A stretch of 64,000 nucleotides of DNA from Polaribacter porphyrae (lineage in GTDB: Bacteria; Bacteroidota; Bacteroidia; Flavobacteriales; Flavobacteriaceae): contig NZ_MSCN01000001.1 of assembly GCF_002954685.1 (NCBI RefSeq), forward strand, positions 3,346,961 through 3,410,960. The letters are read 5' to 3'. How positions within the stretch are numbered: position 1 is the stretch's first letter; each line of letters opens with the position of its first letter. The translations under genes were made by a program, and so were the position numbers. Below, one piece after another: positions 1 through 64,000 of the stretch. The notes below the pieces were generated by a model, which was not told the origin of the DNA, did no database searches, and saw only the letters and a list, made by a program, of their open reading frames with translations.

Positions 1-1
1 T

Positions 2-454
2 TCAATAATGGGTAAAGCCGGAATTCTAGAAGGAGGTAAAGGAGATATAATGATACCAAATGCACATATTTTTGAAGGTACAGCCGATAATTACCCTTTT
101 AAAAATGAATTATCAAAAGAAGATTTAGAAGGTTTTGGGGTGCAAGTTTTTGATGGAAGTATGGTTTCAGTTTTAGGAACCTCTTTACAAAATAAAGAAT
201 TATTAAAATTTTTCCATGATTCTACTTGGAATGTAATAGGTTTAGAAATGGAAGGTGCTCATTATCAGAAAGCGATACAATCTGCATCAAAAATTAGAGG
301 TAATATTTCTGAAGATGTAAAAGTGCGTTATGCATATTATGCGTCTGATAATCCATTAGAAACAGGAGCAACTCTAGCTTCAGGAGGATTAGGAATGACA
401 GGTGTAACACCTACTTATGCTATAACTCAAAGAATACTAGAACAAATTTTTTAA
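2..454 (+). CDS. C-terminal fragment of a nucleoside-phosphorylase-like protein (5' end outside window)
   Basis: The reading frame is open from the first bases, so this is the last ~150 residues of a longer protein. Two stretches recall the nucleoside phosphorylase/AMP nucleosidase fold: a GKAG...GDIMIP segment near the start, like the loop before the substrate-binding strand, and a GLEMEGAHY segment at about residue 80 resembling the E-M-E ribose-binding motif of that superfamily. I do not recognise the exact family, so substrate and reaction are not assigned. It ends 29 bases before the chain-length gene and may be read with the polysaccharide locus or simply be its left-hand neighbour. Confidence 0.5.
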   Translation, partial: SIMGKAGILEGGKGDIMIPNAHIFEGTADNYPFKNELSKEDLEGFGVQVFDGSMVSVLGTSLQNKELLKFFHDSTWNVIGLEMEGAHYQKAIQSASKIRGNISEDVKVRYAYYASDNPLETGATLASGGLGMTGVTPTYAITQRILEQIF

Positions 455-483
455 ATAATATTGATTTATAATCAAAGATAAAA

Positions 484-1524
484 ATGTCAACAAACCAACA
501 GAATAATAACGAAGAAGAGGTAGATTTAGGGTCTCTGTTTAAGATAATAGGTAAAGGATTTACTAATTTTTTCAATTTTATTGGAAGTATTTTTAAAAGT
601 ATTTTTGACTTTTTTATATTAATCCTTATATTTCTAAAAAGCAATGCTATAAAAATAGTAATAGCAGGTTTAGTGGGATTGGTTGCAGGTATTTTTTTAG
701 AAACAACAAAACCTACAACTTACGAATCTGAATTGTTAGTAGAACCGAATTTCAAAAGCACTAGACAATTATACGATAACGTAAATTTTTATAATGATTT
801 AGTAAAACAAAGAGATATTTTAGGTTTACAAAGAGTATTTAATCTAGATTCAGCTTATGCCTCTTCATTAAAAAGTTTTAAAATTGGTCCTGTCAAATTA
901 GATAATGATATTATAGTTGCCTACGATGAATTAATTCTTGAGATTGATACACTTACCATTAGAAGTTATGAATATGAAGACTTCAAAAACTCATTTACAG
1001 AATTTGACTATAAAATTCATAGAATTATAGTAGAAGCTGAAAAAAATGATGTTTTTGATAAACTTGATGATGTTATTATTTCATCAATTGTAAATAACAA
1101 ATATTTTAGTAGATTAAAAGAATTGACTAATGAGAACTTAAATCGAACAGATTCATTGTATCGTCAAAACTTAAGTCAACTAGATTCTTTAAGAAATGTA
1201 TATATGCAGGTAATGCTAGATGAGGCAAAGAAACTATCTAATGGAACAAATATAGACTTAGGAGGAGAAAAAAGAACAACTAAAGAATTGGAGTTATTTG
1301 AAACTAATAGAAAGATAAACAATGATTTAAAAAGAATTGCTGAAGATAAATCTGAAAAATATGAAGTGATTAATATTATCTCAGAATTTTCGCCCGTAGG
1401 AAAAAAAATACAAGGAGTAACAAAAAATTATGCCTTCTTATTAGCCTTATTAAGCGCTGGATTAATGATTGCATTTTTATTATTAGTAAAGTTAAATAAG
1501 TTTTTAGACAACTACAATAAATAA
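484..1524 (+). CDS. Wzz-like polysaccharide chain-length determinant protein
   Basis: A 346-residue inner-membrane protein with the Wzz/PCP layout: a cytoplasmic N-terminus, a first membrane helix at about residues 56-75, a large periplasmic, partly helical domain, and a second membrane helix at about 316-335 followed by a short tail. No Walker motifs or tyrosine cluster follow, so this is a co-polymerase without a fused BY-kinase. In such systems the protein sets the length of the polymer made by Wzy. It sits first in the sugar-nucleotide and glycosyltransferase run, 5 bases ahead of rfbB, which fits that role. Assignment rests on topology and context rather than on a diagnostic motif. Confidence 0.65.
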   Translation: MSTNQQNNNEEEVDLGSLFKIIGKGFTNFFNFIGSIFKSIFDFFILILIFLKSNAIKIVIAGLVGLVAGIFLETTKPTTYESELLVEPNFKSTRQLYDNVNFYNDLVKQRDILGLQRVFNLDSAYASSLKSFKIGPVKLDNDIIVAYDELILEIDTLTIRSYEYEDFKNSFTEFDYKIHRIIVEAEKNDVFDKLDDVIISSIVNNKYFSRLKELTNENLNRTDSLYRQNLSQLDSLRNVYMQVMLDEAKKLSNGTNIDLGGEKRTTKELELFETNRKINNDLKRIAEDKSEKYEVINIISEFSPVGKKIQGVTKNYAFLLALLSAGLMIAFLLLVKLNKFLDNYNK

Positions 1525-1529
1525 TAAGG

Positions 1530-2540
1530 ATGAAAAATATTCTTATTACTGGAGGAGCAGGTTTTATAGGCTCTAATTTTATTATTCATTTTTTAAACAA
1601 TAATATAAACTATAATATTGTTAATTTGGATTTACTCACTTATGCTGGGGATATAGCCTATCTAGAAGGTGTCGAAAATAACGAAAGATATTCTTTTTAC
1701 AAAGGAGACATTTGTGATAGAGAATTATTAGAAAAACTATTCAAAAAATACGATTTTCAAGGAATAATTCACTTTGCTGCTGAATCTCATGTAGATAATT
1801 CCATTAAAAACCCTGACACTTTTGTAAAAACAAATATTTTTGGAACATTCAATTTACTTGATGTAGCAAAACAATATTGGTTAGATAAAAGTTTTAAGAT
1901 TAAAAAAGAATTTAAAAATGCTAGGTTTTTGCATATTTCAACAGATGAGGTTTATGGAACTTTAGGAAAGGAAGGTTTATTCACTGAAAAGACCGCTTAT
2001 TCTCCTAATAGTCCTTATAGTGCCTCAAAAGCATCTTCTGATTTCTTGGTAAGGAGTTATTATCATACCTATGGATTGAATGTAGTTACTACAAATTGTT
2101 CAAATAATTATGGTCCACATCAGCATGATGAAAAATTAATACCAACCATTATAAGAAAAGCATTGTATGGAGAAAACATCCCTATCTATGGAGATGGGAA
2201 AAATATAAGAGACTGGTTATATGTTCTAGATCATTGTAAAGGTATAGAATTAGCTTTTAAAGAAGGTGTATCAGGGGAAACTTATAATATAGGAGGTAAA
2301 AATGAAAGAAACAATTTGTATATAGCAAATAAAATTTGCGAGATTTTAGATGAAATTCTTCCTCAAGAAACACCTTATGCATCTCAAATTAATTTTGTAA
2401 AAGATAGATCAGGTCATGATTTTAGATATGCAATAGATGCTTCAAAAATAGAAAGTGAATTAAGTTGGAAAGCTTCAGAAAATTTTGAAACAGGAATCCG
2501 AAAAACTATTAATTGGTATTTAAAAAAAATAGATTTATGA
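1530..2540 (+). CDS. rfbB: dTDP-glucose 4,6-dehydratase
   Basis: Extended short-chain dehydrogenase of 336 residues, the usual length for RmlB. The NAD-binding GGAGFIG motif is at residues 8-14, the active-site STDE stretch (Asp/Glu pair for dehydration) at 137-140, and the catalytic Tyr163/Lys167 of YSASK follow. It converts dTDP-glucose to dTDP-4-keto-6-deoxyglucose, the second step toward dTDP-rhamnose and related deoxysugars. The stop codon overlaps the rfbA start as ATGA, so the two are probably translationally coupled. Confidence 0.96.
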   Translation: MKNILITGGAGFIGSNFIIHFLNNNINYNIVNLDLLTYAGDIAYLEGVENNERYSFYKGDICDRELLEKLFKKYDFQGIIHFAAESHVDNSIKNPDTFVKTNIFGTFNLLDVAKQYWLDKSFKIKKEFKNARFLHISTDEVYGTLGKEGLFTEKTAYSPNSPYSASKASSDFLVRSYYHTYGLNVVTTNCSNNYGPHQHDEKLIPTIIRKALYGENIPIYGDGKNIRDWLYVLDHCKGIELAFKEGVSGETYNIGGKNERNNLYIANKICEILDEILPQETPYASQINFVKDRSGHDFRYAIDASKIESELSWKASENFETGIRKTINWYLKKIDL

Positions 2541-3394
2541 AAGGAATAGTTTTAGCTGGAGGCTCAGGAACAAGATTACATCCACTTACCATTTCAGTAA
2601 GTAAGCAATTAATGCCTGTCTATGACAAACCCATGATTTATTATCCTTTATCAACTTTAATCTCTGCAGGTATTAATGAAATTCTTATTATTTCTACATC
2701 AAGGGATTTACCTTTGTTTCAAAACCTATTAGGGAATGGTTGTCAAATCGGATGTAAGTTCGAATACGCTGTTCAAGAAAATCCAAATGGTCTAGCAGAA
2801 GCATTTTTAATTGGAGAGAGTTTTATTAGAGATGATAAAGTTGCTTTAATTTTAGGCGATAATATTTTTTATGGTTCAGGCTTATCAAAATTACTCAAAA
2901 AAAATACAAACCCGATAGGAGGAATAGTTTATGCATATCACGTAAACGATCCAGAAAGATATGGAGTAGTTGAGTTTGATGAGTATCAAAAAGTAATTTC
3001 TATTGAAGAAAAACCAACGCAACCAAAATCTAATTTTGCAATTCCAGGAATCTATTTTTATGATAATACTGTTATTAAAAAAGCTAAAAAAATACAACCA
3101 AGTAAAAGAGGAGAATTAGAAATTACGGATATTAATAAAGCCTATTTACAAGAAAATAAACTTCAAGTAAGTATTTTAGACAGAGGAACAGCTTGGTTAG
3201 ACACTGGTACATTTGATTCTTTAATGCAGGCGAGTCAATTTGTACAAGTAATTGAAGAGCGTCAAGGATTAAAAGTGGGTGCTATTGAAGAAACAGCTTA
3301 TAGGGCTGGGTTTATTACTAAAGAAGAATTACAAAGAAAATTGCAACCACTCTTAAAAAGTGGTTATGGAAAAAACACAATAAATATTTTATGA
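2537..3394 (+). CDS. rfbA: glucose-1-phosphate thymidylyltransferase
   Basis: RmlA of about 285 residues. The N-terminal GGSGTRLHPLT nucleotide-binding signature starts at residue 8, followed by the conserved lysine of SKQLMPVYDKPMIYYPL and the GDNIFYG metal/sugar-binding loop. It makes dTDP-glucose from glucose-1-phosphate and dTTP. The start is taken at 2537, where ATG overlaps the rfbB stop; an in-frame start at 2513 would add eight residues not seen in the family. It overlaps rfbC by the same ATGA arrangement, giving a tight rfbBAC module. Confidence 0.96.
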   Translation: MKGIVLAGGSGTRLHPLTISVSKQLMPVYDKPMIYYPLSTLISAGINEILIISTSRDLPLFQNLLGNGCQIGCKFEYAVQENPNGLAEAFLIGESFIRDDKVALILGDNIFYGSGLSKLLKKNTNPIGGIVYAYHVNDPERYGVVEFDEYQKVISIEEKPTQPKSNFAIPGIYFYDNTVIKKAKKIQPSKRGELEITDINKAYLQENKLQVSILDRGTAWLDTGTFDSLMQASQFVQVIEERQGLKVGAIEETAYRAGFITKEELQRKLQPLLKSGYGKNTINIL

Positions 3395-3930
3395 AGGTAA
3401 CCGAAACTTTTTTAAAAGGTTGTTTTATAATAGAGCCATTAATTTATAAAGACAATAGAGGTTGTTTTTTTGAGAGTTTTAATCATCAAAAATTTGAAAA
3501 AGCGATTGGTCAAAAAATAAATTTTGTACAAGACAATCAATCATTTTCTAAAAAAGGGGTAATAAGAGCTCTGCATATGCAAAGAGAACCTTATGCTCAA
3601 GCAAAATTGGTGCGAGTTATAAAAGGTAGAGTGCTAGATGTTGCTGTAGATGTAAGAAAGGGTTCTTTAACTTATGGCAAATATTTCTCTATAGAATTAT
3701 CAGAAGAAAATAACACACAATTATTTGTACCCAAAGGATTTTTACATGGTTTTTCTACTATAGAAGACAATACAATTTTTGCTTATAAATGTGATAATTA
3801 TTATAATAAAGACTTCGAATATGGTGTAATTTACAATGACAAAGATTTGAATATTGATTGGAAGATTGATGATGATATTATTTTATCTGATAAAGATAAA
3901 GAGTTACCACTATTTGAGATGTTGCTCTAA
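3391..3930 (+). CDS. rfbC: dTDP-4-dehydrorhamnose 3,5-epimerase
   Basis: RmlC cupin of 179 residues. The catalytic histidine lies at 62 in RALHMQ (RGLHxQ in most homologues), the FxPxGFxHGF block at 112-121 and the conserved tyrosine near 137. It epimerises C3 and C5 of dTDP-4-keto-6-deoxyglucose. The final reductase rfbD (rmlD), which would complete dTDP-L-rhamnose, is not in this window. Coupled to rfbA through an ATGA overlap. Confidence 0.95.
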   Translation: MKVTETFLKGCFIIEPLIYKDNRGCFFESFNHQKFEKAIGQKINFVQDNQSFSKKGVIRALHMQREPYAQAKLVRVIKGRVLDVAVDVRKGSLTYGKYFSIELSEENNTQLFVPKGFLHGFSTIEDNTIFAYKCDNYYNKDFEYGVIYNDKDLNIDWKIDDDIILSDKDKELPLFEMLL

Positions 3931-3980
3931 TCTCTTTAAATAAAAATTTTGCTTTATAACTGTAAAAACCTGATATATTA

Positions 3981-5273
3981 GTGGACAGAAATAAAATACT
4001 TTTTAAAAATATTTCTTTAGGACTTATATATAAGACTATTAATATTGGTATTGTATTTGTTAACATACCTCTAATACTAAATTATTTAGAAGAAGAAAAA
4101 TATGGTATATGGGTAACTATATTTTCTGTTGTTAATATTGTCTTTTCTATGGATGGAGGTATAGGAAATGGTTTGAAAACGAAGTTGGCAAGTGCTATAA
4201 GTGTAAATGATCTCCAATTATCAAAATCATATATAGCAACATCATATGTAATTGTAGCTTCAACTTCATTAATCATATTTTTTTTATTAGGATTAGCAAC
4301 TTTTTTTTTAAATCTAAAAACCTTTTTAAATACAAGCTTAGAGAATTCAGAATTAAAGTTAATTTTTTCACTAACTGTAATAATGATTACAATAGGTTTT
4401 GTTTTAAACCTTTACAAATCTTTCTTTTACGCAAAGCATGAGGCAGCAAAAATAGAGTTGTCAATGCTACTTTGTCAAATTATAATTTTTAGTTCTGTAG
4501 TTTGCCTATTATATTATTTCCCAAGTAATCTTTTATTTATAGCTTTAGTATATGGTATCTCAAACATTTTAATAGCGCTAGTTTTCACTACACTTTTTTT
4601 TAAAGAAAATCCAGACTTAATTCCTTCTTTATCAGATTTTAAAAAAAGTAAAGTGAAGGAGCTAATGGGTTTAAGTATAAATTTTTTCATTATACAACTT
4701 TCATTAATTGTTATTTTATCAACAGATAATTTAATAATAAGCAATTCTTTAGGTCCTGAAGAGGTAACAAGTTATGATGTGGTTTATAAGTTATTTACGT
4801 TATTAATAACGCTATCTGTAATTTTTCAAGATCCCTTTTGGGCTCTTTATACTGATGCATATAAAAAAAATGATTTTATCTGGATTAAGAAAACAATAAA
4901 AAGGTTAAATTACCTTTTTGTACCTTTTTGTTTAATAGTATTATTACTATTTTTATTTTCAGATTATTTTATAAAAGTATGGCTACAAAGAAATTTAGAT
5001 ATTTCAAAAGAATTGATTTTTTTTACATCAATTTTTGTATTAATAAGAGTTTATAGCGTTATTTACACTCAATTTTTAAATGCAATAGGTGTTATAAAAC
5101 TACAAATGTGGTTATATGTTTTTGGAGCAATTATAAACATTCCTTTATCTTATTATTTTGTACAAAATTTAAATTTAGGTAATAGTGGTGTTGTTTTGGG
5201 AACTATATGTAGCCTTATAAGTATAGCATTAATACTACCTTTCCAAACCTATAAATTGTTAAAAAGTAAATGA
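3981..5273 (+). CDS. Wzx-type polysaccharide flippase (MATE-like/PST family)
   Basis: A 430-residue highly hydrophobic protein with about 12 predicted membrane helices and short charged loops, typical of O-antigen/capsule repeat-unit flippases. The start is a GTG at 3981, 50 bases after rfbC; the first helix begins about ten residues later. It should move undecaprenyl-diphosphate-linked repeat units from the cytoplasmic to the periplasmic face of the inner membrane. It overlaps the following methyltransferase by ATGA. There is no single motif for this family, so the call rests on topology, length and position among glycosyltransferases. Confidence 0.82.
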   Translation: MDRNKILFKNISLGLIYKTINIGIVFVNIPLILNYLEEEKYGIWVTIFSVVNIVFSMDGGIGNGLKTKLASAISVNDLQLSKSYIATSYVIVASTSLIIFFLLGLATFFLNLKTFLNTSLENSELKLIFSLTVIMITIGFVLNLYKSFFYAKHEAAKIELSMLLCQIIIFSSVVCLLYYFPSNLLFIALVYGISNILIALVFTTLFFKENPDLIPSLSDFKKSKVKELMGLSINFFIIQLSLIVILSTDNLIISNSLGPEEVTSYDVVYKLFTLLITLSVIFQDPFWALYTDAYKKNDFIWIKKTIKRLNYLFVPFCLIVLLLFLFSDYFIKVWLQRNLDISKELIFFTSIFVLIRVYSVIYTQFLNAIGVIKLQMWLYVFGAIINIPLSYYFVQNLNLGNSGVVLGTICSLISIALILPFQTYKLLKSK

Positions 5274-5983
5274 AATTAATTCAAGTTATTAGAGCAGTAT
5301 TAAATCCCTTAAAACTAGATTTAAAGATTTATCCAAGAGAAGATTTTAGAAGAAGAATACTACTCATAAAAACAAATGGAATAAACAAAATTCTTGATGT
5401 TGGTGCAAATAGTGGACAATATGCCCAACAAATATTTGATTTAGGTTTTTCTGGAAAAATATTATCATTTGAACCAGTACCAAGTATTTATAAAAAATTA
5501 CTAAAAAACTCTTCAAAGAAAACAAATTGGGAAGCTTTTAATTTTGGACTTGGAAATAAAGATGTAGAGTTAGATATTAATATTTCTGAAAATACATACA
5601 GTACTTCTTTATTAAAAATAATGCCAAATCATGTAAAAAGTGCTCCAGAATCTAAAGTGGTTTCAACAGAAAAAGTGATTATAAAAAAGCTAGATACTAT
5701 TTTTGATGAAGTAGTAGATGATCAAGATTCAGTTTTACTAAAAATTGATGTGCAAGGTTTTGAAAAAAACGTATTAGAAGGAGCAGAAAATACTTTACGA
5801 AAAATAAAAGGAATACAAATAGAAATGTCTATAGAAGAATTGTATCAAAATGAAACTTTATTCTCAGAAATGTTAGTTTATATTGAGTCTTTAGGGTTTT
5901 CTTTGCATAGTTTAGAAAACGGATTTTACAACTCAAAAACAGGGAAGCTATTACAAGTTGATGGTGTTTTTTTTAGAAAATAA
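5270..5983 (+). CDS. FkbM family methyltransferase
   Basis: SAM-dependent methyltransferase of 237 residues. The SAM-binding motif DVGANSGQYA is at residues 43-52; the FEPVP acidic loop follows, and the family-typical LKIDVQGFEKNVLEGAE block lies at about 158-174. FkbM enzymes usually O-methylate sugars or other hydroxyl groups, and in a polysaccharide locus the likely substrate is a sugar residue of the repeat unit. Coupled by ATGA overlap to the flippase gene. The methylation position cannot be read from sequence. Confidence 0.88.
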   Translation: MKLIQVIRAVLNPLKLDLKIYPREDFRRRILLIKTNGINKILDVGANSGQYAQQIFDLGFSGKILSFEPVPSIYKKLLKNSSKKTNWEAFNFGLGNKDVELDINISENTYSTSLLKIMPNHVKSAPESKVVSTEKVIIKKLDTIFDEVVDDQDSVLLKIDVQGFEKNVLEGAENTLRKIKGIQIEMSIEELYQNETLFSEMLVYIESLGFSLHSLENGFYNSKTGKLLQVDGVFFRK

Positions 5984-6094
5984 ACTTATCTTTATACTTC
6001 TTACGTTATTACATAGAAAGATAATTTAGAAATATTAGTAATTAAATTTTTAGATTTTTATTTACTTTTTTTTTATAACATTTAAAAATATATA

Positions 6095-7042
6095 ATGCTC
6101 ATTATAGCTGGTAAAATTTTAGATTTAATATTACTACCGTTTGTAGTTTTTTCTGCTTTCTTATTAAAATTTTTGAGAAAAATAGGGCTTCATAAATTTA
6201 AATATTCTAGGAGAATTCTACTTAATATAGGGGTATTACCAATAATTGACCATTATTATGACCCTTTTTTACACAAAAAAGATCTTAAAAAGCCATTAGA
6301 ACAAGCTAGAGATTTACCAGCTATTAACTTTAATGTAGATGAACAATTAAAACTTTTAAATTCTTTCAATTACTCTCAAGAATTTAAAAATGTTCCCACT
6401 AATTATGAAAATGAGTTAACTTTTCATTTTAAGAATGGTTCTTTTTGTTCTGGAGATGCTGAATATTGGTATAATATAATAAGACATAAAAAACCAAATA
6501 AAATTATTGAGATTGGTTCTGGTCATTCAACTAAAATGGCTCGAAAAGCTATTTTAAAAAACCAACAAGAAAATCCAAATTATACTTGTTTGCACACTTG
6601 TATAGAACCTTATGAAATGCCATGGCTTGAGAAATTAGGAATAAAAATTATAAGAGATAAAGTAGAAAATATAAATATCAACTTTTTTAAGGCTTTAGAT
6701 AAAAATGATATTTTATTTATAGATTCTTCTCATATAATAAAACCTCAAGGAGATGTATTGTATGAATTTTTAGAAATACTACCCATACTTAATAAAGGAG
6801 TTATTGTTCATGTACACGATATATTTACTCCAAGAGATTATCTAGACGAATGGGTTTTTAAAGAGTATAAACTTTGGAACGAACAATATTTATTAGAAGC
6901 CTTCTTGTGTAATAATGAAAGTTGGAGAATAATAGGAGCTGTTAACTTTCTAAAAAATAATTATTTTGATGAAATTTTGTTAAAATGCCCTAGATTAACA
7001 AAAGATAGAGAACCTGGGTCTTTTTACATTGTTAAAAATTAA
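6095..7042 (+). CDS. membrane-anchored class I SAM-dependent methyltransferase-like protein
   Basis: A 315-residue protein with an N-terminal hydrophobic helix (residues about 4-27) and a Rossmann core. Motif I is IIEIGSGHSTKMA at about 137-149, a Glu for SAM ribose (CIEPYE) follows, and a DILFIDSSHIIKPQGD segment then HVHDIF resemble metal-dependent O-methyltransferases and the Methyltransf_24 group. Probably modifies a glycan or lipid-linked intermediate at the membrane. It is preceded by 111 bases with no gene and no clear promoter; its end runs up to the following GT2 gene. Confidence 0.72.
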   Translation: MLIIAGKILDLILLPFVVFSAFLLKFLRKIGLHKFKYSRRILLNIGVLPIIDHYYDPFLHKKDLKKPLEQARDLPAINFNVDEQLKLLNSFNYSQEFKNVPTNYENELTFHFKNGSFCSGDAEYWYNIIRHKKPNKIIEIGSGHSTKMARKAILKNQQENPNYTCLHTCIEPYEMPWLEKLGIKIIRDKVENININFFKALDKNDILFIDSSHIIKPQGDVLYEFLEILPILNKGVIVHVHDIFTPRDYLDEWVFKEYKLWNEQYLLEAFLCNNESWRIIGAVNFLKNNYFDEILLKCPRLTKDREPGSFYIVKN

Positions 7043-7064
7043 TCCTCTGTTATATTTTAATGTA

Positions 7065-7835
7065 ATGAATATTCCGTTATTAAGTATTATAACTGCAACT
7101 TTTAATAGTGAATTAACATTAGAGGAAACTATTGAATCTTTATTAAATCAAAATTACACAAATTTTGAATACATTCTTATTGATGGAAAATCAAATGATA
7201 AAACATTACAAATTATTAAAAAATATGAATCTATTTTTAGCCAAAAAAAGATACCTTATTATTGGATAAGCGAAAATGATACAGGAATTTACAATGCTTG
7301 GAATAAAGGGTTAAAACTTGCATCAGGTAGTTGGATTTCTTTTCTAGGTTCAGATGATATATATTTAGAAGGTGTATTAAAGAAGTATGCAAATTTAGCA
7401 ATACGAAATAGAGATATAGATTTTATCCATTCTAAAGTAAAATTGATGAAAGATAATAAAGAAATTTTTGTTGTATCTGATAGGTGGAAGTGGAATGATT
7501 TTAAAAGACAAATGAAAATTGCTCATGTTGGGTCTTTTCATAATAAAAATTATTTTAGTAAATATGGTATTTTTAATGAAAATTATAAGATTGCTGGAGA
7601 CTATGAAATGCTTTTAAGAGCAAAACATAATTTAAAAACATTATTTTTTGATGAATTTACAGCTTTAATGAAAGATGGTGGAATTAGTAATAAAAATGTA
7701 ATAAAGGCTTTTAAAGAAGTAAGAAAAGCTAGAATTTATGTAGCAGCTATAAATAAAAGAACTGCTTTTTTAGATTTTTATATTAGTATTATTAAATACT
7801 ATCTTTCTAGAGTAAAAAAAATGATTTCACAATAA
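7065..7835 (+). CDS. GT2 family glycosyltransferase
   Basis: GT-A fold enzyme beginning LSIITATFNSELTLEETIESLLNQ, the nucleotide-sugar-binding N-terminus of family 2. The IDGKSNDKT block follows, and a GSDD metal-binding motif (in place of DxD) comes about 80 residues in. The ATG at 7065 is chosen because it lies directly before the first beta strand; an upstream TTG would add 12 residues overlapping the methyltransferase. It probably adds one sugar to the lipid-linked repeat unit; donor and acceptor are unknown. Confidence 0.9.
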   Translation: MNIPLLSIITATFNSELTLEETIESLLNQNYTNFEYILIDGKSNDKTLQIIKKYESIFSQKKIPYYWISENDTGIYNAWNKGLKLASGSWISFLGSDDIYLEGVLKKYANLAIRNRDIDFIHSKVKLMKDNKEIFVVSDRWKWNDFKRQMKIAHVGSFHNKNYFSKYGIFNENYKIAGDYEMLLRAKHNLKTLFFDEFTALMKDGGISNKNVIKAFKEVRKARIYVAAINKRTAFLDFYISIIKYYLSRVKKMISQ

Positions 7836-7840
7836 ATTAT

Positions 7841-8515
7841 ATGATAAAAGAATTCTACCAGAATCAACTAAAAAAAAGAGGAAAAAATTATACTCTCGAT
7901 GATAAAATACCTAACTCTTTATTAATTTACTCTTTGGTAAACAGGGTTTCTATGTTACTAAAAGGTTTTATAAAATTAAGGAAGAAAGTTTTTGTTGGGA
8001 AAAAAGTTGTTTTTTTAAATAAAAAAAACATACATTTTGGAAGCAATGTGACCATTGAAAATAGTTGCTTTATCGATGGTTATGCAATTAACGGTGTTAA
8101 ACTTGGAAATAATGTAAAAATAGGAGCATTTTCTAGTGTTTCATGCACAAGTCATATGTCCAAAATGGGTAAAGGATTAAAAATTGGAGATAATAGTGGA
8201 GTTGGAAGGTTTACTGAATTTGGAGCCTCTGGAGGTATAATAATAGGAGAAGATGTGATTATGGGTTCGTATATAAGTTTTCATTCAGAAAATCATAACT
8301 TTAAAAATCATAACAAGAAGATAAGAGAGCAAGGTGTTACATCAGAAGGAATAATATTGGGTAATAATTTATGGGTAGGTGCAAAAGCAACATTTTTAGA
8401 TGGTTGTAAAATTGGTAATAATTCTGTAGTTGCTGCTGGAGCTGTAGTAAAAGGAGTGTTTCCAGATAATGTTGTAATAGGTGGTGTACCAGCAAAAATT
8501 ATTAAATATTTGTAG
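7841..8515 (+). CDS. hexapeptide-repeat acyltransferase (left-handed beta-helix)
   Basis: A 224-residue protein with an N-terminal helical lead and then many [LIV]-G-x4 hexapeptide repeats (for example KIGAFSSV, IIIGEDVIMGSY, KIGNNSVVAAGAVV). The C-terminal block NVVIGGVPAKIIKYL is typical of the WbbJ/VatB/NodL group of O-acetyltransferases. The SFHSENHNF stretch supplies the likely catalytic histidine. It likely O-acetylates a sugar of the polymer using acetyl-CoA. It lies 5 bases after the GT2 gene and 3 bases before the GT4 gene, so it is part of the same transcript. Confidence 0.88.
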   Translation: MIKEFYQNQLKKRGKNYTLDDKIPNSLLIYSLVNRVSMLLKGFIKLRKKVFVGKKVVFLNKKNIHFGSNVTIENSCFIDGYAINGVKLGNNVKIGAFSSVSCTSHMSKMGKGLKIGDNSGVGRFTEFGASGGIIIGEDVIMGSYISFHSENHNFKNHNKKIREQGVTSEGIILGNNLWVGAKATFLDGCKIGNNSVVAAGAVVKGVFPDNVVIGGVPAKIIKYL

Positions 8516-8518
8516 AAA

Positions 8519-9679
8519 ATGAGAACAATACTCTTTATTCATCAATCTGCAGATTTATATGGTTCAGACAAAACACTTTTATATTTAGTAAATGCTGTCA
8601 AAGAAGAAATGAAACCAATAGTCATCATTCCAGAAAATGGCCCACTGGTTGAAGAATTAAAAAAAATAGATATTGAATATTTTATCTCTCCTGTTGTAAA
8701 AATATCTAGACAATTATTTACGATATCAGGAATTCTTAAACTTCCTTTTCATATTTTTAAATCTGTTCGAAATTTAAAAAAAGTATTAGGAAATCATAAA
8801 ATAGATATTATTCATTCTAATACATTAGCAGTATTTCTTGGAGCTTTTTATAGTAGAAAACATAAAATAAAGCATATTTGGCATGTTCATGAAATTATCA
8901 AACACCCAAAGATTGTTGCAAAAGTATATCCTTATTTAGTAAATATTTTTTCTGATAAAGTTGTGTTTAATTCAATTGCTTCACAAAATCAAATGTTGAA
9001 GATTAATCCTAAACTAAATAAAAAGTCTTTAGTAATTCATAATGGATTAGAAAGAAACAAATCTTTTTTAAAACCAAAAGAAAGAAAGTTAATTAGAGAA
9101 CGATTATTCGATTTAATTAACGATTCGTCTATTATTATAGGTTTAGTTGGAAGAATAAATAAACATAAAGGGCAATTTTTATTACTAGAGACCTTTGAAA
9201 AACTAAAAAAAGAACATTTAGAAAATATTTATTTATTGTTCATTGGGTCAACTACTGTTGAACAAAAATTTTTATTAGATCATTTAAATGAAGAAATTAA
9301 AAAAAGAAATCTATCAAACATTGTTAAAATAATTGATTTTCAAAAAGATATTTGGAAATATTATGACTGTTTAGATATTGTTGCAGTACCTACTACAGAT
9401 CCTGAACCTTTTGGATTAGTTGCTCTTGAAGGAATGTTATCAAGAAAAGCAGTCATAGCTGCAAATCATGGAGGATTAAAAGAAATAGTTTTAGATAATA
9501 AAACCGGATTTTTATTTAAACCAAATGACGTTAGTGATTTAAAAAAATTATTAGATACCATTATTAAAAATAAAAATTTAATGAATAGTTTTGGTGAAGA
9601 AGGAGAAAAAAGAGCAAAGTCAATTTTTTCTTTAAATAGCTACATCGTTAAATTTAAAGATTTATATTATTCATTTTGA
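8519..9679 (+). CDS. GT4 family glycosyltransferase
   Basis: GT-B fold enzyme of 386 residues. The N-terminal half starts FIHQSADLYGSDKTLLYLV, the acceptor-side glycine/serine loop of GT4 enzymes; the C-terminal half has LVGRINKHKGQFLLLE and the EPFGLVALEGM motif (E-x7-E of retaining GT4 transferases). It should extend the repeat unit on the cytoplasmic face. Its stop overlaps the TTG start of the following membrane protein (TTGA). Confidence 0.9.
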   Translation: MRTILFIHQSADLYGSDKTLLYLVNAVKEEMKPIVIIPENGPLVEELKKIDIEYFISPVVKISRQLFTISGILKLPFHIFKSVRNLKKVLGNHKIDIIHSNTLAVFLGAFYSRKHKIKHIWHVHEIIKHPKIVAKVYPYLVNIFSDKVVFNSIASQNQMLKINPKLNKKSLVIHNGLERNKSFLKPKERKLIRERLFDLINDSSIIIGLVGRINKHKGQFLLLETFEKLKKEHLENIYLLFIGSTTVEQKFLLDHLNEEIKKRNLSNIVKIIDFQKDIWKYYDCLDIVAVPTTDPEPFGLVALEGMLSRKAVIAANHGGLKEIVLDNKTGFLFKPNDVSDLKKLLDTIIKNKNLMNSFGEEGEKRAKSIFSLNSYIVKFKDLYYSF

Positions 9680-10926
9680 GAGTTTCAAAGAAAAATTTAT
9701 GGGTCATATTGCTTATTTTATCTTTTTTTGCACAAAGGGTAATTTCTTCTATTGAGGTTAATACTATTATTTTATCTCTTTTTGCTTTTTTTTTAATTTT
9801 AATAAACAAAGGAAAGTTTTTTAAACAAGACTTTGAATTATTATTTCTTCCTATCCTACTAATTGTAATTGGTGTTTTTACGGCAGTTTTTAATAAACCA
9901 GATACTTATGATTTAATTCGAGATTTAATATATTTTTCTAAACCAGTTATTTTAATACTTACAGGATATTTTGTAGCTAGAAGTATTGTAGATTGGAAAA
10001 CTATTTTTAAAACAATAATATATTTAGGTGTTTTTTATGCTGTATATCATATTAGTCACACAATAATTTTTACTGATTATTCAAATCTTAGTGTTTCAAG
10101 TATTAGAAACACAAATGGTCTTTCTAATATTGTTATCATATTTGCTATTGCATTATTAATATTGTCAAGGAGAATAACATATTTCAAATTATTCAGTAAA
10201 TCAAAAACCAACTCATTACTATTTATTCTATCAATTTCATTTATTTTATATTTCTCTAGAACTATGTTTCTGGGGTTATTATTTCTGATATTAGGTTTTT
10301 TAAACTATTTAAAATTAAATAAAAAAGGGTTGAAGTATTTAACATTACTTATTATCTTTTTTAGCTCTCTTTATATATATTTATTCAACGCAAATATTAG
10401 TAGAAAAGGGGGTACTTTAGAGACTTTCTTATATAAATTAAAAGTAGCCCCAAGTGAAATATTTTCTCCAAAACTAAATTTAAAGAATCATGCTCAACTT
10501 TGGGATCACTGGAGAGCTTATGAGGCTTACTGTGCAATACAGGGTCTTAACGAAAAACCTTCTACCTATATAAATGGAAAAGGTTTTGGTGCTTTAGTTG
10601 ATTTAAAATTTCCAGCTCCACTCAGTAAAGAAGGTAATATTAGGTACATTCCAATACTGCATAATGGTTATGTTTACATACTCTATAAAACAGGTATTTT
10701 AGGGCTTTTAACGTATTTATATTTTTTATTTTTTTTATATTATCAAAGTTATATTAAAACAAAATCAATTAAAGTAAGAACATTTAGAAATCTTGTTTCT
10801 GCTACTGCTGTATATCTAATATTTTCCTCGCTGATTATAGTTGGATTATACAATCCAGATGAAGAAATTGCACTATTTTTGGGTATATTTTTATATTTAA
10901 AATCTAATGCAATTAAAAAAATCTAA
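9676..10926 (+). CDS. O-antigen polymerase-like membrane protein (Wzy candidate)
   Basis: A 416-residue protein with about ten membrane helices and one long hydrophilic loop late in the chain (about residues 240-330). The loop ends in a LHNGYVYILYKTGILGLL segment, the 'H-N-x(n)-G' hallmark of Wzy polymerases and WaaL ligases. The start is TTG, overlapping the GT4 stop. With Wzz and Wzx in the same cluster, repeat-unit polymerisation is the natural role, but a second protein of the same class follows at 15,057 and sequence alone cannot decide which is polymerase and which is ligase. Confidence 0.75.
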   Translation: MRVSKKNLWVILLILSFFAQRVISSIEVNTIILSLFAFFLILINKGKFFKQDFELLFLPILLIVIGVFTAVFNKPDTYDLIRDLIYFSKPVILILTGYFVARSIVDWKTIFKTIIYLGVFYAVYHISHTIIFTDYSNLSVSSIRNTNGLSNIVIIFAIALLILSRRITYFKLFSKSKTNSLLFILSISFILYFSRTMFLGLLFLILGFLNYLKLNKKGLKYLTLLIIFFSSLYIYLFNANISRKGGTLETFLYKLKVAPSEIFSPKLNLKNHAQLWDHWRAYEAYCAIQGLNEKPSTYINGKGFGALVDLKFPAPLSKEGNIRYIPILHNGYVYILYKTGILGLLTYLYFLFFLYYQSYIKTKSIKVRTFRNLVSATAVYLIFSSLIIVGLYNPDEEIALFLGIFLYLKSNAIKKI

Positions 10927-10934
10927 AAATTAGA

Positions 10935-12062
10935 ATGAGAATAGGAATAATTGGTACAAGGGGTATACCAAATCATTATGGAGGTTTTGAGCAATTTGCA
11001 GAACATTTAGCCGTTTTTTTAGTTAAAAAAAACTGTGAAGTTTATGTATACAATTCATCTAATCATCCTTATCAAGACAATATTTTTGAAGGAGTAAATA
11101 TTATACATTGTAACGATCCAGAGCATAGAACAGGTACTATTGGTCAGTTTATTTATGATTTGAATTGCATACTTGATTCTAAAAAAAGACAGTTAGATAT
11201 TATTCTTCAATTAGGTTATACAAGTAGTTCTATATGGTCTTTTCTTTTTCCTAAAAAACCACTTATAATTACAAATATGGATGGTTTAGAATGGAAAAGA
11301 AGTAAATATTCATTTTTTGTAAAACAATTTTTGAAATTTGCAGAATCTTTAGCTGCAAAAAAGAGTGATTATCTTATTTCAGATTCAATAGGAATTAAAA
11401 ATTATATTGATAAAAAATATAAAAAAAATTCAAAATTCATTGCTTATGGAAGCAATATTGTGAAAGAAATGAATGAAAGTTTACTTAGTAAATATAAAGT
11501 AGAAAAACGCTTATACCATATGCTTATTGCTAGAATAGAACCAGAAAACAATATTGAAACAATATTAGATGGTGTAATTTTAAGTAATACTAAAATGTCT
11601 TTTTTGGTTGTAGGAGATTATACTAAAAATAATTTTGGAAAGAAGATTAAAAATAAATATCAAGATAATAAAAACATTATTTTTTTAGGTAGTATTTATG
11701 ATCTTAATGCTTTAAATACACTTAGATATTTCTGTAATTTATATTTTCATGGTCATTCTGTAGGAGGTACTAACCCTTCTTTATTAGAAGCAATGGGTTC
11801 TGGTAATTTGATTGTGGCGCATAATAATATTTTTAATAAAGCTGTATTGAAAGAAAATGCATATTATTTTTATACACCAGAAGATGTGGCTTTTTATATA
11901 AATGAAAAAGACATACTACAGACAAAAGAAAGTTTAAAAATTACAAATAATAAATTAAAAATTTTTGAAGAATTTAATGTTGAGGTAATTAATAATCAAT
12001 ATTTCACTTTTTTTTATCAATGTATTAATAAAAAAAGCATAAGTAAAATTTATATTGATTAA
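10935..12062 (+). CDS. DUF1972/GT4-type glycosyltransferase (rhamnosyltransferase-like)
   Basis: A 375-residue GT-B protein beginning MRIGIIGTRGIPNHYGGFEQF, the signature of the DUF1972 N-terminal domain found in rhamnosyl- and related transferases. A GT4-like C-terminal domain carries ARIEPENNIETIL and GGTNPSLLEAMGSG. With rfbBAC in the cluster, a 6-deoxyhexose donor is plausible. Its TAA stop interlocks with the stop of the convergent fusion gene on the other strand (shared TTAA). Confidence 0.85.
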   Translation: MRIGIIGTRGIPNHYGGFEQFAEHLAVFLVKKNCEVYVYNSSNHPYQDNIFEGVNIIHCNDPEHRTGTIGQFIYDLNCILDSKKRQLDIILQLGYTSSSIWSFLFPKKPLIITNMDGLEWKRSKYSFFVKQFLKFAESLAAKKSDYLISDSIGIKNYIDKKYKKNSKFIAYGSNIVKEMNESLLSKYKVEKRLYHMLIARIEPENNIETILDGVILSNTKMSFLVVGDYTKNNFGKKIKNKYQDNKNIIFLGSIYDLNALNTLRYFCNLYFHGHSVGGTNPSLLEAMGSGNLIVAHNNIFNKAVLKENAYYFYTPEDVAFYINEKDILQTKESLKITNNKLKIFEEFNVEVINNQYFTFFYQCINKKSISKIYID

Positions 12063-14959
12063 GGATTAATTTGTATACTATCAGAAATTTTTTTGTGAGC
12101 AACAATTTCTTTGTTTTTGATAACAAAGCCAATCTTATAGCTATCATAAGGAATATTTTTTAAAAATAATAGACTATTAAAGCCACATGAGTCTATATTT
12201 ATTCTTTTAAAATATTTTGTAACATCTGGTCTAAAAGTTAAATCTGTCTTAAATAAGTAAGATTTTTTTTCGTTCGAAAGAGAGATGAAAATTGAATCAT
12301 TTAAATTGCTATCAGCAGTATAATCAAATGCCCAACCTCTGATTTTTAATGAATTATCGTTTTTAACAATTTCATCTATTCCAAAACGAACTTCATTTTT
12401 GTTTTCTAGGTGTGAGTTGTCAATCTCAATATAGTTTTTAGACTTTAGTTCAACTGACTTATTTATTCTTGATAATATTGAATCTATATTAATATCATTA
12501 TTTTTTGTAAATAGTAGATTTTTATCTTTTTTTTTAGAAAAAATCAGATAAAAGTTATCAATTTTATAGAGGCTAGCTTTTTTTTGAATTAATGGTAATT
12601 GAAAAACTTCCAAGTGTTTAGATGTAGTTACAATTAAAGATGTATTATTATCAAAAAAATTAGGCTTATTAATCATTCTGTTTAATGAATCTGTGTATTT
12701 ATGAATAGGTTTTGATCTAGCTACATAACCAGTAGTTATAGGTTTTTTTACTTTATCAGCTAAATACATTAAATCTTGATAATCAAAGGTATAAGATAGT
12801 GTTTTTTCAAATGGAGGATATGTTATAATTTTATCAAAATTACTGAAAACTTTAACCCACTTTTCATCATTTAATTTTGTTTTATAAGTTCCATAATTAA
12901 GGTTTCTAGAAGTAAGAATATTTTCAATATCACAAAGTTGGACAACAATTAGAATTGAAAGTAAAGATATTTTAAAGCTATTTTTTATTGGTAGTTTAGA
13001 AAATAATACTATTGAAAAAAGTGTAAATGAGTAGTAAAAAGGCCAGCAAAAACGTCCAGTTCCTCTAAAAATACTACCTAACTTTTTAATGATAGAAGGT
13101 ATAGGTACTTCAAACAATACTTTATCTCCAAGTGTTACAATATTACTTATAGAAAATAGAAGCATAAGAATGACTAATATAAATAGAGGTAAGTGCTGTT
13201 TTTTTGTATTTAGTTTTTTCTTTATTAATAAAAATATGAAGTAAATTACAGATATTAAAGAAATTACCATCATTCCTAAACCAAGATAACTAAACCCTTC
13301 ATGTTGACCATCAGAAATTTTTGGTAAACCAGAGAAGAAATTTGAATAATAAGTAAAAGAGTTAAAAAAACTATTTAAATTAAAAGTATTTTCTCCATAG
13401 TAATTACCAGCAGAACTTCCAGTGCTTTTGCCAAAACCTATTAATCCTAAAATAAACCAGAAAAATAAACCAGAAGTCAGCGATAAAATAGGGAATACAA
13501 TTAATTTTTTTCTGTTGATTGATTTTTCATAATAAAAATTCTTTATAGGAAGAATAATACAAAATCCAAAAATCATAGCTGCTAAATAAGGATGAATAGT
13601 AGTACTCAAGAAAAAAAGAGTTAATTGTTTCCAATTATTTTTTACAGCATTATTTTTATTACTAGAAGGTACTAGATAATAATAGATTGAAGCTAATATT
13701 AACCAATGAGCCGTTAATGCAGGGTGCATTCCTCTAAAAATAAACAAAGGACTAGTAATGATAAAAATTACTGCGATTAGGCCTATAATTTTATTAATAT
13801 TAAATAACTTTAATATTTTAAGAGTATATATGGCACCAAGTACAAATGCAGTATACATAAAGAAACCTAAATACTGAAAATCATTAGGTAAAATACTTGA
13901 AAAAGGCTTTAGTAAAAGTGCAAGTAGGGGTATTGAATCTGTAAAACCTACATTTGTTCCTACAGGATAATAATAATTAGTCATTTCTCCAAGAGGAAAA
14001 GTCCAAGGCGCATCTCTAAAAAATGCCCAACCCAAGTAATGTTGACCCCAATCATGATAAGCAGATAAAAGCCAACTAATGTTTGTTGGAATAATAATTT
14101 CAAGACCATAACAAACATGAAATGCAGTAGTTGCTATAATAATTGAAACAATTGTTACCCAAGAAGGTTTTAATGAAAAATAAGATTTTTTTTGATTGTT
14201 TTTTTTAGAATATTGTTTTTTGATGTTTAATAAATCTAACCATAACTTAAAAAAATATGAAAATTGAACTTTAGAATCTCCTCTATCTATCCATTTTTCT
14301 AAAGGAATTTCAAGCATTTTTTGGAGAGCTAATTTCTTGCCATAGATTTCAAGTATTCTAAAAAATATTTCAACATCAAAAAGCCATTTAGATATAAAAG
14401 GTTTTATAAAAACTGCTTCTGATACTTCTTTCTTAAATATTTTACAGCCACATTGAGTATCATATACTTTTAAAGATAAAATATAAGAAATTAATGTAGC
14501 AATTATTCTTCCAATATAATGTCTGTATGTTTTTCTTATAATCGTAGCTCCAATTCTTAATATTCTTGAGCCAAAAACAAATTCTACTTCTTTATCAATA
14601 AAAAAAGATAAAGAATAACACTCTTCTAGAGAAACTGCTAAATCAGCATCTAGATAAGCTATTTTTTCAAAATCAAAATTTGAATTACAATAATTCATTC
14701 CAGTTTTAACAGCCTGAGCTTTTCCTGAATTTACTTTATGATTTACAATAGAAACATTTTCTGGAAATTTATCTTTTAAAGATAAAATACACTCATCTGT
14801 ATTGTCTGAAGATCCATCATTTACAAAACAAATTAGAGTGTCTTTATAATTTTGTAGGAATAATTTATATCTTTTATGTAAAAAAAAATCTCCTTCATTA
14901 TAACAAGGTATAACAATGCAAAGTTTATATGAAGTATTGTTTAATGTTTTTTTTGACAT
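12059..14959 (-). CDS. fusion: GtrB-like GT2 + polytopic membrane glycosyltransferase-like domain + C-terminal GWAF domain
   Basis: A 966-residue protein on the strand opposite the rest of the locus. Residues about 10-240 are a polyprenyl-phosphate-type GT2 domain: VIPCYNEG, FVNDGSSDNT, the metal-binding DAD at 104-106, and an SRI...QCGCKIF region like GtrB/DPM1. From residue 267 on come about ten membrane helices; after the first, a periplasmic-type loop carries HDWGQHYLGW (302-311), with acidic and aromatic residues as in GT-C enzymes. Residues about 853-966 form a soluble domain with a GWAFD motif at 875. I infer an enzyme that both charges undecaprenyl phosphate and transfers the sugar. 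Its own promoter lies 24-31 bases upstream. Confidence 0.8.
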   Translation of the reverse strand: MSKKTLNNTSYKLCIVIPCYNEGDFFLHKRYKLFLQNYKDTLICFVNDGSSDNTDECILSLKDKFPENVSIVNHKVNSGKAQAVKTGMNYCNSNFDFEKIAYLDADLAVSLEECYSLSFFIDKEVEFVFGSRILRIGATIIRKTYRHYIGRIIATLISYILSLKVYDTQCGCKIFKKEVSEAVFIKPFISKWLFDVEIFFRILEIYGKKLALQKMLEIPLEKWIDRGDSKVQFSYFFKLWLDLLNIKKQYSKKNNQKKSYFSLKPSWVTIVSIIIATTAFHVCYGLEIIIPTNISWLLSAYHDWGQHYLGWAFFRDAPWTFPLGEMTNYYYPVGTNVGFTDSIPLLALLLKPFSSILPNDFQYLGFFMYTAFVLGAIYTLKILKLFNINKIIGLIAVIFIITSPLFIFRGMHPALTAHWLILASIYYYLVPSSNKNNAVKNNWKQLTLFFLSTTIHPYLAAMIFGFCIILPIKNFYYEKSINRKKLIVFPILSLTSGLFFWFILGLIGFGKSTGSSAGNYYGENTFNLNSFFNSFTYYSNFFSGLPKISDGQHEGFSYLGLGMMVISLISVIYFIFLLIKKKLNTKKQHLPLFILVILMLLFSISNIVTLGDKVLFEVPIPSIIKKLGSIFRGTGRFCWPFYYSFTLFSIVLFSKLPIKNSFKISLLSILIVVQLCDIENILTSRNLNYGTYKTKLNDEKWVKVFSNFDKIITYPPFEKTLSYTFDYQDLMYLADKVKKPITTGYVARSKPIHKYTDSLNRMINKPNFFDNNTSLIVTTSKHLEVFQLPLIQKKASLYKIDNFYLIFSKKKDKNLLFTKNNDINIDSILSRINKSVELKSKNYIEIDNSHLENKNEVRFGIDEIVKNDNSLKIRGWAFDYTADSNLNDSIFISLSNEKKSYLFKTDLTFRPDVTKYFKRINIDSCGFNSLLFLKNIPYDSYKIGFVIKNKEIVAHKKISDSIQINP

Positions 14960-14982
14960 TTTATAGATAGTAAGAAAGGTAA

Positions 14983-14990
14983 CAAATATA
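14983..14990 (-). promoter_or_regulatory. -7 box of the fusion-gene promoter
   Basis: Read on the minus strand this is TATATTTG, a perfect match to the Bacteroidota -7 consensus TAnnTTTG. It lies 24 bases upstream of the start of the inverted fusion gene. It is back-to-back with a second perfect box for the rightward genes. Confidence 0.6.
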
Positions 14991-15015
14991 GAATATAATT
15001 TAGTTAATATAGTTA

Positions 15016-15023
15016 CTTTTGAA
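15016..15023 (+). promoter_or_regulatory. -7 box of the promoter for the last three polysaccharide genes
   Basis: TACTTTTG, a perfect TAnnTTTG -7 box, 33 bases upstream of the ATG at 15,057. It would drive the second O-antigen polymerase/ligase, the initiating glycosylphosphotransferase and the final GT2 independently of the upstream operon, which is interrupted by the inverted gene. Confidence 0.6.
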
Positions 15024-15056
15024 TTTACTTTATTCTTAAAACTTCTAAACTATTTA

Positions 15057-16256
15057 ATGAAAGATAAAGATATTTTTAGTGTAATTCTTATTTTAATTTT
15101 GGTAACACTACCAATTGGGTTTGCTATAAATAGTACTGCAGTAATTTTTCTTTTTGTGTTTACACTTTATAGAGTTTTATTTAAAAAAAATAAAGTTAAA
15201 TTAAGTATAATACCAATATTGTTAATTACTCTTTATGTTTTTAGTTTTCTATCTTTAATTTGGACTACTGATATTGAAAATACAAAAGAAGCACTAATAA
15301 GGTTTTTATCTTATCTAGTGATTCCATTGTCTTTTATTTTTAATTCTGATATTAAAGTTGATAAGCATAAAATAATTTGTTTTTTTTTAAAATCTTTAGT
15401 GCTTTTTGCAATATATTGTTTGGTATTAGGTCTTATAAAATCTTTAAAAAACTCCGATATATCCTATTTGTTTTACCATAAATTGAGTAATAATTTTAAG
15501 GAATTAAACGCAATTTATTTATCTGCTTATACAAGTTTTGTCATATGTTTTTTAATACACAAAAAAAATAAAAGTAAACTTGATAAAATAATTTTTCTTC
15601 TATTAGGTATATTTTTGATTCTACTATCCTCAAAAATAATAATTTTTATTACTTTTCTAATAGTATTATTTTTCTTTGTTGGTAAATTGAAATACGAGAA
15701 AGTTAAATTTCAAAGATTACTTTTAGTATTAGGTATTTCATTATTTTTTCTAATGGCTATGTCTAATCTCTCTAAAAGAGTTAAAATTGAATTTGAAAAA
15801 ACAAAAATAGAAGAAGTTTTAAGTAAAAAAGATTTTGGGCATGTATATCTTTGGACAGGTTCTGGACTACGTGCTTTTCAAACTAAAGTCTTTTTTGAAA
15901 TTTTAAAAGAAAATGAAAAGCTCTTACTCGGGTTTGGACTAAATAACTCTCAAAAAAGTTTAAATAATAAATATAAAGAGTATAACTTATATCCTGGTTT
16001 TTTTGGTTATAACTATCATAATCAATATATACAAACTTTTGCTGAACTTGGCTTAATTGGTTTTAGTATTGTATTAATTCTTTTATTTTTAATTATTAGA
16101 AATGCAATTATTTATAAAGATTATTTTTTACTATGCTTTATAATTATAATATTAGCAGTATGTTTTACCGAGTCTTTTTTATGGAGACAGAGAGGAATGA
16201 TTTTTTTCATAACTACAACGTTACTACTAATAAAGACAAAAAGAATTAGTACTTGA
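15057..16256 (+). CDS. O-antigen ligase/polymerase family membrane protein (Wzy/WaaL)
   Basis: A 399-residue protein with 10-12 membrane helices and a large soluble loop at about residues 245-325. The loop holds KVFFEILKENEKLLLGFGLNNSQ and ends in YNYHNQYIQTFAELGLIGF, the conserved H-N-x-x-x-x...LGLIG motif of the O-antigen ligase (Wzy_C/PF04932) family. It acts in the inner membrane on the periplasmic side, either polymerising repeat units or transferring the finished glycan to an acceptor. The next gene starts on its stop (TTGA). It is the second protein of this class in the locus. Confidence 0.82.
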   Translation: MKDKDIFSVILILILVTLPIGFAINSTAVIFLFVFTLYRVLFKKNKVKLSIIPILLITLYVFSFLSLIWTTDIENTKEALIRFLSYLVIPLSFIFNSDIKVDKHKIICFFLKSLVLFAIYCLVLGLIKSLKNSDISYLFYHKLSNNFKELNAIYLSAYTSFVICFLIHKKNKSKLDKIIFLLLGIFLILLSSKIIIFITFLIVLFFFVGKLKYEKVKFQRLLLVLGISLFFLMAMSNLSKRVKIEFEKTKIEEVLSKKDFGHVYLWTGSGLRAFQTKVFFEILKENEKLLLGFGLNNSQKSLNNKYKEYNLYPGFFGYNYHNQYIQTFAELGLIGFSIVLILLFLIIRNAIIYKDYFLLCFIIIILAVCFTESFLWRQRGMIFFITTTLLLIKTKRIST

Positions 16257-17605
16257 AACAAAAAAGATCAATACTTATTAAGCCTTTGACAGTAGTTATA
16301 GATTTACTGTTGATCAATGGTATAATATATATTATTTCAGATAAAGAGTATTTTAATTTTTCTTTTCTAACGTATATCTCTATTTTTTGGTTATTTATAG
16401 CATATTATACAAAATTTTATAATGTATATAGGTACACTCACATTATTAAATTAGTATCACTTTCCTTATCACAGTTTTTTGTTTTTTCGCTAGCCTATTT
16501 AAGCTATTTTAGTATTTTTAAAGAAGGGCTGGTTATTAACAATCAATTTGTAATTTTTATTTCAATTTTAAGTGTAATAACATTCTTTAAATTTTTGATT
16601 TTTTTTCTTCTTAAAATATATAGAACAGAAGGCAAAAATTATAGAAATATTATTTTTTTTGGTGAGTCGAATTCAGCGAAAAAATTAGAAACACTTTTTC
16701 ATAATAAGAATGATTTAGGGTATCGATTTTTTGGCTTTTTTTCTGATAAAATCTATAATTCAGAATATTATCTAGGAAAGATAGATGAAAGTTTTGAGTA
16801 TATAGTTAAAAATAATATTGATGAGTTGTATTGTAACCCATCTAGATTAAACACAAATCAATTGCTTAAAATTAGAGAATTTGCTAGGAAAAACAGTTTA
16901 GAGTATAGGTTACTACCAGAGAGTAAAGCAATTTATAGCAAAGATTTAGTTTTAGAATATTATGGAACAATGCCTATTTTAAAACCTAAACATTTACCTT
17001 TTGAAAAAATTGAAACTCATATAATCAAAAGGGCGTTTGATGTTTTTTTCTCATTATTAATATGCATTTTTGTATTATCTTGGATGATACCAATCTTATG
17101 GATAATCATTCGTATAGATTCAAGAGGTCCATTGTTTTTTAAACAAAAAAGAGATGGATTAAATAGTGAACAATTTTATTGTTACAAGTTAAGATCTATG
17201 AGGACAAATAGCCAAGCAGATTTAATCTCTGCTACTAAAAATGATAAAAGAATTACTAAAGTTGGTGCTTTTTTAAGAAAAACTAGTTTGGATGAACTTC
17301 CACAATTTATAAATGTTTTGTTTGGAGATATGAGTGTTGTAGGCCCAAGACCACATATTAATATTCAAACAAAAAAATATACAAAAGAGGTAGATAATTA
17401 TTTGATTAGAAATTCAGTAAAACCAGGTATAACAGGTTTGGCTCAAATAAGCGGTTATAGAGGAGAGGTAATAAAGAAATCAGATATTGATAATAGAGTA
17501 AGATTAGATATATTTTATATTGAAAACTGGTCTTTTTTTCTTGATATAAAGATTATTATACAGACATTTTTTAATGTATTTAAAAAAGAAGAAAAAGCAT
17601 ATTAA
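16253..17605 (+). CDS. polyprenyl-phosphate glycosylphosphotransferase (WcaJ/WbaP-type initiating enzyme)
   Basis: A 450-residue membrane protein. Four N-terminal membrane helices (about 10-125) are followed by a Rossmann-like CoA-binding region ([13 protein letters not shown]) and a C-terminal bacterial sugar transferase domain. That domain has the helix-break-helix ([14 protein letters not shown]...), [23 protein letters not shown] with the catalytic Asp-Glu, [11 protein letters not shown] and KPGITGLAQ. It transfers a sugar-1-phosphate to undecaprenyl phosphate, starting repeat-unit assembly. The start is TTG at 16,253, coupled to the preceding stop. Confidence 0.94.
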
Positions 17606-17607
17606 TT

Positions 17608-18378
17608 ATGGAAAATATTGTAATTACTGGATCTATAGTATTGTATAAAGAAAATCTTGCTTATTTACATAAAACAGTTGATAGTTTTCTTAATATACCT
17701 CTACCTAATAAGAAACTTTTTTTAATTGATAATACTTCAGATAAATTTTATCAGTATGTATTAGTAGAAAAAAATATAGAATATATTCCAGTTGAAGATA
17801 ATATTGGATTTGGTTCTGCTCACAACAGAGTAATTTATAGAATAAATAGAAAATCAGATTATCATTTAATTTTGAACCCAGATGTGAGTTTTAAGCCAAA
17901 AGTTATTCCTAAATTAATATATGAGTTAAATAAAAAAGATAATGTATGTGTTATTGCTCCGAAAGTATTGTTTCCTAATGAAAAACACCAATACTCTTGT
18001 AGGAGGTATCCATCAATTTCAGAATTAATAGCTAGAAGATTTAACTTTTTAGCTCCACTTTTTAAAAAAACAATACAAAAAGGACAATATCAAGATAAAG
18101 ATTTAACTAAACCTTTTTTCCCAGAATATATTACGGGTTGTTTTCACCTATACAAAACCGAAGATTTTGTTAATTTAGGAGGATTTGATGAACGCTATTT
18201 TTTATATATGGAAGATATAGATATATGTAAAAAAATTGATAAAATAGGGAAGAAAAAATTATATTATCCACAGGAAGAAATTATACATGTTCTAAAGCAA
18301 GGTTCATCAAAAAGCCTTAAATTATTTTTTAGACATACCTCATCAGCTATAAAATATTTTCTTAAATGGGGATTTTAA
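17608..18378 (+). CDS. GT2 family glycosyltransferase (rhamnosyltransferase-like)
   Basis: A 256-residue GT-A enzyme: ITGSIVLYKENLAYLHKTVDS at the N-terminus, DNIGFGSAHNRV, then NPDVSF (the DxD-equivalent NPD), and GGFDERYFLYMEDIDICKKI, a pattern seen in WbbL-type rhamnosyltransferases. It sits 2 bases after the initiating transferase, so it may add the second sugar. It is the last gene of the locus; a hairpin overlapping its stop codon probably terminates the transcript. Confidence 0.9.
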   Translation: MENIVITGSIVLYKENLAYLHKTVDSFLNIPLPNKKLFLIDNTSDKFYQYVLVEKNIEYIPVEDNIGFGSAHNRVIYRINRKSDYHLILNPDVSFKPKVIPKLIYELNKKDNVCVIAPKVLFPNEKHQYSCRRYPSISELIARRFNFLAPLFKKTIQKGQYQDKDLTKPFFPEYITGCFHLYKTEDFVNLGGFDERYFLYMEDIDICKKIDKIGKKKLYYPQEEIIHVLKQGSSKSLKLFFRHTSSAIKYFLKWGF

Positions 18379-18400
18379 CTAATAAAAATCCATTATTTTT
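18365..18400 (+). terminator. probable rho-independent terminator of the polysaccharide locus
   Basis: GGATTTT (18,370-18,376) pairs with AAAATCC (18,385-18,391) around a short A/T loop. After a two-base bulge the stem extends with AAT/ATT. A run of T follows (18,396-18,401). The stem overlaps the stop codon of the last GT2 gene. Confidence 0.5.
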
Positions 18401-18457
18401 TAATAAATTATCCAAATAAAATTAAAATATATTTACAACCACAACAACACAAATAAA

Positions 18458-19732
18458 ATGAATATACTTATTTTAGGTTCTGGAGGTAGAGAACACGCTT
18501 TTGCATTAAAACTATTAGAAAGTAAAAAAATAAACCAACTTTTTGTAGCTCCTGGAAATGCTGGCACAGATAAAATTGCTAAAAATATTAATATTAATCC
18601 TACTGATTTTGTAGCAGTAAAGAATATTGTTTTAGAGAATGATATTAATATGGTTGTAGTTGGTACAGAAGCACCTTTAGTAAATGGTATTCACGATTTC
18701 TTTTTGGCCGACAATGATTTGAAAAATATTTCAGTAATTGGACCCAAAAAAGATGGAGCTTTGTTAGAAGGCAGTAAAGATTTTTCAAAACAATTTATGC
18801 AAAAGCATAACATTCCAACAGCAAGATATCAATCTTTTACTAAAGATAATTTAGAAGAAGGATATCAGTTTTTAGAGACTTTAAAACCTCCTTATGTTTT
18901 AAAAGCTGATGGTTTAGCTGCTGGGAAAGGAGTTTTAATTTTGGATAATTTAGAAGAAGCTAAAACAGAATTAACAGAAATGGTCTCTAATCAAAAGTTT
19001 GGAGAAGCTTCATCAACAGTAGTAATAGAAGAGTTTTTAAAAGGAATAGAATTATCTGTTTTTGTATTAACTGATGGAAAAAACTATAAAATTTTACCAT
19101 CTGCTAAAGATTACAAAAGAATTGGGGAAGGAGATACTGGATTAAATACTGGTGGAATGGGTGCAATTTCTCCTGTGCCATTTGCTAACGAAGAATTCTT
19201 AAATAAAGTGGAAGAATTAGTAGTAAAACCAACTATTAAGGGTTTGCAAAATGATGGAATTGATTATAGAGGTTTTATTTTTATAGGGCTAATGAATGAT
19301 AATGGAAATCCTTCAGTAGTAGAGTATAATGTAAGAATGGGAGATCCTGAAACTGAAGTCGTTTTGCCTAGAATCGAGTCTGATTTGCTAGAATTATTTG
19401 AAGGAGTCGCAAATCAAAATCTAAATGAAAAATCATTTTCTGTTACTAATAAAACTGCAACAACTGTAATGTTAGTTTCTGGTGGATACCCAGAAACATA
19501 TCAAAAAGGAAAAGAGATTTTAGGTTTTAATAATGTTTCAGATTCAATTATTTTTCATGCAGGTACTATTATTAAAGAGGGTAAAGTAATTACTAATGGA
19601 GGTAGAGTAATGGCTGTAACTTCTTTTGGAAATACTATAGAAGAAGCTTTGGCAAAAAGTTATAATAACATTAGTAAAATTCATTTTGATAAAATGGATT
19701 TTAGGACAGATATTGGTTTTGACTTGGTTTAA
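18458..19732 (+). CDS. purD: phosphoribosylamine--glycine ligase (GAR synthetase)
   Basis: ATP-grasp enzyme of 424 residues, the family's usual length. It begins MNILILGSGGREHAFALKL (N-domain), has GSKDFSKQFM and the lysine/glycine-rich KADGLAAGKGVLIL loop of the ATP-grasp fold, and ends its catalytic domain with EYNVRMGDPETEVVLPR, the metal-binding purD signature. It joins glycine to phosphoribosylamine in de novo purine synthesis. It stands alone between the polysaccharide locus and a convergent two-component pair; a near-consensus box (TATATTTA) about 28 bases upstream may be its promoter. Confidence 0.97.
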   Translation: MNILILGSGGREHAFALKLLESKKINQLFVAPGNAGTDKIAKNININPTDFVAVKNIVLENDINMVVVGTEAPLVNGIHDFFLADNDLKNISVIGPKKDGALLEGSKDFSKQFMQKHNIPTARYQSFTKDNLEEGYQFLETLKPPYVLKADGLAAGKGVLILDNLEEAKTELTEMVSNQKFGEASSTVVIEEFLKGIELSVFVLTDGKNYKILPSAKDYKRIGEGDTGLNTGGMGAISPVPFANEEFLNKVEELVVKPTIKGLQNDGIDYRGFIFIGLMNDNGNPSVVEYNVRMGDPETEVVLPRIESDLLELFEGVANQNLNEKSFSVTNKTATTVMLVSGGYPETYQKGKEILGFNNVSDSIIFHAGTIIKEGKVITNGGRVMAVTSFGNTIEEALAKSYNNISKIHFDKMDFRTDIGFDLV

Positions 19733-19733
19733 T

Positions 19734-20774
19734 TTATTTTGCTTTTTCTAAAGTAAAAGAAAATTCAGAACCTTCACTATAAGAACTTTTTAAGTATATA
19801 TTTTCGTTATGAGCTTCGATAATATGTTTAACTATTGATAGTCCCAAACCAGAACCACCTTGTTCTCTAGATCTACTTTGGTCAACTCTATAAAAGCGTT
19901 CAAACAGTCTTGGCAAATGTTCTGGTTTTATGCCCTCACCATTATCTGTAACTTTTAGAATAAATTTTTTATCATTGTAGTCTTCAACACCAACAATAGT
20001 AGATCCATTAGGGTTACCATACTTAATAGAATTTACAACAAGATTGATAAGTACTTGTTCTATTTTTTCAATATCTGCTTTAACAAAGACCGGAAATTCG
20101 TAAATTCTATCAAAAGTTAAAGAAATATTTCTTTTTTTTGCTTTCATTTCAAACAAATCAAACACATTTTGTATCAATTCTAAAATATTAAAAACCTCTA
20201 CATTTAGTTTAGTTCCTTCATTTTCTAATTTAGCAATCATGTCCAAATCTTTAATTACTGCAACCAATCTTTCCACTCCCTTGTTAGCTCTGTCTAAATA
20301 TTTAGTTCGTATTTGTTTGTCGTTCACAGCTCCTTCTAATAAGGTTAAAATATAACCCTGAACTGTGAAGAGAGGTGTTTTAAGTTCATGAGCTACATTT
20401 CCTAAAAAATCTCTTCTAAAAGAATCTCTCTCTGTTAAACTTTTAATTTCTGAACGTTTACCATCAACAAAATCTTGCATACTTTTAGAAAGTTCTTCTA
20501 TATCTGTAGTTGCAGTTTCTTTTGTTAAATCGTTAGTGTCTAATATTGATACTTCATCATATATTTTTTTTAAACGCCTGTAAATAAAGTGTTCTGCTCT
20601 GTACTGAATTATAAAAAAAGAAATAATAAAAAGTACAAATATTGAAACTATAATTGTGCTTATACCAAGGTGTTTACTAATAATAAAATAAGAAATTGAT
20701 GCTATTATAACAGAAAGTAATGTTAAATAAATTGCAGACCAAAGTGCATAAGAATATGTTTTTTTTAGTTTCAA
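19734..20774 (-). CDS. PhoR-like sensor histidine kinase
   Basis: A 346-residue membrane kinase with two adjacent N-terminal helices (about 9-33 and 38-57) and hardly any periplasmic loop. A HAMP-like linker, HisKA with the phosphoacceptor His129 in NVAHELKTPL, and a HATPase domain (NLVVNSIKYGN, VTDNGEGI, GGSGLGLSIVKHII) follow. The lack of a sensor loop suggests signal sensing in the membrane or through a partner protein. It starts with TTG, 12 bases after the response regulator gene, in one transcript. A phosphate-sensing role is only suggested by family resemblance. Confidence 0.92.
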   Translation of the reverse strand: MKLKKTYSYALWSAIYLTLLSVIIASISYFIISKHLGISTIIVSIFVLFIISFFIIQYRAEHFIYRRLKKIYDEVSILDTNDLTKETATTDIEELSKSMQDFVDGKRSEIKSLTERDSFRRDFLGNVAHELKTPLFTVQGYILTLLEGAVNDKQIRTKYLDRANKGVERLVAVIKDLDMIAKLENEGTKLNVEVFNILELIQNVFDLFEMKAKKRNISLTFDRIYEFPVFVKADIEKIEQVLINLVVNSIKYGNPNGSTIVGVEDYNDKKFILKVTDNGEGIKPEHLPRLFERFYRVDQSRSREQGGSGLGLSIVKHIIEAHNENIYLKSSYSEGSEFSFTLEKAK

Positions 20775-20786
20775 ATAATAAATAAG

Positions 20787-21485
20787 TTAGTTCTCAATCT
20801 CTGTTACAAATTTGTAACCAACACCTTTAACAGTTTTGAAGTGATTATCACCAATTTTTTCTCTTAATTTTCTAATATGAACATCAATAGTTCTTCCACC
20901 AACAACCACTTCATTTCCCCAAACTGTATCTAAAATTACTTCTCTTTTAAATACTTTACCAGGTTTAGAGGTTAATAATGAAAAGAGTTCAAACTCTTTT
21001 CTGGGTAGAGATATTTTTTTACCAGCTTTGTAAACAACATATTCATCTCTGTCAATTACAATGTCTCCTATTGTTAATGATTTTTCATTATCATTGCTTT
21101 CAGATTTTAATCTTCTTAAAAGTGATTTTATTTTACTAATTAGCACTTTCGGTTTTATAGGTTTGGTAATATAATCGTCTGCACCAGCCTCAAAACCTGC
21201 TACTTGAGAGTAATCCTCACCTCTTGCAGTTAAAAATGCAATAATTATATTTTCTAAAGATTTTATTTTTCTTATTTTTTCACAAGCTTCAATGCCATCC
21301 ATTTCTGGCATCATTATGTCTAGTAAAATTAAATGTGGAATATTTTTTTTAGCCATTTTAATAGCTTCGTTACCATTTTTAGCTGTAAAAATTTGATACC
21401 CTTCATTCCTTAAGTTGTAACCAATAATTTCTAGAATATCTGGCTCATCATCTACCAATAAAATTTTAATATCATTTTTGTTCAT
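20787..21485 (-). CDS. OmpR/PhoB-family response regulator
   Basis: A 232-residue regulator with a receiver domain (acidic pair Asp12-Asp13, phosphoacceptor Asp56 in LILLDIMMPEMDG, Thr/Ala site LTARG, Lys108 in ITKPIKP). A winged-helix DNA-binding domain follows, with RKEFELFSLLTSKPGKVFKRE and GRTIDVHIRKLREKIG. The kinase lies directly downstream. Upstream, a minus-strand TATTTTTG box at 21,506-21,513 is a likely promoter. A short dyad GTTAT-G-ATAAC lies at 21,525-21,535 but no operator is claimed. Confidence 0.95.
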   Translation of the reverse strand: MNKNDIKILLVDDEPDILEIIGYNLRNEGYQIFTAKNGNEAIKMAKKNIPHLILLDIMMPEMDGIEACEKIRKIKSLENIIIAFLTARGEDYSQVAGFEAGADDYITKPIKPKVLISKIKSLLRRLKSESNDNEKSLTIGDIVIDRDEYVVYKAGKKISLPRKEFELFSLLTSKPGKVFKREVILDTVWGNEVVVGGRTIDVHIRKLREKIGDNHFKTVKGVGYKFVTEIEN

Positions 21486-21505
21486 AATTAAAGAAATCTA
21501 AAACT

Positions 21506-21513
21506 CAAAAATA
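21506..21513 (-). promoter_or_regulatory. -7 box of the response regulator/kinase promoter
   Basis: Minus-strand TATTTTTG matches TAnnTTTG exactly and lies 21 bases before the regulator start codon. No clear -33 TTG element was picked out. Confidence 0.5.
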
Positions 21514-21660
21514 AGAATTAATATGTTATGATAACGTGTATTAATTGTTAGTAAATTGTTTTCATAGTTGTTTATAACTTAACAGTAATATAATTACACC
21601 AAATACTAACTACTTAATATAATTTTTTAAATTTATAACTTAATTTAAATCAAATCAAAT

Positions 21661-23493
21661 ATGAAAAAAAATTACTTATTTACTTTATTGTTTACCTTAT
21701 GCTACACATTTACTGGTTTAAGCCAAACAACAGTTTTTCAAGAATCTTTTGAAACTGGAAATTCAGGAACAGCATCCGAAACTTGTAATGATGGTTTTGA
21801 TTTTTTTACCAGAGCAAAGAATGATGGCACAGAGTTAGGATCATCATATAACGTTTCTGGTCAAGATGGTGACTATATTTTTGCAGCTATGGATACAGAT
21901 GGATCACCATGTTCAATGAAAATACAAACATTAACTTTTGATGATATTGATATATCTACCTACACAAACTTAACATTTGCAATTTTATTAGCAGAAGATC
22001 AACCAAGTGATTCTAACTTTGATTGGGATGGTAATACAAATTTTTTTGTTGAAATAGATATTGATAATTCAGGAAATTTCACAAAGATTTTACAAGTTTC
22101 AGGAAATGCTACCAGTGGCTCAAATGTTTCTAAACCAATGATTGATAGTGATTTTGATGGGATAGGAGATGGTAAAGCATTAACAGAAAATTTCACAGAA
22201 TTTACAGCAAGTATGAACTCTGGATTACTAGCAGACGTTAGGATTGTTTTTGAAAATTTTGATGCTGGTGATGAAGATATAGCAATTGATAATATTAGAA
22301 TTATTGATGGTTTTGTAGCAGAACCATCATTATCTATTGGAGGCATCACAGCAAATCAAGTTTTTAATCCATCTACTACAGAAGTTCCTGTAAATTTTAG
22401 TCTTGCTAATTTTACGCTTTCAAAAGATAATGGTTCTGGTATGACTGATAATTCTGGAGATGGTTATATAAAAACAACCCTAGAAGAAACTGGTCAAGCT
22501 ACAGAAGTTGCTAACTTTTTTACAGCTACACCAAGCCCAATAACTGTTGTGGCTGGTAGAAGCTATACAGCAACTGCAGAATTAGTAGATAATTCAGGTG
22601 CCTCTTTAAATCCTAAAGTTGAATCTAGTGTTTCTTTTAGTGTAGCTGTCTATAATCAAGTAGCTAATTTAGCTGCATTAAGAGCAGGTACAGAAGGTGA
22701 ATATTATGATCTAGGGAATGAGGTAATTTTAACTTATGCAAGGAGTAATAGAAATCAAAAATATATACAGGATGCAACTGGTGGTATGTTAATTGATGAT
22801 ACAGCAGGTACTATCACAACTACTTACACTACTTATGATGGTATTACTGGTTTAAAAGGAAGATTGGGCTCTTTTGGAGGCGTTTTACAGTTGGTGCCAG
22901 ACGTAGATACTGGGGCTGCAACATCAACAGGAAATGCAATTACACCAGAAGTTGTTACATTAGCTAATTATGTTGCAAACTATAAAGATTATGAGTCAGA
23001 ACTTATTAAAATTGAAGATTTGTCTTTTGATAATAATGATGTTGGTCAAAACTTTGTTTCTTCAACAAAATATACACTAACTTCAGGAAATTCAACAGTT
23101 ATTTTTAGAACATCATTTTCAGAAGCTGATTACATAGGTACAGCAATACCAAGTGGAACTGTTGATATGACTGCTTTTGGAGCAGAATTTGATGGGGAAG
23201 TTCGAATACTTCCAATAAATTTAGCAGGGCTGGTTTTAGGTGTAAAAAATAATACAATTGAAGGTTTTGCAACATATCCAAATCCTGTAACAAACAATAC
23301 TTTTACAATTTCTAGTTTAAGTTCAGATACAAAACAAGTATCAATATTTAATGTTTTAGGAAAAAGAGTTTTTTCTACAAATGTTTCTGGTACTAAATCA
23401 GATGTTGATGTTTCTGAAATAGCATCAGGATTATATATTTTAAAAGTTACTGAAGGTACCAAAACAGCAACTTCTAAATTAGTAATTGAATAA
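21661..23493 (+). CDS. T9SS-exported protein with OB-fold-like (DUF5689-type) region
   Basis: A 610-residue secreted protein. A signal peptide occupies residues 1-21 or so (ending in GLSQ). An N-terminal beta-rich domain of about 200 residues follows (FQESFETGNSG at its start, DEDIAIDNIRI at its end, similar to secreted lamin-tail/nuclease-associated domains). Next is a central region (AALRAGTEGEYYDLGNEVILTYA...) resembling the DUF5689/OB-fold domain of Bacteroidota surface proteins. A C-terminal T9SS sorting domain starts at FATYPNPVTNN and ends KTATSKLVIE. No catalytic motif was recognised. It diverges from the two-component pair, which may regulate it. Confidence 0.78.
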   Translation: MKKNYLFTLLFTLCYTFTGLSQTTVFQESFETGNSGTASETCNDGFDFFTRAKNDGTELGSSYNVSGQDGDYIFAAMDTDGSPCSMKIQTLTFDDIDISTYTNLTFAILLAEDQPSDSNFDWDGNTNFFVEIDIDNSGNFTKILQVSGNATSGSNVSKPMIDSDFDGIGDGKALTENFTEFTASMNSGLLADVRIVFENFDAGDEDIAIDNIRIIDGFVAEPSLSIGGITANQVFNPSTTEVPVNFSLANFTLSKDNGSGMTDNSGDGYIKTTLEETGQATEVANFFTATPSPITVVAGRSYTATAELVDNSGASLNPKVESSVSFSVAVYNQVANLAALRAGTEGEYYDLGNEVILTYARSNRNQKYIQDATGGMLIDDTAGTITTTYTTYDGITGLKGRLGSFGGVLQLVPDVDTGAATSTGNAITPEVVTLANYVANYKDYESELIKIEDLSFDNNDVGQNFVSSTKYTLTSGNSTVIFRTSFSEADYIGTAIPSGTVDMTAFGAEFDGEVRILPINLAGLVLGVKNNTIEGFATYPNPVTNNTFTISSLSSDTKQVSIFNVLGKRVFSTNVSGTKSDVDVSEIASGLYILKVTEGTKTATSKLVIE

Positions 23494-23516
23494 ATTAAAC
23501 TATTTAATAGATATAT

Positions 23517-23548
23517 AAAAGCTCTGATTTTTCAGAGCTTTTTCTTTT
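23517..23548 (+). terminator. rho-independent terminator after the T9SS protein gene
   Basis: Eleven-base stem AAAAGCTCTGA (23,517-23,527) pairing with its complement at 23,532-23,542 around a TTTT loop, followed by a T-rich tract. It lies 24 bases after the stop of the secreted protein gene; the A-rich 5' arm could make it work on both strands. Confidence 0.85.
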
Positions 23549-23579
23549 TACTATATTTATCAAAAGAAAAAGTAGTGCT

Positions 23580-24296
23580 ATGAATCTCAAATTAAAATTA
23601 ACGTCCATACTCTTTTTAGATATCGAAACTGTACCTCAAGAAAAAGATTGGGGAAATTTATCTATAGAAAAACAACAACTTTTTGAAGCAAAAACAAAAT
23701 ACCAAAGGAAAGAAGAATATACTGCAGATGAATTTTATGGCAGCGCAGGAATTTGGGCAGAATTTGGTAAAATTATATGTATTTCTGTTGGTTTTTTTAC
23801 TGATGTAGATGAAGAAAGAAAATTTAGGGTAAAGTCTTTTTTTGGAGATAATGAACAACAACTTCTCAAAGATTTTAAAGTGTTATTAGATAATCATTTT
23901 TCTAAAAGAAATCATGTTTTATGTGCTCATAATGGTAAAGAATTCGATTTTCCTTTCATTGCAAGGAGAATGATTATCAATCAAATAGAATTGCCAAAAA
24001 AACTAAATCTATTTGGTAAAAAGCCTTGGGAAGTTCCTCATTTAGATACTCTAGAGTTATGGAAATTTGGAGACTACAAGCATTATACTTCCTTAAAATT
24101 ATTAACGTCAATTCTAGGAATTCCTTCCCCAAAAGATGACATTGATGGGAGTGAAGTGGCTAAAGTATATTATGAAGAAAAAAACATAGAACGAATAGTA
24201 AATTATTGTGAGAAAGATACGATTGCAGTTGCTCAAATATTGCTACGTTTTAATAATGAAGGTTTAATAAAAGATGAAAATATCATAAAAGTTTAA
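23580..24296 (+). CDS. predicted DEDD 3'-5' exonuclease (PolB-exonuclease-like)
   Basis: A 238-residue RNase H-fold protein. Exo I is FLDIETVP (Asp14, Glu16), Exo II is CAHNGKEFDFPFIARRM, and Exo III is YCEKDTIAVAQILLRF with its conserved Asp. These are the motifs of the stand-alone 3'-5' exonucleases related to the proofreading domain of B-family polymerases. A DNA repair or RNA-processing role is inferred from family. Its stop overlaps that of the convergent ABC-F gene in a shared TTAA. Confidence 0.85.
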   Translation: MNLKLKLTSILFLDIETVPQEKDWGNLSIEKQQLFEAKTKYQRKEEYTADEFYGSAGIWAEFGKIICISVGFFTDVDEERKFRVKSFFGDNEQQLLKDFKVLLDNHFSKRNHVLCAHNGKEFDFPFIARRMIINQIELPKKLNLFGKKPWEVPHLDTLELWKFGDYKHYTSLKLLTSILGIPSPKDDIDGSEVAKVYYEEKNIERIVNYCEKDTIAVAQILLRFNNEGLIKDENIIKV

Positions 24297-26158
24297 TCTT
24301 CCATTTTCATAGAAAGCTCTAACCAACGTTCTTCTTTTTGCTCAAGCATATTAATAATGTTTTGTAGTTCTTCAGATTTTTTTTGAATATCTTCTTCTGG
24401 TATTTCTACATTTACAAACTGCTGCTCAATTCTGCTTTTTTGATTTTGTAATCTTTCAATTTCAACTTCTAAAGCACCGAATTCTCTTTTTTCGTTGTAA
24501 GATAAAGCTGTTTTTGTGATCTTTTTTTCTTCTTTCTCTTTATTTATTGTTACTTCTTTGGTTTCCTCTTCATAGGGGTTAGAATTTTCATAAGCTCTAA
24601 AATCAGAATAATTACCAGGAAAATTTTCTACAATTCCATTGCCTCTAAACACAAAAAGAGAATCCACAATTTTATCCATAAAATAGCGATCATGAGAAAC
24701 GACCAATAAATTTCCAGGATAATCTAATAAAAAACTTTCTAAAACATTTAAAGTAACAACATCCAAATCATTAGTCGGTTCATCTAATATTAAAAAATTA
24801 GGATTTTGAATTAAAACAGCACATAAATACAATCGTTTTTGTTCACCACCAGAGAGTTTTTCAACAAAATCGTATTGTTTTTTCTTATCAAATAAAAAAC
24901 GTTCTAATAATTGAGCAGCAGAAATTTTTCTACCTTTTGTTAAAGGTATAAATTCACCAAAATCTTTAACCACCTCAATTACTTTTTGCCCTTCTTTAAT
25001 TTCGATTCCTTTTTGAGTATAATAGCCAAATTTAATGGTCTCACCAATCACTACTTTACCTCCATCAACAGGAATTTTTTGTGTAATAATATTTAAAAAA
25101 GATGATTTTCCACTACCATTTTTACCAATAATCCCTATACGTTCCCCTCTTTTAAAAACATAATCAAATCCATCTAAAATAACTATATCATCAAAAGACT
25201 TTTGAAGCTTATGTAGTTCTAGAATCTTACTACCTAAACGTTCCATATTTATCTCAAGTTGAACTTTATGGTCTTTTCTTCTTTGGTGTGCTTTTTTCTT
25301 AATTTCAAAAAAGTCATCAATTCTAGATTTAGATTTTGTAGTTCTAGCTTTGGGTTGCTTTCGCATCCAATCCAATTCTTTTTTAAATAAGCTTTTAGCT
25401 TTACTTAAATTTGTAGCTTCTAGTGCTAATCTTTCTTCTTTATTTTGAAGATAATAAGAGTAATTACCTTTGTATTTGTAGATTTTTCCTTCATCAAGTT
25501 CTAAAATTTCATTACAAACCCTTTCTAAAAAATAACGATCATGTGTTACCATGAAAAGTGTTATTTTTTCTTTGGCAAAGAAAGCTTCTAGCCATTCAAT
25601 CATTTCTAAATCTAGATGATTAGTTGGCTCATCAAGAATTAATAAATCTGGTTTGCTAATTAATACTATTGCTAAAGAAAGACGTTTTTTCTGCCCACCT
25701 GAAAGAGATGCTATTTTTTGATTTAAATCATCAAGTTTAAGTTTAGATAAGATTTGTTTGTATTGAGTTTCAAAATCCCAAGCATTATATTGTTCCATTA
25801 ATTCAAAAGCATTTTGGTACGCATCTGCATCATCAGGGTTTTCTAGCGCTTTTTCATAATTTTTGATAACAGACAAAATTTTATTATCAGTAGCAAATAT
25901 GGTTTCTTCAATAGTTAAATTCGTATCCAAATCATCTTTTTGAGCCAAATAAGCAATAGAAATGTCTTTTCTACTCACAATTTGACCAGAATCAGCTACA
26001 TCTAAACCAGCAATGATGTTTAAGATGGATGTTTTTCCACTTCCGTTTTTAGCAACAAATGCAATTTTTTGATCCTTATTTATCCCAAAAGAAATGTCTT
26101 GAAACAAAATACGCTCACCATAAGATTTTGAGATGTTTTCTACAGAAAGATAATTCAC
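24293..26158 (-). CDS. uup: ABC-F ATPase, Uup-like
   Basis: A 621-residue soluble protein with two ABC domains and no membrane helices. The first has Walker A AKNGSGKTS and LSGGQKKRLSLA...LDEPTNHLDLE; the second has GKNGSGKSS and LSGGEQKRLYL...LDEPTNDLDVV. A linker between them is rich in Lys/Arg, and a C-terminal coiled coil (about 535-621) is characteristic of Uup. ABC-F proteins act on the ribosome E-site or, for Uup, also in DNA transactions. The start is GTG at 26,158. The upstream region holds a minus-strand terminator hairpin that could make a leader RNA (see findings). Confidence 0.9.
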   Translation of the reverse strand: MNYLSVENISKSYGERILFQDISFGINKDQKIAFVAKNGSGKTSILNIIAGLDVADSGQIVSRKDISIAYLAQKDDLDTNLTIEETIFATDNKILSVIKNYEKALENPDDADAYQNAFELMEQYNAWDFETQYKQILSKLKLDDLNQKIASLSGGQKKRLSLAIVLISKPDLLILDEPTNHLDLEMIEWLEAFFAKEKITLFMVTHDRYFLERVCNEILELDEGKIYKYKGNYSYYLQNKEERLALEATNLSKAKSLFKKELDWMRKQPKARTTKSKSRIDDFFEIKKKAHQRRKDHKVQLEINMERLGSKILELHKLQKSFDDIVILDGFDYVFKRGERIGIIGKNGSGKSSFLNIITQKIPVDGGKVVIGETIKFGYYTQKGIEIKEGQKVIEVVKDFGEFIPLTKGRKISAAQLLERFLFDKKKQYDFVEKLSGGEQKRLYLCAVLIQNPNFLILDEPTNDLDVVTLNVLESFLLDYPGNLLVVSHDRYFMDKIVDSLFVFRGNGIVENFPGNYSDFRAYENSNPYEEETKEVTINKEKEEKKITKTALSYNEKREFGALEVEIERLQNQKSRIEQQFVNVEIPEEDIQKKSEELQNIINMLEQKEERWLELSMKMED

Positions 26159-26182
26159 TTATAAAATTTTACAATTGCAAAG

Positions 26183-26211
26183 AAACAAAAAAACCCAAGA
26201 TTAACTTGGGT
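26183..26211 (-). terminator. minus-strand rho-independent terminator upstream of the ABC-F gene
   Basis: On the minus strand, ACCCAAG (26,211-26,205) pairs with CTTGGGT (26,199-26,193) around TTAAT and is followed by seven T residues. It points in the same direction as the ABC-F gene, whose start is about 25 bases further on. Since the next gene upstream is divergent, only a short leader or small RNA could end here. Confidence 0.7.
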
Positions 26212-26310
26212 CTTAATTCATTTATAAATAAAATGACTTCTGGGGGACTATAATATTTTTATATTTTATATCTGGTGTAAAATTAAGGGAAATATATATG
26301 CTTGTCAATA

Positions 26311-26370
26311 CCCATAAATGGGGGAATTTCAAAACCCCATAAATGGGGTTTTATACCCCCATAAATGGGG
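26311..26370. repeat. three CCCCATAAATGGGG hairpin/dyad repeats
   Basis: Copies at 26,311-26,324 (first C missing, extra G), 26,335-26,348 and 26,356-26,370 (extra C). Each can fold as CCCCA-TAAA-TGGGG; the second extends to AAAACCCCA/TGGGGTTTT. Centres are 25 and 22 bases apart, close to two helical turns. They lie in the gap between divergent genes, about 80-140 bases upstream of the nucleotidyltransferase. Confidence 0.85.
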
Positions 26371-26450
26371 TTTTTATAATTAGAAAAAACTATTTTACGA
26401 TTACTTAATTAATAGTATCTTGCAATTGAATTAATTTAGAAATTTTTTAT

Positions 26451-27467
26451 ATGAAAATTATTGTCCCTATGGCTGGAATAGGTTCTCGCTTAAGACCTCA
26501 CACGTTAACTGTTCCTAAACCCTTAACTGTTATTGCAGGTAAACCAATTGTACAACGTTTAGTAGAAGATATTGCTTCTGTAATTGATGAAAAAATTGAT
26601 GAAATTGCTTTTGTAGTTGGTACAACTGCGAAAGGATTTCCTTCTGATACAAGAGATAAATTATTAAAAATTGCTGAAAAATTAGGGGCTAAAGGCTCTG
26701 TTTATATTCAAAAAGATGCTTTAGGTACTGCACATGCTATATATTGCGCTAAAGAATCTTTGGGTGGGCCATGTGTTGTTGCATATGCAGATACTTTATT
26801 TAAAGCAGATTTCACATTAAATACCAAAGCTGATGGTGCAATTTGGGTAAGTAAAGTAGAAAACCCAAGTGCTTTTGGAGTAGTAAAATTAGAAGATGGA
26901 ATTATTACTGATTTTGTTGAAAAACCAAAGAAATTTGTTTCTGATTTAGCCATTATAGGTATTTATTATTTTAAAGATGGTGATAAATTATTGAGTGAAA
27001 TTCAATATTTAATCGATAATAACTTAAAAGAAAACAACGAATATCAGCTTACAAATGTTTTGGAATCGCTGAAACAACAAGGGGCAAAATTTGTACCTGG
27101 TAAGGTAAATGCATGGATGGATTGTGGTAAGAAAGACCCAACTGTAGATACCAATAAACAAACTCTTAAATTTGAACATGAAGCTGGTAATAATTTAGTT
27201 GCTGATGATGTTGTTTTAGACAATTCAGAAATTATTCAACCTTGTTTTATAGGTAAAAATGTAGTATTAAAAAACACTAAAATAGGACCTTATGTTTCTA
27301 TTGGCAAAAATAGTAGTGTAGAAAATTCAACAATTACAAATTCGTTAATTCAAAAGGATGTTAAAATTTATAATGCTACTTTAGATAATGCTATGATTGG
27401 TAATCATGCAAAATATAATGGAGAGTTTACATCTGTTAGTATTGGAGATTATTCAGAATTGACATAA
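26451..27467 (+). CDS. sugar-phosphate nucleotidyltransferase with left-handed beta-helix tail
   Basis: A 338-residue NDP-sugar pyrophosphorylase: MAGIGSRLRPHTLTVPKPL nucleotide-binding loop at residues 7-25, GTAHAIYCA, an AYADTLF metal-site loop (D for GD), and FVEKPKKF. From about residue 245 hexapeptide-like repeats begin (CFIGKNVVLKNTKIGPYVSIGKNSSVENS). It activates a sugar-1-phosphate, with glucose-1-phosphate thymidylyl- or uridylyltransferase as closest relatives; the nucleotide is not decidable. It overlaps the next gene by one base (TAATG) and heads an envelope operon. Confidence 0.88.
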   Translation: MKIIVPMAGIGSRLRPHTLTVPKPLTVIAGKPIVQRLVEDIASVIDEKIDEIAFVVGTTAKGFPSDTRDKLLKIAEKLGAKGSVYIQKDALGTAHAIYCAKESLGGPCVVAYADTLFKADFTLNTKADGAIWVSKVENPSAFGVVKLEDGIITDFVEKPKKFVSDLAIIGIYYFKDGDKLLSEIQYLIDNNLKENNEYQLTNVLESLKQQGAKFVPGKVNAWMDCGKKDPTVDTNKQTLKFEHEAGNNLVADDVVLDNSEIIQPCFIGKNVVLKNTKIGPYVSIGKNSSVENSTITNSLIQKDVKIYNATLDNAMIGNHAKYNGEFTSVSIGDYSELT

Positions 27468-28447
27468 TGTTTTTGATTAGAGTAAATAAAATAGAACTAA
27501 TAGAAAAGAGACAGTTTATAATATATAGATTGGCTCTTTTCTCTTTATTTTATATTCTTTTATCTCTAAAGACTTTTTCACAAGATAGTATTCCTGCAAA
27601 AAAAGATTTAACAGAAGAAGCTGAATTAAAGTTTCAGCAATTTTTCTTTAAAGCTCTTTCTCAAAAAGCGATTGGCAATCATCAAAAAGCAATTGAAAAT
27701 CTTGAAAACTGTAATCAAATTTTACCTAATGATGCATCTGTATTTTTTGAATTTTCTAAAAATTATTTATCATTAAATAATAAACTACTTGCTAAAGAAT
27801 ATATAGATAGAGCCCTAAAAAAAGATAGTAATAATATTTGGATGTTAAAGCATTTGGTTAAAGTATATCAAAAGGATAATAACTTGTCAAACGCTATAGA
27901 AATACAACAAAAAATTATTGCTATTAATCCAAAAGAAAGAGGTTTTTTAGTAAAACTTTATTTATACAATAGAGATTATGAAAAGGCTATTTCTCTACTA
28001 AATTCATTAGCTAAAGATGGTGTTTTAGATGCTAATTTAAAAAATATAAAGCGTAGTTTAGAAAACAGAAAAGTCGCTAAAAAATCAACAAAAAAAATAC
28101 AAAATATTACAGATTTAATTGATGATTTTGAACGCGAAAAAAAATACACTACACTAGAAAAAATTTTAAAAATATCTAAAGAAAATGCTGTTTTATTAAA
28201 GTACAGTGAGCAAGGTATTACATTGTTTCCTGCACAACCTTTTGTGTATTTTGTACATGGAAAAACATTAAATTATCAGAAAAACTATAAAAAAGCGTTA
28301 TCTATTTTAGAGAATGGAATTGACTTTGTGATAGAAGATAAAATGGAAGCAGATTTTTATAAGCAAATGGCTAAAGCTCATAAAGGTTTAGGAAACAGTA
28401 ATGAAGAAAAAAAGTATCAATTAAAAGCTAAAAAACTAAAAATTTAA
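27467..28447 (+). CDS. exported TPR-repeat protein
   Basis: A 326-residue protein with a signal-type hydrophobic stretch at about residues 21-38 (LALFSLFYILLSLKTFSQ) and then tetratricopeptide repeats, for example KAIGNHQKAIENLENCNQILPNDASVFFEF and the C-terminal YQKNYKKALSILENGID. TPR arrays are protein-interaction scaffolds. In this operon, between a sugar nucleotidyltransferase and a DUF4292 lipoprotein plus an EnvC-like protein, a role in envelope assembly is likely. No catalytic motif is present. Confidence 0.82.
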   Translation: MFLIRVNKIELIEKRQFIIYRLALFSLFYILLSLKTFSQDSIPAKKDLTEEAELKFQQFFFKALSQKAIGNHQKAIENLENCNQILPNDASVFFEFSKNYLSLNNKLLAKEYIDRALKKDSNNIWMLKHLVKVYQKDNNLSNAIEIQQKIIAINPKERGFLVKLYLYNRDYEKAISLLNSLAKDGVLDANLKNIKRSLENRKVAKKSTKKIQNITDLIDDFEREKKYTTLEKILKISKENAVLLKYSEQGITLFPAQPFVYFVHGKTLNYQKNYKKALSILENGIDFVIEDKMEADFYKQMAKAHKGLGNSNEEKKYQLKAKKLKI

Positions 28448-28448
28448 G

Positions 28449-29219
28449 ATGAAATCTTACCAGTATATTTTTTTACTAGTGTTTTTATTTGCTTCATGTA
28501 AAACAAAAAAAAATATGATAGATGCAAATGCTATTGCAAAAAGTATATCTGCAAAAAAAGTGGCTAAAAAGCATATTGCAGCAAATTTTGATAAAGAAAC
28601 TTTAGACGCAAAATTAAGGGTAAATTTTAATAACGGTAAAACCAATCAGAACTTGTCTGTAAGTATGAAAATAAAGAAAGATGAGGTTATTTGGTTAAAA
28701 GGTTCAAAATTAATTACTGTTTTTAAAGCAGAAATTACACCAACTTCTGTACGCTATTATTCGTCTTTATTTAAAAATTATTTTGAAGGAGACTTTTCTA
28801 TGATAAAACAATTATTAGGTGTAGAAATTAATTTTGAGCAACTTCAAAACTTATTTTTAGGGCAATCTCTATTAAATGTTAAAGAAGAAAAACAAGAAGT
28901 AGAAATTGTAAACAACAGTTACGTTTTATCTCCCGAAAAACAGGCAGCATTGTTTGATATTTTTTTTACTATTAACCCTTCTCATTTTAAATTAGATAAC
29001 CAAGCTATTGTTAATATAGAAAAAAATTTACGTTTAGATATTGAGTATCCTAATTATAATTTAATAGAAGATGTTGTTTTTCCGACTGCTGTTAATATTA
29101 AAGCTAAAAATAGTAAATCTATTACTGCAATAGATTTGGTATATAAATCAGTACAGTTTAATACTGATGTTAAGATGTCTTTTAATATACCTAGTGGTTA
29201 TAAAAAAGTAAAATTTTAG
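28449..29219 (+). CDS. DUF4292 lipoprotein (LolA/LolB-like)
   Basis: A 256-residue lipoprotein: signal peptide with lipobox LFASC, lipidated Cys17. The body is beta-rich with the DUF4292 pattern (DAKLRVNFNNGKTNQNLSVSMKIKKDEVIWLKGSKL, then SVRYYSSLFKNYFEGDF). DUF4292 resembles the lipoprotein carrier fold, and the gene regularly accompanies TPR and EnvC-type genes in Flavobacteriia. It lies one base after the TPR gene and shares a base with the start of the next gene. Confidence 0.85.
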   Translation: MKSYQYIFLLVFLFASCKTKKNMIDANAIAKSISAKKVAKKHIAANFDKETLDAKLRVNFNNGKTNQNLSVSMKIKKDEVIWLKGSKLITVFKAEITPTSVRYYSSLFKNYFEGDFSMIKQLLGVEINFEQLQNLFLGQSLLNVKEEKQEVEIVNNSYVLSPEKQAALFDIFFTINPSHFKLDNQAIVNIEKNLRLDIEYPNYNLIEDVVFPTAVNIKAKNSKSITAIDLVYKSVQFNTDVKMSFNIPSGYKKVKF

Positions 29220-30454
29220 TGCATCCTATAAAATATCATACGGTTTTTATCTTACTTCTTTTGGTGAGTTTTCCTAGCTATAATCAATCTAAAAAAGAGT
29301 TAGAAAAACAACGAAAAGAGTACAAATCTCAAATAAGCAGATTAAATAGATTATTATTTGCCGAACAAAAAAATGAGAAAAATGCTTTTGAGGCTTTAAA
29401 AGATATTAATAAAAAAATTGAAGTAAGAAATAAATTGATAAATACTATTAATTTAGAAGCCAAACTACTAGCTAACCAAATAAAAAATAACGAGAGAAAA
29501 ATTGATAAACTAAACAAAAATTTATCAGCTTTAAAAGCAGATTATGCTGACATGATTTACAAATCTTACAAAAGCAAATCACAACAGAGTAGAACGATGT
29601 TTTTACTTTCCTCACAAAATTTTTATCAAGCTTACAAGCGTTTAGAATATATGAAGCAATATAGATCCTTTAGAAAAAAACAAGGAGAAGAAATTGTTTT
29701 GCAAGCTAAAGTGATAGAAAAAGTTAAAGATTCTCTAGTACTACAAAAAAAAGAAAAAGATATTTTAATTTTATCAGAAGAAGGTCAGAAAAAAGAAATT
29801 GAGGCTGATAAAAAAAATCAAGAAGATTTAATTTCTAAAATAAAAAAGAAGGAAAGTAAATATAAAAGAGACTTACGAAAAAATGTTAAAGAGGAAAAAA
29901 GAATTGCAGCCAAGATTGATAAGTTGATAAAAGCTGAAATTGCTAAAGCAAATAGAGCAACAAAAAAGAAGTTTAAATCAGCACCAAAAACTACAAAAAA
30001 GAATGAATTTATTTTGAGCCCTGAAGCTAAAATCTTGGCTTCGAAGTTTGAGAAGAATAAAGGTAATTTACCTTGGCCAGTAGAAGAGAGTATTATTACC
30101 AGAAGATATGGGGTTCAACCACATCCTATTTTTCCAGGAATAACTATAAATAGCCCAGGGATGCATTTTACAACCTCTAAAGGGAGTGATGCAACTGCTA
30201 TTTTTGATGGAGAAGTTTTAAATGTTTTAATTGGTTCTGGAAAAACAAAAAATGTAATGGTTAGACATGGTAATTATATTACATCTTATAATCATTTAGA
30301 AAACGCTTATGTTAAAAAAGGGGATAAAATTGTTACTGGTCAAAAAATTGGAAAAATTTTTACAGATAAAGTCAAAAATAAAACTACTTTAATTTTTGTA
30401 TTGTTTAAAAATACAAAACGGTTAAACCCTAAATCTTGGCTAGCCAAAAGATAG
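29219..30454 (+). CDS. EnvC-like murein hydrolase activator with degenerate M23 domain
   Basis: A 411-residue periplasmic protein: signal peptide (about 1-23), a long coiled coil (about 24-250) and a C-terminal LytM/M23 domain (about 285-405). The usual zinc motif HxxxD is replaced by HFTTS, while the later YNHLE is kept, so the enzyme is probably inactive and serves, like EnvC, to activate an amidase at division. The start is GTG overlapping the lipoprotein stop. It ends one base from the convergent oxidoreductase gene. Confidence 0.87.
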   Translation: MHPIKYHTVFILLLLVSFPSYNQSKKELEKQRKEYKSQISRLNRLLFAEQKNEKNAFEALKDINKKIEVRNKLINTINLEAKLLANQIKNNERKIDKLNKNLSALKADYADMIYKSYKSKSQQSRTMFLLSSQNFYQAYKRLEYMKQYRSFRKKQGEEIVLQAKVIEKVKDSLVLQKKEKDILILSEEGQKKEIEADKKNQEDLISKIKKKESKYKRDLRKNVKEEKRIAAKIDKLIKAEIAKANRATKKKFKSAPKTTKKNEFILSPEAKILASKFEKNKGNLPWPVEESIITRRYGVQPHPIFPGITINSPGMHFTTSKGSDATAIFDGEVLNVLIGSGKTKNVMVRHGNYITSYNHLENAYVKKGDKIVTGQKIGKIFTDKVKNKTTLIFVLFKNTKRLNPKSWLAKR

Positions 30455-32044
30455 CTACTTCTTCATTACCTTTTTAATAATATTTTTTTTGGTCATTGCA
30501 ACAGTTGTAATAACTCCAGAAAATAGAGCAGCAGCAATTCCAGCAGTAACTACATCTTGCCCTGTTAAAAATAAATTCTTAATCTTGGTTCTTGGTTTTA
30601 AAAATTGTTGTCTAAAACGTTTTGGAGTATGGTCTAAACCATAAATTTCTCCTTCATCATAATTGATAAAATGTTGCGTAGTTAAAGGTGTAGAAAGTTC
30701 ATAGTGTTCAATTTTACCTTTGGCTTGTGGTACGTGTTTGTACAAAACATTTAAAAGTCTTTGTGCTATTTTTTCTTTTACAGCATTATACTCTTCACCA
30801 CGTTTCATCCATTTGGTGCCATTCCAAGTTTTAAAACCTTCGTAAGGCAATAACGTAATAATATCTATCGTGCTTTTTCCTGGATACCTGTTACTCCAAT
30901 CAGGATCTTTAGCAGAAGGAAATGAAATATAAACCACAGGAAAATCAGCATCTAAATCATTTAAATAATTATTTACAGCAGTATCATGATCTATTTTATC
31001 TGGGTAAATCCAATAATTGGTTTTTGGCAAATTTAAATCTTCTGGTGAACCCTCTAAACCAATATATAAACACGCGTGAGAAACAGATCTTTTTACGGTT
31101 TGTAATTGAGTTTTTAACTTGTGTTTTTCAACTATATTTTGAGGTAGCAATTTATGGTAAGTAGTCATAATTCCTGCTCCAGAAATAATATTTTTGGCAT
31201 AAAAGCTTTTCCCATCCTTCATTTTTACACCAATAGCTTTATTTTTATTGATGAGAATCTCGTCTACTTCTGCACTAATTAGAATAGTTCCACCAGCTTT
31301 TTCGATAACTTTATCAACGGTTTTTGCAATTTCTGATGAACCACCAACAGGAAAGCTTCCTCCAGCAAAATAATGTCTTGCAACAGCAGCGTGCATTACA
31401 AAACTGCTTTCTTTTGGTGGCAAACCATAATCTCCATATTGCCCAGAAAGCACTTTTATTAATTCTTCATTATCTGTTAATCCAGACAATACTTCATAAG
31501 TAGTTTTATCAGAAAATTTATAAAAAGGATTTCGCATTTTGCTTCCAAAAAACTTACTGATTAAAGGATGCATTGCTTTATCCATATAAAATTTCTGACT
31601 TGTTTTAATAGCAGTAAAAACCAAATTGACATAATTATAAATTGCTTTTTTTTCGTCAGGGAAATAAGAAAGCATTTTATCTTTAAAGTTCTGAACACCT
31701 TTAACAAAATCGTATTCTTTGTCGCCAATAACAATTTTGTCATAGACTTCACCCATATCTGCCCATTCTAATTTGCCATCAGAAATATAATCGAAAAGTT
31801 TACGAATTACAGAAGTTTCTCTCTGCACTTCACCAATATAATGAATACCAACATCCCACTCAAAACCCTTACGTTTAAAAATGTGTGTAAATCCGCCAGC
31901 AATATAATGACGTTCTAAAACCAACACTTTTTGGCCTTCTTTAGCTAAAATAGCAGCAGAAGTTAGACTTCCCATTCCAGAACCAATAATTATAGTGTCG
32001 TATTTTTCTGCTAAAGCAGGATTTTTCTTGTAAGATTGAATCAT
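30455..32044 (-). CDS. phytoene desaturase/retinol saturase-like FAD oxidoreductase
   Basis: A 529-residue flavoprotein: N-terminal dinucleotide-binding motif IIIGSGMGSLTSAAILAKEGQKVLVLE (residues 18-44) followed by RHYIAGGFTHIF. A middle NAD(P)/substrate region and a C-terminal FLTGQDVVTAGIAAALFSGVITT segment close the FAD site. The order and length match the CrtI/CrtISO/RetSat group that reduces, oxidises or isomerises carotenoid- or retinoid-like polyenes. No carotenoid genes are nearby, so the substrate is unknown. Confidence 0.85.
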   Translation of the reverse strand: MIQSYKKNPALAEKYDTIIIGSGMGSLTSAAILAKEGQKVLVLERHYIAGGFTHIFKRKGFEWDVGIHYIGEVQRETSVIRKLFDYISDGKLEWADMGEVYDKIVIGDKEYDFVKGVQNFKDKMLSYFPDEKKAIYNYVNLVFTAIKTSQKFYMDKAMHPLISKFFGSKMRNPFYKFSDKTTYEVLSGLTDNEELIKVLSGQYGDYGLPPKESSFVMHAAVARHYFAGGSFPVGGSSEIAKTVDKVIEKAGGTILISAEVDEILINKNKAIGVKMKDGKSFYAKNIISGAGIMTTYHKLLPQNIVEKHKLKTQLQTVKRSVSHACLYIGLEGSPEDLNLPKTNYWIYPDKIDHDTAVNNYLNDLDADFPVVYISFPSAKDPDWSNRYPGKSTIDIITLLPYEGFKTWNGTKWMKRGEEYNAVKEKIAQRLLNVLYKHVPQAKGKIEHYELSTPLTTQHFINYDEGEIYGLDHTPKRFRQQFLKPRTKIKNLFLTGQDVVTAGIAAALFSGVITTVAMTKKNIIKKVMKK

Positions 32045-32103
32045 AAAGTGAATTGTAAAAGCCTATTTGCTAATATACAATGTAAATTTTTTACTCTAAC
32101 ATT

Positions 32104-32156
32104 ACTAAAAAATATGAAGAGGTATATATAATATTATATGTACCTCTTCATATTTT
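32104..32156 (-). terminator. strong hairpin terminator after the GH16 gene
   Basis: Sixteen-base perfect stem: 32,109-32,124 (AAAATATGAAGAGGTA) pairs with 32,141-32,156, with a further A/T inner stem. On the minus strand it is followed by TTTTTTAG. It lies 15 bases after the stop of the secreted GH16 gene and before the oxidoreductase gene on the same strand. Confidence 0.85.
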
Positions 32157-32170
32157 AGATAAATTATCTT

Positions 32171-35041
32171 TTATTTAAAAATTAATTTTTTTGTTCCAAA
32201 GTTCATTTCTAGACTAGTAATTTTCATAAACACAATTCCTGGTTTAAGATTTAAGTTTAAATCAAACTCATTCTTTCCTATTTTAATTTCTATTGGAGAA
32301 CTATAAACAACTTTACCTGTTACATTATAAAGTACAAGTTTAGCAACTGTTTTTACTGAACTTAATAAAGTATTTTTTAAATAACCTTCAGATGGGTTTG
32401 GATGTACTATATAGCTATTTTCTAGCACAGAAAATTCATTTGTTTTAAGAGCACCAAAAGAAGATGTTTTTGAAGCATTATCTCCAACAGTTATGGTCAC
32501 TATTGCAGTATCAGCAAACCCATTTCCATCAGTAATTGTGTATTGAAAAGTATCGATTCCAGTAAACCCAGAAGGAGTTGAATAATTAATTTTACCATTC
32601 ACTACTGCAATTGCACCACCATTAGTACTTGCAGTTGACATTTTACCATTTGTGAGAGTTAATGGATGTGTTGCACTTTCGCCATTTTCACCAAAACTAT
32701 CGTTATTAGTAACATCAATAGGGATATTAACACTATTAGGATCTATTATTACAGCATCATTCACAGCATTAAGAGGTCCACTTGCTACAATTTCTTCTTT
32801 AACATTTATTGTAACATTTGCTGTAGATTGATTGCCATTAGTATCTTGAATAGTATAACTAAAGTTGTCTTGACCTACAAAACCATATGCAGGAGTATAC
32901 GTAATTAAAGAAGAGTTTGCAGAAACTGTGAATCCTTGTGTGCTATTGGTATCAAAATCAGTTATAGTTGTGCCAGCAGAATCATTAGTTAATACATCTA
33001 ATTGAGAAGCAGTATCTACATTTACAGAGAATGTATCATCCACTGCATTAGCAGGTAGGCTACCTCCAACAGTTATGGTCACTATTGCAGTATCAGCAAA
33101 CCCATTTCCATCAGTAATTGTGTATTGAAAAGTATCGATTCCAGTAAACCCAGAAGGAGTTGAATAATTAATTTTACCATTCACTACAGCTATTGCACCA
33201 CCATTAGTACTTGCAGTTGACATTTTACCATTTGTGAGAGTTAATGGATGTGTTGTACTTTCGCCATTTTCACCAAAACTATCGTTATTAGTAACATCAA
33301 TAGGGATATTAACACTATTAGGATCTATTATTACAGCATCATTCACAGCATTAAGAGGTTCACTTGCTACAATTTCTTCTTTAACATTTATTGTAACATT
33401 TGCTGTAGATTGATTGCCATTAGTATCTTGAATAGTATAACTAAAGTTGTCTTGACCTACAAAACCATTTGCAGGAGTATATGTAATTAAAGAAGAGTTT
33501 GCAGAAACTGTGAATCCTTGTGTGCTATTGGTATCAAAAGTAATTATAGTTGTGCCAGCAGAATCATTGGCTAATACATCTAATTGAGAAGCAGTATCTA
33601 CATTTACAGAAAATGTATCATCCACTGCATTTGCAGGTAGGCTACCTCCAATAGTTATGGTCACTATTGCAGTATCAGCAAACCCATTTCCATCAGTAAT
33701 TGTGTATTGAAAAGTATCGATTCCAGTAAATCCAGAAGGAGGAGAGTAGTTTATCTTGCCATTCACTACACTAATAGCTCCACCAATATTTGTAGCAGTA
33801 ACTATTTTTCCACCTGGAAGTGTTATAGGATGTGTAGGATTCTCACCATTAGGACCATAACTATCATTAGCAGTTATGTCTATTATATTATCAAAACTGT
33901 TAGGAACAACAGTAATAGCGTCATTGGCAGCATCTAATGGAGGTATATATTTTTCTACTGTTAAATTTACAGTTGCTGTTTTTTGTGAACCATTTGTATC
34001 TTCTATAGTGTATGTAAAGTTATCTTGCCCTATAAAACCTCTAGAGGGATTATAAGTCAATACGTTAGAATTATTGCTTACAGGAAACCCTTGTGTGGTA
34101 AATGCATCAAAAGAAATTATAGTTGTATTAGATGAATCATTAATTAAAACATCTAAATTAGTAGTAATGTCTTCAACAATTGTGAAAGAATCATCTGTTG
34201 CAAATAAAACCTTTTCTAGAGGCTCAATTTTTAAATAATCAATAATCATAGTATGGGTTCCACTCCAATTAAAATTACCAGCCCAAGGCAATTGTCTAAA
34301 ACCTATAATAACTTCAGACCAACCAGTTGCAACATTAGTGGTAATTGTTTCTTGAAGAATACCATCTATAAAAAAATCAATTTTATCTTCTCTCCAATCT
34401 ATGGTGTAGGTATGAAATTGGTCGTCAATTAGTGAAATTTTCTCATTAAGATTATTTACCACTGGTTTTTTAGTTCCTGTAAACGGTTTGTTGTTCCTCT
34501 CATTTGCATTTCTCCAAGTATTAAACCTAGCATCTGTCCAACCACCATTTTCAGGTAGTGTTTCATGATTAGGAGTAGCAGAATCATTGGCTACAACTTC
34601 TATATCTACTTCATTAAATATTGATCCTTCTTGATTATATGTAAAAAGAAAGCCTACTAAACCACCATCTACAACAGCTCCTTTCATTCGAACTTCAAGA
34701 CGATGGTTTTCTCCTACGCCTCCAAATTCTAAAGTTTGGAAGGGATGAATCCAATCTGTATCATTATTAATATCTGCATCTACAGTTAAATAAGCATTAC
34801 CATCTCCAGGAATAAATTTATTCCAAGCATCTTGAGATGGGTAAATTTCATTATGATAAGTCCAATAAGCTCCATTTGGTAGATTAGTAGGATATCCTAC
34901 ATCATTAAAATCTTCAAAATAAGTAATTGAGTTTGATTGCGCTAGTACATTTGAAGTAAGGAATATTATTAAAAAGAAATATAATAAAAGATTACTGGAT
35001 GATACCTTACTAACAGATACGAAAGTAGTTGTTTTAATCAT
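32171..35041 (-). CDS. secreted GH16 family glycoside hydrolase with cadherin/Ig-like repeats and T9SS sorting domain
   Basis: A 956-residue exported protein. After a signal peptide (about 1-35) comes a beta-jelly-roll GH16 domain (about 40-277) with the catalytic ExDxE motif as FNEVDIEVV and a WREDKIDFFIDG strand typical of lichenase-type members. Then follow about six Ig/cadherin-like modules of about 95 residues (DDTFSVNVDTASQLDVL and NDAVIIDPNSV types), and a C-terminal T9SS domain starting VHPNPSEG and ending GTKKLIFK. It should cut a beta-1,3/1,4-glucan or algal galactan outside the cell. The repeats are nearly identical at DNA level. Confidence 0.86.
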   Translation of the reverse strand: MIKTTTFVSVSKVSSSNLLLYFFLIIFLTSNVLAQSNSITYFEDFNDVGYPTNLPNGAYWTYHNEIYPSQDAWNKFIPGDGNAYLTVDADINNDTDWIHPFQTLEFGGVGENHRLEVRMKGAVVDGGLVGFLFTYNQEGSIFNEVDIEVVANDSATPNHETLPENGGWTDARFNTWRNANERNNKPFTGTKKPVVNNLNEKISLIDDQFHTYTIDWREDKIDFFIDGILQETITTNVATGWSEVIIGFRQLPWAGNFNWSGTHTMIIDYLKIEPLEKVLFATDDSFTIVEDITTNLDVLINDSSNTTIISFDAFTTQGFPVSNNSNVLTYNPSRGFIGQDNFTYTIEDTNGSQKTATVNLTVEKYIPPLDAANDAITVVPNSFDNIIDITANDSYGPNGENPTHPITLPGGKIVTATNIGGAISVVNGKINYSPPSGFTGIDTFQYTITDGNGFADTAIVTITIGGSLPANAVDDTFSVNVDTASQLDVLANDSAGTTIITFDTNSTQGFTVSANSSLITYTPANGFVGQDNFSYTIQDTNGNQSTANVTINVKEEIVASEPLNAVNDAVIIDPNSVNIPIDVTNNDSFGENGESTTHPLTLTNGKMSTASTNGGAIAVVNGKINYSTPSGFTGIDTFQYTITDGNGFADTAIVTITVGGSLPANAVDDTFSVNVDTASQLDVLTNDSAGTTITDFDTNSTQGFTVSANSSLITYTPAYGFVGQDNFSYTIQDTNGNQSTANVTINVKEEIVASGPLNAVNDAVIIDPNSVNIPIDVTNNDSFGENGESATHPLTLTNGKMSTASTNGGAIAVVNGKINYSTPSGFTGIDTFQYTITDGNGFADTAIVTITVGDNASKTSSFGALKTNEFSVLENSYIVHPNPSEGYLKNTLLSSVKTVAKLVLYNVTGKVVYSSPIEIKIGKNEFDLNLNLKPGIVFMKITSLEMNFGTKKLIFK
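32491..33072 (-). repeat. 582-bp near-identical tandem repeat, copy proximal to the gene's 3' end
   Basis: Encodes 194 residues (two Ig/cadherin-like modules) of the GH16 protein. It matches the adjoining copy with only about fifteen to twenty substitutions by eye and no length change. Confidence 0.9.
33073..33654 (-). repeat. 582-bp near-identical tandem repeat, second copy
   Basis: Directly abuts the first copy in the same orientation and reading frame. A third, clearly diverged copy starts at 33,655; it keeps about 75 bases of strong identity and then only protein-level similarity. Confidence 0.9.
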
Positions 35042-35114
35042 TAGGGGGATTTTAAGGGTTAATTTTTGATTAAAATTTAGATAAAATTAATTATCTATAA
35101 CGATAAATTTTTCA

Positions 35115-35122
35115 CAAATTTA
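35115..35122 (-). promoter_or_regulatory. -7 box of the GH16 gene promoter
   Basis: Minus-strand TAAATTTG, an exact TAnnTTTG match, 73 bases before the GH16 start codon. That leaves an untranslated leader of roughly 65 bases. Confidence 0.5.
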
Positions 35123-35192
35123 GTAAAAAATAACAGATTTAAAAGAATATTTAAAAATTTTACCTGTATTATATTAAATTAATAAGCTTATA

Positions 35193-35693
35193 TTATTTTG
35201 TTTTATAGCTAATATTTTTTTGAAGTACTATAGAGTTAGGTACAGTAATCATAGTGCTATCAGGTGTTTTTAGTGTGATGAAAAAAGCACCAATATCTAT
35301 AATTTCGCCAGTTGTATTATTATCTTTTTCTAAAATGGTAATAGTATCTCCTATTTTTACTGGGTAATTAATATAAAGAATTAAACCAGCAGTAATATTT
35401 GAAAGTAAAGACCATTGAGCAAAAAAAGCAATTCCTAAAATGGTTAAAAATGATGAAATGTAAATGAGTAATTGTTTTTCATCTACACCCCAAATAAAAG
35501 CAATGATTACAATTACAGTACAGTAAATTAAAATAGTAATTATTTTATTTAAAATAACAACCCTAGCTCTTTGAAAACCAAATTTTATACGAATATTTCG
35601 TAAAGATTTAGAAACCAGTATTCTAACTAGAGTTCCTAGTAAAAGAACAACTAGCGAACCTACAATTTTAAAATCATTTAAAAATTCTAACAT
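35193..35693 (-). CDS. short MscS-family mechanosensitive channel-like protein
   Basis: A 166-residue protein with three membrane helices (about 9-26, 47-68 and 74-98). The pore-helix/beta-domain region of MscS follows: FFAQWSLLSNITAGLILYINYPVKIGDTI, then a GEIIDIGAFFITLKTPDSTMITVPNSIVLQKNI stretch. It stops right after the beta domain, so it lacks the C-terminal alpha/beta vestibule of E. coli MscS (286 residues). Such short forms are common in Bacteroidota. It starts 4 bases after the thioesterase stop, in one transcript. Confidence 0.85.
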   Translation of the reverse strand: MLEFLNDFKIVGSLVVLLLGTLVRILVSKSLRNIRIKFGFQRARVVILNKIITILIYCTVIVIIAFIWGVDEKQLLIYISSFLTILGIAFFAQWSLLSNITAGLILYINYPVKIGDTITILEKDNNTTGEIIDIGAFFITLKTPDSTMITVPNSIVLQKNISYKTK

Positions 35694-35697
35694 AATT

Positions 35698-36210
35698 TTA
35701 AGATTTAAATAGAGCCTTTAGTTCAGTAGCTTCATTAGGTTGCATTTTTCCTGCTAAAACTAGACTCAACTGTTTCCGTCTTAAAGCTCCTTCGAAACGT
35801 TCTTTTTCTAAATCTGTTTCAGGAATTATTTGCGGAATTTGAACAGGTTTCCCAGTTTCATCTACAGCAACAAAGGTATAAATCCCTTCATTTACTTTAG
35901 TTCTTTGTCCAGATTGTCTGTCTTCTATCCAAACATCAACATAAATTTCCATAGAAGATTTAAACGCTCTAGAAACTTTTGCTTCTAAAGTAACTACACT
36001 TCCAACAGGTACAGATTTATTAAAAGCAACATGGTTTACAGAAGCTGTAACCACAATTCTACTAGAATGACGTCTTGCAGCAATACTGCAGGCTCTGTCC
36101 ATTCTTGCTAATAATTCTCCACCAAAAAGATTGTCTAAATAGTTAGTGTCTCCAGGTAAAACTAAATCAGTAAGTACAGTTAAAGATGCTGCAGATGTTT
36201 TTGCTTCCAT
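35698..36210 (-). CDS. acyl-CoA thioesterase (hotdog fold, YciA/BACH-like)
   Basis: A 170-residue single hotdog domain. LPGDTNYLDNLFGGELLARMDRACSIAARRHS carries the usual helix with the catalytic Asp/Asn region, followed by VVTASVNHVAFNKSVPVGSVVTLEAKV and the strand pair around VDVWIEDRQSGQRTKVNEG. It hydrolyses acyl-CoA thioesters in the cytoplasm. It is the first of a two-gene unit with the MscS-like gene; no clear -7 box was found in the short gap upstream. Confidence 0.92.
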   Translation of the reverse strand: MEAKTSAASLTVLTDLVLPGDTNYLDNLFGGELLARMDRACSIAARRHSSRIVVTASVNHVAFNKSVPVGSVVTLEAKVSRAFKSSMEIYVDVWIEDRQSGQRTKVNEGIYTFVAVDETGKPVQIPQIIPETDLEKERFEGALRRKQLSLVLAGKMQPNEATELKALFKS

Positions 36211-36252
36211 TGTTTAAATTTCTGCAAAGATAAGAATAGACTTGGATTAATA

Positions 36253-37158
36253 TTACTTTTTAACCAATAACCAAGCATCTTTAGAAACCGTTTTTTGGAT
36301 TCTATATAAGTTGTTTATTGCATCGTTTTTATCTGCATAACTTGCAAATGTAACTTCAGTTAAGCCCCATTTGTTAACGCCTAAAATGCTAGCATCGTAA
36401 CCCATTTTTTTCAACTGTTTTACTTTCTTCTCTGCATTTTCTTTAAATTGAAAAGCACCAGCAACTACATGAAAAGATTTGGCTACTTTTTGAGTAACAT
36501 TCAACTCGATAGTTGGTAAAGGATTAGAAATAACAAAAGTAGCTGCTTGAATTTTTTTCTCTAAAGCTTTTTCTTGGTTTGCTAAAAGCGTTTTTTGTTT
36601 GTTGTTTTGATATGCATCGTTGCCTGCAAAACCTAAAGTTAATAAAATAGCAGCAGTTGCAGCATACTTTATAAATGCAGGAATCCCTTTTTTAGGCTCT
36701 TTTTCTAAAACAGGAATTAAAGGTTTTACTATCGTTTCTTTTCTAGTGATTAATGAAGATTCAACATTAGCCAAACCAAAAGATTCAGATAAATAATTTA
36801 CTTTATGATTTGGTTCAAAAGTTATTTGACGATTTTCATTCAAAGTCAAAACACCAATATTGCCAATAACCAAAGGTTTTCTTTGGATTTCGTTTTGCCA
36901 TTTAATTACAGACAAACTGATAGCAGTAGAAGCCTTTTCGAAAGAAATATTTTCTGATGAGGCAATATAATTTGCCAATAAACCATCACTTACTTTCAAA
37001 TGACTATTAAAAGTAATTTGTTTTGAGGGTGGATAAAAAGTATGCGTGCTTTCATTTAAAATTGCGCCTTTTTTGTTGGTTACAAAACCACCAAAATCTG
37101 GCACAATTACGCAATCATATCTATAAAGTAAATCGTTTATGTAGTTGGCTAAAATCAT
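36253..37158 (-). CDS. HU-CCDC81 and SPOR domain-containing membrane protein
   Basis: A 301-residue protein. The N-terminal ~125 residues (ILANYINDLLYRYDCVIVPDFGGFVTNKKGA, then IGNIGVLTLNENRQITFEPN) match the paired HU-CCDC81 domains of Bacteroidota. A single membrane helix lies at about 164-180, and a C-terminal SPOR domain (about 223-300, FHVVAGAFQFKENAEKKVKQLKKMGYDA) should bind denuded septal peptidoglycan. A bridge between cytoplasmic nucleoprotein and the division septum is inferred. A TATTTTTG box at 37,164-37,171 ends only 5 bases before the ATG, implying a very short or absent leader. Confidence 0.88.
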   Translation of the reverse strand: MILANYINDLLYRYDCVIVPDFGGFVTNKKGAILNESTHTFYPPSKQITFNSHLKVSDGLLANYIASSENISFEKASTAISLSVIKWQNEIQRKPLVIGNIGVLTLNENRQITFEPNHKVNYLSESFGLANVESSLITRKETIVKPLIPVLEKEPKKGIPAFIKYAATAAILLTLGFAGNDAYQNNKQKTLLANQEKALEKKIQAATFVISNPLPTIELNVTQKVAKSFHVVAGAFQFKENAEKKVKQLKKMGYDASILGVNKWGLTEVTFASYADKNDAINNLYRIQKTVSKDAWLLVKK

Positions 37159-37291
37159 ATTAACAAAAATAGAAAAAATGGCATACCATACTAAAGATTT
37201 GTGGAGAATTTATTCACAATTTTTGTCTACTTTTAAGAATAGAAAATCATTCTGTAAAAAGATAGATTTTATACGATTGAAAATCAAAGTA

Positions 37292-40177
37292 ATGCATAAA
37301 AATGTAATTCATATTTTTATTTTTTTTCTGATAATTCAAGTTCAAAATGCACAATCTACAAGACTTTTGAATATTGAAGATGGTTTGTCTAACAACATTG
37401 TTTACGATATTCAAAAAGATGATAAAGGTTTTCTATGGTTTGCAACCGAAAATGGATTGAATAGATATGATGGTTATTCTTTTCAAAAGTTTCATCATAA
37501 TTCTCAAGACAGCACTTCAATTGCTTCTAATGTTTGCAGAAATATTTTAAAGGATAAAAAAGGAAATCTATGGATTGCTACTAAAAAAGGAATTAGTCTT
37601 TTTGATGAAATTACAGAGACTTTTCAAAATTTCAAAAATCCGACTAAAGATTTGGATATTAAAGAGTTGGAGTTAATTGGGAGTAATAAAATTTGGTTTA
37701 ATACCCTAGGTTCAATTGGTTTTTTTGATATCGAGAAAAAGGAATATCATTTTTTGAATAATAGTGAGAGTAGTTATAGTATGACATCAAACCAAGAAAA
37801 AGTTTGGGTTTCTTCTACTAATGGAAGTTTGGATTATTCTTCAATAAATAATTTAAAATTCAATAATTTACATCAAAATTTAGGCGTTAGAAAACAGATT
37901 TATTTTGGGAATTTTACCCATAAATTATGGTTGCCAAAAGCCAATTATTCAAGTGAAAAAGAATACCTCATTATTCCAGAATTACCTAATAATGCAAAAC
38001 CAAATAAATTATTAGAAGTTGATGTAAACACACTTTTAATTGGTTCTAATCAAGGTCTTTTTAAATATAAAATTGATACAAAAGAACTAACCAAAGTAAA
38101 ATTAACGGAAAATGTAACCACTTTAAATCAACAAGTAAGAAGCATTTATAAAGATGATATTGGAAATCTTTGGATTGGAACAATAGGAGGTGTTTTTCAT
38201 ATCGATTATTATAAAAAATCGTTTCAACATTTACAAATTAATAAAAATGCTGATGATATTATTATGGGTTTATCATCAGATAAAAATCATTTGTATATAA
38301 ATGAATTTGGAAAAGCGATTTACAAATATTCATTAAAAGCTAAAACTTTTGAGAAGCTTACTTTTTCAAAGGAAAATTTATTTATTTGGGATATAAAAAA
38401 GGTAAAACAAAATCCTTATGCCTTATGGTTAGCAAGTGATTCAGGATTAATTTGCTACAATCCCAATACCAAGAAAAGTAGAAACATTCCACTTTCTAAA
38501 GGAAAAGATTTTTATAATAATTCGTTCAATTTATTTGATTTGAATGATGATTTTATGTGGGTTGCTTCACATACAGGTATTCACAAAGTTTCTAAAAAAG
38601 AGAATGGAATTAAGGCAGTTTTATCAAAAGTAGATATTGTTATAGAGTCTAGTGTTCAAAAAATATTAGCGGTTAAGCACCTAATTTTTATTGCAACTGA
38701 AGGTAAAGGTCTGTTTTTATATGATGAAAATACAGATGAAATAAAGCCTATTTATCAACATAAAAATGGAGTAAAAGAAATTATAAATCCGACAATCTGG
38801 GATATGATTTTGGTTGATGATAAAATTTGGTTGGGTACAAATGAAGGTTTGTATATTGTGGATGTAAAATCTTTGGAAGTAGGGCAATCAAATATCACAA
38901 AAAACATCATTTTTAGTATCCAAAAAGACAATTTCAACAGACTTTGGATGGGTACAGACAAAGGTTTGATGAGTTACAATTTAAAAACCAATTATGCTGA
39001 TTTTTTCACTAAAGAAGAGGGCGTTTTAAATACAGAATTTAATAGACGTTCTAAAACCAAAACAAATGATAACCAATTGTGGTTTGGAGGAGTAAAAGGG
39101 CTTACTTATTTTAATCCATCAGAAATTAAACAGAATACAGTTGTTCCTAAAACACATATTACCAAATTAGAAATTATTACTCCAGATTCTACATTTACCT
39201 TCAATCACAGAAAAGAAAAAAAGGTTGTTTTGCCTTACAATCAAAATACAATTTCGTTAGAGTATGTAGCTTTGAATTATACCAATTCTACTCAAAATAA
39301 ATACAAATATCAACTTGTGGGCAGAGATGTAAATTGGGTAGAAGATAAAGGAAATCGTTTTTCTAGGTACACACAATTACCTCCAGGTAAATACAGTTTT
39401 AAAGTAATTGCAGCCAATAATGATGGGGTTTGGAATACAAAGGGAGCAGAATTATCTATAGAAATTCTCCCTCCATTCTGGAAAACAGTATGGTTTCAAA
39501 TATTGGTTTTTCTTACGATTATTGGCATCATTTACACAGCATATTATTACAGAGTGAAAAGATTATTGGAAATTGAAAGAATGAAATTAAGAATTGCCAG
39601 CGATTTGCACGATGAAGTAGGAAGTGGTTTAAGTGGAATTGCATTAACAAGTGATATTTTAGAACAACAATTTCAAAACGGAACTGTAAAACCACATTTA
39701 CTATCAAGAATTACTAAAAATGCAAGAAATTTAGCAGCAACTTTAGATGATATTGTGTGGTTAATAAACCCTGAAAAAGAAACTTTAGAAGATTTTTTGC
39801 TAAAAACCAAAACGCTTACCAAAGAGTTGTTAGAAAATAAAAATATCCATTTTGAGGACGATTTAAATCAAATTACCAAACAGAAACTATTAAGTGCAGC
39901 ACAAAAAAGAAACCTGTTTTTATTTGTAAAAGAAGTGGTAAATAACATTGCCAAACACGCAGATGCCCAAAATATAAATGTAGTTTTTAAAGTTAAAAAC
40001 AAAAATCTGTTGTTAAACATAACTGATGATGGAGTTGGTTTTGATATCTCAATAAAAACGAGTAGAAATGGCATCATCAGTCTAAAAAATAGAGCGAATA
40101 TTTTAAAAGGAAAGTTTCTACTTTTATCAGAAAAAGGAAAAGGAACCAAAGTTTCACTCCAAATTAAAATACCGTAA
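37292..40177 (+). CDS. two-component sensor kinase with periplasmic propeller and Y_Y_Y domain
   Basis: A 961-residue kinase. The start at 37,292 is chosen because a signal peptide (MHKNVIHIFIFFLIIQVQNAQS) begins there; an upstream ATG would add 49 basic residues and overlap the divergent SPOR gene. Reg_prop beta-propeller repeats (GLSNNIVYDIQKDDKGFLWFATENGLNRYDG and similar) fill the periplasmic part. A Y_Y_Y domain (LPPGKYSFKVIAANNDGVWN), one membrane helix at about 733-752, a HisKA_3 helix with His773 in DLHDEVGSGLSG and a HATPase (NITDDGVGFD) follow. No receiver or HTH is fused; the regulator is the next gene. Confidence 0.93.
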   Translation: MHKNVIHIFIFFLIIQVQNAQSTRLLNIEDGLSNNIVYDIQKDDKGFLWFATENGLNRYDGYSFQKFHHNSQDSTSIASNVCRNILKDKKGNLWIATKKGISLFDEITETFQNFKNPTKDLDIKELELIGSNKIWFNTLGSIGFFDIEKKEYHFLNNSESSYSMTSNQEKVWVSSTNGSLDYSSINNLKFNNLHQNLGVRKQIYFGNFTHKLWLPKANYSSEKEYLIIPELPNNAKPNKLLEVDVNTLLIGSNQGLFKYKIDTKELTKVKLTENVTTLNQQVRSIYKDDIGNLWIGTIGGVFHIDYYKKSFQHLQINKNADDIIMGLSSDKNHLYINEFGKAIYKYSLKAKTFEKLTFSKENLFIWDIKKVKQNPYALWLASDSGLICYNPNTKKSRNIPLSKGKDFYNNSFNLFDLNDDFMWVASHTGIHKVSKKENGIKAVLSKVDIVIESSVQKILAVKHLIFIATEGKGLFLYDENTDEIKPIYQHKNGVKEIINPTIWDMILVDDKIWLGTNEGLYIVDVKSLEVGQSNITKNIIFSIQKDNFNRLWMGTDKGLMSYNLKTNYADFFTKEEGVLNTEFNRRSKTKTNDNQLWFGGVKGLTYFNPSEIKQNTVVPKTHITKLEIITPDSTFTFNHRKEKKVVLPYNQNTISLEYVALNYTNSTQNKYKYQLVGRDVNWVEDKGNRFSRYTQLPPGKYSFKVIAANNDGVWNTKGAELSIEILPPFWKTVWFQILVFLTIIGIIYTAYYYRVKRLLEIERMKLRIASDLHDEVGSGLSGIALTSDILEQQFQNGTVKPHLLSRITKNARNLAATLDDIVWLINPEKETLEDFLLKTKTLTKELLENKNIHFEDDLNQITKQKLLSAAQKRNLFLFVKEVVNNIAKHADAQNINVVFKVKNKNLLLNITDDGVGFDISIKTSRNGIISLKNRANILKGKFLLLSEKGKGTKVSLQIKIP

Positions 40178-40186
40178 ACTCGGTAT
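40169..40186. promoter_or_regulatory. dyad operator candidate upstream of the response regulator
   Basis: ATACCG-TAAACT-CGGTAT: six-base inverted arms around a six-base spacer, between the kinase and regulator genes. Differs by one base from the dyad at 40,895-40,912. Its centre is 38.5 bases from the end of a TTTG at 40,213-40,216. Confidence 0.7.
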
Positions 40187-40219
40187 AAAATTTATCAAAA
40201 TGAAATCATTAATTTGAGT

Positions 40220-40870
40220 ATGCAAAAAAATAGAGAATTTAATGTTTGGATTGTAGAAGATGATGTAATGTTTAAAGAATCTTTAGAAGATTTAATGAAT
40301 GTTTACAACGAATTTAATTTGGTGCATTCAGTAGATTCTGTAGAAAAAGCAATACAAGTTTTTGGCGTAAAAGAAAAGCCAGACATTATATTACAAGATA
40401 TAGGTTTGCCAGGTTTATCAGGCATTGAAGCCATTTCTATTTACAAGAAATTATACCCAGAAGTTTTTATTATAATCCTTACTATTTTTGATGATGATGA
40501 ACGCGTTTTTGATGCCATAAAAGCAGGTGCAGACGGCTATTTGTTAAAAAGAACTCCAGGTACAGAAATTGTAAATGGAATGAAACAAGTATTAAATGGA
40601 GGGGCTTCCATTTCTCCTCCAATTGCAAAAAAAATGATGCGAATGCTTGTAAATCCATCAACAAAAAAGAAAACAGAATCTGTATTAACAGACAGAGAAT
40701 TGGTTATTTTAAAATATTTGGTAGATGGTTTGACTATAAATGCAGTTGCAGAAAAATTGATAATTAGCAGACATACTGTAGATACACATACCAAAAATAT
40801 TTACAGAAAATTACACGTACACAATAGAATAAACTTGGTTTCTGTTGCTCTCAAAAAGGGTTTAATCTAA
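40220..40870 (+). CDS. NarL/LuxR-type response regulator
   Basis: A 216-residue regulator. The receiver has Glu-Asp-Asp at 13-15, phosphoacceptor Asp60 in IILQDIGLPGLSG, and a Lys in YLLKRTPG. The C-terminal LuxR HTH (LTDRELVILKYLVDGLTINAVAEKLIISRHTVDTHTKNIYRKL) ends in a KKGLI tail. ATG at 40,220 is preferred over an upstream TTG. It is the cognate partner of the preceding HisKA_3 kinase, 42 bases away. Nearly identical dyads sit on both sides of the gene, suggesting autoregulation and control of the gene downstream. Confidence 0.95.
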   Translation: MQKNREFNVWIVEDDVMFKESLEDLMNVYNEFNLVHSVDSVEKAIQVFGVKEKPDIILQDIGLPGLSGIEAISIYKKLYPEVFIIILTIFDDDERVFDAIKAGADGYLLKRTPGTEIVNGMKQVLNGGASISPPIAKKMMRMLVNPSTKKKTESVLTDRELVILKYLVDGLTINAVAEKLIISRHTVDTHTKNIYRKLHVHNRINLVSVALKKGLI

Positions 40871-40893
40871 TCTTTACTTTTTAAATTTTTCAA

Positions 40894-40913
40894 TATACCG
40901 TAAACACGGTATA
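40894..40913. promoter_or_regulatory. dyad operator candidate upstream of the T9SS propeller gene
   Basis: TATACCG-TAAACA-CGGTATA: seven-base arms and six-base spacer. The centre (40,903.5) lies 38.5 bases before the end of a CATCTTTG -7-like box at 40,935-40,942, which places it near -42 relative to a likely start site, the usual position for a NarL-type activator. Confidence 0.7.
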
Positions 40914-40934
40914 TGATTCAATGTCCCATATTTT

Positions 40935-40942
40935 CATCTTTG
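40935..40942 (+). promoter_or_regulatory. -7-like box of the T9SS propeller gene
   Basis: CATCTTTG matches TAnnTTTG except for the first base. It lies 56 bases upstream of the ATG at 40,999. A weak box would suit an activator-dependent promoter. Confidence 0.4.
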
Positions 40943-40998
40943 TTTGTGTCTAATCCATTGTTATAATATTAATGTTATTCTATAAAATTAAAATAATT

Positions 40999-42612
40999 AT
41001 GAAAACAAAACTACTATTCATTATGATTGCGCTATTGCTATCATTAAAAAATTTAGGTCAAACTGCACAAATAAATTGGGACAAAACAATTGGAGGTACA
41101 GGTATAGATAATATGACTTCAGTAATTACAACTTCTGATGGTGGGTATTTTTTAATTGGAGATTCAAAATCGAATATTTCTGGTGATAAAACTGAAAATT
41201 CAAAAGGAGAAAGAGATTATTGGGTTGTAAAATTAAAAGCGGATAGAACTGTAGAATGGGAAAAGACAATTGGAGGATCTGGTATAGATATTTGTACTGC
41301 TGTTGTACAAACTTCGGATGGTGGGTATTTTGTGGGTGGTTATTCAATATCTAATGCATCAGGAGACAAGACTGAAGATAATATAGGTGCAAATGATAGT
41401 TTTGATTATTGGGTTCTAAAGCTAAATGCTACTGGAACAATTGAATGGCAAAAAACGTTAGGAGGAGATTTAGTAGAAGAACTACATTCTGTTGCACAAA
41501 CTTCAGATGGAGGTTATATTTTAGGCGGACATTCTAATTCTAACATTTCAGGAAACAAGACTGAAGATTCAAAAGGTGGTTCTGACTATTGGATTGTCAA
41601 GTTAGCTTCAAATGGTTCTATTGATTGGCAAAAAACGATTGGAGGTTCTCAAACTGATAGGTGGGTAAATAAAATATTTCAAACACAAGATGGAGGTTAT
41701 GTTTTAGGAGGTCAGTCTTTTTCTGGCTCATCAGCTTCTGGCCCTGATGGAGATAAAACAGAACCAAATAAAGGAAATGGCGATTATTGGATTTTAAAAC
41801 TAACAACCATTGGTAATATTGAATGGCAAAAAACTTTAGGAGGTGCACAATCCGATACTTTTAACGATATAATTCAATCGAATACAGGTGGGTTTTTAAT
41901 AATTGGAAGTTCAGATTCTGGAATAAGTGGAGATAAAACAGAAGCTAGAAGAGGAGATTTTTCAATTTCTGATGTTTGGATTGTGAAACTTGAAAATGGT
42001 GGAGACGTTTCTTGGGATAAAACTATTGGTGGAGCTAGGTTTGATTTTGGATTATCTGTTGTACAAGATGCGAATAACAATTATATTCTTGGAATGTATT
42101 CAAACTCAAATATTTCAGATGAAAAAACAGAAGATTCTAAAGGTTTTTACGATTATTGGGTAATGAGTATTTCAGAATCAAAAATGATTAATTGGGATAA
42201 AACCATAGGTGGAGGAGATGATGATAAGTTGTCAAAAATAATTAAAGATACTAGCAATAATTATGTTTTAGCTGGTAGTTCTATTTCTAATATCTCTGGA
42301 GATAAAACAGAAAATAGTAAACAGACTGGAAATAATGATTTTTGGATTGCTAACTTTCAAATATCATCAACTGCAAGTATAAAAGAGAATTCTTTATCAG
42401 ATGTTCAAATTTATCCAAACCCAAGTTCAGATAAAATAACAATTAATATTGATGCTATAAAAAGCGTTGATTTTTTTGATATTAATGGGAAAAAAGTAAA
42501 AACTTTTTCAAAAAATAGAATTGATATTACTGATTTAAAAACAGGAGTTTATATTCTAAAAATAACCTCAAAATCGAATCAAATTAGCCATAAAAAATTA
42601 GTGGTTCAATAA
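40999..42612 (+). CDS. T9SS-exported seven-repeat beta-propeller protein
   Basis: A 537-residue secreted protein. The start at 40,999 gives a clean signal peptide (MKTKLLFIMIALLLSLKNLGQ); an upstream ATG at 40,972 would add nine residues. Seven repeats of 50-65 residues each begin with W-[DEQ]-K-T-[IL]-G-G and contain TSDGGYxxxG, SNISGDKTE and DYWVxKL. A C-terminal T9SS domain follows (IYPNPSSDKITINI to SHKKLVVQ). Seven repeats suit one closed propeller. The ligand or function is unknown. It probably responds to the adjacent two-component system through the shared dyad. Confidence 0.87.
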   Translation: MKTKLLFIMIALLLSLKNLGQTAQINWDKTIGGTGIDNMTSVITTSDGGYFLIGDSKSNISGDKTENSKGERDYWVVKLKADRTVEWEKTIGGSGIDICTAVVQTSDGGYFVGGYSISNASGDKTEDNIGANDSFDYWVLKLNATGTIEWQKTLGGDLVEELHSVAQTSDGGYILGGHSNSNISGNKTEDSKGGSDYWIVKLASNGSIDWQKTIGGSQTDRWVNKIFQTQDGGYVLGGQSFSGSSASGPDGDKTEPNKGNGDYWILKLTTIGNIEWQKTLGGAQSDTFNDIIQSNTGGFLIIGSSDSGISGDKTEARRGDFSISDVWIVKLENGGDVSWDKTIGGARFDFGLSVVQDANNNYILGMYSNSNISDEKTEDSKGFYDYWVMSISESKMINWDKTIGGGDDDKLSKIIKDTSNNYVLAGSSISNISGDKTENSKQTGNNDFWIANFQISSTASIKENSLSDVQIYPNPSSDKITINIDAIKSVDFFDINGKKVKTFSKNRIDITDLKTGVYILKITSKSNQISHKKLVVQ

Positions 42613-42666
42613 TAAAAAATAAATTTTGTTCCCCAACTTTTGTATCTTGTAGCCAATTGTTATAAG

Positions 42667-43770
42667 ATGAACGAAGAAAAATTATTGGCTATTTTAAGAT
42701 TGCAAAAATCTAAAGCTATTGGAGATATTTTAGCCAAAAAATTGATTGTAAATGTTGGCGATGTTGAGCAGGTATTCAAAGAAAAATCAGCTACATTACA
42801 GAAAATTAATGGAATAGGTGCTAATGCTTTAAAACATCTTTTTGATAAAAAAAATATTGAATTTGCTCAATCAGAATTAAAATACATTCAAGATAATACC
42901 ATTGCATATTCTTATTTTTTAGAAGATGATTATCCAAAAAATCTTTTAAATTGTATAGATAGTCCAATTTTACTCTTTAAAGGTGGCAACATCAATCTAA
43001 ATAATGATAAAATTATTTCTATTGTTGGTACTAGAAATATGAGTTCTTATGGACGTGATTTTTGCAACAAATTAATTGAAGAATTGGCAGAACATAATCC
43101 AATAATTGTAAGTGGTTTTGCTTATGGAGTTGATATTTGTGCACACAAAGCAGCCATAAAAAACAACTTGCAAACTATTGCAGTTTTAGCTCACGGATTT
43201 GAACAAATCTACCCAAAAATCCATAAAAAATATATCAATCAAGTCAACGAAAATGGAGGCTTTTTTACAGAATTTTGGAGTGAAGAACAGCCTTTACGTG
43301 AAAATTTTTTAAAAAGAAACAGAATTGTAGCTGGTATTTCAAAAGCTACAATTATTATAGAAAGTGCAGAAAAAGGAGGTTCTTTAGTAACTGCAGATAT
43401 TGCCAATTCTTATGATAGAGATGTGTTTGCTTTGCCAGGAAGAGCTTCAGATATGTATAGCAAAGGTTGCAATAACCTCATCAAAAATAACAGAGCAGAA
43501 TTATTAACTTCTGCAGATGATATTGTAAAATTATTGAATTGGGATATCAAAGAAAACCCAAAGAAAACCATTCAGAAACAACTTTTTATAGAGTTGAATG
43601 AAAACGAGCAAAAAATCTATGATTTATTAAACCAAAAAGGACAACAATTATTAGATGTCATTTCTTTAGAGTGTAATATTCCTATTTACCAATTATCTTC
43701 CATTTTATTGCAAATGGAAATGAAAGGTGTTTTAAAACCTTTGCCTGGTAAGTTGTTTGAACTTATTTAA
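42667..43770 (+). CDS. dprA: DNA-processing protein DprA
   Basis: A 367-residue protein: N-terminal helix-hairpin-helix region (LQKINGIGANALKHL), the DprA Rossmann domain (ISIVGTRNMSSYG at about 117-127, VSGFAYGVDICAHKAA, FLKRNRIVAGISKATIIIESAEKGGSLVTA, VFALPGR), and a C-terminal winged helix (about 305-367). It loads RecA on incoming single-stranded DNA in natural transformation. The start at 42,667 is the first ATG; an upstream TTG has no support. A TATCTTG box at 42,643-42,649 may be its promoter. The 3' end overlaps the convergent lipoprotein gene by 8 bases. Confidence 0.95.
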   Translation: MNEEKLLAILRLQKSKAIGDILAKKLIVNVGDVEQVFKEKSATLQKINGIGANALKHLFDKKNIEFAQSELKYIQDNTIAYSYFLEDDYPKNLLNCIDSPILLFKGGNINLNNDKIISIVGTRNMSSYGRDFCNKLIEELAEHNPIIVSGFAYGVDICAHKAAIKNNLQTIAVLAHGFEQIYPKIHKKYINQVNENGGFFTEFWSEEQPLRENFLKRNRIVAGISKATIIIESAEKGGSLVTADIANSYDRDVFALPGRASDMYSKGCNNLIKNNRAELLTSADDIVKLLNWDIKENPKKTIQKQLFIELNENEQKIYDLLNQKGQQLLDVISLECNIPIYQLSSILLQMEMKGVLKPLPGKLFELI

Positions 43771-44479
43771 CTTCTCTTAAAATAATATCAGAACCAGAAT
43801 AGGTATTGTCTAATTCGTACCAATGGCGCATTCTTGGTGAGATTATATTTGAAATTTTTATTTCGCCATCAAAAAGTAATCTTTCTCCTTTTGTAGCATC
43901 ATCAGGGAATATTATTTCTATACCCAAAAGTGTAAAATCATCAACAGAAAAATACAAATTCCAGTTTTTAGAAAACATCGGTTTTTCTAATTCTACAGAA
44001 AGTTTATAAGCATTTTTATCGTTAAAAATAACTTCTTCAACTTTATCTTTTAAAGCGATTTTCTCATCTTGTAAAGACATTGGTAAGCCCAATAAAAGCT
44101 GATAAAATCGTTTGTACCCAAAATTTCTTTCTGGATCTAGTCTATATTTTTTAATCAATAAACTATCTGTAGAAATTTTATCATCTAACAAGGTTTTTGC
44201 AATTCCATTTTCATCAATACTATGTTTGGAAATTGATGCATCCCTATTTCTTTGTAACTCAAAACTACCATTTTCATTATTTAGTTTTACAATAGAAAAC
44301 CTTTCAGGGTTTTTAACTCTAGGTTCTTGAATATGAACTTCAAAAGATGCAGTACTCCACTGATTTTTTGGGTCGTGTTTCTGAATACTTTTTGCAATTA
44401 TTTCCTCACTTTTTAAGATTTCTGTTTTGGTAGAACAACTAAAAATTAATAAAAGTAAGTAAAAAGAAAAGTATTTCAT
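43763..44479 (-). CDS. putative lipoprotein of the DUF6503 type
   Basis: A 238-residue protein with a short signal peptide and lipobox-like LIFSC (lipidated Cys15). The start at 44,479 is chosen because an upstream ATG would put 14 extra hydrophobic residues before it. The mature part is beta-rich (STASFEVHIQEPRVKNPERFSIV, LYFSVDDFTLLGIEIIF), resembling LolA-like folds and the DUF6503 family of Bacteroidota. The function is unknown. It converges on dprA with overlapping ends. Confidence 0.72.
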   Translation of the reverse strand: MKYFSFYLLLLIFSCSTKTEILKSEEIIAKSIQKHDPKNQWSTASFEVHIQEPRVKNPERFSIVKLNNENGSFELQRNRDASISKHSIDENGIAKTLLDDKISTDSLLIKKYRLDPERNFGYKRFYQLLLGLPMSLQDEKIALKDKVEEVIFNDKNAYKLSVELEKPMFSKNWNLYFSVDDFTLLGIEIIFPDDATKGERLLFDGEIKISNIISPRMRHWYELDNTYSGSDIILREVK

Positions 44480-44562
44480 CAGAATAATTTTTATAAAAAT
44501 AGCCAAAAATGGTAACCTCAATTTTAAAGTTTTGTTAAAGATGTAATATGAGTTTTAATCCT

Positions 44563-44570
44563 TATTTTTG
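44563..44570 (+). promoter_or_regulatory. -7 box upstream of the kinase-like/RelA gene pair
   Basis: TATTTTTG, an exact TAnnTTTG match, 18 bases before the ATG at 44,589. It argues against an in-frame TTG start at 44,568, which lies inside the box. Confidence 0.5.
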
Positions 44571-44588
44571 ATAAAAATCAACCATGAA

Positions 44589-45656
44589 ATGGCAACTACT
44601 AAAAAATTAATGTCCAAAAAAAAACCAACATTCCCTATAAATGAAATGTTAGATGGATATTTAAAAAGATACAAAAGAAACATTAAAATCCCGATTTTTT
44701 ATGACGATTTGTTACGTTTTCAAGGTTCTGTAACTGTTTTTGATAAAAACGATGAAGACACACTTTGGGTAAGAACTTATTATTCTGAATTTGAAAGAGA
44801 AGAAATAGATAGAAGCTTAAAGAAAATCTATACAATGTTGCATTCAGATGGAAGTGAAGAAATTATTCCTTTTCTAAATATTGATGCAATTGACTATTGT
44901 ACGTTTGGTAATTCCAAACCATTTCGTATAAAAGTTAGAAATATTTTGAATGACAATTACATTTATTTTTATGTAAAAAAAGCAGATGCCTCTCGTGTTT
45001 ATGGTTTAGAATTAGAGCATATTTTATCTCCTCATAACATGAATTTTTTGGTCTACAAAGACACATTAATAGAAGAACATATTGCAGGTATTCCTGGCGA
45101 TGATTTTATAAGAGATTTTTTACCAAAATGTACAGAATCAGAAAAATCACAAATCGCAAAAGAATTTGTAAAGTTTAAAGAACGTTGCTTGGTAAGGCTT
45201 TTAGGAGATATGCGTTCTTACAATTATGTAATTACACCAACACACGATTTTGATCATATTGTATACAAAATAAGAGCCATAGATTTTGATCAGCAATCTT
45301 TTGAAGGAAATCTTAAAGTGTACAACTTACAGTTTATGAAAGAAAACTTTAAGATGGTAGAAATGGTAGGTAGAAAATTACAGAACAGCTCTATAAATCA
45401 ATACAAAGTAGAAGAACGTTCTTTTATGGCAAAGAGAATGATAACCTCTCCAAGAAGAACAACTCGTTTAATAAAATGTATGAAGCAAGATTCAATTTCT
45501 TTTCCTAATAATATTGAATTGCTAAAAAAACATTTGATACAATATGTAGGTGATGTTAAATTTAAAGAGTGTAAAAATATGGGAGAAATTCTAGAGACTA
45601 TTCTAGATTTTGTAAAACGTAATTACTTAAATATTAGTAATAAAGAGTTGTTTTGA
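44589..45656 (+). CDS. conserved protein of unknown function with kinase-fold-like motifs
   Basis: A 355-residue soluble protein that I do not recognise as a named family. In order it shows features that recall protein/aminoglycoside kinases: FYVKKADASRVYGLELEHIL (a possible ATP-lysine strand and helix-C Glu), then a hinge-like LVYKDTLIEEHIAG, GDMRSYNYVI (D-x4-N, like a catalytic loop without its His), and RAIDFDQQ (like a DFG metal site). The kinase fold is inference. A C-terminal helical part follows. It lies 3 bases before the RelA/SpoT-domain gene, so the two are probably co-transcribed. Confidence 0.6.
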   Translation: MATTKKLMSKKKPTFPINEMLDGYLKRYKRNIKIPIFYDDLLRFQGSVTVFDKNDEDTLWVRTYYSEFEREEIDRSLKKIYTMLHSDGSEEIIPFLNIDAIDYCTFGNSKPFRIKVRNILNDNYIYFYVKKADASRVYGLELEHILSPHNMNFLVYKDTLIEEHIAGIPGDDFIRDFLPKCTESEKSQIAKEFVKFKERCLVRLLGDMRSYNYVITPTHDFDHIVYKIRAIDFDQQSFEGNLKVYNLQFMKENFKMVEMVGRKLQNSSINQYKVEERSFMAKRMITSPRRTTRLIKCMKQDSISFPNNIELLKKHLIQYVGDVKFKECKNMGEILETILDFVKRNYLNISNKELF

Positions 45657-45659
45657 GAT

Positions 45660-46667
45660 ATGGGAAAAACTTTAGTAACTAAGGGAGATGTAAATAGATT
45701 AGGAGATATAATAAGAAAAGAGTATCCAGATGTTACAAATCAAACTAAAAAGCAAATTCAAGAGCATAGAGTATCATTTAAAGAAATTACAAACAAGACT
45801 TTTAATGATTTATCACTGCTTTGCAGGCGAGTAAATAAGAATGCTATTATTACTTACAGATTAAAAAGAATCGAAACTATAATTGGAAAACTACAAAGAC
45901 TAGATAAAAAACAGAAATTTTCTAGAATGTGGGATATTTCTGGTTGTAGATGTATAGTTGATAATGATAGAGAGGTTTATAGACTGGAAAAACTTATAAA
46001 CAAACACTTTAGTGTAAGGAAAACTAATGATTACATAAATGATCCACAACCTAGTGGATATAAATCATTACATATCTATATTGAAGATGATAAAAAAGAT
46101 AAAATAGTTGAGATCCAAATTAGAAACAGAGTTGATCATAATTGGGCAACTTTAGTCGAAATAACAGATTTACTTTTTGATTCAGAATTGAAAGAAAAAG
46201 GAAAAGATAAAAAGTTGCAAAATTTTTTATATCTATTATCAAAAAAAAAATCTTTAAAATTTGAAGATAAAGAGTATGTAGCAAGCATAGTTAAAAAGTA
46301 TAAATATTTTGAAAAGCTTAGTAATGTCTTTACAAGAAACTACCTAAAAGTTAGAAATAGGTGGTTTGAATTGGAGGCAATGTATAATCATAAATTTTTT
46401 TTAATAGAAACAAGAAAAAATGAGATTCCTAAAATCGATTCTTTTTTATTATTCAACAAAGCTGAAAGTGAATATTTTAAGAGGTATCTTCAGAATGAAG
46501 AATCAAATATAGTTTTAACCCATTTACTCAAACCTACTTATAAAAATATGAGTAGTGCATACTCTAATTATATACTGACTGTGCATAGTGTATTAGATGA
46601 TATAATTACGATCTTACAAGAGCTAATTTTAGAATCAGTAAAATCTAAAAAAACTTTTTCTTTTTAA
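45660..46667 (+). CDS. RelA/SpoT-domain nucleotide pyrophosphotransferase with C-terminal extension
   Basis: A 335-residue protein. Residues about 60-180 carry the synthetase domain: TYRLKRIETIIGKLQR, MWDISGCRCIV, NDYINDPQPSGYKSLHIYI with the substrate-stacking Tyr, and VEIQIRNRVDHNWATLVEI. All usual catalytic elements seem intact and no hydrolase HD domain is present. A unique ~150-residue C-terminal extension follows, mostly helical. The 'HxWATxVE' form belongs to stand-alone long RelA/SpoT proteins, some of whose relatives are toxins (toxSAS). It could make (p)ppGpp or modify tRNA; sequence does not decide. Confidence 0.8.
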   Translation: MGKTLVTKGDVNRLGDIIRKEYPDVTNQTKKQIQEHRVSFKEITNKTFNDLSLLCRRVNKNAIITYRLKRIETIIGKLQRLDKKQKFSRMWDISGCRCIVDNDREVYRLEKLINKHFSVRKTNDYINDPQPSGYKSLHIYIEDDKKDKIVEIQIRNRVDHNWATLVEITDLLFDSELKEKGKDKKLQNFLYLLSKKKSLKFEDKEYVASIVKKYKYFEKLSNVFTRNYLKVRNRWFELEAMYNHKFFLIETRKNEIPKIDSFLLFNKAESEYFKRYLQNEESNIVLTHLLKPTYKNMSSAYSNYILTVHSVLDDIITILQELILESVKSKKTFSF

Positions 46668-46692
46668 ATTACTATAATCTATATCTTTCAGT

Positions 46693-46710
46693 TTTATATG
46701 ATCATATAAA
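46693..46710. repeat. perfect 18-bp palindrome downstream of the RelA-domain gene
   Basis: TTTATATGA followed directly by its reverse complement, between the RelA/SpoT-domain gene and a small basic ORF. Possible operator of the small ORF or a cruciform/transcript-end structure; no T-run follows on either strand. Confidence 0.6.
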
Positions 46711-46768
46711 CAACTTAAATTCAGAAATTTTGGTTTCCAATAGTATTAAAACGACAAGTAGTCTAAAA

Positions 46769-46954
46769 ATGATTAAGTTTAAAGAATGGAAGAAGGATAT
46801 AAAGGCACAGGAAGAAAAAATTAATAAAAGTCATAGAAAACTTCTGTTAGGTATCTCAAAATATAAACATTTTTCTAAATTAAGTCTCAAAGTTTTAAAT
46901 TATTTAATAAAGAAAATCGAGAAAAGAAACATAAAGAAAATTCGTGTCTATTAA
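46769..46954 (+). CDS. possible small lysine-rich protein
   Basis: A 61-residue reading frame from ATG at 46,769. It is very basic (Lys/Arg-rich) and mostly helical in pattern, with a KLLLGISKYKHFSKLSLKVLNYLIKKIEKR core, no signal peptide and no recognised domain. It lies 101 bases after the RelA-domain gene in the same direction, with a perfect palindrome in between. In such AT-rich DNA a Lys-rich ORF can arise by chance, so this may not be a gene. If real, it could be the partner of the RelA-domain protein. Confidence 0.35.
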   Translation: MIKFKEWKKDIKAQEEKINKSHRKLLLGISKYKHFSKLSLKVLNYLIKKIEKRNIKKIRVY

Positions 46955-46955
46955 A

Positions 46956-47813
46956 CTATTTCTTACTCCTCAAACTCTCCACAACAACAGTAATCAAAAT
47001 TAAAGAACCACCAATAAATGTATTAAAATTTGGCACTTCATTCACAAAAATATAGGCGATGATAATACCAAAAATAGGTTGCACACTACTTATAATACTT
47101 GTGGTAGTTGCAGAAAAATGTTTAAGAGAATTTACCATTAATGTATGTCCTATTGCAGTTGTTAATAAAGCAACTAAAACTAAAAGCGGTATTTGGCTTT
47201 TAAAGTTTGTGAAATCGCTAAAAAATAAAACAGGAATTAAACAAATGGTAATTACAACCATTTGATAGAACATTAACATACTACCATTATATTTTTTTAC
47301 TTCTTCTTTTACCAATAAATTTCTCACAGCATAGAAAAAAGCTGATAAAATTCCGAAAAGAATTCCTTGTAATTCATTGTTTTCTAAAGAGAATTCTGGC
47401 ACTAAAATATAAACTCCAACCAATACTAAAATGGCTAAAAAAACATGAATTGTTCTTATTTTTTGCTTTGAAAAGAAAGGTTCTAAAAAAACAGTTATTA
47501 TAGGAAATGTATATAAAGACAACATTCCTAAAGCTACGTTACTTAACTTTAATGCGATAAAATAAGTAATCCAATGTGCGCCCATTAAAAAACCACTTAA
47601 AAAGAAAGAAATTTTATCTTTTCTAGATTTTATGCTTAAGTCTACTTTTTTAAACTTGCAGAAAATGTAAATAAAAATTGAAGCTAAAAAAGCACGACAT
47701 ATAATTATAGCTTCTGCTGGCATTGCTATGTACTTTCCTAAAACGCCAGATGTACTTATAAAAAGTGTTCCTAAAAGTAATACTGATAAATTTTTTGCGT
47801 GTTGATTTTGCAT
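46956..47813 (-). CDS. EamA-family (DMT superfamily) transporter
   Basis: A 285-residue inner-membrane protein with ten predicted helices and the tandem EamA repeat: first half from LLLGTLFISTSGVLGKYIAMPAEAIIICRAFLAS, second half from LQGILFGILSAFFYAVRNLLVKE, ending in the typical QPIFGIIIAYIFVNEVPNFNTFIGGSLIL. Members export amino acids, drugs or metabolites; the substrate cannot be assigned. The end is one base from the small ORF on the other strand. Confidence 0.9.
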   Translation of the reverse strand: MQNQHAKNLSVLLLGTLFISTSGVLGKYIAMPAEAIIICRAFLASIFIYIFCKFKKVDLSIKSRKDKISFFLSGFLMGAHWITYFIALKLSNVALGMLSLYTFPIITVFLEPFFSKQKIRTIHVFLAILVLVGVYILVPEFSLENNELQGILFGILSAFFYAVRNLLVKEEVKKYNGSMLMFYQMVVITICLIPVLFFSDFTNFKSQIPLLVLVALLTTAIGHTLMVNSLKHFSATTTSIISSVQPIFGIIIAYIFVNEVPNFNTFIGGSLILITVVVESLRSKK

Positions 47814-47827
47814 AGTTTGTTTTTACT

Positions 47828-47903
47828 GTCATTACGAATGAGGAACGATTGAAGCAATCTTTTATTTTAAAGTTTACAGATTGCTTAATGCCTCGCAAAG
47901 ACG
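47828..47903. repeat. imperfect palindromic intergenic element
   Basis: The left part GTCATTACGAATGAGGAACG...GAAGCAATCT is the imperfect inverse of the right part AGATTGCTTAATGCCTCGCAAAGAC. It resembles the 'gtcattgcgaggaacgaagcaatct' interspersed palindromes common in Bacteroidota genomes (recollection, not a search). It fills nearly the whole gap between mfd and the EamA gene. Confidence 0.75.
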
Positions 47904-47910
47904 TTTTAAA

Positions 47911-50900
47911 TTATATTTTCTGCAAAATACTCAAAGCTGTTTTTACAGAATCAATTTTGATAAATGTAGTTAATAAACGTAAACCATTTTTAGTTTGTTT
48001 CTCTTTCATTACACAACTTTTTCCATTTTGCTGTACATATTTTAACATTCTAGAAAAAGCTTCTGTTTGATAAAATTTGCTTTGTTGGTCAGCAACAAAA
48101 TAACCCAACATTCTTTTTTGTTTTAGAATAATTTTTTCTAAACCTAATTCTTTTGCCAACCATTTTATTCTAACAGAATCTAGTAAATCTTCTACTTGTG
48201 TTGGGAATTCTCCAAACCTGTCAATAATTTCAGTTTCAAAAATTTTGAGTTCTTCTTCTGTTTTTAAAGTTCCTAGTTTGTTGTATAAAGCCAATCTTTC
48301 TGTAATTGAATTGATATAATCATCAGGAAATAAAATTTCAAAATCAGTATCAATAGTAACTTCTTTTACAAAATCTTTTGGTTTGGAGTTATCTGTTGGA
48401 TATAAATCTTTAAACTCATTTTCTTTCAGCTCTTCAATAGCTTCTTGTAATATTTTTTGATAGGTATCAAAACCAATATCATTGATAAAACCACTTTGTT
48501 CACCACCTAATAAATCTCCAGCACCACGAATTTCTAAATCTTTCATGGCAATGTTAATTCCACTACCTAAATCAGAAAATAAAACCAATGCTTCTAATCG
48601 TTTTCTGGCATCATCAGTCATCATATGATAAGGTGGCGTTATAAAATAACAAAACGCTTTTTTGTTACTTCTTCCAACTCTTCCTCGCATTTGGTGTAAA
48701 TCACTTAAACCAAAATTATTCGCATTATTAATGAAGATTGTGTTTGCATTTGGCACATCCAATCCACTTTCTACAATAGTTGTAGAAACTAAAACATCAA
48801 AATCGCCATTCATAAAACCGAGCATTATTTGTTCTAGTTTTTTACCTTCCATTTGTCCATGACCAATTCCTATTTTTGCTGATGGAACCAATCTTTGCAA
48901 CAAACCAGCAACTTCTTTAATATTCTCAATTCTATTATGAATAAAGAAAACTTGTCCACCTCTAGAAACTTCGTAAGAAATTGCATCACGAATGGTTTCT
49001 TCAGAAAAACGAATTACATTACTCTCAATTGGATGTCTGTTTGGTGGAGGTGTTTTGATTACTGATAAATCTCTAGCAGCCATTAAACTAAACTGTAACG
49101 TTCTTGGAATTGGAGTAGCAGTTAATGTTAAAGTGTCAACATTTTCTTTTAGGGTTTTTAATTTGTCTTTTACAGCGACCCCAAATTTTTGTTCTTCATC
49201 AATTATTAAAAGCCCTAAATCTTTAAATTGTATTCGTTGGTTTGTTAATTGATGTGTACCAATAATAATGTCTACAGAACCATCATTTACACCATTAATC
49301 GCAGCAGTTTTTTGTTTTGCAGTTCTAAATCTGTTTAAATAATCAATGGTAACAGGAAAATCTTTTAAACGTTCTGTAAAAGTTTTATAATGCTGAAAAG
49401 CTAGAATAGTGGTAGGTACTAAAATTGCGACTTGTTTGCCATTATCTACAGCTTTAAAGGCGGCTCTTACAGCCACTTCTGTTTTACCAAAACCAACATC
49501 GCCACAAACCAATCTGTCCATTGGTTGTTCTTTTTCCATATCTGTTTTTACAGCTTGTGTTGCAGTAAATTGATCTGGAGTATCTTCATACATAAAACTA
49601 CCTTCAAGTTCATGTTGCATGTGCGTGTCTGGACCAAAAGCAAATCCTTTTTGTAGTTTACGTTTGGCATACAATTTAATCAAGTTAAAAGCAATATGTT
49701 TAACTCGAGCTTTGGTTTTTTGTTTAATTTTTTTCCAAGCTCCAGAGCCTAATTTGTATATTTTAGGAGCTTTCCCATCCTTTCCATTAAATTTAGAAAT
49801 CTTGTGAAGTGAGTGAATGCTTACATATAAAATATCACGTTCTCCATAAACTAATTTAATCGCTTCCTGTTTTTTACCTTGAACATCAATTTTTTGCAAA
49901 CCACCAAATTTTCCAATTCCATGATCCATATGTGTTACATAATCGCCAATTTCTAGTTTATTTAATTCTTGAAGTGTAATAGCTTGCTTTTTTGCGTAGC
50001 CATTTTTTAATCGGAATTTATGATAACGTTCAAAAATTTGATGATCTGTATAACAAACTAGTCTTTGCTCAATATCTACAAAACCTTGATACAAAGGAAA
50101 AACGATAGTTTCATAATGAACCTCTTTGTCTGCATCATCAAAAATATCGTGGAAACGTTTTGCTTGCTGATCGTTTGCGCAAAAGATATAATTGGTAAAA
50201 CCTGCTTTGTGATACTCTTCTAGGTTGTCAATTAATAAGTTAAATTGCTTATTAAATGAGGGTTGAGGATTGACATTGAATTCAATGTCATGCTGAACTT
50301 GTTTCAGCATCTCATTGTCCTGCAAGGTTTCAGAAACCTTGTGGGTATTTTCATTAGACCTACTAGGTTCTGAAAACCTAGCAGGACTTAACTGAACCAG
50401 AGTAAAATCGTGCAACTGCTTTTTTATAAAAGCACCATCACAAAATAATTCTGAAGGTTTAGAATGGTTAATTTCTTTTGATAAATCTTCAAAAGCATCT
50501 TCTGCTTTTTTATAGAATTTATCTAGATTTCCAGTAAGCAAGTTGATATTTTTTACAAAAACAACAGTTTTAGAGGAAATGTACTTTAGGAAGCTTTCTC
50601 TATTTTCTTGTAAAGTTTTATTTTCTACATTAGGCATTATAGAAACTTTTTTTAGTTTCTCTTTAGACAGTTGTGTTTCTACATCAAAAGTTCTTATGCT
50701 ATCAATTTCATCACCAAAAAATTCTATTCTGTAAGGCTCATCATTAGAAAAAGAAAAAACATCTATAATTCCTCCACGAACAGAAAAATCTCCAGGTTCT
50801 GCAACAAAATCAACACGTTTAAATTTGTATTCAAAGAGAACTTCATTTACAAAATCGAGTGATAAATCTTCACCAACTGCAACTTTTAGTGTGTTTTTTT

Positions 50901-51315
50901 CGAGTTCTTTTTTAGTAACCACTTTTTCGAATAAAGCTGTTGGATAGGTTACAATTACTGCAGGTTTCTTTCTGGAATTTATCCTATTTAAAACTTCTGA
51001 ACGCAATAAAACATTCGCATTATCCGTTTCTTCAATTTGATAAGGTCTTCTGTAAGAACCAGGATAAAATAGCACATTTTTATCTCCTAAAAGTTGTTCT
51101 AAATCATTTAAATAATAAGCAGCTTCTTCTTTATCATTAAAAATTAAAAGATACGGTTTATCTGCTTTTTTAAACGTTTCAGAAATAACAAAAGACAACG
51201 AAGAACCAACCAAATTCGATATTTGAAAATGGTTTTTATCTTGTTGAAGTTGTGTAATTATCTGCGATATTAACGCAGATTTTTGATATTGATTTACAAT
51301 GTTCTGGGTACTCAA
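47911..51315 (-). CDS. mfd: transcription-repair coupling factor Mfd
   Basis: A 1134-residue protein with the full Mfd order: UvrB-like N-terminal region, RNA-polymerase-interacting domain (KLEIGDYVTHMDHGIGKFGGLQKI), RecG-like helicase (Walker A GDVGFGKTEVA near residue 608, DEEQ near 708, then QMRGRVGRSNKKAFCYF) and the C-terminal TRCF domain. It removes RNA polymerase stalled at lesions and recruits UvrA. The start is TTG at 51,315, since no in-frame ATG lies nearby upstream; a minus-strand TACATTTG -7 box is at 51,333-51,340. About 34 residues (near 309-343) are encoded by inserted palindromic repeats. Confidence 0.95.
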   Translation of the reverse strand: MSTQNIVNQYQKSALISQIITQLQQDKNHFQISNLVGSSLSFVISETFKKADKPYLLIFNDKEEAAYYLNDLEQLLGDKNVLFYPGSYRRPYQIEETDNANVLLRSEVLNRINSRKKPAVIVTYPTALFEKVVTKKELEKNTLKVAVGEDLSLDFVNEVLFEYKFKRVDFVAEPGDFSVRGGIIDVFSFSNDEPYRIEFFGDEIDSIRTFDVETQLSKEKLKKVSIMPNVENKTLQENRESFLKYISSKTVVFVKNINLLTGNLDKFYKKAEDAFEDLSKEINHSKPSELFCDGAFIKKQLHDFTLVQLSPARFSEPSRSNENTHKVSETLQDNEMLKQVQHDIEFNVNPQPSFNKQFNLLIDNLEEYHKAGFTNYIFCANDQQAKRFHDIFDDADKEVHYETIVFPLYQGFVDIEQRLVCYTDHQIFERYHKFRLKNGYAKKQAITLQELNKLEIGDYVTHMDHGIGKFGGLQKIDVQGKKQEAIKLVYGERDILYVSIHSLHKISKFNGKDGKAPKIYKLGSGAWKKIKQKTKARVKHIAFNLIKLYAKRKLQKGFAFGPDTHMQHELEGSFMYEDTPDQFTATQAVKTDMEKEQPMDRLVCGDVGFGKTEVAVRAAFKAVDNGKQVAILVPTTILAFQHYKTFTERLKDFPVTIDYLNRFRTAKQKTAAINGVNDGSVDIIIGTHQLTNQRIQFKDLGLLIIDEEQKFGVAVKDKLKTLKENVDTLTLTATPIPRTLQFSLMAARDLSVIKTPPPNRHPIESNVIRFSEETIRDAISYEVSRGGQVFFIHNRIENIKEVAGLLQRLVPSAKIGIGHGQMEGKKLEQIMLGFMNGDFDVLVSTTIVESGLDVPNANTIFINNANNFGLSDLHQMRGRVGRSNKKAFCYFITPPYHMMTDDARKRLEALVLFSDLGSGINIAMKDLEIRGAGDLLGGEQSGFINDIGFDTYQKILQEAIEELKENEFKDLYPTDNSKPKDFVKEVTIDTDFEILFPDDYINSITERLALYNKLGTLKTEEELKIFETEIIDRFGEFPTQVEDLLDSVRIKWLAKELGLEKIILKQKRMLGYFVADQQSKFYQTEAFSRMLKYVQQNGKSCVMKEKQTKNGLRLLTTFIKIDSVKTALSILQKI
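50286..50390. repeat. cluster of three palindromic repeats inserted in frame in mfd
   Basis: ATGCTGAA/TTCAGCAT with a CTTGT loop (50,290-50,310); CAAGGTTT/AAACCTTG with a CAG loop (50,323-50,341); and CTAGGTT/AACCTAG with a CTGAA loop (50,363-50,381, extended by CCT/AGG with one mismatch). Next to it, 50,271-50,290 is a perfect 20-bp palindrome that codes for part of the normal protein. The insert keeps the mfd frame. Confidence 0.85.
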
Positions 51316-51332
51316 CGTAAAAATAATTTGTG

Positions 51333-51340
51333 CAAATGTA
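51333..51340 (-). promoter_or_regulatory. -7 box of the mfd promoter
   Basis: Minus-strand TACATTTG, exact TAnnTTTG, 17 bases before the TTG start codon. It gives a leader of only about 12 bases. Confidence 0.5.
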
Positions 51341-51393
51341 CTATCTTAAATAATAAAAAAGTAGTAAGAGTTTTCTTTTCTATTTTAATACAA

Positions 51394-51401
51394 TATATTT
51401 G
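51394..51401 (+). promoter_or_regulatory. -7 box upstream of the outer-membrane protein gene
   Basis: TATATTTG, exact TAnnTTTG, 48 bases before the ATG at 51,450. Confidence 0.55.
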
Positions 51402-51449
51402 TATTAATATGAGTTATTATATTTAGAAAGTTCCCCCAAAAAAACAAAT

Positions 51450-51998
51450 ATGAAAGTAAAGTTTTTAGTTTTTAGTTTATTTTTTGTAATATTTTCTAAC
51501 TCAATGAGTGCACAAAACCCAGATAGTAAATGGACTTTAGGAGCACATATTGGTTCTGTAATTTATTCAGATTTAGATGGGAAAAATTTAGGTGGTGCTT
51601 ATATTGATCAAATACCAAGATTTACACTTTCGAGGTATATGTTTAGTAATATTACTTTTGAAGGAGCAATTGGAACAACCTTGTTAGATAATCAAAAATA
51701 TACCACTTTTGATGGGATTGCTAAATACGACTTTGGTAAATCTTTTGATAATGTTGTACCCTATATTTTAATCGGTGGTAGTTTTATAAAAGGTACAAAA
51801 TTAACAACAACACTAAATTTAGGGGCTGGTAATACATTTTGGATTTTTCCAAATTATGGTTTAAATATACAAGTGATGTATAAATATTCTGATCCAAGAT
51901 ATACTAGTCAGTTTTCTCATTTATACCCAACAATTGGAATAGTGTATAGCTTTAAATCAAGAAATATGAATAGAAGATTATGGCACATGAATCATTAA
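51450..51998 (+). CDS. small outer-membrane beta-barrel protein
   Basis: A 182-residue protein with a signal peptide (about 1-21, ending SMSA-Q). The mature part has alternating hydrophobic/polar strands and aromatic strand ends (KWTLGAHIGSVIYSD, FTLSRYMFSNITFEGAIGTTLL, NVVPYILIGGSFIKGTKL, YPTIGIVYSFKSR), the pattern of an eight-stranded OmpA/OmpW-like barrel. The sequence after the last strand is a short basic tail. It resembles the barrel part of the OmpA protein at 61,097, but without the periplasmic domain. Stop codons interlock with the convergent thioredoxin gene (TTAA). Confidence 0.75.
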   Translation: MKVKFLVFSLFFVIFSNSMSAQNPDSKWTLGAHIGSVIYSDLDGKNLGGAYIDQIPRFTLSRYMFSNITFEGAIGTTLLDNQKYTTFDGIAKYDFGKSFDNVVPYILIGGSFIKGTKLTTTLNLGAGNTFWIFPNYGLNIQVMYKYSDPRYTSQFSHLYPTIGIVYSFKSRNMNRRLWHMNH

Positions 51999-52471
51999 TT
52001 TTCTAAAATATAAATCAAATCTTTAGAAGATAAGTACTCAAAATATCTTCCTATAATTTTAAAATTTTTATCCAAAACTAAATTCGCTGGTAACGAAAAA
52101 GGTATATCTTTTCTTGATGCCAATAGTAGAGGAATTTGGTGTATAGGTTTTCTACTTTTTCCCAATTGTTGATTTATATATTTTCTTTTTTCAAAAGTTA
52201 TGGTATCTTTAGTTTGAGCATTCATTTTAATAGCATAATAATCTTTATTTAAAATGCTGATTACTTCATCATTTTTAAAAGTTACTTTATCCATTTTTTT
52301 ACAATAACTGCACCAATCAGCATAAAAAGAAATAAATACTTTTTTGGGTTTTACTTTTAACGAATCTTCTAATTGTTCAAAAGTTATCCAATTGATACTA
52401 TTATTTTGGGCAATTACTTTTGATGAGAATAGCATCAACATAAAAAAGAGAATGATAAAACTATTTTTCAT
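51995..52471 (-). CDS. periplasmic thioredoxin-fold protein
   Basis: A 158-residue protein with a signal peptide (about 1-21, ending VIA-Q) and a thioredoxin domain with active-site CSYC (Cys54/Cys57) in FYADWCSYCKKMD, followed by the cis-Pro region IPFSLPANLVL. It resembles the DsbD-gamma/thioredoxin_7 group. ATG at 52,471 is preferred; it lies one base after the receptor stop, and an upstream in-frame start would overlap that gene. Likely read with the TonB receptor; a role in oxidative or metal-linked protein maturation in the periplasm is inferred. Confidence 0.88.
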   Translation of the reverse strand: MKNSFIILFFMLMLFSSKVIAQNNSINWITFEQLEDSLKVKPKKVFISFYADWCSYCKKMDKVTFKNDEVISILNKDYYAIKMNAQTKDTITFEKRKYINQQLGKSRKPIHQIPLLLASRKDIPFSLPANLVLDKNFKIIGRYFEYLSSKDLIYILEN

Positions 52472-52472
52472 T

Positions 52473-54833
52473 TTAGTGTAATTTACCAAATTTTAAACCT
52501 ATAAAAAATGTTCTAGGTGCATTTGGCCCATATACATAATCTGAATCTCTGGTTGGTCCTATTGAAAAGTCATTTTGATAACTATTGAAGATATTTTTAA
52601 CGCCAACAGAAAAAGTAGTCATAAAGTTTTCACTAAAATCGAAATGTGATTCTAATTTTAGATTGATATCAAAAAAGTCATCAACTTCATTCAATTGTAA
52701 AAAACCTGAATCACTCACCACTAAAGGTACAATCATACTGCCTGTATATGTTCCAGTAATATCTAAATTGAATTTTTTATTGGGTAACCAACTTGTATTG
52801 AAGTATCCATAGAAATCAGGATTTCGAACAAATTCATTAATAATAATATCAGTTTCCCCAGCAACAGAACCATCAGCCTCAAAAATTACTTGAGAATCAT
52901 CATAAGCAGTTTTTTGAAGTGTTCCTCCTAATTGAAACTGTAATTTCGGACTAGGAGAAACACCGAATTCAAAATTAGTTCCGTAAACTTTTGCTCCAGA
53001 ACCATTTCTGACTTCTTCTAAAATTGAACCATTAGCTAAAACTGCTCCTGTACTTACAATGGTAAACGGATTTTCTAAAGTGGTATAAAATCCTTCAACC
53101 AAGAAATCTAACTGTAATAAATTAATATTTTTAGAATAGTTGAAAGAACCTGTAAAAGCGTTAGAAAATTCGGTTTCTAAATTATCATAAAGTATGACAA
53201 AACTAGGTTCTCCACCAACACTAGAAATGTGTAAATCTTCATTAAAAGCCTGTGAAGCTCTAAAACCTCTTGCATAACCACCTCTAAATTTTAAATCGTT
53301 TGTAAATTGATAAGAAACTGTTAATCTGGGTGATAATGCATTCTGATTCACATCTACATTTCTATTAATACCACCAATTGTGTAATTTCCATCAACAGCA
53401 ACATTATCAAATCTTGCACCTAATAAAGCTGTAAATTTTTCTGACGGTTTCCATTCATATTGGGCATATAAACCAAAAGAATTTACAGTTTGGTCTATTA
53501 ATCTGTTATATCCTAAAATTTCGTCTCTAGTATTTGTGTGATTCAATTCTGAACCAACAGTTAAAACATCATTATTTTTAAAAGATTTTGTAAACTGCAA
53601 TCCATTTACCCAAGCTAAATCTTTTGTAGTTCCAAAAGCGTTGTTGGCTGTTATGCTGTCTTGACGCGTTCTTCCACCACCTAAACCACCATAATAACTA
53701 TCTCTATCTGTATGAGAAAGCGAAGTGTAGATTTGAAACTTTTGAGTATCATCTTTACTATATATTTCATAATTTAGACCTCCAATAAATGTATCGTGAT
53801 TCAATTCTTCTGTAATATCTGTGAATTGAGGAGCTAAATCTAATTTATTACCTCCTCTTCTGTATTCTTGAATGGATGCCAAGTTTAAAGAAATTTTACT
53901 TTTTTCTGATGGTTTTACAAAGGCATTTGCACCAACAGTTGTATTTTTCAACTCAACAAGTTCTGTAAATCCATCTCCATTTGCGTCAAAAGCTTCTCTA
54001 TTTCTATAATTCCCAAAAAAGGAAACGCCACTATTTAAATCATCAGCAACCAAAGAATTGTTAAAAGTTAAAGTTCTATCAGCAGTATTTCCATCAATTA
54101 AAGCCAAGTTAGAACCAATTTCCCACGTATTTAAAATAGGATCTTTGGTAATTACATTTACAGTTCCTGCAATGGCACTAGAACCATACAAAGCAGAACC
54201 ACCACTTCTTACCACTTCAATCCGTTCAATAATATTTGTAGGAATTTGTTCCAGACCATAAACACCAATTAAAGAGGTAAATACAGGTTTGCTATTTAAA
54301 AGAACTTGCGTGTATCCTCCACCTAAACCATTCAATCGAACTTGGGTAAAACCACAATTCTGACAATTATTTTCTACACGTATTCCTGGAGCATAATTTA
54401 AACCATCTGCCGTAGAAATAGATTGCGTAGCTTGTAACAATCTTGGTTTTATAGTAGAAACCACAACAGGTGCTTTTCTTTTTTCAACGCGATTTCTAGT
54501 GGCTGTAACTACAACTTCTTCTAAACCCAATTGGTCTTCTAATAACACAAAATTTAGGGTGATGTTTTTTTTTGAATTTATAGTAACTTTTTTGTTTGTT
54601 CTTCTGTATCCTTGAAAACTAACTTCAATAGTAACTTCACCAGAAACGTTTTCCAATTGATAAAAACCATTACTATCTGAAGTAGTCCCATTGTTGCTGT
54701 TTTTTACATAAACAAATGCAAAAGGAATCGATTCATTCTTGCTATTTGTTATTTTTCCTGAAATAGTAACTTGAGCAAATGAAGAAATAACTCCTAAAAA
54801 TAAAATAGCAACAATAGTGTTTAATAATTTCAT
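52473..54833 (-). CDS. TonB-dependent receptor (metal uptake candidate)
   Basis: A 786-residue outer-membrane receptor. A signal peptide (1-20) is followed by a carboxypeptidase-D-like regulatory domain (about 21-105, ITGKITN... here VTISGKITNSKNESIPFAFVYVK), a plug domain (NYAPGIRVENNCQNCGFTQVRLNGLGGGYTQVLLNSKPV, then IERIEVVRSGGSALYGSSAIAGTVNVITK) and a 22-strand barrel ending in aromatic FFIGLKFGKLH. The CxxC-bearing plug segment is of the kind seen in metal or cobalamin receptors. It diverges from a DtxR-type regulator with a shared operator, which points to iron or manganese. Confidence 0.92.
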   Translation of the reverse strand: MKLLNTIVAILFLGVISSFAQVTISGKITNSKNESIPFAFVYVKNSNNGTTSDSNGFYQLENVSGEVTIEVSFQGYRRTNKKVTINSKKNITLNFVLLEDQLGLEEVVVTATRNRVEKRKAPVVVSTIKPRLLQATQSISTADGLNYAPGIRVENNCQNCGFTQVRLNGLGGGYTQVLLNSKPVFTSLIGVYGLEQIPTNIIERIEVVRSGGSALYGSSAIAGTVNVITKDPILNTWEIGSNLALIDGNTADRTLTFNNSLVADDLNSGVSFFGNYRNREAFDANGDGFTELVELKNTTVGANAFVKPSEKSKISLNLASIQEYRRGGNKLDLAPQFTDITEELNHDTFIGGLNYEIYSKDDTQKFQIYTSLSHTDRDSYYGGLGGGRTRQDSITANNAFGTTKDLAWVNGLQFTKSFKNNDVLTVGSELNHTNTRDEILGYNRLIDQTVNSFGLYAQYEWKPSEKFTALLGARFDNVAVDGNYTIGGINRNVDVNQNALSPRLTVSYQFTNDLKFRGGYARGFRASQAFNEDLHISSVGGEPSFVILYDNLETEFSNAFTGSFNYSKNINLLQLDFLVEGFYTTLENPFTIVSTGAVLANGSILEEVRNGSGAKVYGTNFEFGVSPSPKLQFQLGGTLQKTAYDDSQVIFEADGSVAGETDIIINEFVRNPDFYGYFNTSWLPNKKFNLDITGTYTGSMIVPLVVSDSGFLQLNEVDDFFDINLKLESHFDFSENFMTTFSVGVKNIFNSYQNDFSIGPTRDSDYVYGPNAPRTFFIGLKFGKLH

Positions 54834-54851
54834 TTTAAATTAAATTTTCGA

Positions 54852-54859
54852 CAAATATA
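54852..54859 (-). promoter_or_regulatory. -7 box of the TonB receptor promoter
   Basis: Minus-strand TATATTTG, exact TAnnTTTG, 18 bases before the receptor start codon. Its -33 region falls within the dyad at 54,864-54,887. Confidence 0.65.
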
Positions 54860-54863
54860 ATCT

Positions 54864-54887
54864 AATTTTTAGACTTGTCTAAAAATT
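54864..54887. promoter_or_regulatory. DtxR/MntR-type operator between divergent metal genes
   Basis: Eleven-base arms AATTTTTAGAC around a TT spacer, perfectly inverted. The TTTAGAC..GTCTAAA core resembles known DtxR/IdeR/MntR boxes. It covers the -33 region of the receptor promoter and ends just before the TTTG (54,891-54,894) of the regulator promoter. Confidence 0.75.
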
Positions 54888-54910
54888 TATTTTGATTTAA
54901 ATAAAAAGTA

Positions 54911-54918
54911 TATATTTG
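54911..54918 (+). promoter_or_regulatory. -7 box of the DtxR-type regulator/ZIP operon
   Basis: TATATTTG, exact TAnnTTTG, 19 bases before the ATG at 54,937. A TTTG at 54,891-54,894 gives a 16-base spacer, so a -33 element is plausible. Confidence 0.65.
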
Positions 54919-54936
54919 CATAACTAAAAGTGAGTT

Positions 54937-55593
54937 ATGTTTACACTTTCTGAAGAAAACTATTTAAAAGCCATTTATCATCTAGAATTAGATTCTGACA
55001 AAGGCATCAGTACAAATGCCATAGCAGAACAGCTAGAAACCAAAGCTTCTTCTGTATCTGATATGATTAAAAAATTGTCCGATAAAAAAGTTGTGGTTTA
55101 TAAAAAATATAAAGGTGTTAAATTAACTGATTTAGGTAAAAAAACAGCTGCTAACATTGTGCGAAAACACAGATTATGGGAGGTTTTTTTGGTAGAAAAA
55201 TTAAATTTTTCATGGGATGAAGTTCACGATGTTGCAGAACAGTTAGAACATATAAAATCGCCTAAATTAATCAATCAATTAGATGCTTTGTTGGGTTTCC
55301 CAACACACGATCCACATGGAGATCCAATTCCTGACAAGAATGGGAATTTAAAAACAATTGATAAAAGTTTACTATCAACATTATCAAAAAATGAAAGTGG
55401 AGTTTGTATTGGTGTTGATGATTCTTCTTCCGAATTTTTAAGGTTTTTAGACAAAAAAGGCATCACTTTAGGAAATAAAATAACAGTTTTAGAAAAAGAA
55501 GATTTCGATGATTCCTTATCCATTCTAATTGAAGGTAAGCAATTATCAATATCTAATAAAATTGCAAACAACTTATATATAAAAAAAATATGA
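54937..55593 (+). CDS. DtxR/MntR-family metal-dependent transcriptional regulator
   Basis: A 218-residue repressor with three domains. A winged HTH fills about 1-60 (TLSEENYLKAIYHLE...ISTNAIAEQLETKASSVSDMIKKLSDK). A helical metal-binding/dimer domain at about 65-140 has the family's RKHRLWEVFLVEKL, WDEVHDVAEQLEH and GFPTHDPHGDPIP, which supply metal ligands. An SH3-like FeoA domain lies at about 148-218. It presses ATGA-style onto the ZIP gene and faces the TonB receptor across a 103-base gap holding a strong dyad. Confidence 0.95.
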   Translation: MFTLSEENYLKAIYHLELDSDKGISTNAIAEQLETKASSVSDMIKKLSDKKVVVYKKYKGVKLTDLGKKTAANIVRKHRLWEVFLVEKLNFSWDEVHDVAEQLEHIKSPKLINQLDALLGFPTHDPHGDPIPDKNGNLKTIDKSLLSTLSKNESGVCIGVDDSSSEFLRFLDKKGITLGNKITVLEKEDFDDSLSILIEGKQLSISNKIANNLYIKKI

Positions 55594-56426
55594 GCACATT
55601 CGATCAATTGGTTGCTTTTGGTAAAGAACATCCAATTCAAGCAGCATTATATGCATCACTTTTTACTTGGGGATTAACAGCAGCAGGTGCTGGATTAGTT
55701 TTTTTCTTTAAAAAAGCAAACAGAGCAGTTTTAGATGGAATGTTGGGTTTTACAGGCGGAGTTATGGTGGCTGCAAGTTTTTGGAGTTTATTAGCGCCAG
55801 CAATAGATAACAGTCCTGGAGAAGGTTTTGTAAAAGTCTTTCCTGCTGCAATTGGTTTCGGTTTGGGAGCATTGTCTCTTTTTGGTTTAGATAAAATTTT
55901 ACCGCATTTACACATCAACTTTAAAGAAAGTGAAAAAGAAGGTGTAAAAACACAATGGCATAAAACAACATTGTTGGTTTTGGCAATTACCTTACATAAT
56001 ATTCCTGAAGGATTAGCAGTAGGTGTTTTATTTGGAGCAGCATCAACTTTAGTTGGGGTTGAGCAAACAGAAATGATTATTGCAGCAATTTCTTTGGCAA
56101 TCGGAATTGGAATTCAGAATTTTCCAGAAGGTTTTGCAGTGGCAATGCCTCTAAGAAGACAAGGTGTAAGTAGATTTAAAAGTTTTTGGTATGGGCAATT
56201 ATCTGCAATTGTAGAGCCAGTTGCTGCAGTTTTAGGAGCTTTAGCAGTTTCATTTTTTACCCCAATTTTACCTTATGCATTGGCTTTTGCAGCAGGAGCA
56301 ATGATTTTTGTAGTAGTAGAAGAAGTAATTCCAGAAACACAAAGAGATAAATACACGGATATTGCTACACTTGGTTTTATTGGTGGCTTTATTGTAATGA
56401 TGTCTTTGGATGTTGGACTTGGATAA
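55590..56426 (+). CDS. ZIP-family divalent metal transporter
   Basis: A 278-residue membrane protein with eight helices. The helix IV metal-site motif is HNIPEG (His136-Asn-Ile-Pro-Glu140-Gly) and the helix V partner is QNFPEGFAVAMPL, with Gln in place of the usual second His. A histidine-bearing loop (LPHLHIN, then WHK) lies between helices III and IV. It imports zinc, iron or manganese across the inner membrane. Start overlaps the regulator stop by ATGA, so both are under the shared promoter. Confidence 0.93.
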   Translation: MSTFDQLVAFGKEHPIQAALYASLFTWGLTAAGAGLVFFFKKANRAVLDGMLGFTGGVMVAASFWSLLAPAIDNSPGEGFVKVFPAAIGFGLGALSLFGLDKILPHLHINFKESEKEGVKTQWHKTTLLVLAITLHNIPEGLAVGVLFGAASTLVGVEQTEMIIAAISLAIGIGIQNFPEGFAVAMPLRRQGVSRFKSFWYGQLSAIVEPVAAVLGALAVSFFTPILPYALAFAAGAMIFVVVEEVIPETQRDKYTDIATLGFIGGFIVMMSLDVGLG

Positions 56427-56610
56427 AAAAAGCTCATCTTAATCTTCCCAAAGGGAAGAAGTGCTATTGTATTTATATTATGTGAATCTTTACAATTTGT
56501 ATAAGTGACTCCTTGAGATGCTTGAAGTCTATGTATTTTTTCTCTGCGAAATTCTGTGTAATAATCTAATAAATACTTAAATTCGTACAATTCGTTTTCA
56601 AAAATAAATT

Positions 56611-59600
56611 GTGCAACAACCTTCTACTTTTCAAGTTTATAATGCTTCTGCTGGTAGTGGAAAAACTTTTACGCTTGTAAAAGAGTATTTAAAAGTTCTT
56701 TTAGTTTCCGAAGATATTTTCACATTTCAAAAAGTATTGGCAATTACATTTACCAACAAAGCTGCTGGTGAAATGAAAGAACGAGTGTTGCATAATTTAG
56801 AATCTTTTGCTAATGGAAAAGAAACAAAAATATATCCAAAAATTCTTGAAGAAACTTCTTTAGATAAACCAATAATAAAAGAGCGAAGCAAAAAGATTTT
56901 AGATGCAATTCTCCAAAATTATTCTGCTTTTTCAATTACAACTATTGATAGTTTTACGCATAAAATCATTAAAAATTTCGCTTATGATTTGGGTTTATCA
57001 CTCAATTTTGAAGTGGAAATGGATGCAATTTCAATATTAAATGAGGCTGTAGATGTTTTGATTTCAAAAATCGGAACAGATGAAAAATTAACTAATATTT
57101 TAATTGATTATTCATTAGATAAAACTGATGATGATAAATCTTGGGATATTTCTAGAGATTTGAATGAGTTTGCCAAAATATTATTAAATGAAGATGATGT
57201 CAAACATTTTAGAAATTTAGCTGATAAGCAAATTGATGATTTTACAAGTTTAAAATCAAAATTGATAAAAAATCAGCAGCACTTAAAAGAAGCTATTAAA
57301 TTAACAGGGACATCATTTTTAAGTTTACTAAATGATAATAATTTGGAATTTTCAGATTTTAATAGAAGTACTATTCCAAAATTTTTCGTAGATGTTCAAA
57401 ATAAAGGAGTTGATTTTAGCTTTATTTCTAGAAGTGAAACTATAGAAAAAGCGATTGAGAATCATCAATATTATACAAAATCAACCACAGATGCAATAGC
57501 ACAAACAATAGAAAGTATTGTGCCTCAAATTATTGAACATTATCAACAAGTTAAACAATTCTACAGTCAATTTTTATTGCATAAACTTGCTTTAAAAAGC
57601 ATTATACCTCTAGCTGTTTTAAACAATATTAATCAGGAATTAATTGCTATAAAAGAGGATAATAATATTCAACTGAATGCAGAGTTTAATCAGCTGATTT
57701 CAGATAATATTAAAGAGCAACCTGCACCTTACATTTATGAACGAATTGGGCAACGTTTTCAAAATTATTTTATTGACGAAATGCAAGACACCTCTGTTCT
57801 GCAATGGCAAAATTTAATTCCTTTAATAGACAACGCATTAGCACAAGAAAATAGTAAGTTATTATTAGTTGGAGATGGTAAACAAGCTATTTACAGATGG
57901 AGAGGAGGCAAAGCAGAGCAGTTTATCTATTTGGGTTCTGAACTAAATAACCCTTTTTTGATTGATAAGGAAATTAAGAATTTAGAAACCAATTTTAGGA
58001 GTTATTCAGAAGTTATTGGTTTTAATAATTCGTTTTTTCAGCATACTGCCAATTTTCTGCAAAATAAATCGTATCAAAAGTTATTTATTGATGGTAATAA
58101 ACAGTTAGAAAACCCAAAAAAAGGAGGTTATGTTTCTCTATCATTTTTAGAAGATGAAAATGATGTAGCAGAAAAAAAATTACGCTACCCAAAAAAAGTA
58201 TTAGAACAAATTTTAACTTTAAAAAATAATTTTTTATTGGGAGAGATTTGTGTGTTAACAAGAACTAAAAAAGACGGTGTAGTAATTGCAAATTATCTTT
58301 CAGAAAACGATATTGCTATCGTTTCGTCAGAAACACTACTACTTCAAAATAGTGTTAAAGTCAACTTTATTATTAATTTATTAAAATCACTTCAAAACCC
58401 TGATGATGATGAAATTCGTTTTGAAGTTTTGTATTTTTTACATCAACACTTACAAATAGAAGCTACAAAACATCAATTTATAAGAAAATATGCAAAAAAA
58501 TCAATTGTAGAAATTATATCAGAATTAAATCAAAATCAAATTAATTTCAATCTTTCAAATTTTCAAGAAACTCCATTTTACGAAAAAGTAGAAAATATTA
58601 TCAGAGGTTTTCATTTGGTAAACTCTTCAGATGCTTATGTTCAATTTTTCTTGGATGTAGTTTTAGAGCAACAAAGAAAGGGAACTGATATTACTGATTT
58701 TTTAGATTTTTGGGAGTTAAAAAAAGAGAAATTAAGTATTGTAGCTCCAGAAAATGCAGATGCTGTTCAAATCATGACTATTCATAAATCCAAAGGATTA
58801 GAATTCCCTGTAGTTATTTTTCCTTGTGATGTGGAAATTTACAGGCAAATTAATCCAAAAGTTTGGCTAGATAAACTGCCTAATAATTTTGATGGATTTA
58901 AAGAACTGTTAGTTTCTTACAACAAAGAATTATCTATAGTAAATAATCGGGGTTTGCAGATCTACAATCAGCAAAGAGAAGAATTAGAGTTAGATAATTT
59001 TAATTTGTTATATGTTGCTTTAACCAGAGCAGTAGAGCAATTACATATTATTACAGAATATAAAGTTTCTAAAAAAGGAGAAGAAAATTTAAACTTTTAT
59101 TCAGGGATTTTTATCAATTATTTAAAAAAAGAAAATCTTTGGAAAGATGATGTTTTACAATACGCTATTGGGAATAAGAATAGAGCAAGTACACCAGAAC
59201 AAAAAGACAAAGCTGTAGAAATTCACAATCAGTTTATTTCTAACCCTTGGAAAGAGCAGAATATTGTTTTGTTAGCAAGCTCATCTCAATTATGGAATAC
59301 AGAGCAAGGAAAAGCTATTGATTATGGTAATTTGTTACATGAAATTTTTGAAAAGATAATCACAAAAAATGATGCAGATAAAGTAATAAATCAGTTTTAT
59401 AATCAAGGTTTGTTGAATGATGAGCAGTTGCCTTTTATCTTAAAATTGGTAAAGGATGTAGTAAATCATCCAGATTTGAGAACTTATTTTTCAGAGAAAG
59501 TCACAGTATTTAATGAAAGAGAAATTGTAGCGATTGATAATCAAACTAGTATACCTGATAGATTGGTTTTTACTGATGCAGATACAGTTTCCATAATTGA

Positions 59601-59739
59601 TTATAAAACTGGAAGCCAGCTACAGAAACATTATCAACAGTTATCAAAATATGAAAGTGTTTTAAAGTTCATGAATTTTGAAGTTGATAAAAAACTACTA
59701 ATTTATATAAATGATAAAGTTGAGGTTGTTGAAGTTTAA
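56611..59739 (+). CDS. UvrD-like helicase-nuclease (AddA/RecB type)
   Basis: A 1042-residue protein starting with GTG at 56,611. Walker A is ASAGSGKTFT (12-21), followed by ITFTNKAAGEMKERV. Further on are helicase motifs FIDEMQDTSVLQW, GDGKQAIYRWRGG, LETNFRS, MTIHKSKGLEFPVV and LLYVALTRAVEQLHI. The C-terminal PD-(D/E)xK nuclease shows LLHEIFEKI, DRLVF and SIIDYKTG. This is the AddA order. It processes double-strand ends for recombination. No AddB partner is adjacent. The 184-base gap upstream has no clear -7 box. Confidence 0.92.
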   Translation: MQQPSTFQVYNASAGSGKTFTLVKEYLKVLLVSEDIFTFQKVLAITFTNKAAGEMKERVLHNLESFANGKETKIYPKILEETSLDKPIIKERSKKILDAILQNYSAFSITTIDSFTHKIIKNFAYDLGLSLNFEVEMDAISILNEAVDVLISKIGTDEKLTNILIDYSLDKTDDDKSWDISRDLNEFAKILLNEDDVKHFRNLADKQIDDFTSLKSKLIKNQQHLKEAIKLTGTSFLSLLNDNNLEFSDFNRSTIPKFFVDVQNKGVDFSFISRSETIEKAIENHQYYTKSTTDAIAQTIESIVPQIIEHYQQVKQFYSQFLLHKLALKSIIPLAVLNNINQELIAIKEDNNIQLNAEFNQLISDNIKEQPAPYIYERIGQRFQNYFIDEMQDTSVLQWQNLIPLIDNALAQENSKLLLVGDGKQAIYRWRGGKAEQFIYLGSELNNPFLIDKEIKNLETNFRSYSEVIGFNNSFFQHTANFLQNKSYQKLFIDGNKQLENPKKGGYVSLSFLEDENDVAEKKLRYPKKVLEQILTLKNNFLLGEICVLTRTKKDGVVIANYLSENDIAIVSSETLLLQNSVKVNFIINLLKSLQNPDDDEIRFEVLYFLHQHLQIEATKHQFIRKYAKKSIVEIISELNQNQINFNLSNFQETPFYEKVENIIRGFHLVNSSDAYVQFFLDVVLEQQRKGTDITDFLDFWELKKEKLSIVAPENADAVQIMTIHKSKGLEFPVVIFPCDVEIYRQINPKVWLDKLPNNFDGFKELLVSYNKELSIVNNRGLQIYNQQREELELDNFNLLYVALTRAVEQLHIITEYKVSKKGEENLNFYSGIFINYLKKENLWKDDVLQYAIGNKNRASTPEQKDKAVEIHNQFISNPWKEQNIVLLASSSQLWNTEQGKAIDYGNLLHEIFEKIITKNDADKVINQFYNQGLLNDEQLPFILKLVKDVVNHPDLRTYFSEKVTVFNEREIVAIDNQTSIPDRLVFTDADTVSIIDYKTGSQLQKHYQQLSKYESVLKFMNFEVDKKLLIYINDKVEVVEV

Positions 59740-59758
59740 TCAAACAAAAGAAACTTTG

Positions 59759-59766
59759 TAACTTTG
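59759..59766 (+). promoter_or_regulatory. -7 box of the kbl promoter
   Basis: TAACTTTG, exact TAnnTTTG, 21 bases before the ATG at 59,788 and just after the helicase-nuclease gene. Confidence 0.5.
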
Positions 59767-59787
59767 TAATTCTTAAATCAATAAAAA

Positions 59788-60981
59788 ATGTACGGAAAAA
59801 TTAAGGATACTTTAAAAAAAGAACTTCAATCTATAAAAGACGATGGTTTGTATAAATCAGAGAGAATTATCACATCTTCACAAGATGCAGTTATCAAAAT
59901 CTCATCAGGAGAAGAAGTAATTAACTTTTGTGCGAACAATTATTTAGGCTTATCAAATCATCCAGAAGTAATACAAGCAGCAAAAGATGCTATGGATACT
60001 CATGGTTTTGGAATGTCTTCTGTGCGTTTTATTTGTGGTACACAAGATATTCACAAGCAATTAGAACAAAAAATAGCTGAATTCTACAAAACTGAAGACA
60101 CTATATTGTATGCAGCCTGTTTTGATGCAAATGGAGGAGTTTTCGAACCTTTGTTAACCAAAGATGATGCAATTATTTCAGATAGTTTAAATCATGCTTC
60201 TATTATTGATGGTGTGCGTTTGTGTAAAGCTGCTAGATATCGATACAATAATAATGATATGCAATCTTTAGAAGAGCAGCTTATTGAAGCTAACAAACAA
60301 AATCATCGTTTTAAGATTATTGTTACTGATGGTGTTTTCTCTATGGATGGTATAGTAGCCAAGTTAGATGAGATTTGTGATTTGGCAGATAAATATGATG
60401 CTTTGGTTATGGTAGACGAATGTCATGCCACAGGTTTTATAGGTAAAACAGGTAGAGGTACAGTAGAGTTAAAAAATGTAATGGACAGAGTAGATATTGT
60501 AACAGGAACTTTAGGAAAAGCTCTTGGTGGAGCAATGGGCGGTTACACAACAGGTAAAAAAGAAATTATTGAAATTTTACGTCAACGTTCTCGTCCTTAT
60601 TTATTTTCAAATTCGTTAGCACCTGCAATAGTTGGTGCATCTTTAAAAGTATTAGATTTAATTTCTGATGATACAACCTTAAGAGATCAATTGGAATGGA
60701 ATACAAATTATTTTAGAACTGAAATGGAAAAAGCAGGTTTTGATTTGGTGGGTGCAGATGCAGCCATAGTCCCTGTAATGCTTTATGATGCAAAGCTTTC
60801 TCAAATTATGGCAAACAAACTTCTTGAAGAAGGCATTTATGTTATAGGATTCTTTTTTCCAGTAGTTCCAAAAGAAAAAGCCAGAATAAGAGTACAGCTT
60901 TCTGCAGCTCATAAAAAAGAACATTTAGATAAAGCTATAAGTGCATTTGTTAAGGTTGGTAGAGGATTAAATGTTATTTAG
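59788..60981 (+). CDS. kbl: glycine C-acetyltransferase (2-amino-3-ketobutyrate CoA ligase)
   Basis: A 397-residue fold-type I PLP enzyme of the alpha-oxoamine synthase family: [16 protein letters not shown] near the N-terminus, [40 protein letters not shown], and the PLP-binding Lys244 in [14 protein letters not shown]. Length and motifs fit Kbl, which splits 2-amino-3-ketobutyrate to glycine and acetyl-CoA in threonine catabolism. Threonine dehydrogenase, its usual partner, is not next to it. It is a single-gene unit with its own -7 box. Confidence 0.93.
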
Positions 60982-61026
60982 AACTAATAAAAACTTGTTA
61001 TTTTGTTATTTTTTTATAGATTTGTC

Positions 61027-61057
61027 TTTGTGAATAAGTTTTAACAACTTACTTTTG
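61027..61057 (+). promoter_or_regulatory. full -33/-7 promoter of the OmpA-family gene
   Basis: TTTG (61,027-61,030), 19-base spacer, TACTTTTG (61,050-61,057): a textbook Bacteroidota promoter, 39 bases before the ATG at 61,097. It suits a highly expressed envelope protein. Confidence 0.75.
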
Positions 61058-61096
61058 CATATTATAATAAAGAACTTTTAATTTAAAAATTTGATA

Positions 61097-62449
61097 ATGA
61101 AACGATTAAAATTAGCTGTGATAGCTTTGTTTACGTTAGTAACAGTTAGTAACGTCAACGCACAAGATGAAAACAATCCATGGGCAATAGGCTTTGGTGT
61201 AAATGTTGTAGACTTTTATTTGAATAATACAAGTTTTACAGATAAGCTAGAGGATCACATTGGTAGTAGTGATTGGAACTTTCTTCCATCAGTATCCAGA
61301 ATCACTGCTGAGAAGTATTTAGATAAAGGATTTTCATTACAATTTTCAGGTACAATAAATAAAATTACTCATAAATTTAGTGATGGTGATTCTGATTTTT
61401 TATATTACTCATTAGGTTTAAATGCAAAATATGATTTGAATAACCTTATTGGAGATACTGGTTGGTTTGATCCATTTGTATATTTAGGTGGTGATTATGT
61501 TTCTGCAGATTCTATGAACGAAGGTATGTTAGGTGTTGGATTTGGTTTTAATATCTGGGTAAATGAAAATATAGGTTTTAATTACCAACATGGTTCTAAA
61601 TATGGTTTTTCAAATAAAATACAAGACCATATACAAACGTCAGCAGGTATTGTTATAAGATTTGGAGGTAAAGATACTGATGGTGATGGTGTTTATGATA
61701 AAGATGATGCTTGTCCAGATGTTGCTGGTTTAGTAGAGTTTAATGGCTGTCCAGATGCTGATGGTGATGGTATTAAAGATTCTGATGACGCTTGTCCTAA
61801 TGCTGCTGGTTTAGCTGCAATGAATGGTTGTCCAGATGCAGATGGAGATGGAGTTGCTGATAAAGATGACATGTGTGCTAACGCAAAAGGAACTAAAGCA
61901 AACAAAGGTTGTCCAGATTCAGATGGAGATGGAGTTTTAGACAAAGATGATAAATGTGCTTCAACTTCAGGACCTTCTGCTAATAACGGATGTCCATGGC
62001 CTGATACTGATGGAGATGGAGTTTTAGATAAAGATGACAATTGTAAAAATGAAGTTGGACCTGCTTCTAATTCAGGTTGTCCAGTGGTTGTTAATCCATT
62101 AGAAAGTTTACCAGAAATAACTAAAGACATTAACTTTAATTTAGATAGTGCAGTAATTACTTCAGATGCAGCATCAAAATTAGATAAAATATATAACTTA
62201 ATTAGTTCTGTTGACAATGTGACTTTTGTAATAGAAGGGCATGCAGATAGTCTAGGAAATGATACATACAATAAATATTTATCTAAGAGAAGAGCTGAAT
62301 CTGCTAAAAAATATTTAGTTAAGAAAGGTATGGATGCTAGTAAATTAGAAACTAAAGGATATGGAGAAGATAATCCTATAGCTGATAATGATACTGAAGA
62401 AGGTAGAGCTCAAAATAGAAGAGTTGTTATCAAGTTAAATGATATGTAA
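61097..62449 (+). CDS. OmpA-family protein with thrombospondin type 3 calcium-binding repeats
   Basis: A 450-residue outer-membrane protein. ATG at 61,097 starts a clean signal peptide (MKRLKLAVIALFTLVTVSNVNAQ); an upstream TTG would only add two residues. An N-terminal beta-barrel of about 170 residues is followed by five Asp-rich TSP3 repeats of the form D-x-D-G-D-G-V-x-D-K-D-D-x-C with GCP ends. A C-terminal OmpA domain (about 345-450) has IEGHADSLGNDTYNKYLSKRRAESAKKYL and NRRVVIKL. It tethers the outer membrane to peptidoglycan; the repeats should bind calcium. Confidence 0.94.
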   Translation: MKRLKLAVIALFTLVTVSNVNAQDENNPWAIGFGVNVVDFYLNNTSFTDKLEDHIGSSDWNFLPSVSRITAEKYLDKGFSLQFSGTINKITHKFSDGDSDFLYYSLGLNAKYDLNNLIGDTGWFDPFVYLGGDYVSADSMNEGMLGVGFGFNIWVNENIGFNYQHGSKYGFSNKIQDHIQTSAGIVIRFGGKDTDGDGVYDKDDACPDVAGLVEFNGCPDADGDGIKDSDDACPNAAGLAAMNGCPDADGDGVADKDDMCANAKGTKANKGCPDSDGDGVLDKDDKCASTSGPSANNGCPWPDTDGDGVLDKDDNCKNEVGPASNSGCPVVVNPLESLPEITKDINFNLDSAVITSDAASKLDKIYNLISSVDNVTFVIEGHADSLGNDTYNKYLSKRRAESAKKYLVKKGMDASKLETKGYGEDNPIADNDTEEGRAQNRRVVIKLNDM

Positions 62450-62474
62450 AATACCATTTAACATATAAAATTTC

Positions 62475-62513
62475 ACAAAACTTTGTTCAAACCGAACAAA
62501 GTTTTGTTTTTTT
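62475..62513 (+). terminator. rho-independent terminator between the OmpA-family gene and atpD
   Basis: Fourteen-base stem ACAAAACTTTGTTC (62,475-62,488) with its complement at 62,494-62,507, loop AAACC, followed by a T-run. It separates the strong ompA-type transcript from the atpD promoter. Confidence 0.92.
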
Positions 62514-62549
62514 AGATACTTTTTATTTTTTTAATATTAACAAAAAAAG

Positions 62550-62557
62550 TACCTTTG
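62550..62557 (+). promoter_or_regulatory. -7 box of the atpD promoter
   Basis: TACCTTTG, exact TAnnTTTG, 48 bases before the atpD ATG and just after the terminator. Confidence 0.65.
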
Positions 62558-62598
62558 CACCCTGAAAAGAAAACATTTCAAAATAATAATTTAATTAA

Positions 62599-64000
<1,402 letters not shown>

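Follow-up and report, generated by a model that had tools for sequence, protein, structure and literature searches.

In-frame palindromic repeats of several families in one loop of Mfd across the Flavobacteriaceae

The palindromic elements of Rickettsia, RPE-1 to RPE-6 (Ogata, Claverie), are reportedly palindromes inserted in frame in genes. G. forsetii, one of the organisms considered below, is a flavobacterium. In the parts of Di Nocera 2013 (PMC3733652) consulted here, REPs, single or dimeric, are reported in frame within conserved genes, many of them for DNA repair, RPE-4 and RPE-6 are assigned to the CGTC superfamily, which is described as having no dedicated transposase, and G. forsetii is named as CGTC-positive. 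The same parts of PMC3733652 describe different REPs at about the same site in recB of two Xanthomonas species, mention REP insertions in flexible linkers or loops, and treat an effect of REPs on repair genes as speculation; its main text contains no match for mfd or for Flavobact.

Here we describe palindromic repeats read as protein within an mfd gene. The window, meaning the whole stretch of DNA that was analysed, is 64,000 nucleotides long, and its genome was placed in the Polaribacter-Tenacibaculum group by named relatives and by the position of the Polaribacter MAG L055, which sits in the window's 32-row clade of the mfd tree. The features are as follows.

47911..51315, minus strand: mfd, transcription-repair coupling factor, an uninterrupted open reading frame of 1134 aa
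50287..50388, minus strand: palindrome-derived coding segment of 34 codons (residues 310-343), in a loop predicted to be disordered
50286..50314, plus strand: F1 element, a candidate CGTC-type REP, minus-strand translation EMLKQVQHD
50318..50347, no strand assigned: F2 element, one half of an inverted doublet, minus-strand translation THKVSETLQD
50358..50387, no strand assigned: F2 element, other half of the inverted doublet, minus-strand translation PARFSEPSR

The encoded protein has the Pfam domains UvrB_inter, CarD_TRCF_RID, DEAD, Helicase_C and TRCF, and the presence of in-frame palindromic repeats in its gene is confirmed. A sequence-only reading of this DNA had placed such an insert here, in frame and just before PQPSFNK, and both its coordinates and its frame hold. 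That reading counted three different hairpin repeats; there are three hairpins (arms at 50283-50297/50303-50317, 50323-50331/50333-50341 and 50356-50369/50375-50388), but only two families, the first hairpin being F1 and the second and third, which are complementary at 77% over 30 nt with an 11-nt spacer, forming an inverted F2 pair. On the plus strand the F1 copy consists of a TGTC tag, an 8-bp stem, a 5-nt loop and a CTCA tail. The F2 copy at 50358-50387 carries a compensated stem change, CAAGG/CCTTG to CTAGG/CCTAG, of which no second copy was found in the other stretches of the same genome that were scanned (part of the genome). The hairpin segment has a folding energy of -46.3 kcal/mol (z -7.7) that was equalled by none of 200 shuffles, and an Rfam scan of the window gave no match at gathering scores. 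By chance, 0.00 copies of the F1 26-mer and 0.09 of the F2 core would be expected within the window. With an expectation of about zero, and with comparable inserts across many separate assemblies, an origin as chance palindromes or an assembly artefact is refuted and carries practically no probability.

Both families have copies across the window genome, in agreement with the proposal that dispersed palindromes were turned into coding sequence. Exact F1 15-mers number 20 (control, 0) and F2-like palindromes 32 (control, 8). Nineteen of the 20 F1 sites were examined at their own position and the 20th lies 41 bases from one of those; two are in frame within genes (mfd and a ketosynthase gene), one makes up the C terminus of a long open frame (L037), and the remaining sites have no frame open for at least 50 codons on both sides. 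The inverted-doublet layout of F2 recurs in this genome at L041/L053, L042 and L049, the other copies being single. Across genomes, F1 was found in 21 of 26 (1 control match overall; the 26 of this count were partly picked for an occupied mfd) and a third family, F3, in 24 of 26 (3 control matches), the genome of L063 being left out of both counts. F2 was found in 23 of 58 genomes of the window's genus (3 control matches), and the F4 pattern is weakly dispersed, with any match in 5 of 11 genomes and at most 3 per strand.

Judged by its sequence features, F1 fits the published description of the CGTC superfamily. It has the terminal tag (CGTC or TGTC/CCTC) beside a hairpin: the consensus tag is cGTC in 119 and 125 copies, with the first C in fewer than 60%, and the window copy reads TGTC. 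Its stem, ATGCTGAA/TTCAGCAT, has 8 bp starting with AT, the third base being variable in the consensus, and its loop is CTTGT, both as described for the superfamily (stem of 8-9 bp beginning AT, loop of 4-5 nt). F1 is also dispersed, multi-copy and mostly intergenic, 17 of the 118 exact sites examined being clearly in frame within genes. Its unpaired tail is CTCA; most CGTC REPs have a CCA-like tail. The F2 consensus has no unpaired terminal GTAG tag; GTAG sits inside the stem, and F2 is therefore not classed as a GTAG REP.

F2 has the characters of a RAYT-associated element, namely copies flanking a RAYT gene and inverted doublets. F2 palindromes flank the RAYT part of RAYT-hemF open frames on both sides in five of six genomes, and they also lie on both sides of another RAYT (L305) and beside L308 and a broken copy (L299/L307). 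The RAYT-like sequence beside hemF, located via its flanking repeats, matches NCBIfam REP_Tyr_transpos with an E value of 2.5e-11 (43.6 bits against a curated cut-off of 80), and it is not among the two matches of a Pfam Y1_Tnp (PF01797) search of the window genome. Cross-tabulating a RAYT match (E <1e-20, hand-counted) against at least 3 F2 matches per strand in 58 genus genomes, which are related and not independent, gave 10/6/2/40 (Fisher p 8e-6). One genome (G018) has a RAYT-hemF-sized open frame and no F2 matches, and two (G006, G009) have F2 matches and no RAYT match. We infer that F2 is mobilised by RAYT.

The hemF-adjacent frames have features of their own. Six genus genomes have an open frame of 520-529 aa (L129:342-1928, minus strand, in the window genome; L285-L289) that begins RAYT-like. 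Five aligned RAYT-like frames (L284-L288) run on into the coproporphyrinogen oxidase HemF, and in four of the five a REP-encoded linker (e.g. NTYKVLETLQ) joins the two parts; in such a frame the two proteins may be truly fused, or HemF may start at a TTG within the REP. The window genome also has a 150-aa open frame (L130:1287-1736) with a strong Y1_Tnp match that resembles an IS200-type TnpA.

Between fixed anchors, the Mfd loop is 47 residues long in the window and 22-29 residues (mostly 22-24) in relatives of the genus in which no repeat is recognisable. The earlier estimate of about 34 inserted residues stands for the palindrome-derived codons but not for the net gain, which is 18-25 residues, or 22-25 against most of these relatives. 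Some of the mfd genes scanned for repeats were taken from among the matches listed for six seed peptides, which included MLKQVQHD and may thereby favour F1 loops. In 122 Flavobacteriaceae mfd genes, strict repeat matches were found within the loop in 19 genes and elsewhere in two (L024, L212), the loop making up 4.4% of the bases scanned. The count is still 16 to 2 without the three F1 genes from the MLKQVQHD search (L054, L062, L068), and reversed and complement decoy consensus sequences gave 0 and 0 matches. Besides the F2 doublet and F1 of the window (L001), the loop holds F2 alone in L002, F1 in L004, L054, L062, L068 and L189, F3 in L014, L015, L024, L063, L067, L075, L076, L082 and L217, and F4 in L057, L124 and L212, i.e., three dispersed families plus a weaker fourth across species.

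The consensus sequences and thresholds were fixed after the loops had been inspected. Looser thresholds add a few matches both inside and outside the loop, and codon-shuffled genes then give 10 matches for F3 at 3 mismatches and 3 for F1 at 7; the weakest loop matches counted are F3 with 2 mismatches (L082 and L217). At least two pairs among the 122 genes are duplicates (L027/L056, L060/L221), and none of these genes is occupied. Genes with no readable anchor (L121, L196, L074, L122) were excluded from the strict count, L026 in addition from the tree, and two weak non-flavobacterial matches (L125, L126) from all mfd counts. For the tree, L081 and L006-L008 were labelled by eye, and L217 is in the strict count and unlabelled in the tree. 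The L024 and L212 genes each carry, besides the loop match, a second F3 that lies beyond the loop, 98 residues ahead of the PSFNK anchor in L024 and 48 past it in L212. The mfd match of L008 (G027) comes as two separate pieces, with a single TAG, at a distance from the loop. A hairpin-only scan of 101 mfd genes was dropped as main evidence for being too noisy: loop enrichment was 2.3-fold for stems of at least 7 (p 0.012) and 4.8-fold for at least 8 (p 5e-4), not significant at stem 9 (p 0.39), and no hairpin lay in the loop at 10.

An empty site had been suggested as a check, and two Lutibacter sisters, L066 (empty) and L068 (filled), provide one: they differ by a clean in-frame 27-bp F1 insert whose joint shows no more than an ambiguous AT. 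The idea that the segment might be conserved in distant Mfd proteins without the palindromes finds no support, as distant Mfd proteins, those of Flavobacterium among them, have a short loop and no strict repeat match. In L189, the sister of the window (support 93), the position occupied by the F2 doublet and F1 in L001 shows a decayed, oppositely oriented F1 match. On a tree of 121 mfd rows built without the loop, about 15 occupied/empty changes and 17 changes of family label are needed, rough counts given that 41 of 117 inner branches are poorly supported. A single ancestral insertion, inherited vertically and diversified through decay, would account for the clades that share one element (the F4 group; L014/L024). 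We regard it as highly improbable, given the unrelated families at the same spot, the empty sisters, the 15-17 label changes (at many weak forks) and, in particular, the L066/L068 pair.

F1 is also read in frame in other genes. The 118 sites comprise 20 from the window genome and 29 and 69 from other genomes, two exact mfd sites (in the L054 and L062 genomes) being left out, and a copy was called in frame when the frame was open for at least 67 codons on both sides in a Pfam-named or mfd gene; L134 (126/28 codons) and L035, L148, L263 and L264, near the start of an open frame, were not counted. The in-frame share is far below the coding share of a bacterial genome. The 17 hosts are mfd (two), ketosynthase, TrpF (two), a sortilin-like protein, a fused B12-binding/MeaB/methylmalonyl-CoA mutase (three), LeuRS, an epimerase, a glycosyltransferase, mevalonate-diphosphate decarboxylase (two), RibD, BshC and MetH. 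All 17 sites are read in a hydrophilic frame, LKQVQ or ELVS; the third open frame, the hydrophobic NLFQ, is used at none of them and occurs in short intergenic frames.

Two of these hosts, chosen as examples together with TrpF after being noticed, repeat the pattern of the Mfd loop, the decarboxylase for F1 only. In the fused mutase (L152, L158, L241, L340-L369), 12 of 28 readable genus genes (2 of 30 loci were unreadable and left out) have repeat matches of F1, F3-type or F4-type, every one of which begins 29-50 residues ahead of the NWE motif, the rest of the frame read being free of them; the copy in the window genome (L365) has weak F1 and F3-type matches that start 17 residues apart. In the decarboxylase, F1 is the sole family and occupies one and the same loop in 4 of 27 readable genes (3 of 30 left out as unreadable). 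The decarboxylase carriers belong to several species of the genus and one Lutibacter (L254, L269, L310, L311, L313, L325; L269 is the L310 gene). The TrpF genes of two genomes (L133, L248) carry F1 shortly after the same QLHG stretch.

The inserts could also owe their persistence to an effect on Mfd or its mRNA, such as one on repair activity or translation. The strong mRNA hairpins predicted for the segment and the many REPs reported in repair genes in the parts of PMC3733652 consulted are in line with such a role. We nevertheless consider it improbable: the strict test leaves most loops without a repeat (9 of the 54 window-genus mfd genes from a whole-genome search are occupied), the families change, and the two mfd copies are the only repair genes among the 17 in-frame F1 hosts. 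As most of these hosts are metabolic enzymes, there is little support for repair genes being specially favoured.

An AlphaFold model of Mfd residues 1-457 (37 sequences, mean pLDDT 81) predicts the loop to be disordered, with a pLDDT of 46-57 at residues 311-340 between strands at 305-310 and 342-345. In a structure comparison, the first ten rows are Mfd structures (Z 19.6-26.4) that cover most of the model, and for many UvrB structures the alignment reaches model residues 347-350, which puts the loop where the UvrB-like module ends; the original description of the site as a linker between domains is not upheld, since it is not clearly between domains.

Taken together, it is very probable that the Mfd segment consists of translated REPs that were inserted as DNA and kept where the loop tolerates them. 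RAYT-linked F2, as an inverted doublet, and CGTC-type F1 would insert as DNA into the surface-loop region of mfd, and the surviving copies would be those that keep the frame and are read in a hydrophilic one; the loops of other species would receive other REP families, and some elements would decay. Frame-keeping copies would survive owing to the flexibility of this loop and to its position between two strands where the UvrB-like module ends, and the insert is probably near-neutral for Mfd.

It was further proposed that mixed repeat families target one site. Several families do use the loop, but tolerance, which we favour over targeting, explains the data at least as well. Under targeting at the DNA level, the elements would prefer a sequence or structure of the site and a resident palindrome would draw in further families by docking, making the loop a true hotspot. 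This might explain the mixed families at one spot in the L001 mfd and again in the fused mutase of the same genome, as well as the oppositely oriented, decayed F1 of L189 at the place of the F2 doublet and F1 of its sister, and a title in the reference list of PMC3733652 presents REPs as insertion sequence targets. It appears unlikely, however, as almost no base preference is seen outside F1 in 119 copies, the L068 insert occupies a site where its sister has no repeat, and the exclusive use of hydrophilic frames at the 17 in-frame sites points to filtering at the protein level. Tolerance alone would leave the recurrence of the same few loops unexplained. That the loops of Mfd, the fused mutase and the decarboxylase are standing ports, in which a resident palindrome is preferred for landing or replacement by further REP families, is a still more doubtful suggestion; if true, mobile DNA would rewrite these loops of housekeeping proteins again and again.

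In searches of the literature on palindromic elements, intragenic Bacteroidetes REPs and palindromes in Mfd, none of the listed titles and opening lines of abstracts described this case, and peptide words (KQVQHD, ELVSES and others) found no relevant paper. Judged from the parts of PMC3733652 consulted, in-frame REPs in repair genes are already published, and what is new is that several families have repeatedly used one homologous loop. The case shows that mobile palindromes can supply a bacterial family with protein sequence again and again, in homologous loops open to comparison among many species. The long-posed question whether such repeats target genes or are only tolerated in loops can thereby be tested by comparison.

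The system described here shares with the intragenic GTAG and CGTC REPs, as portrayed in those parts of PMC3733652, short dispersed palindromes in frame in conserved genes, but here three dispersed families and a weaker fourth have used one homologous loop repeatedly in many species, and most of the in-frame F1 hosts found lie outside DNA repair. With the Rickettsia elements it shares in-frame insertion in conserved genes. The resemblance to them that was pointed out from the sequence is borne out for F1, which by description fits the superfamily holding RPE-4 and RPE-6 in the consulted parts of PMC3733652; the phylum is another one, and here F2 is linked to RAYT genes. F2 shares inverted REP doublets and the flanking of a tyrosine transposase gene with what is reported of the REPIN/RAYT systems (PMC3116915), whereas F2 has no unpaired GTAG tag, one copy is read within mfd, and other copies lie between RAYT and hemF in one open frame.
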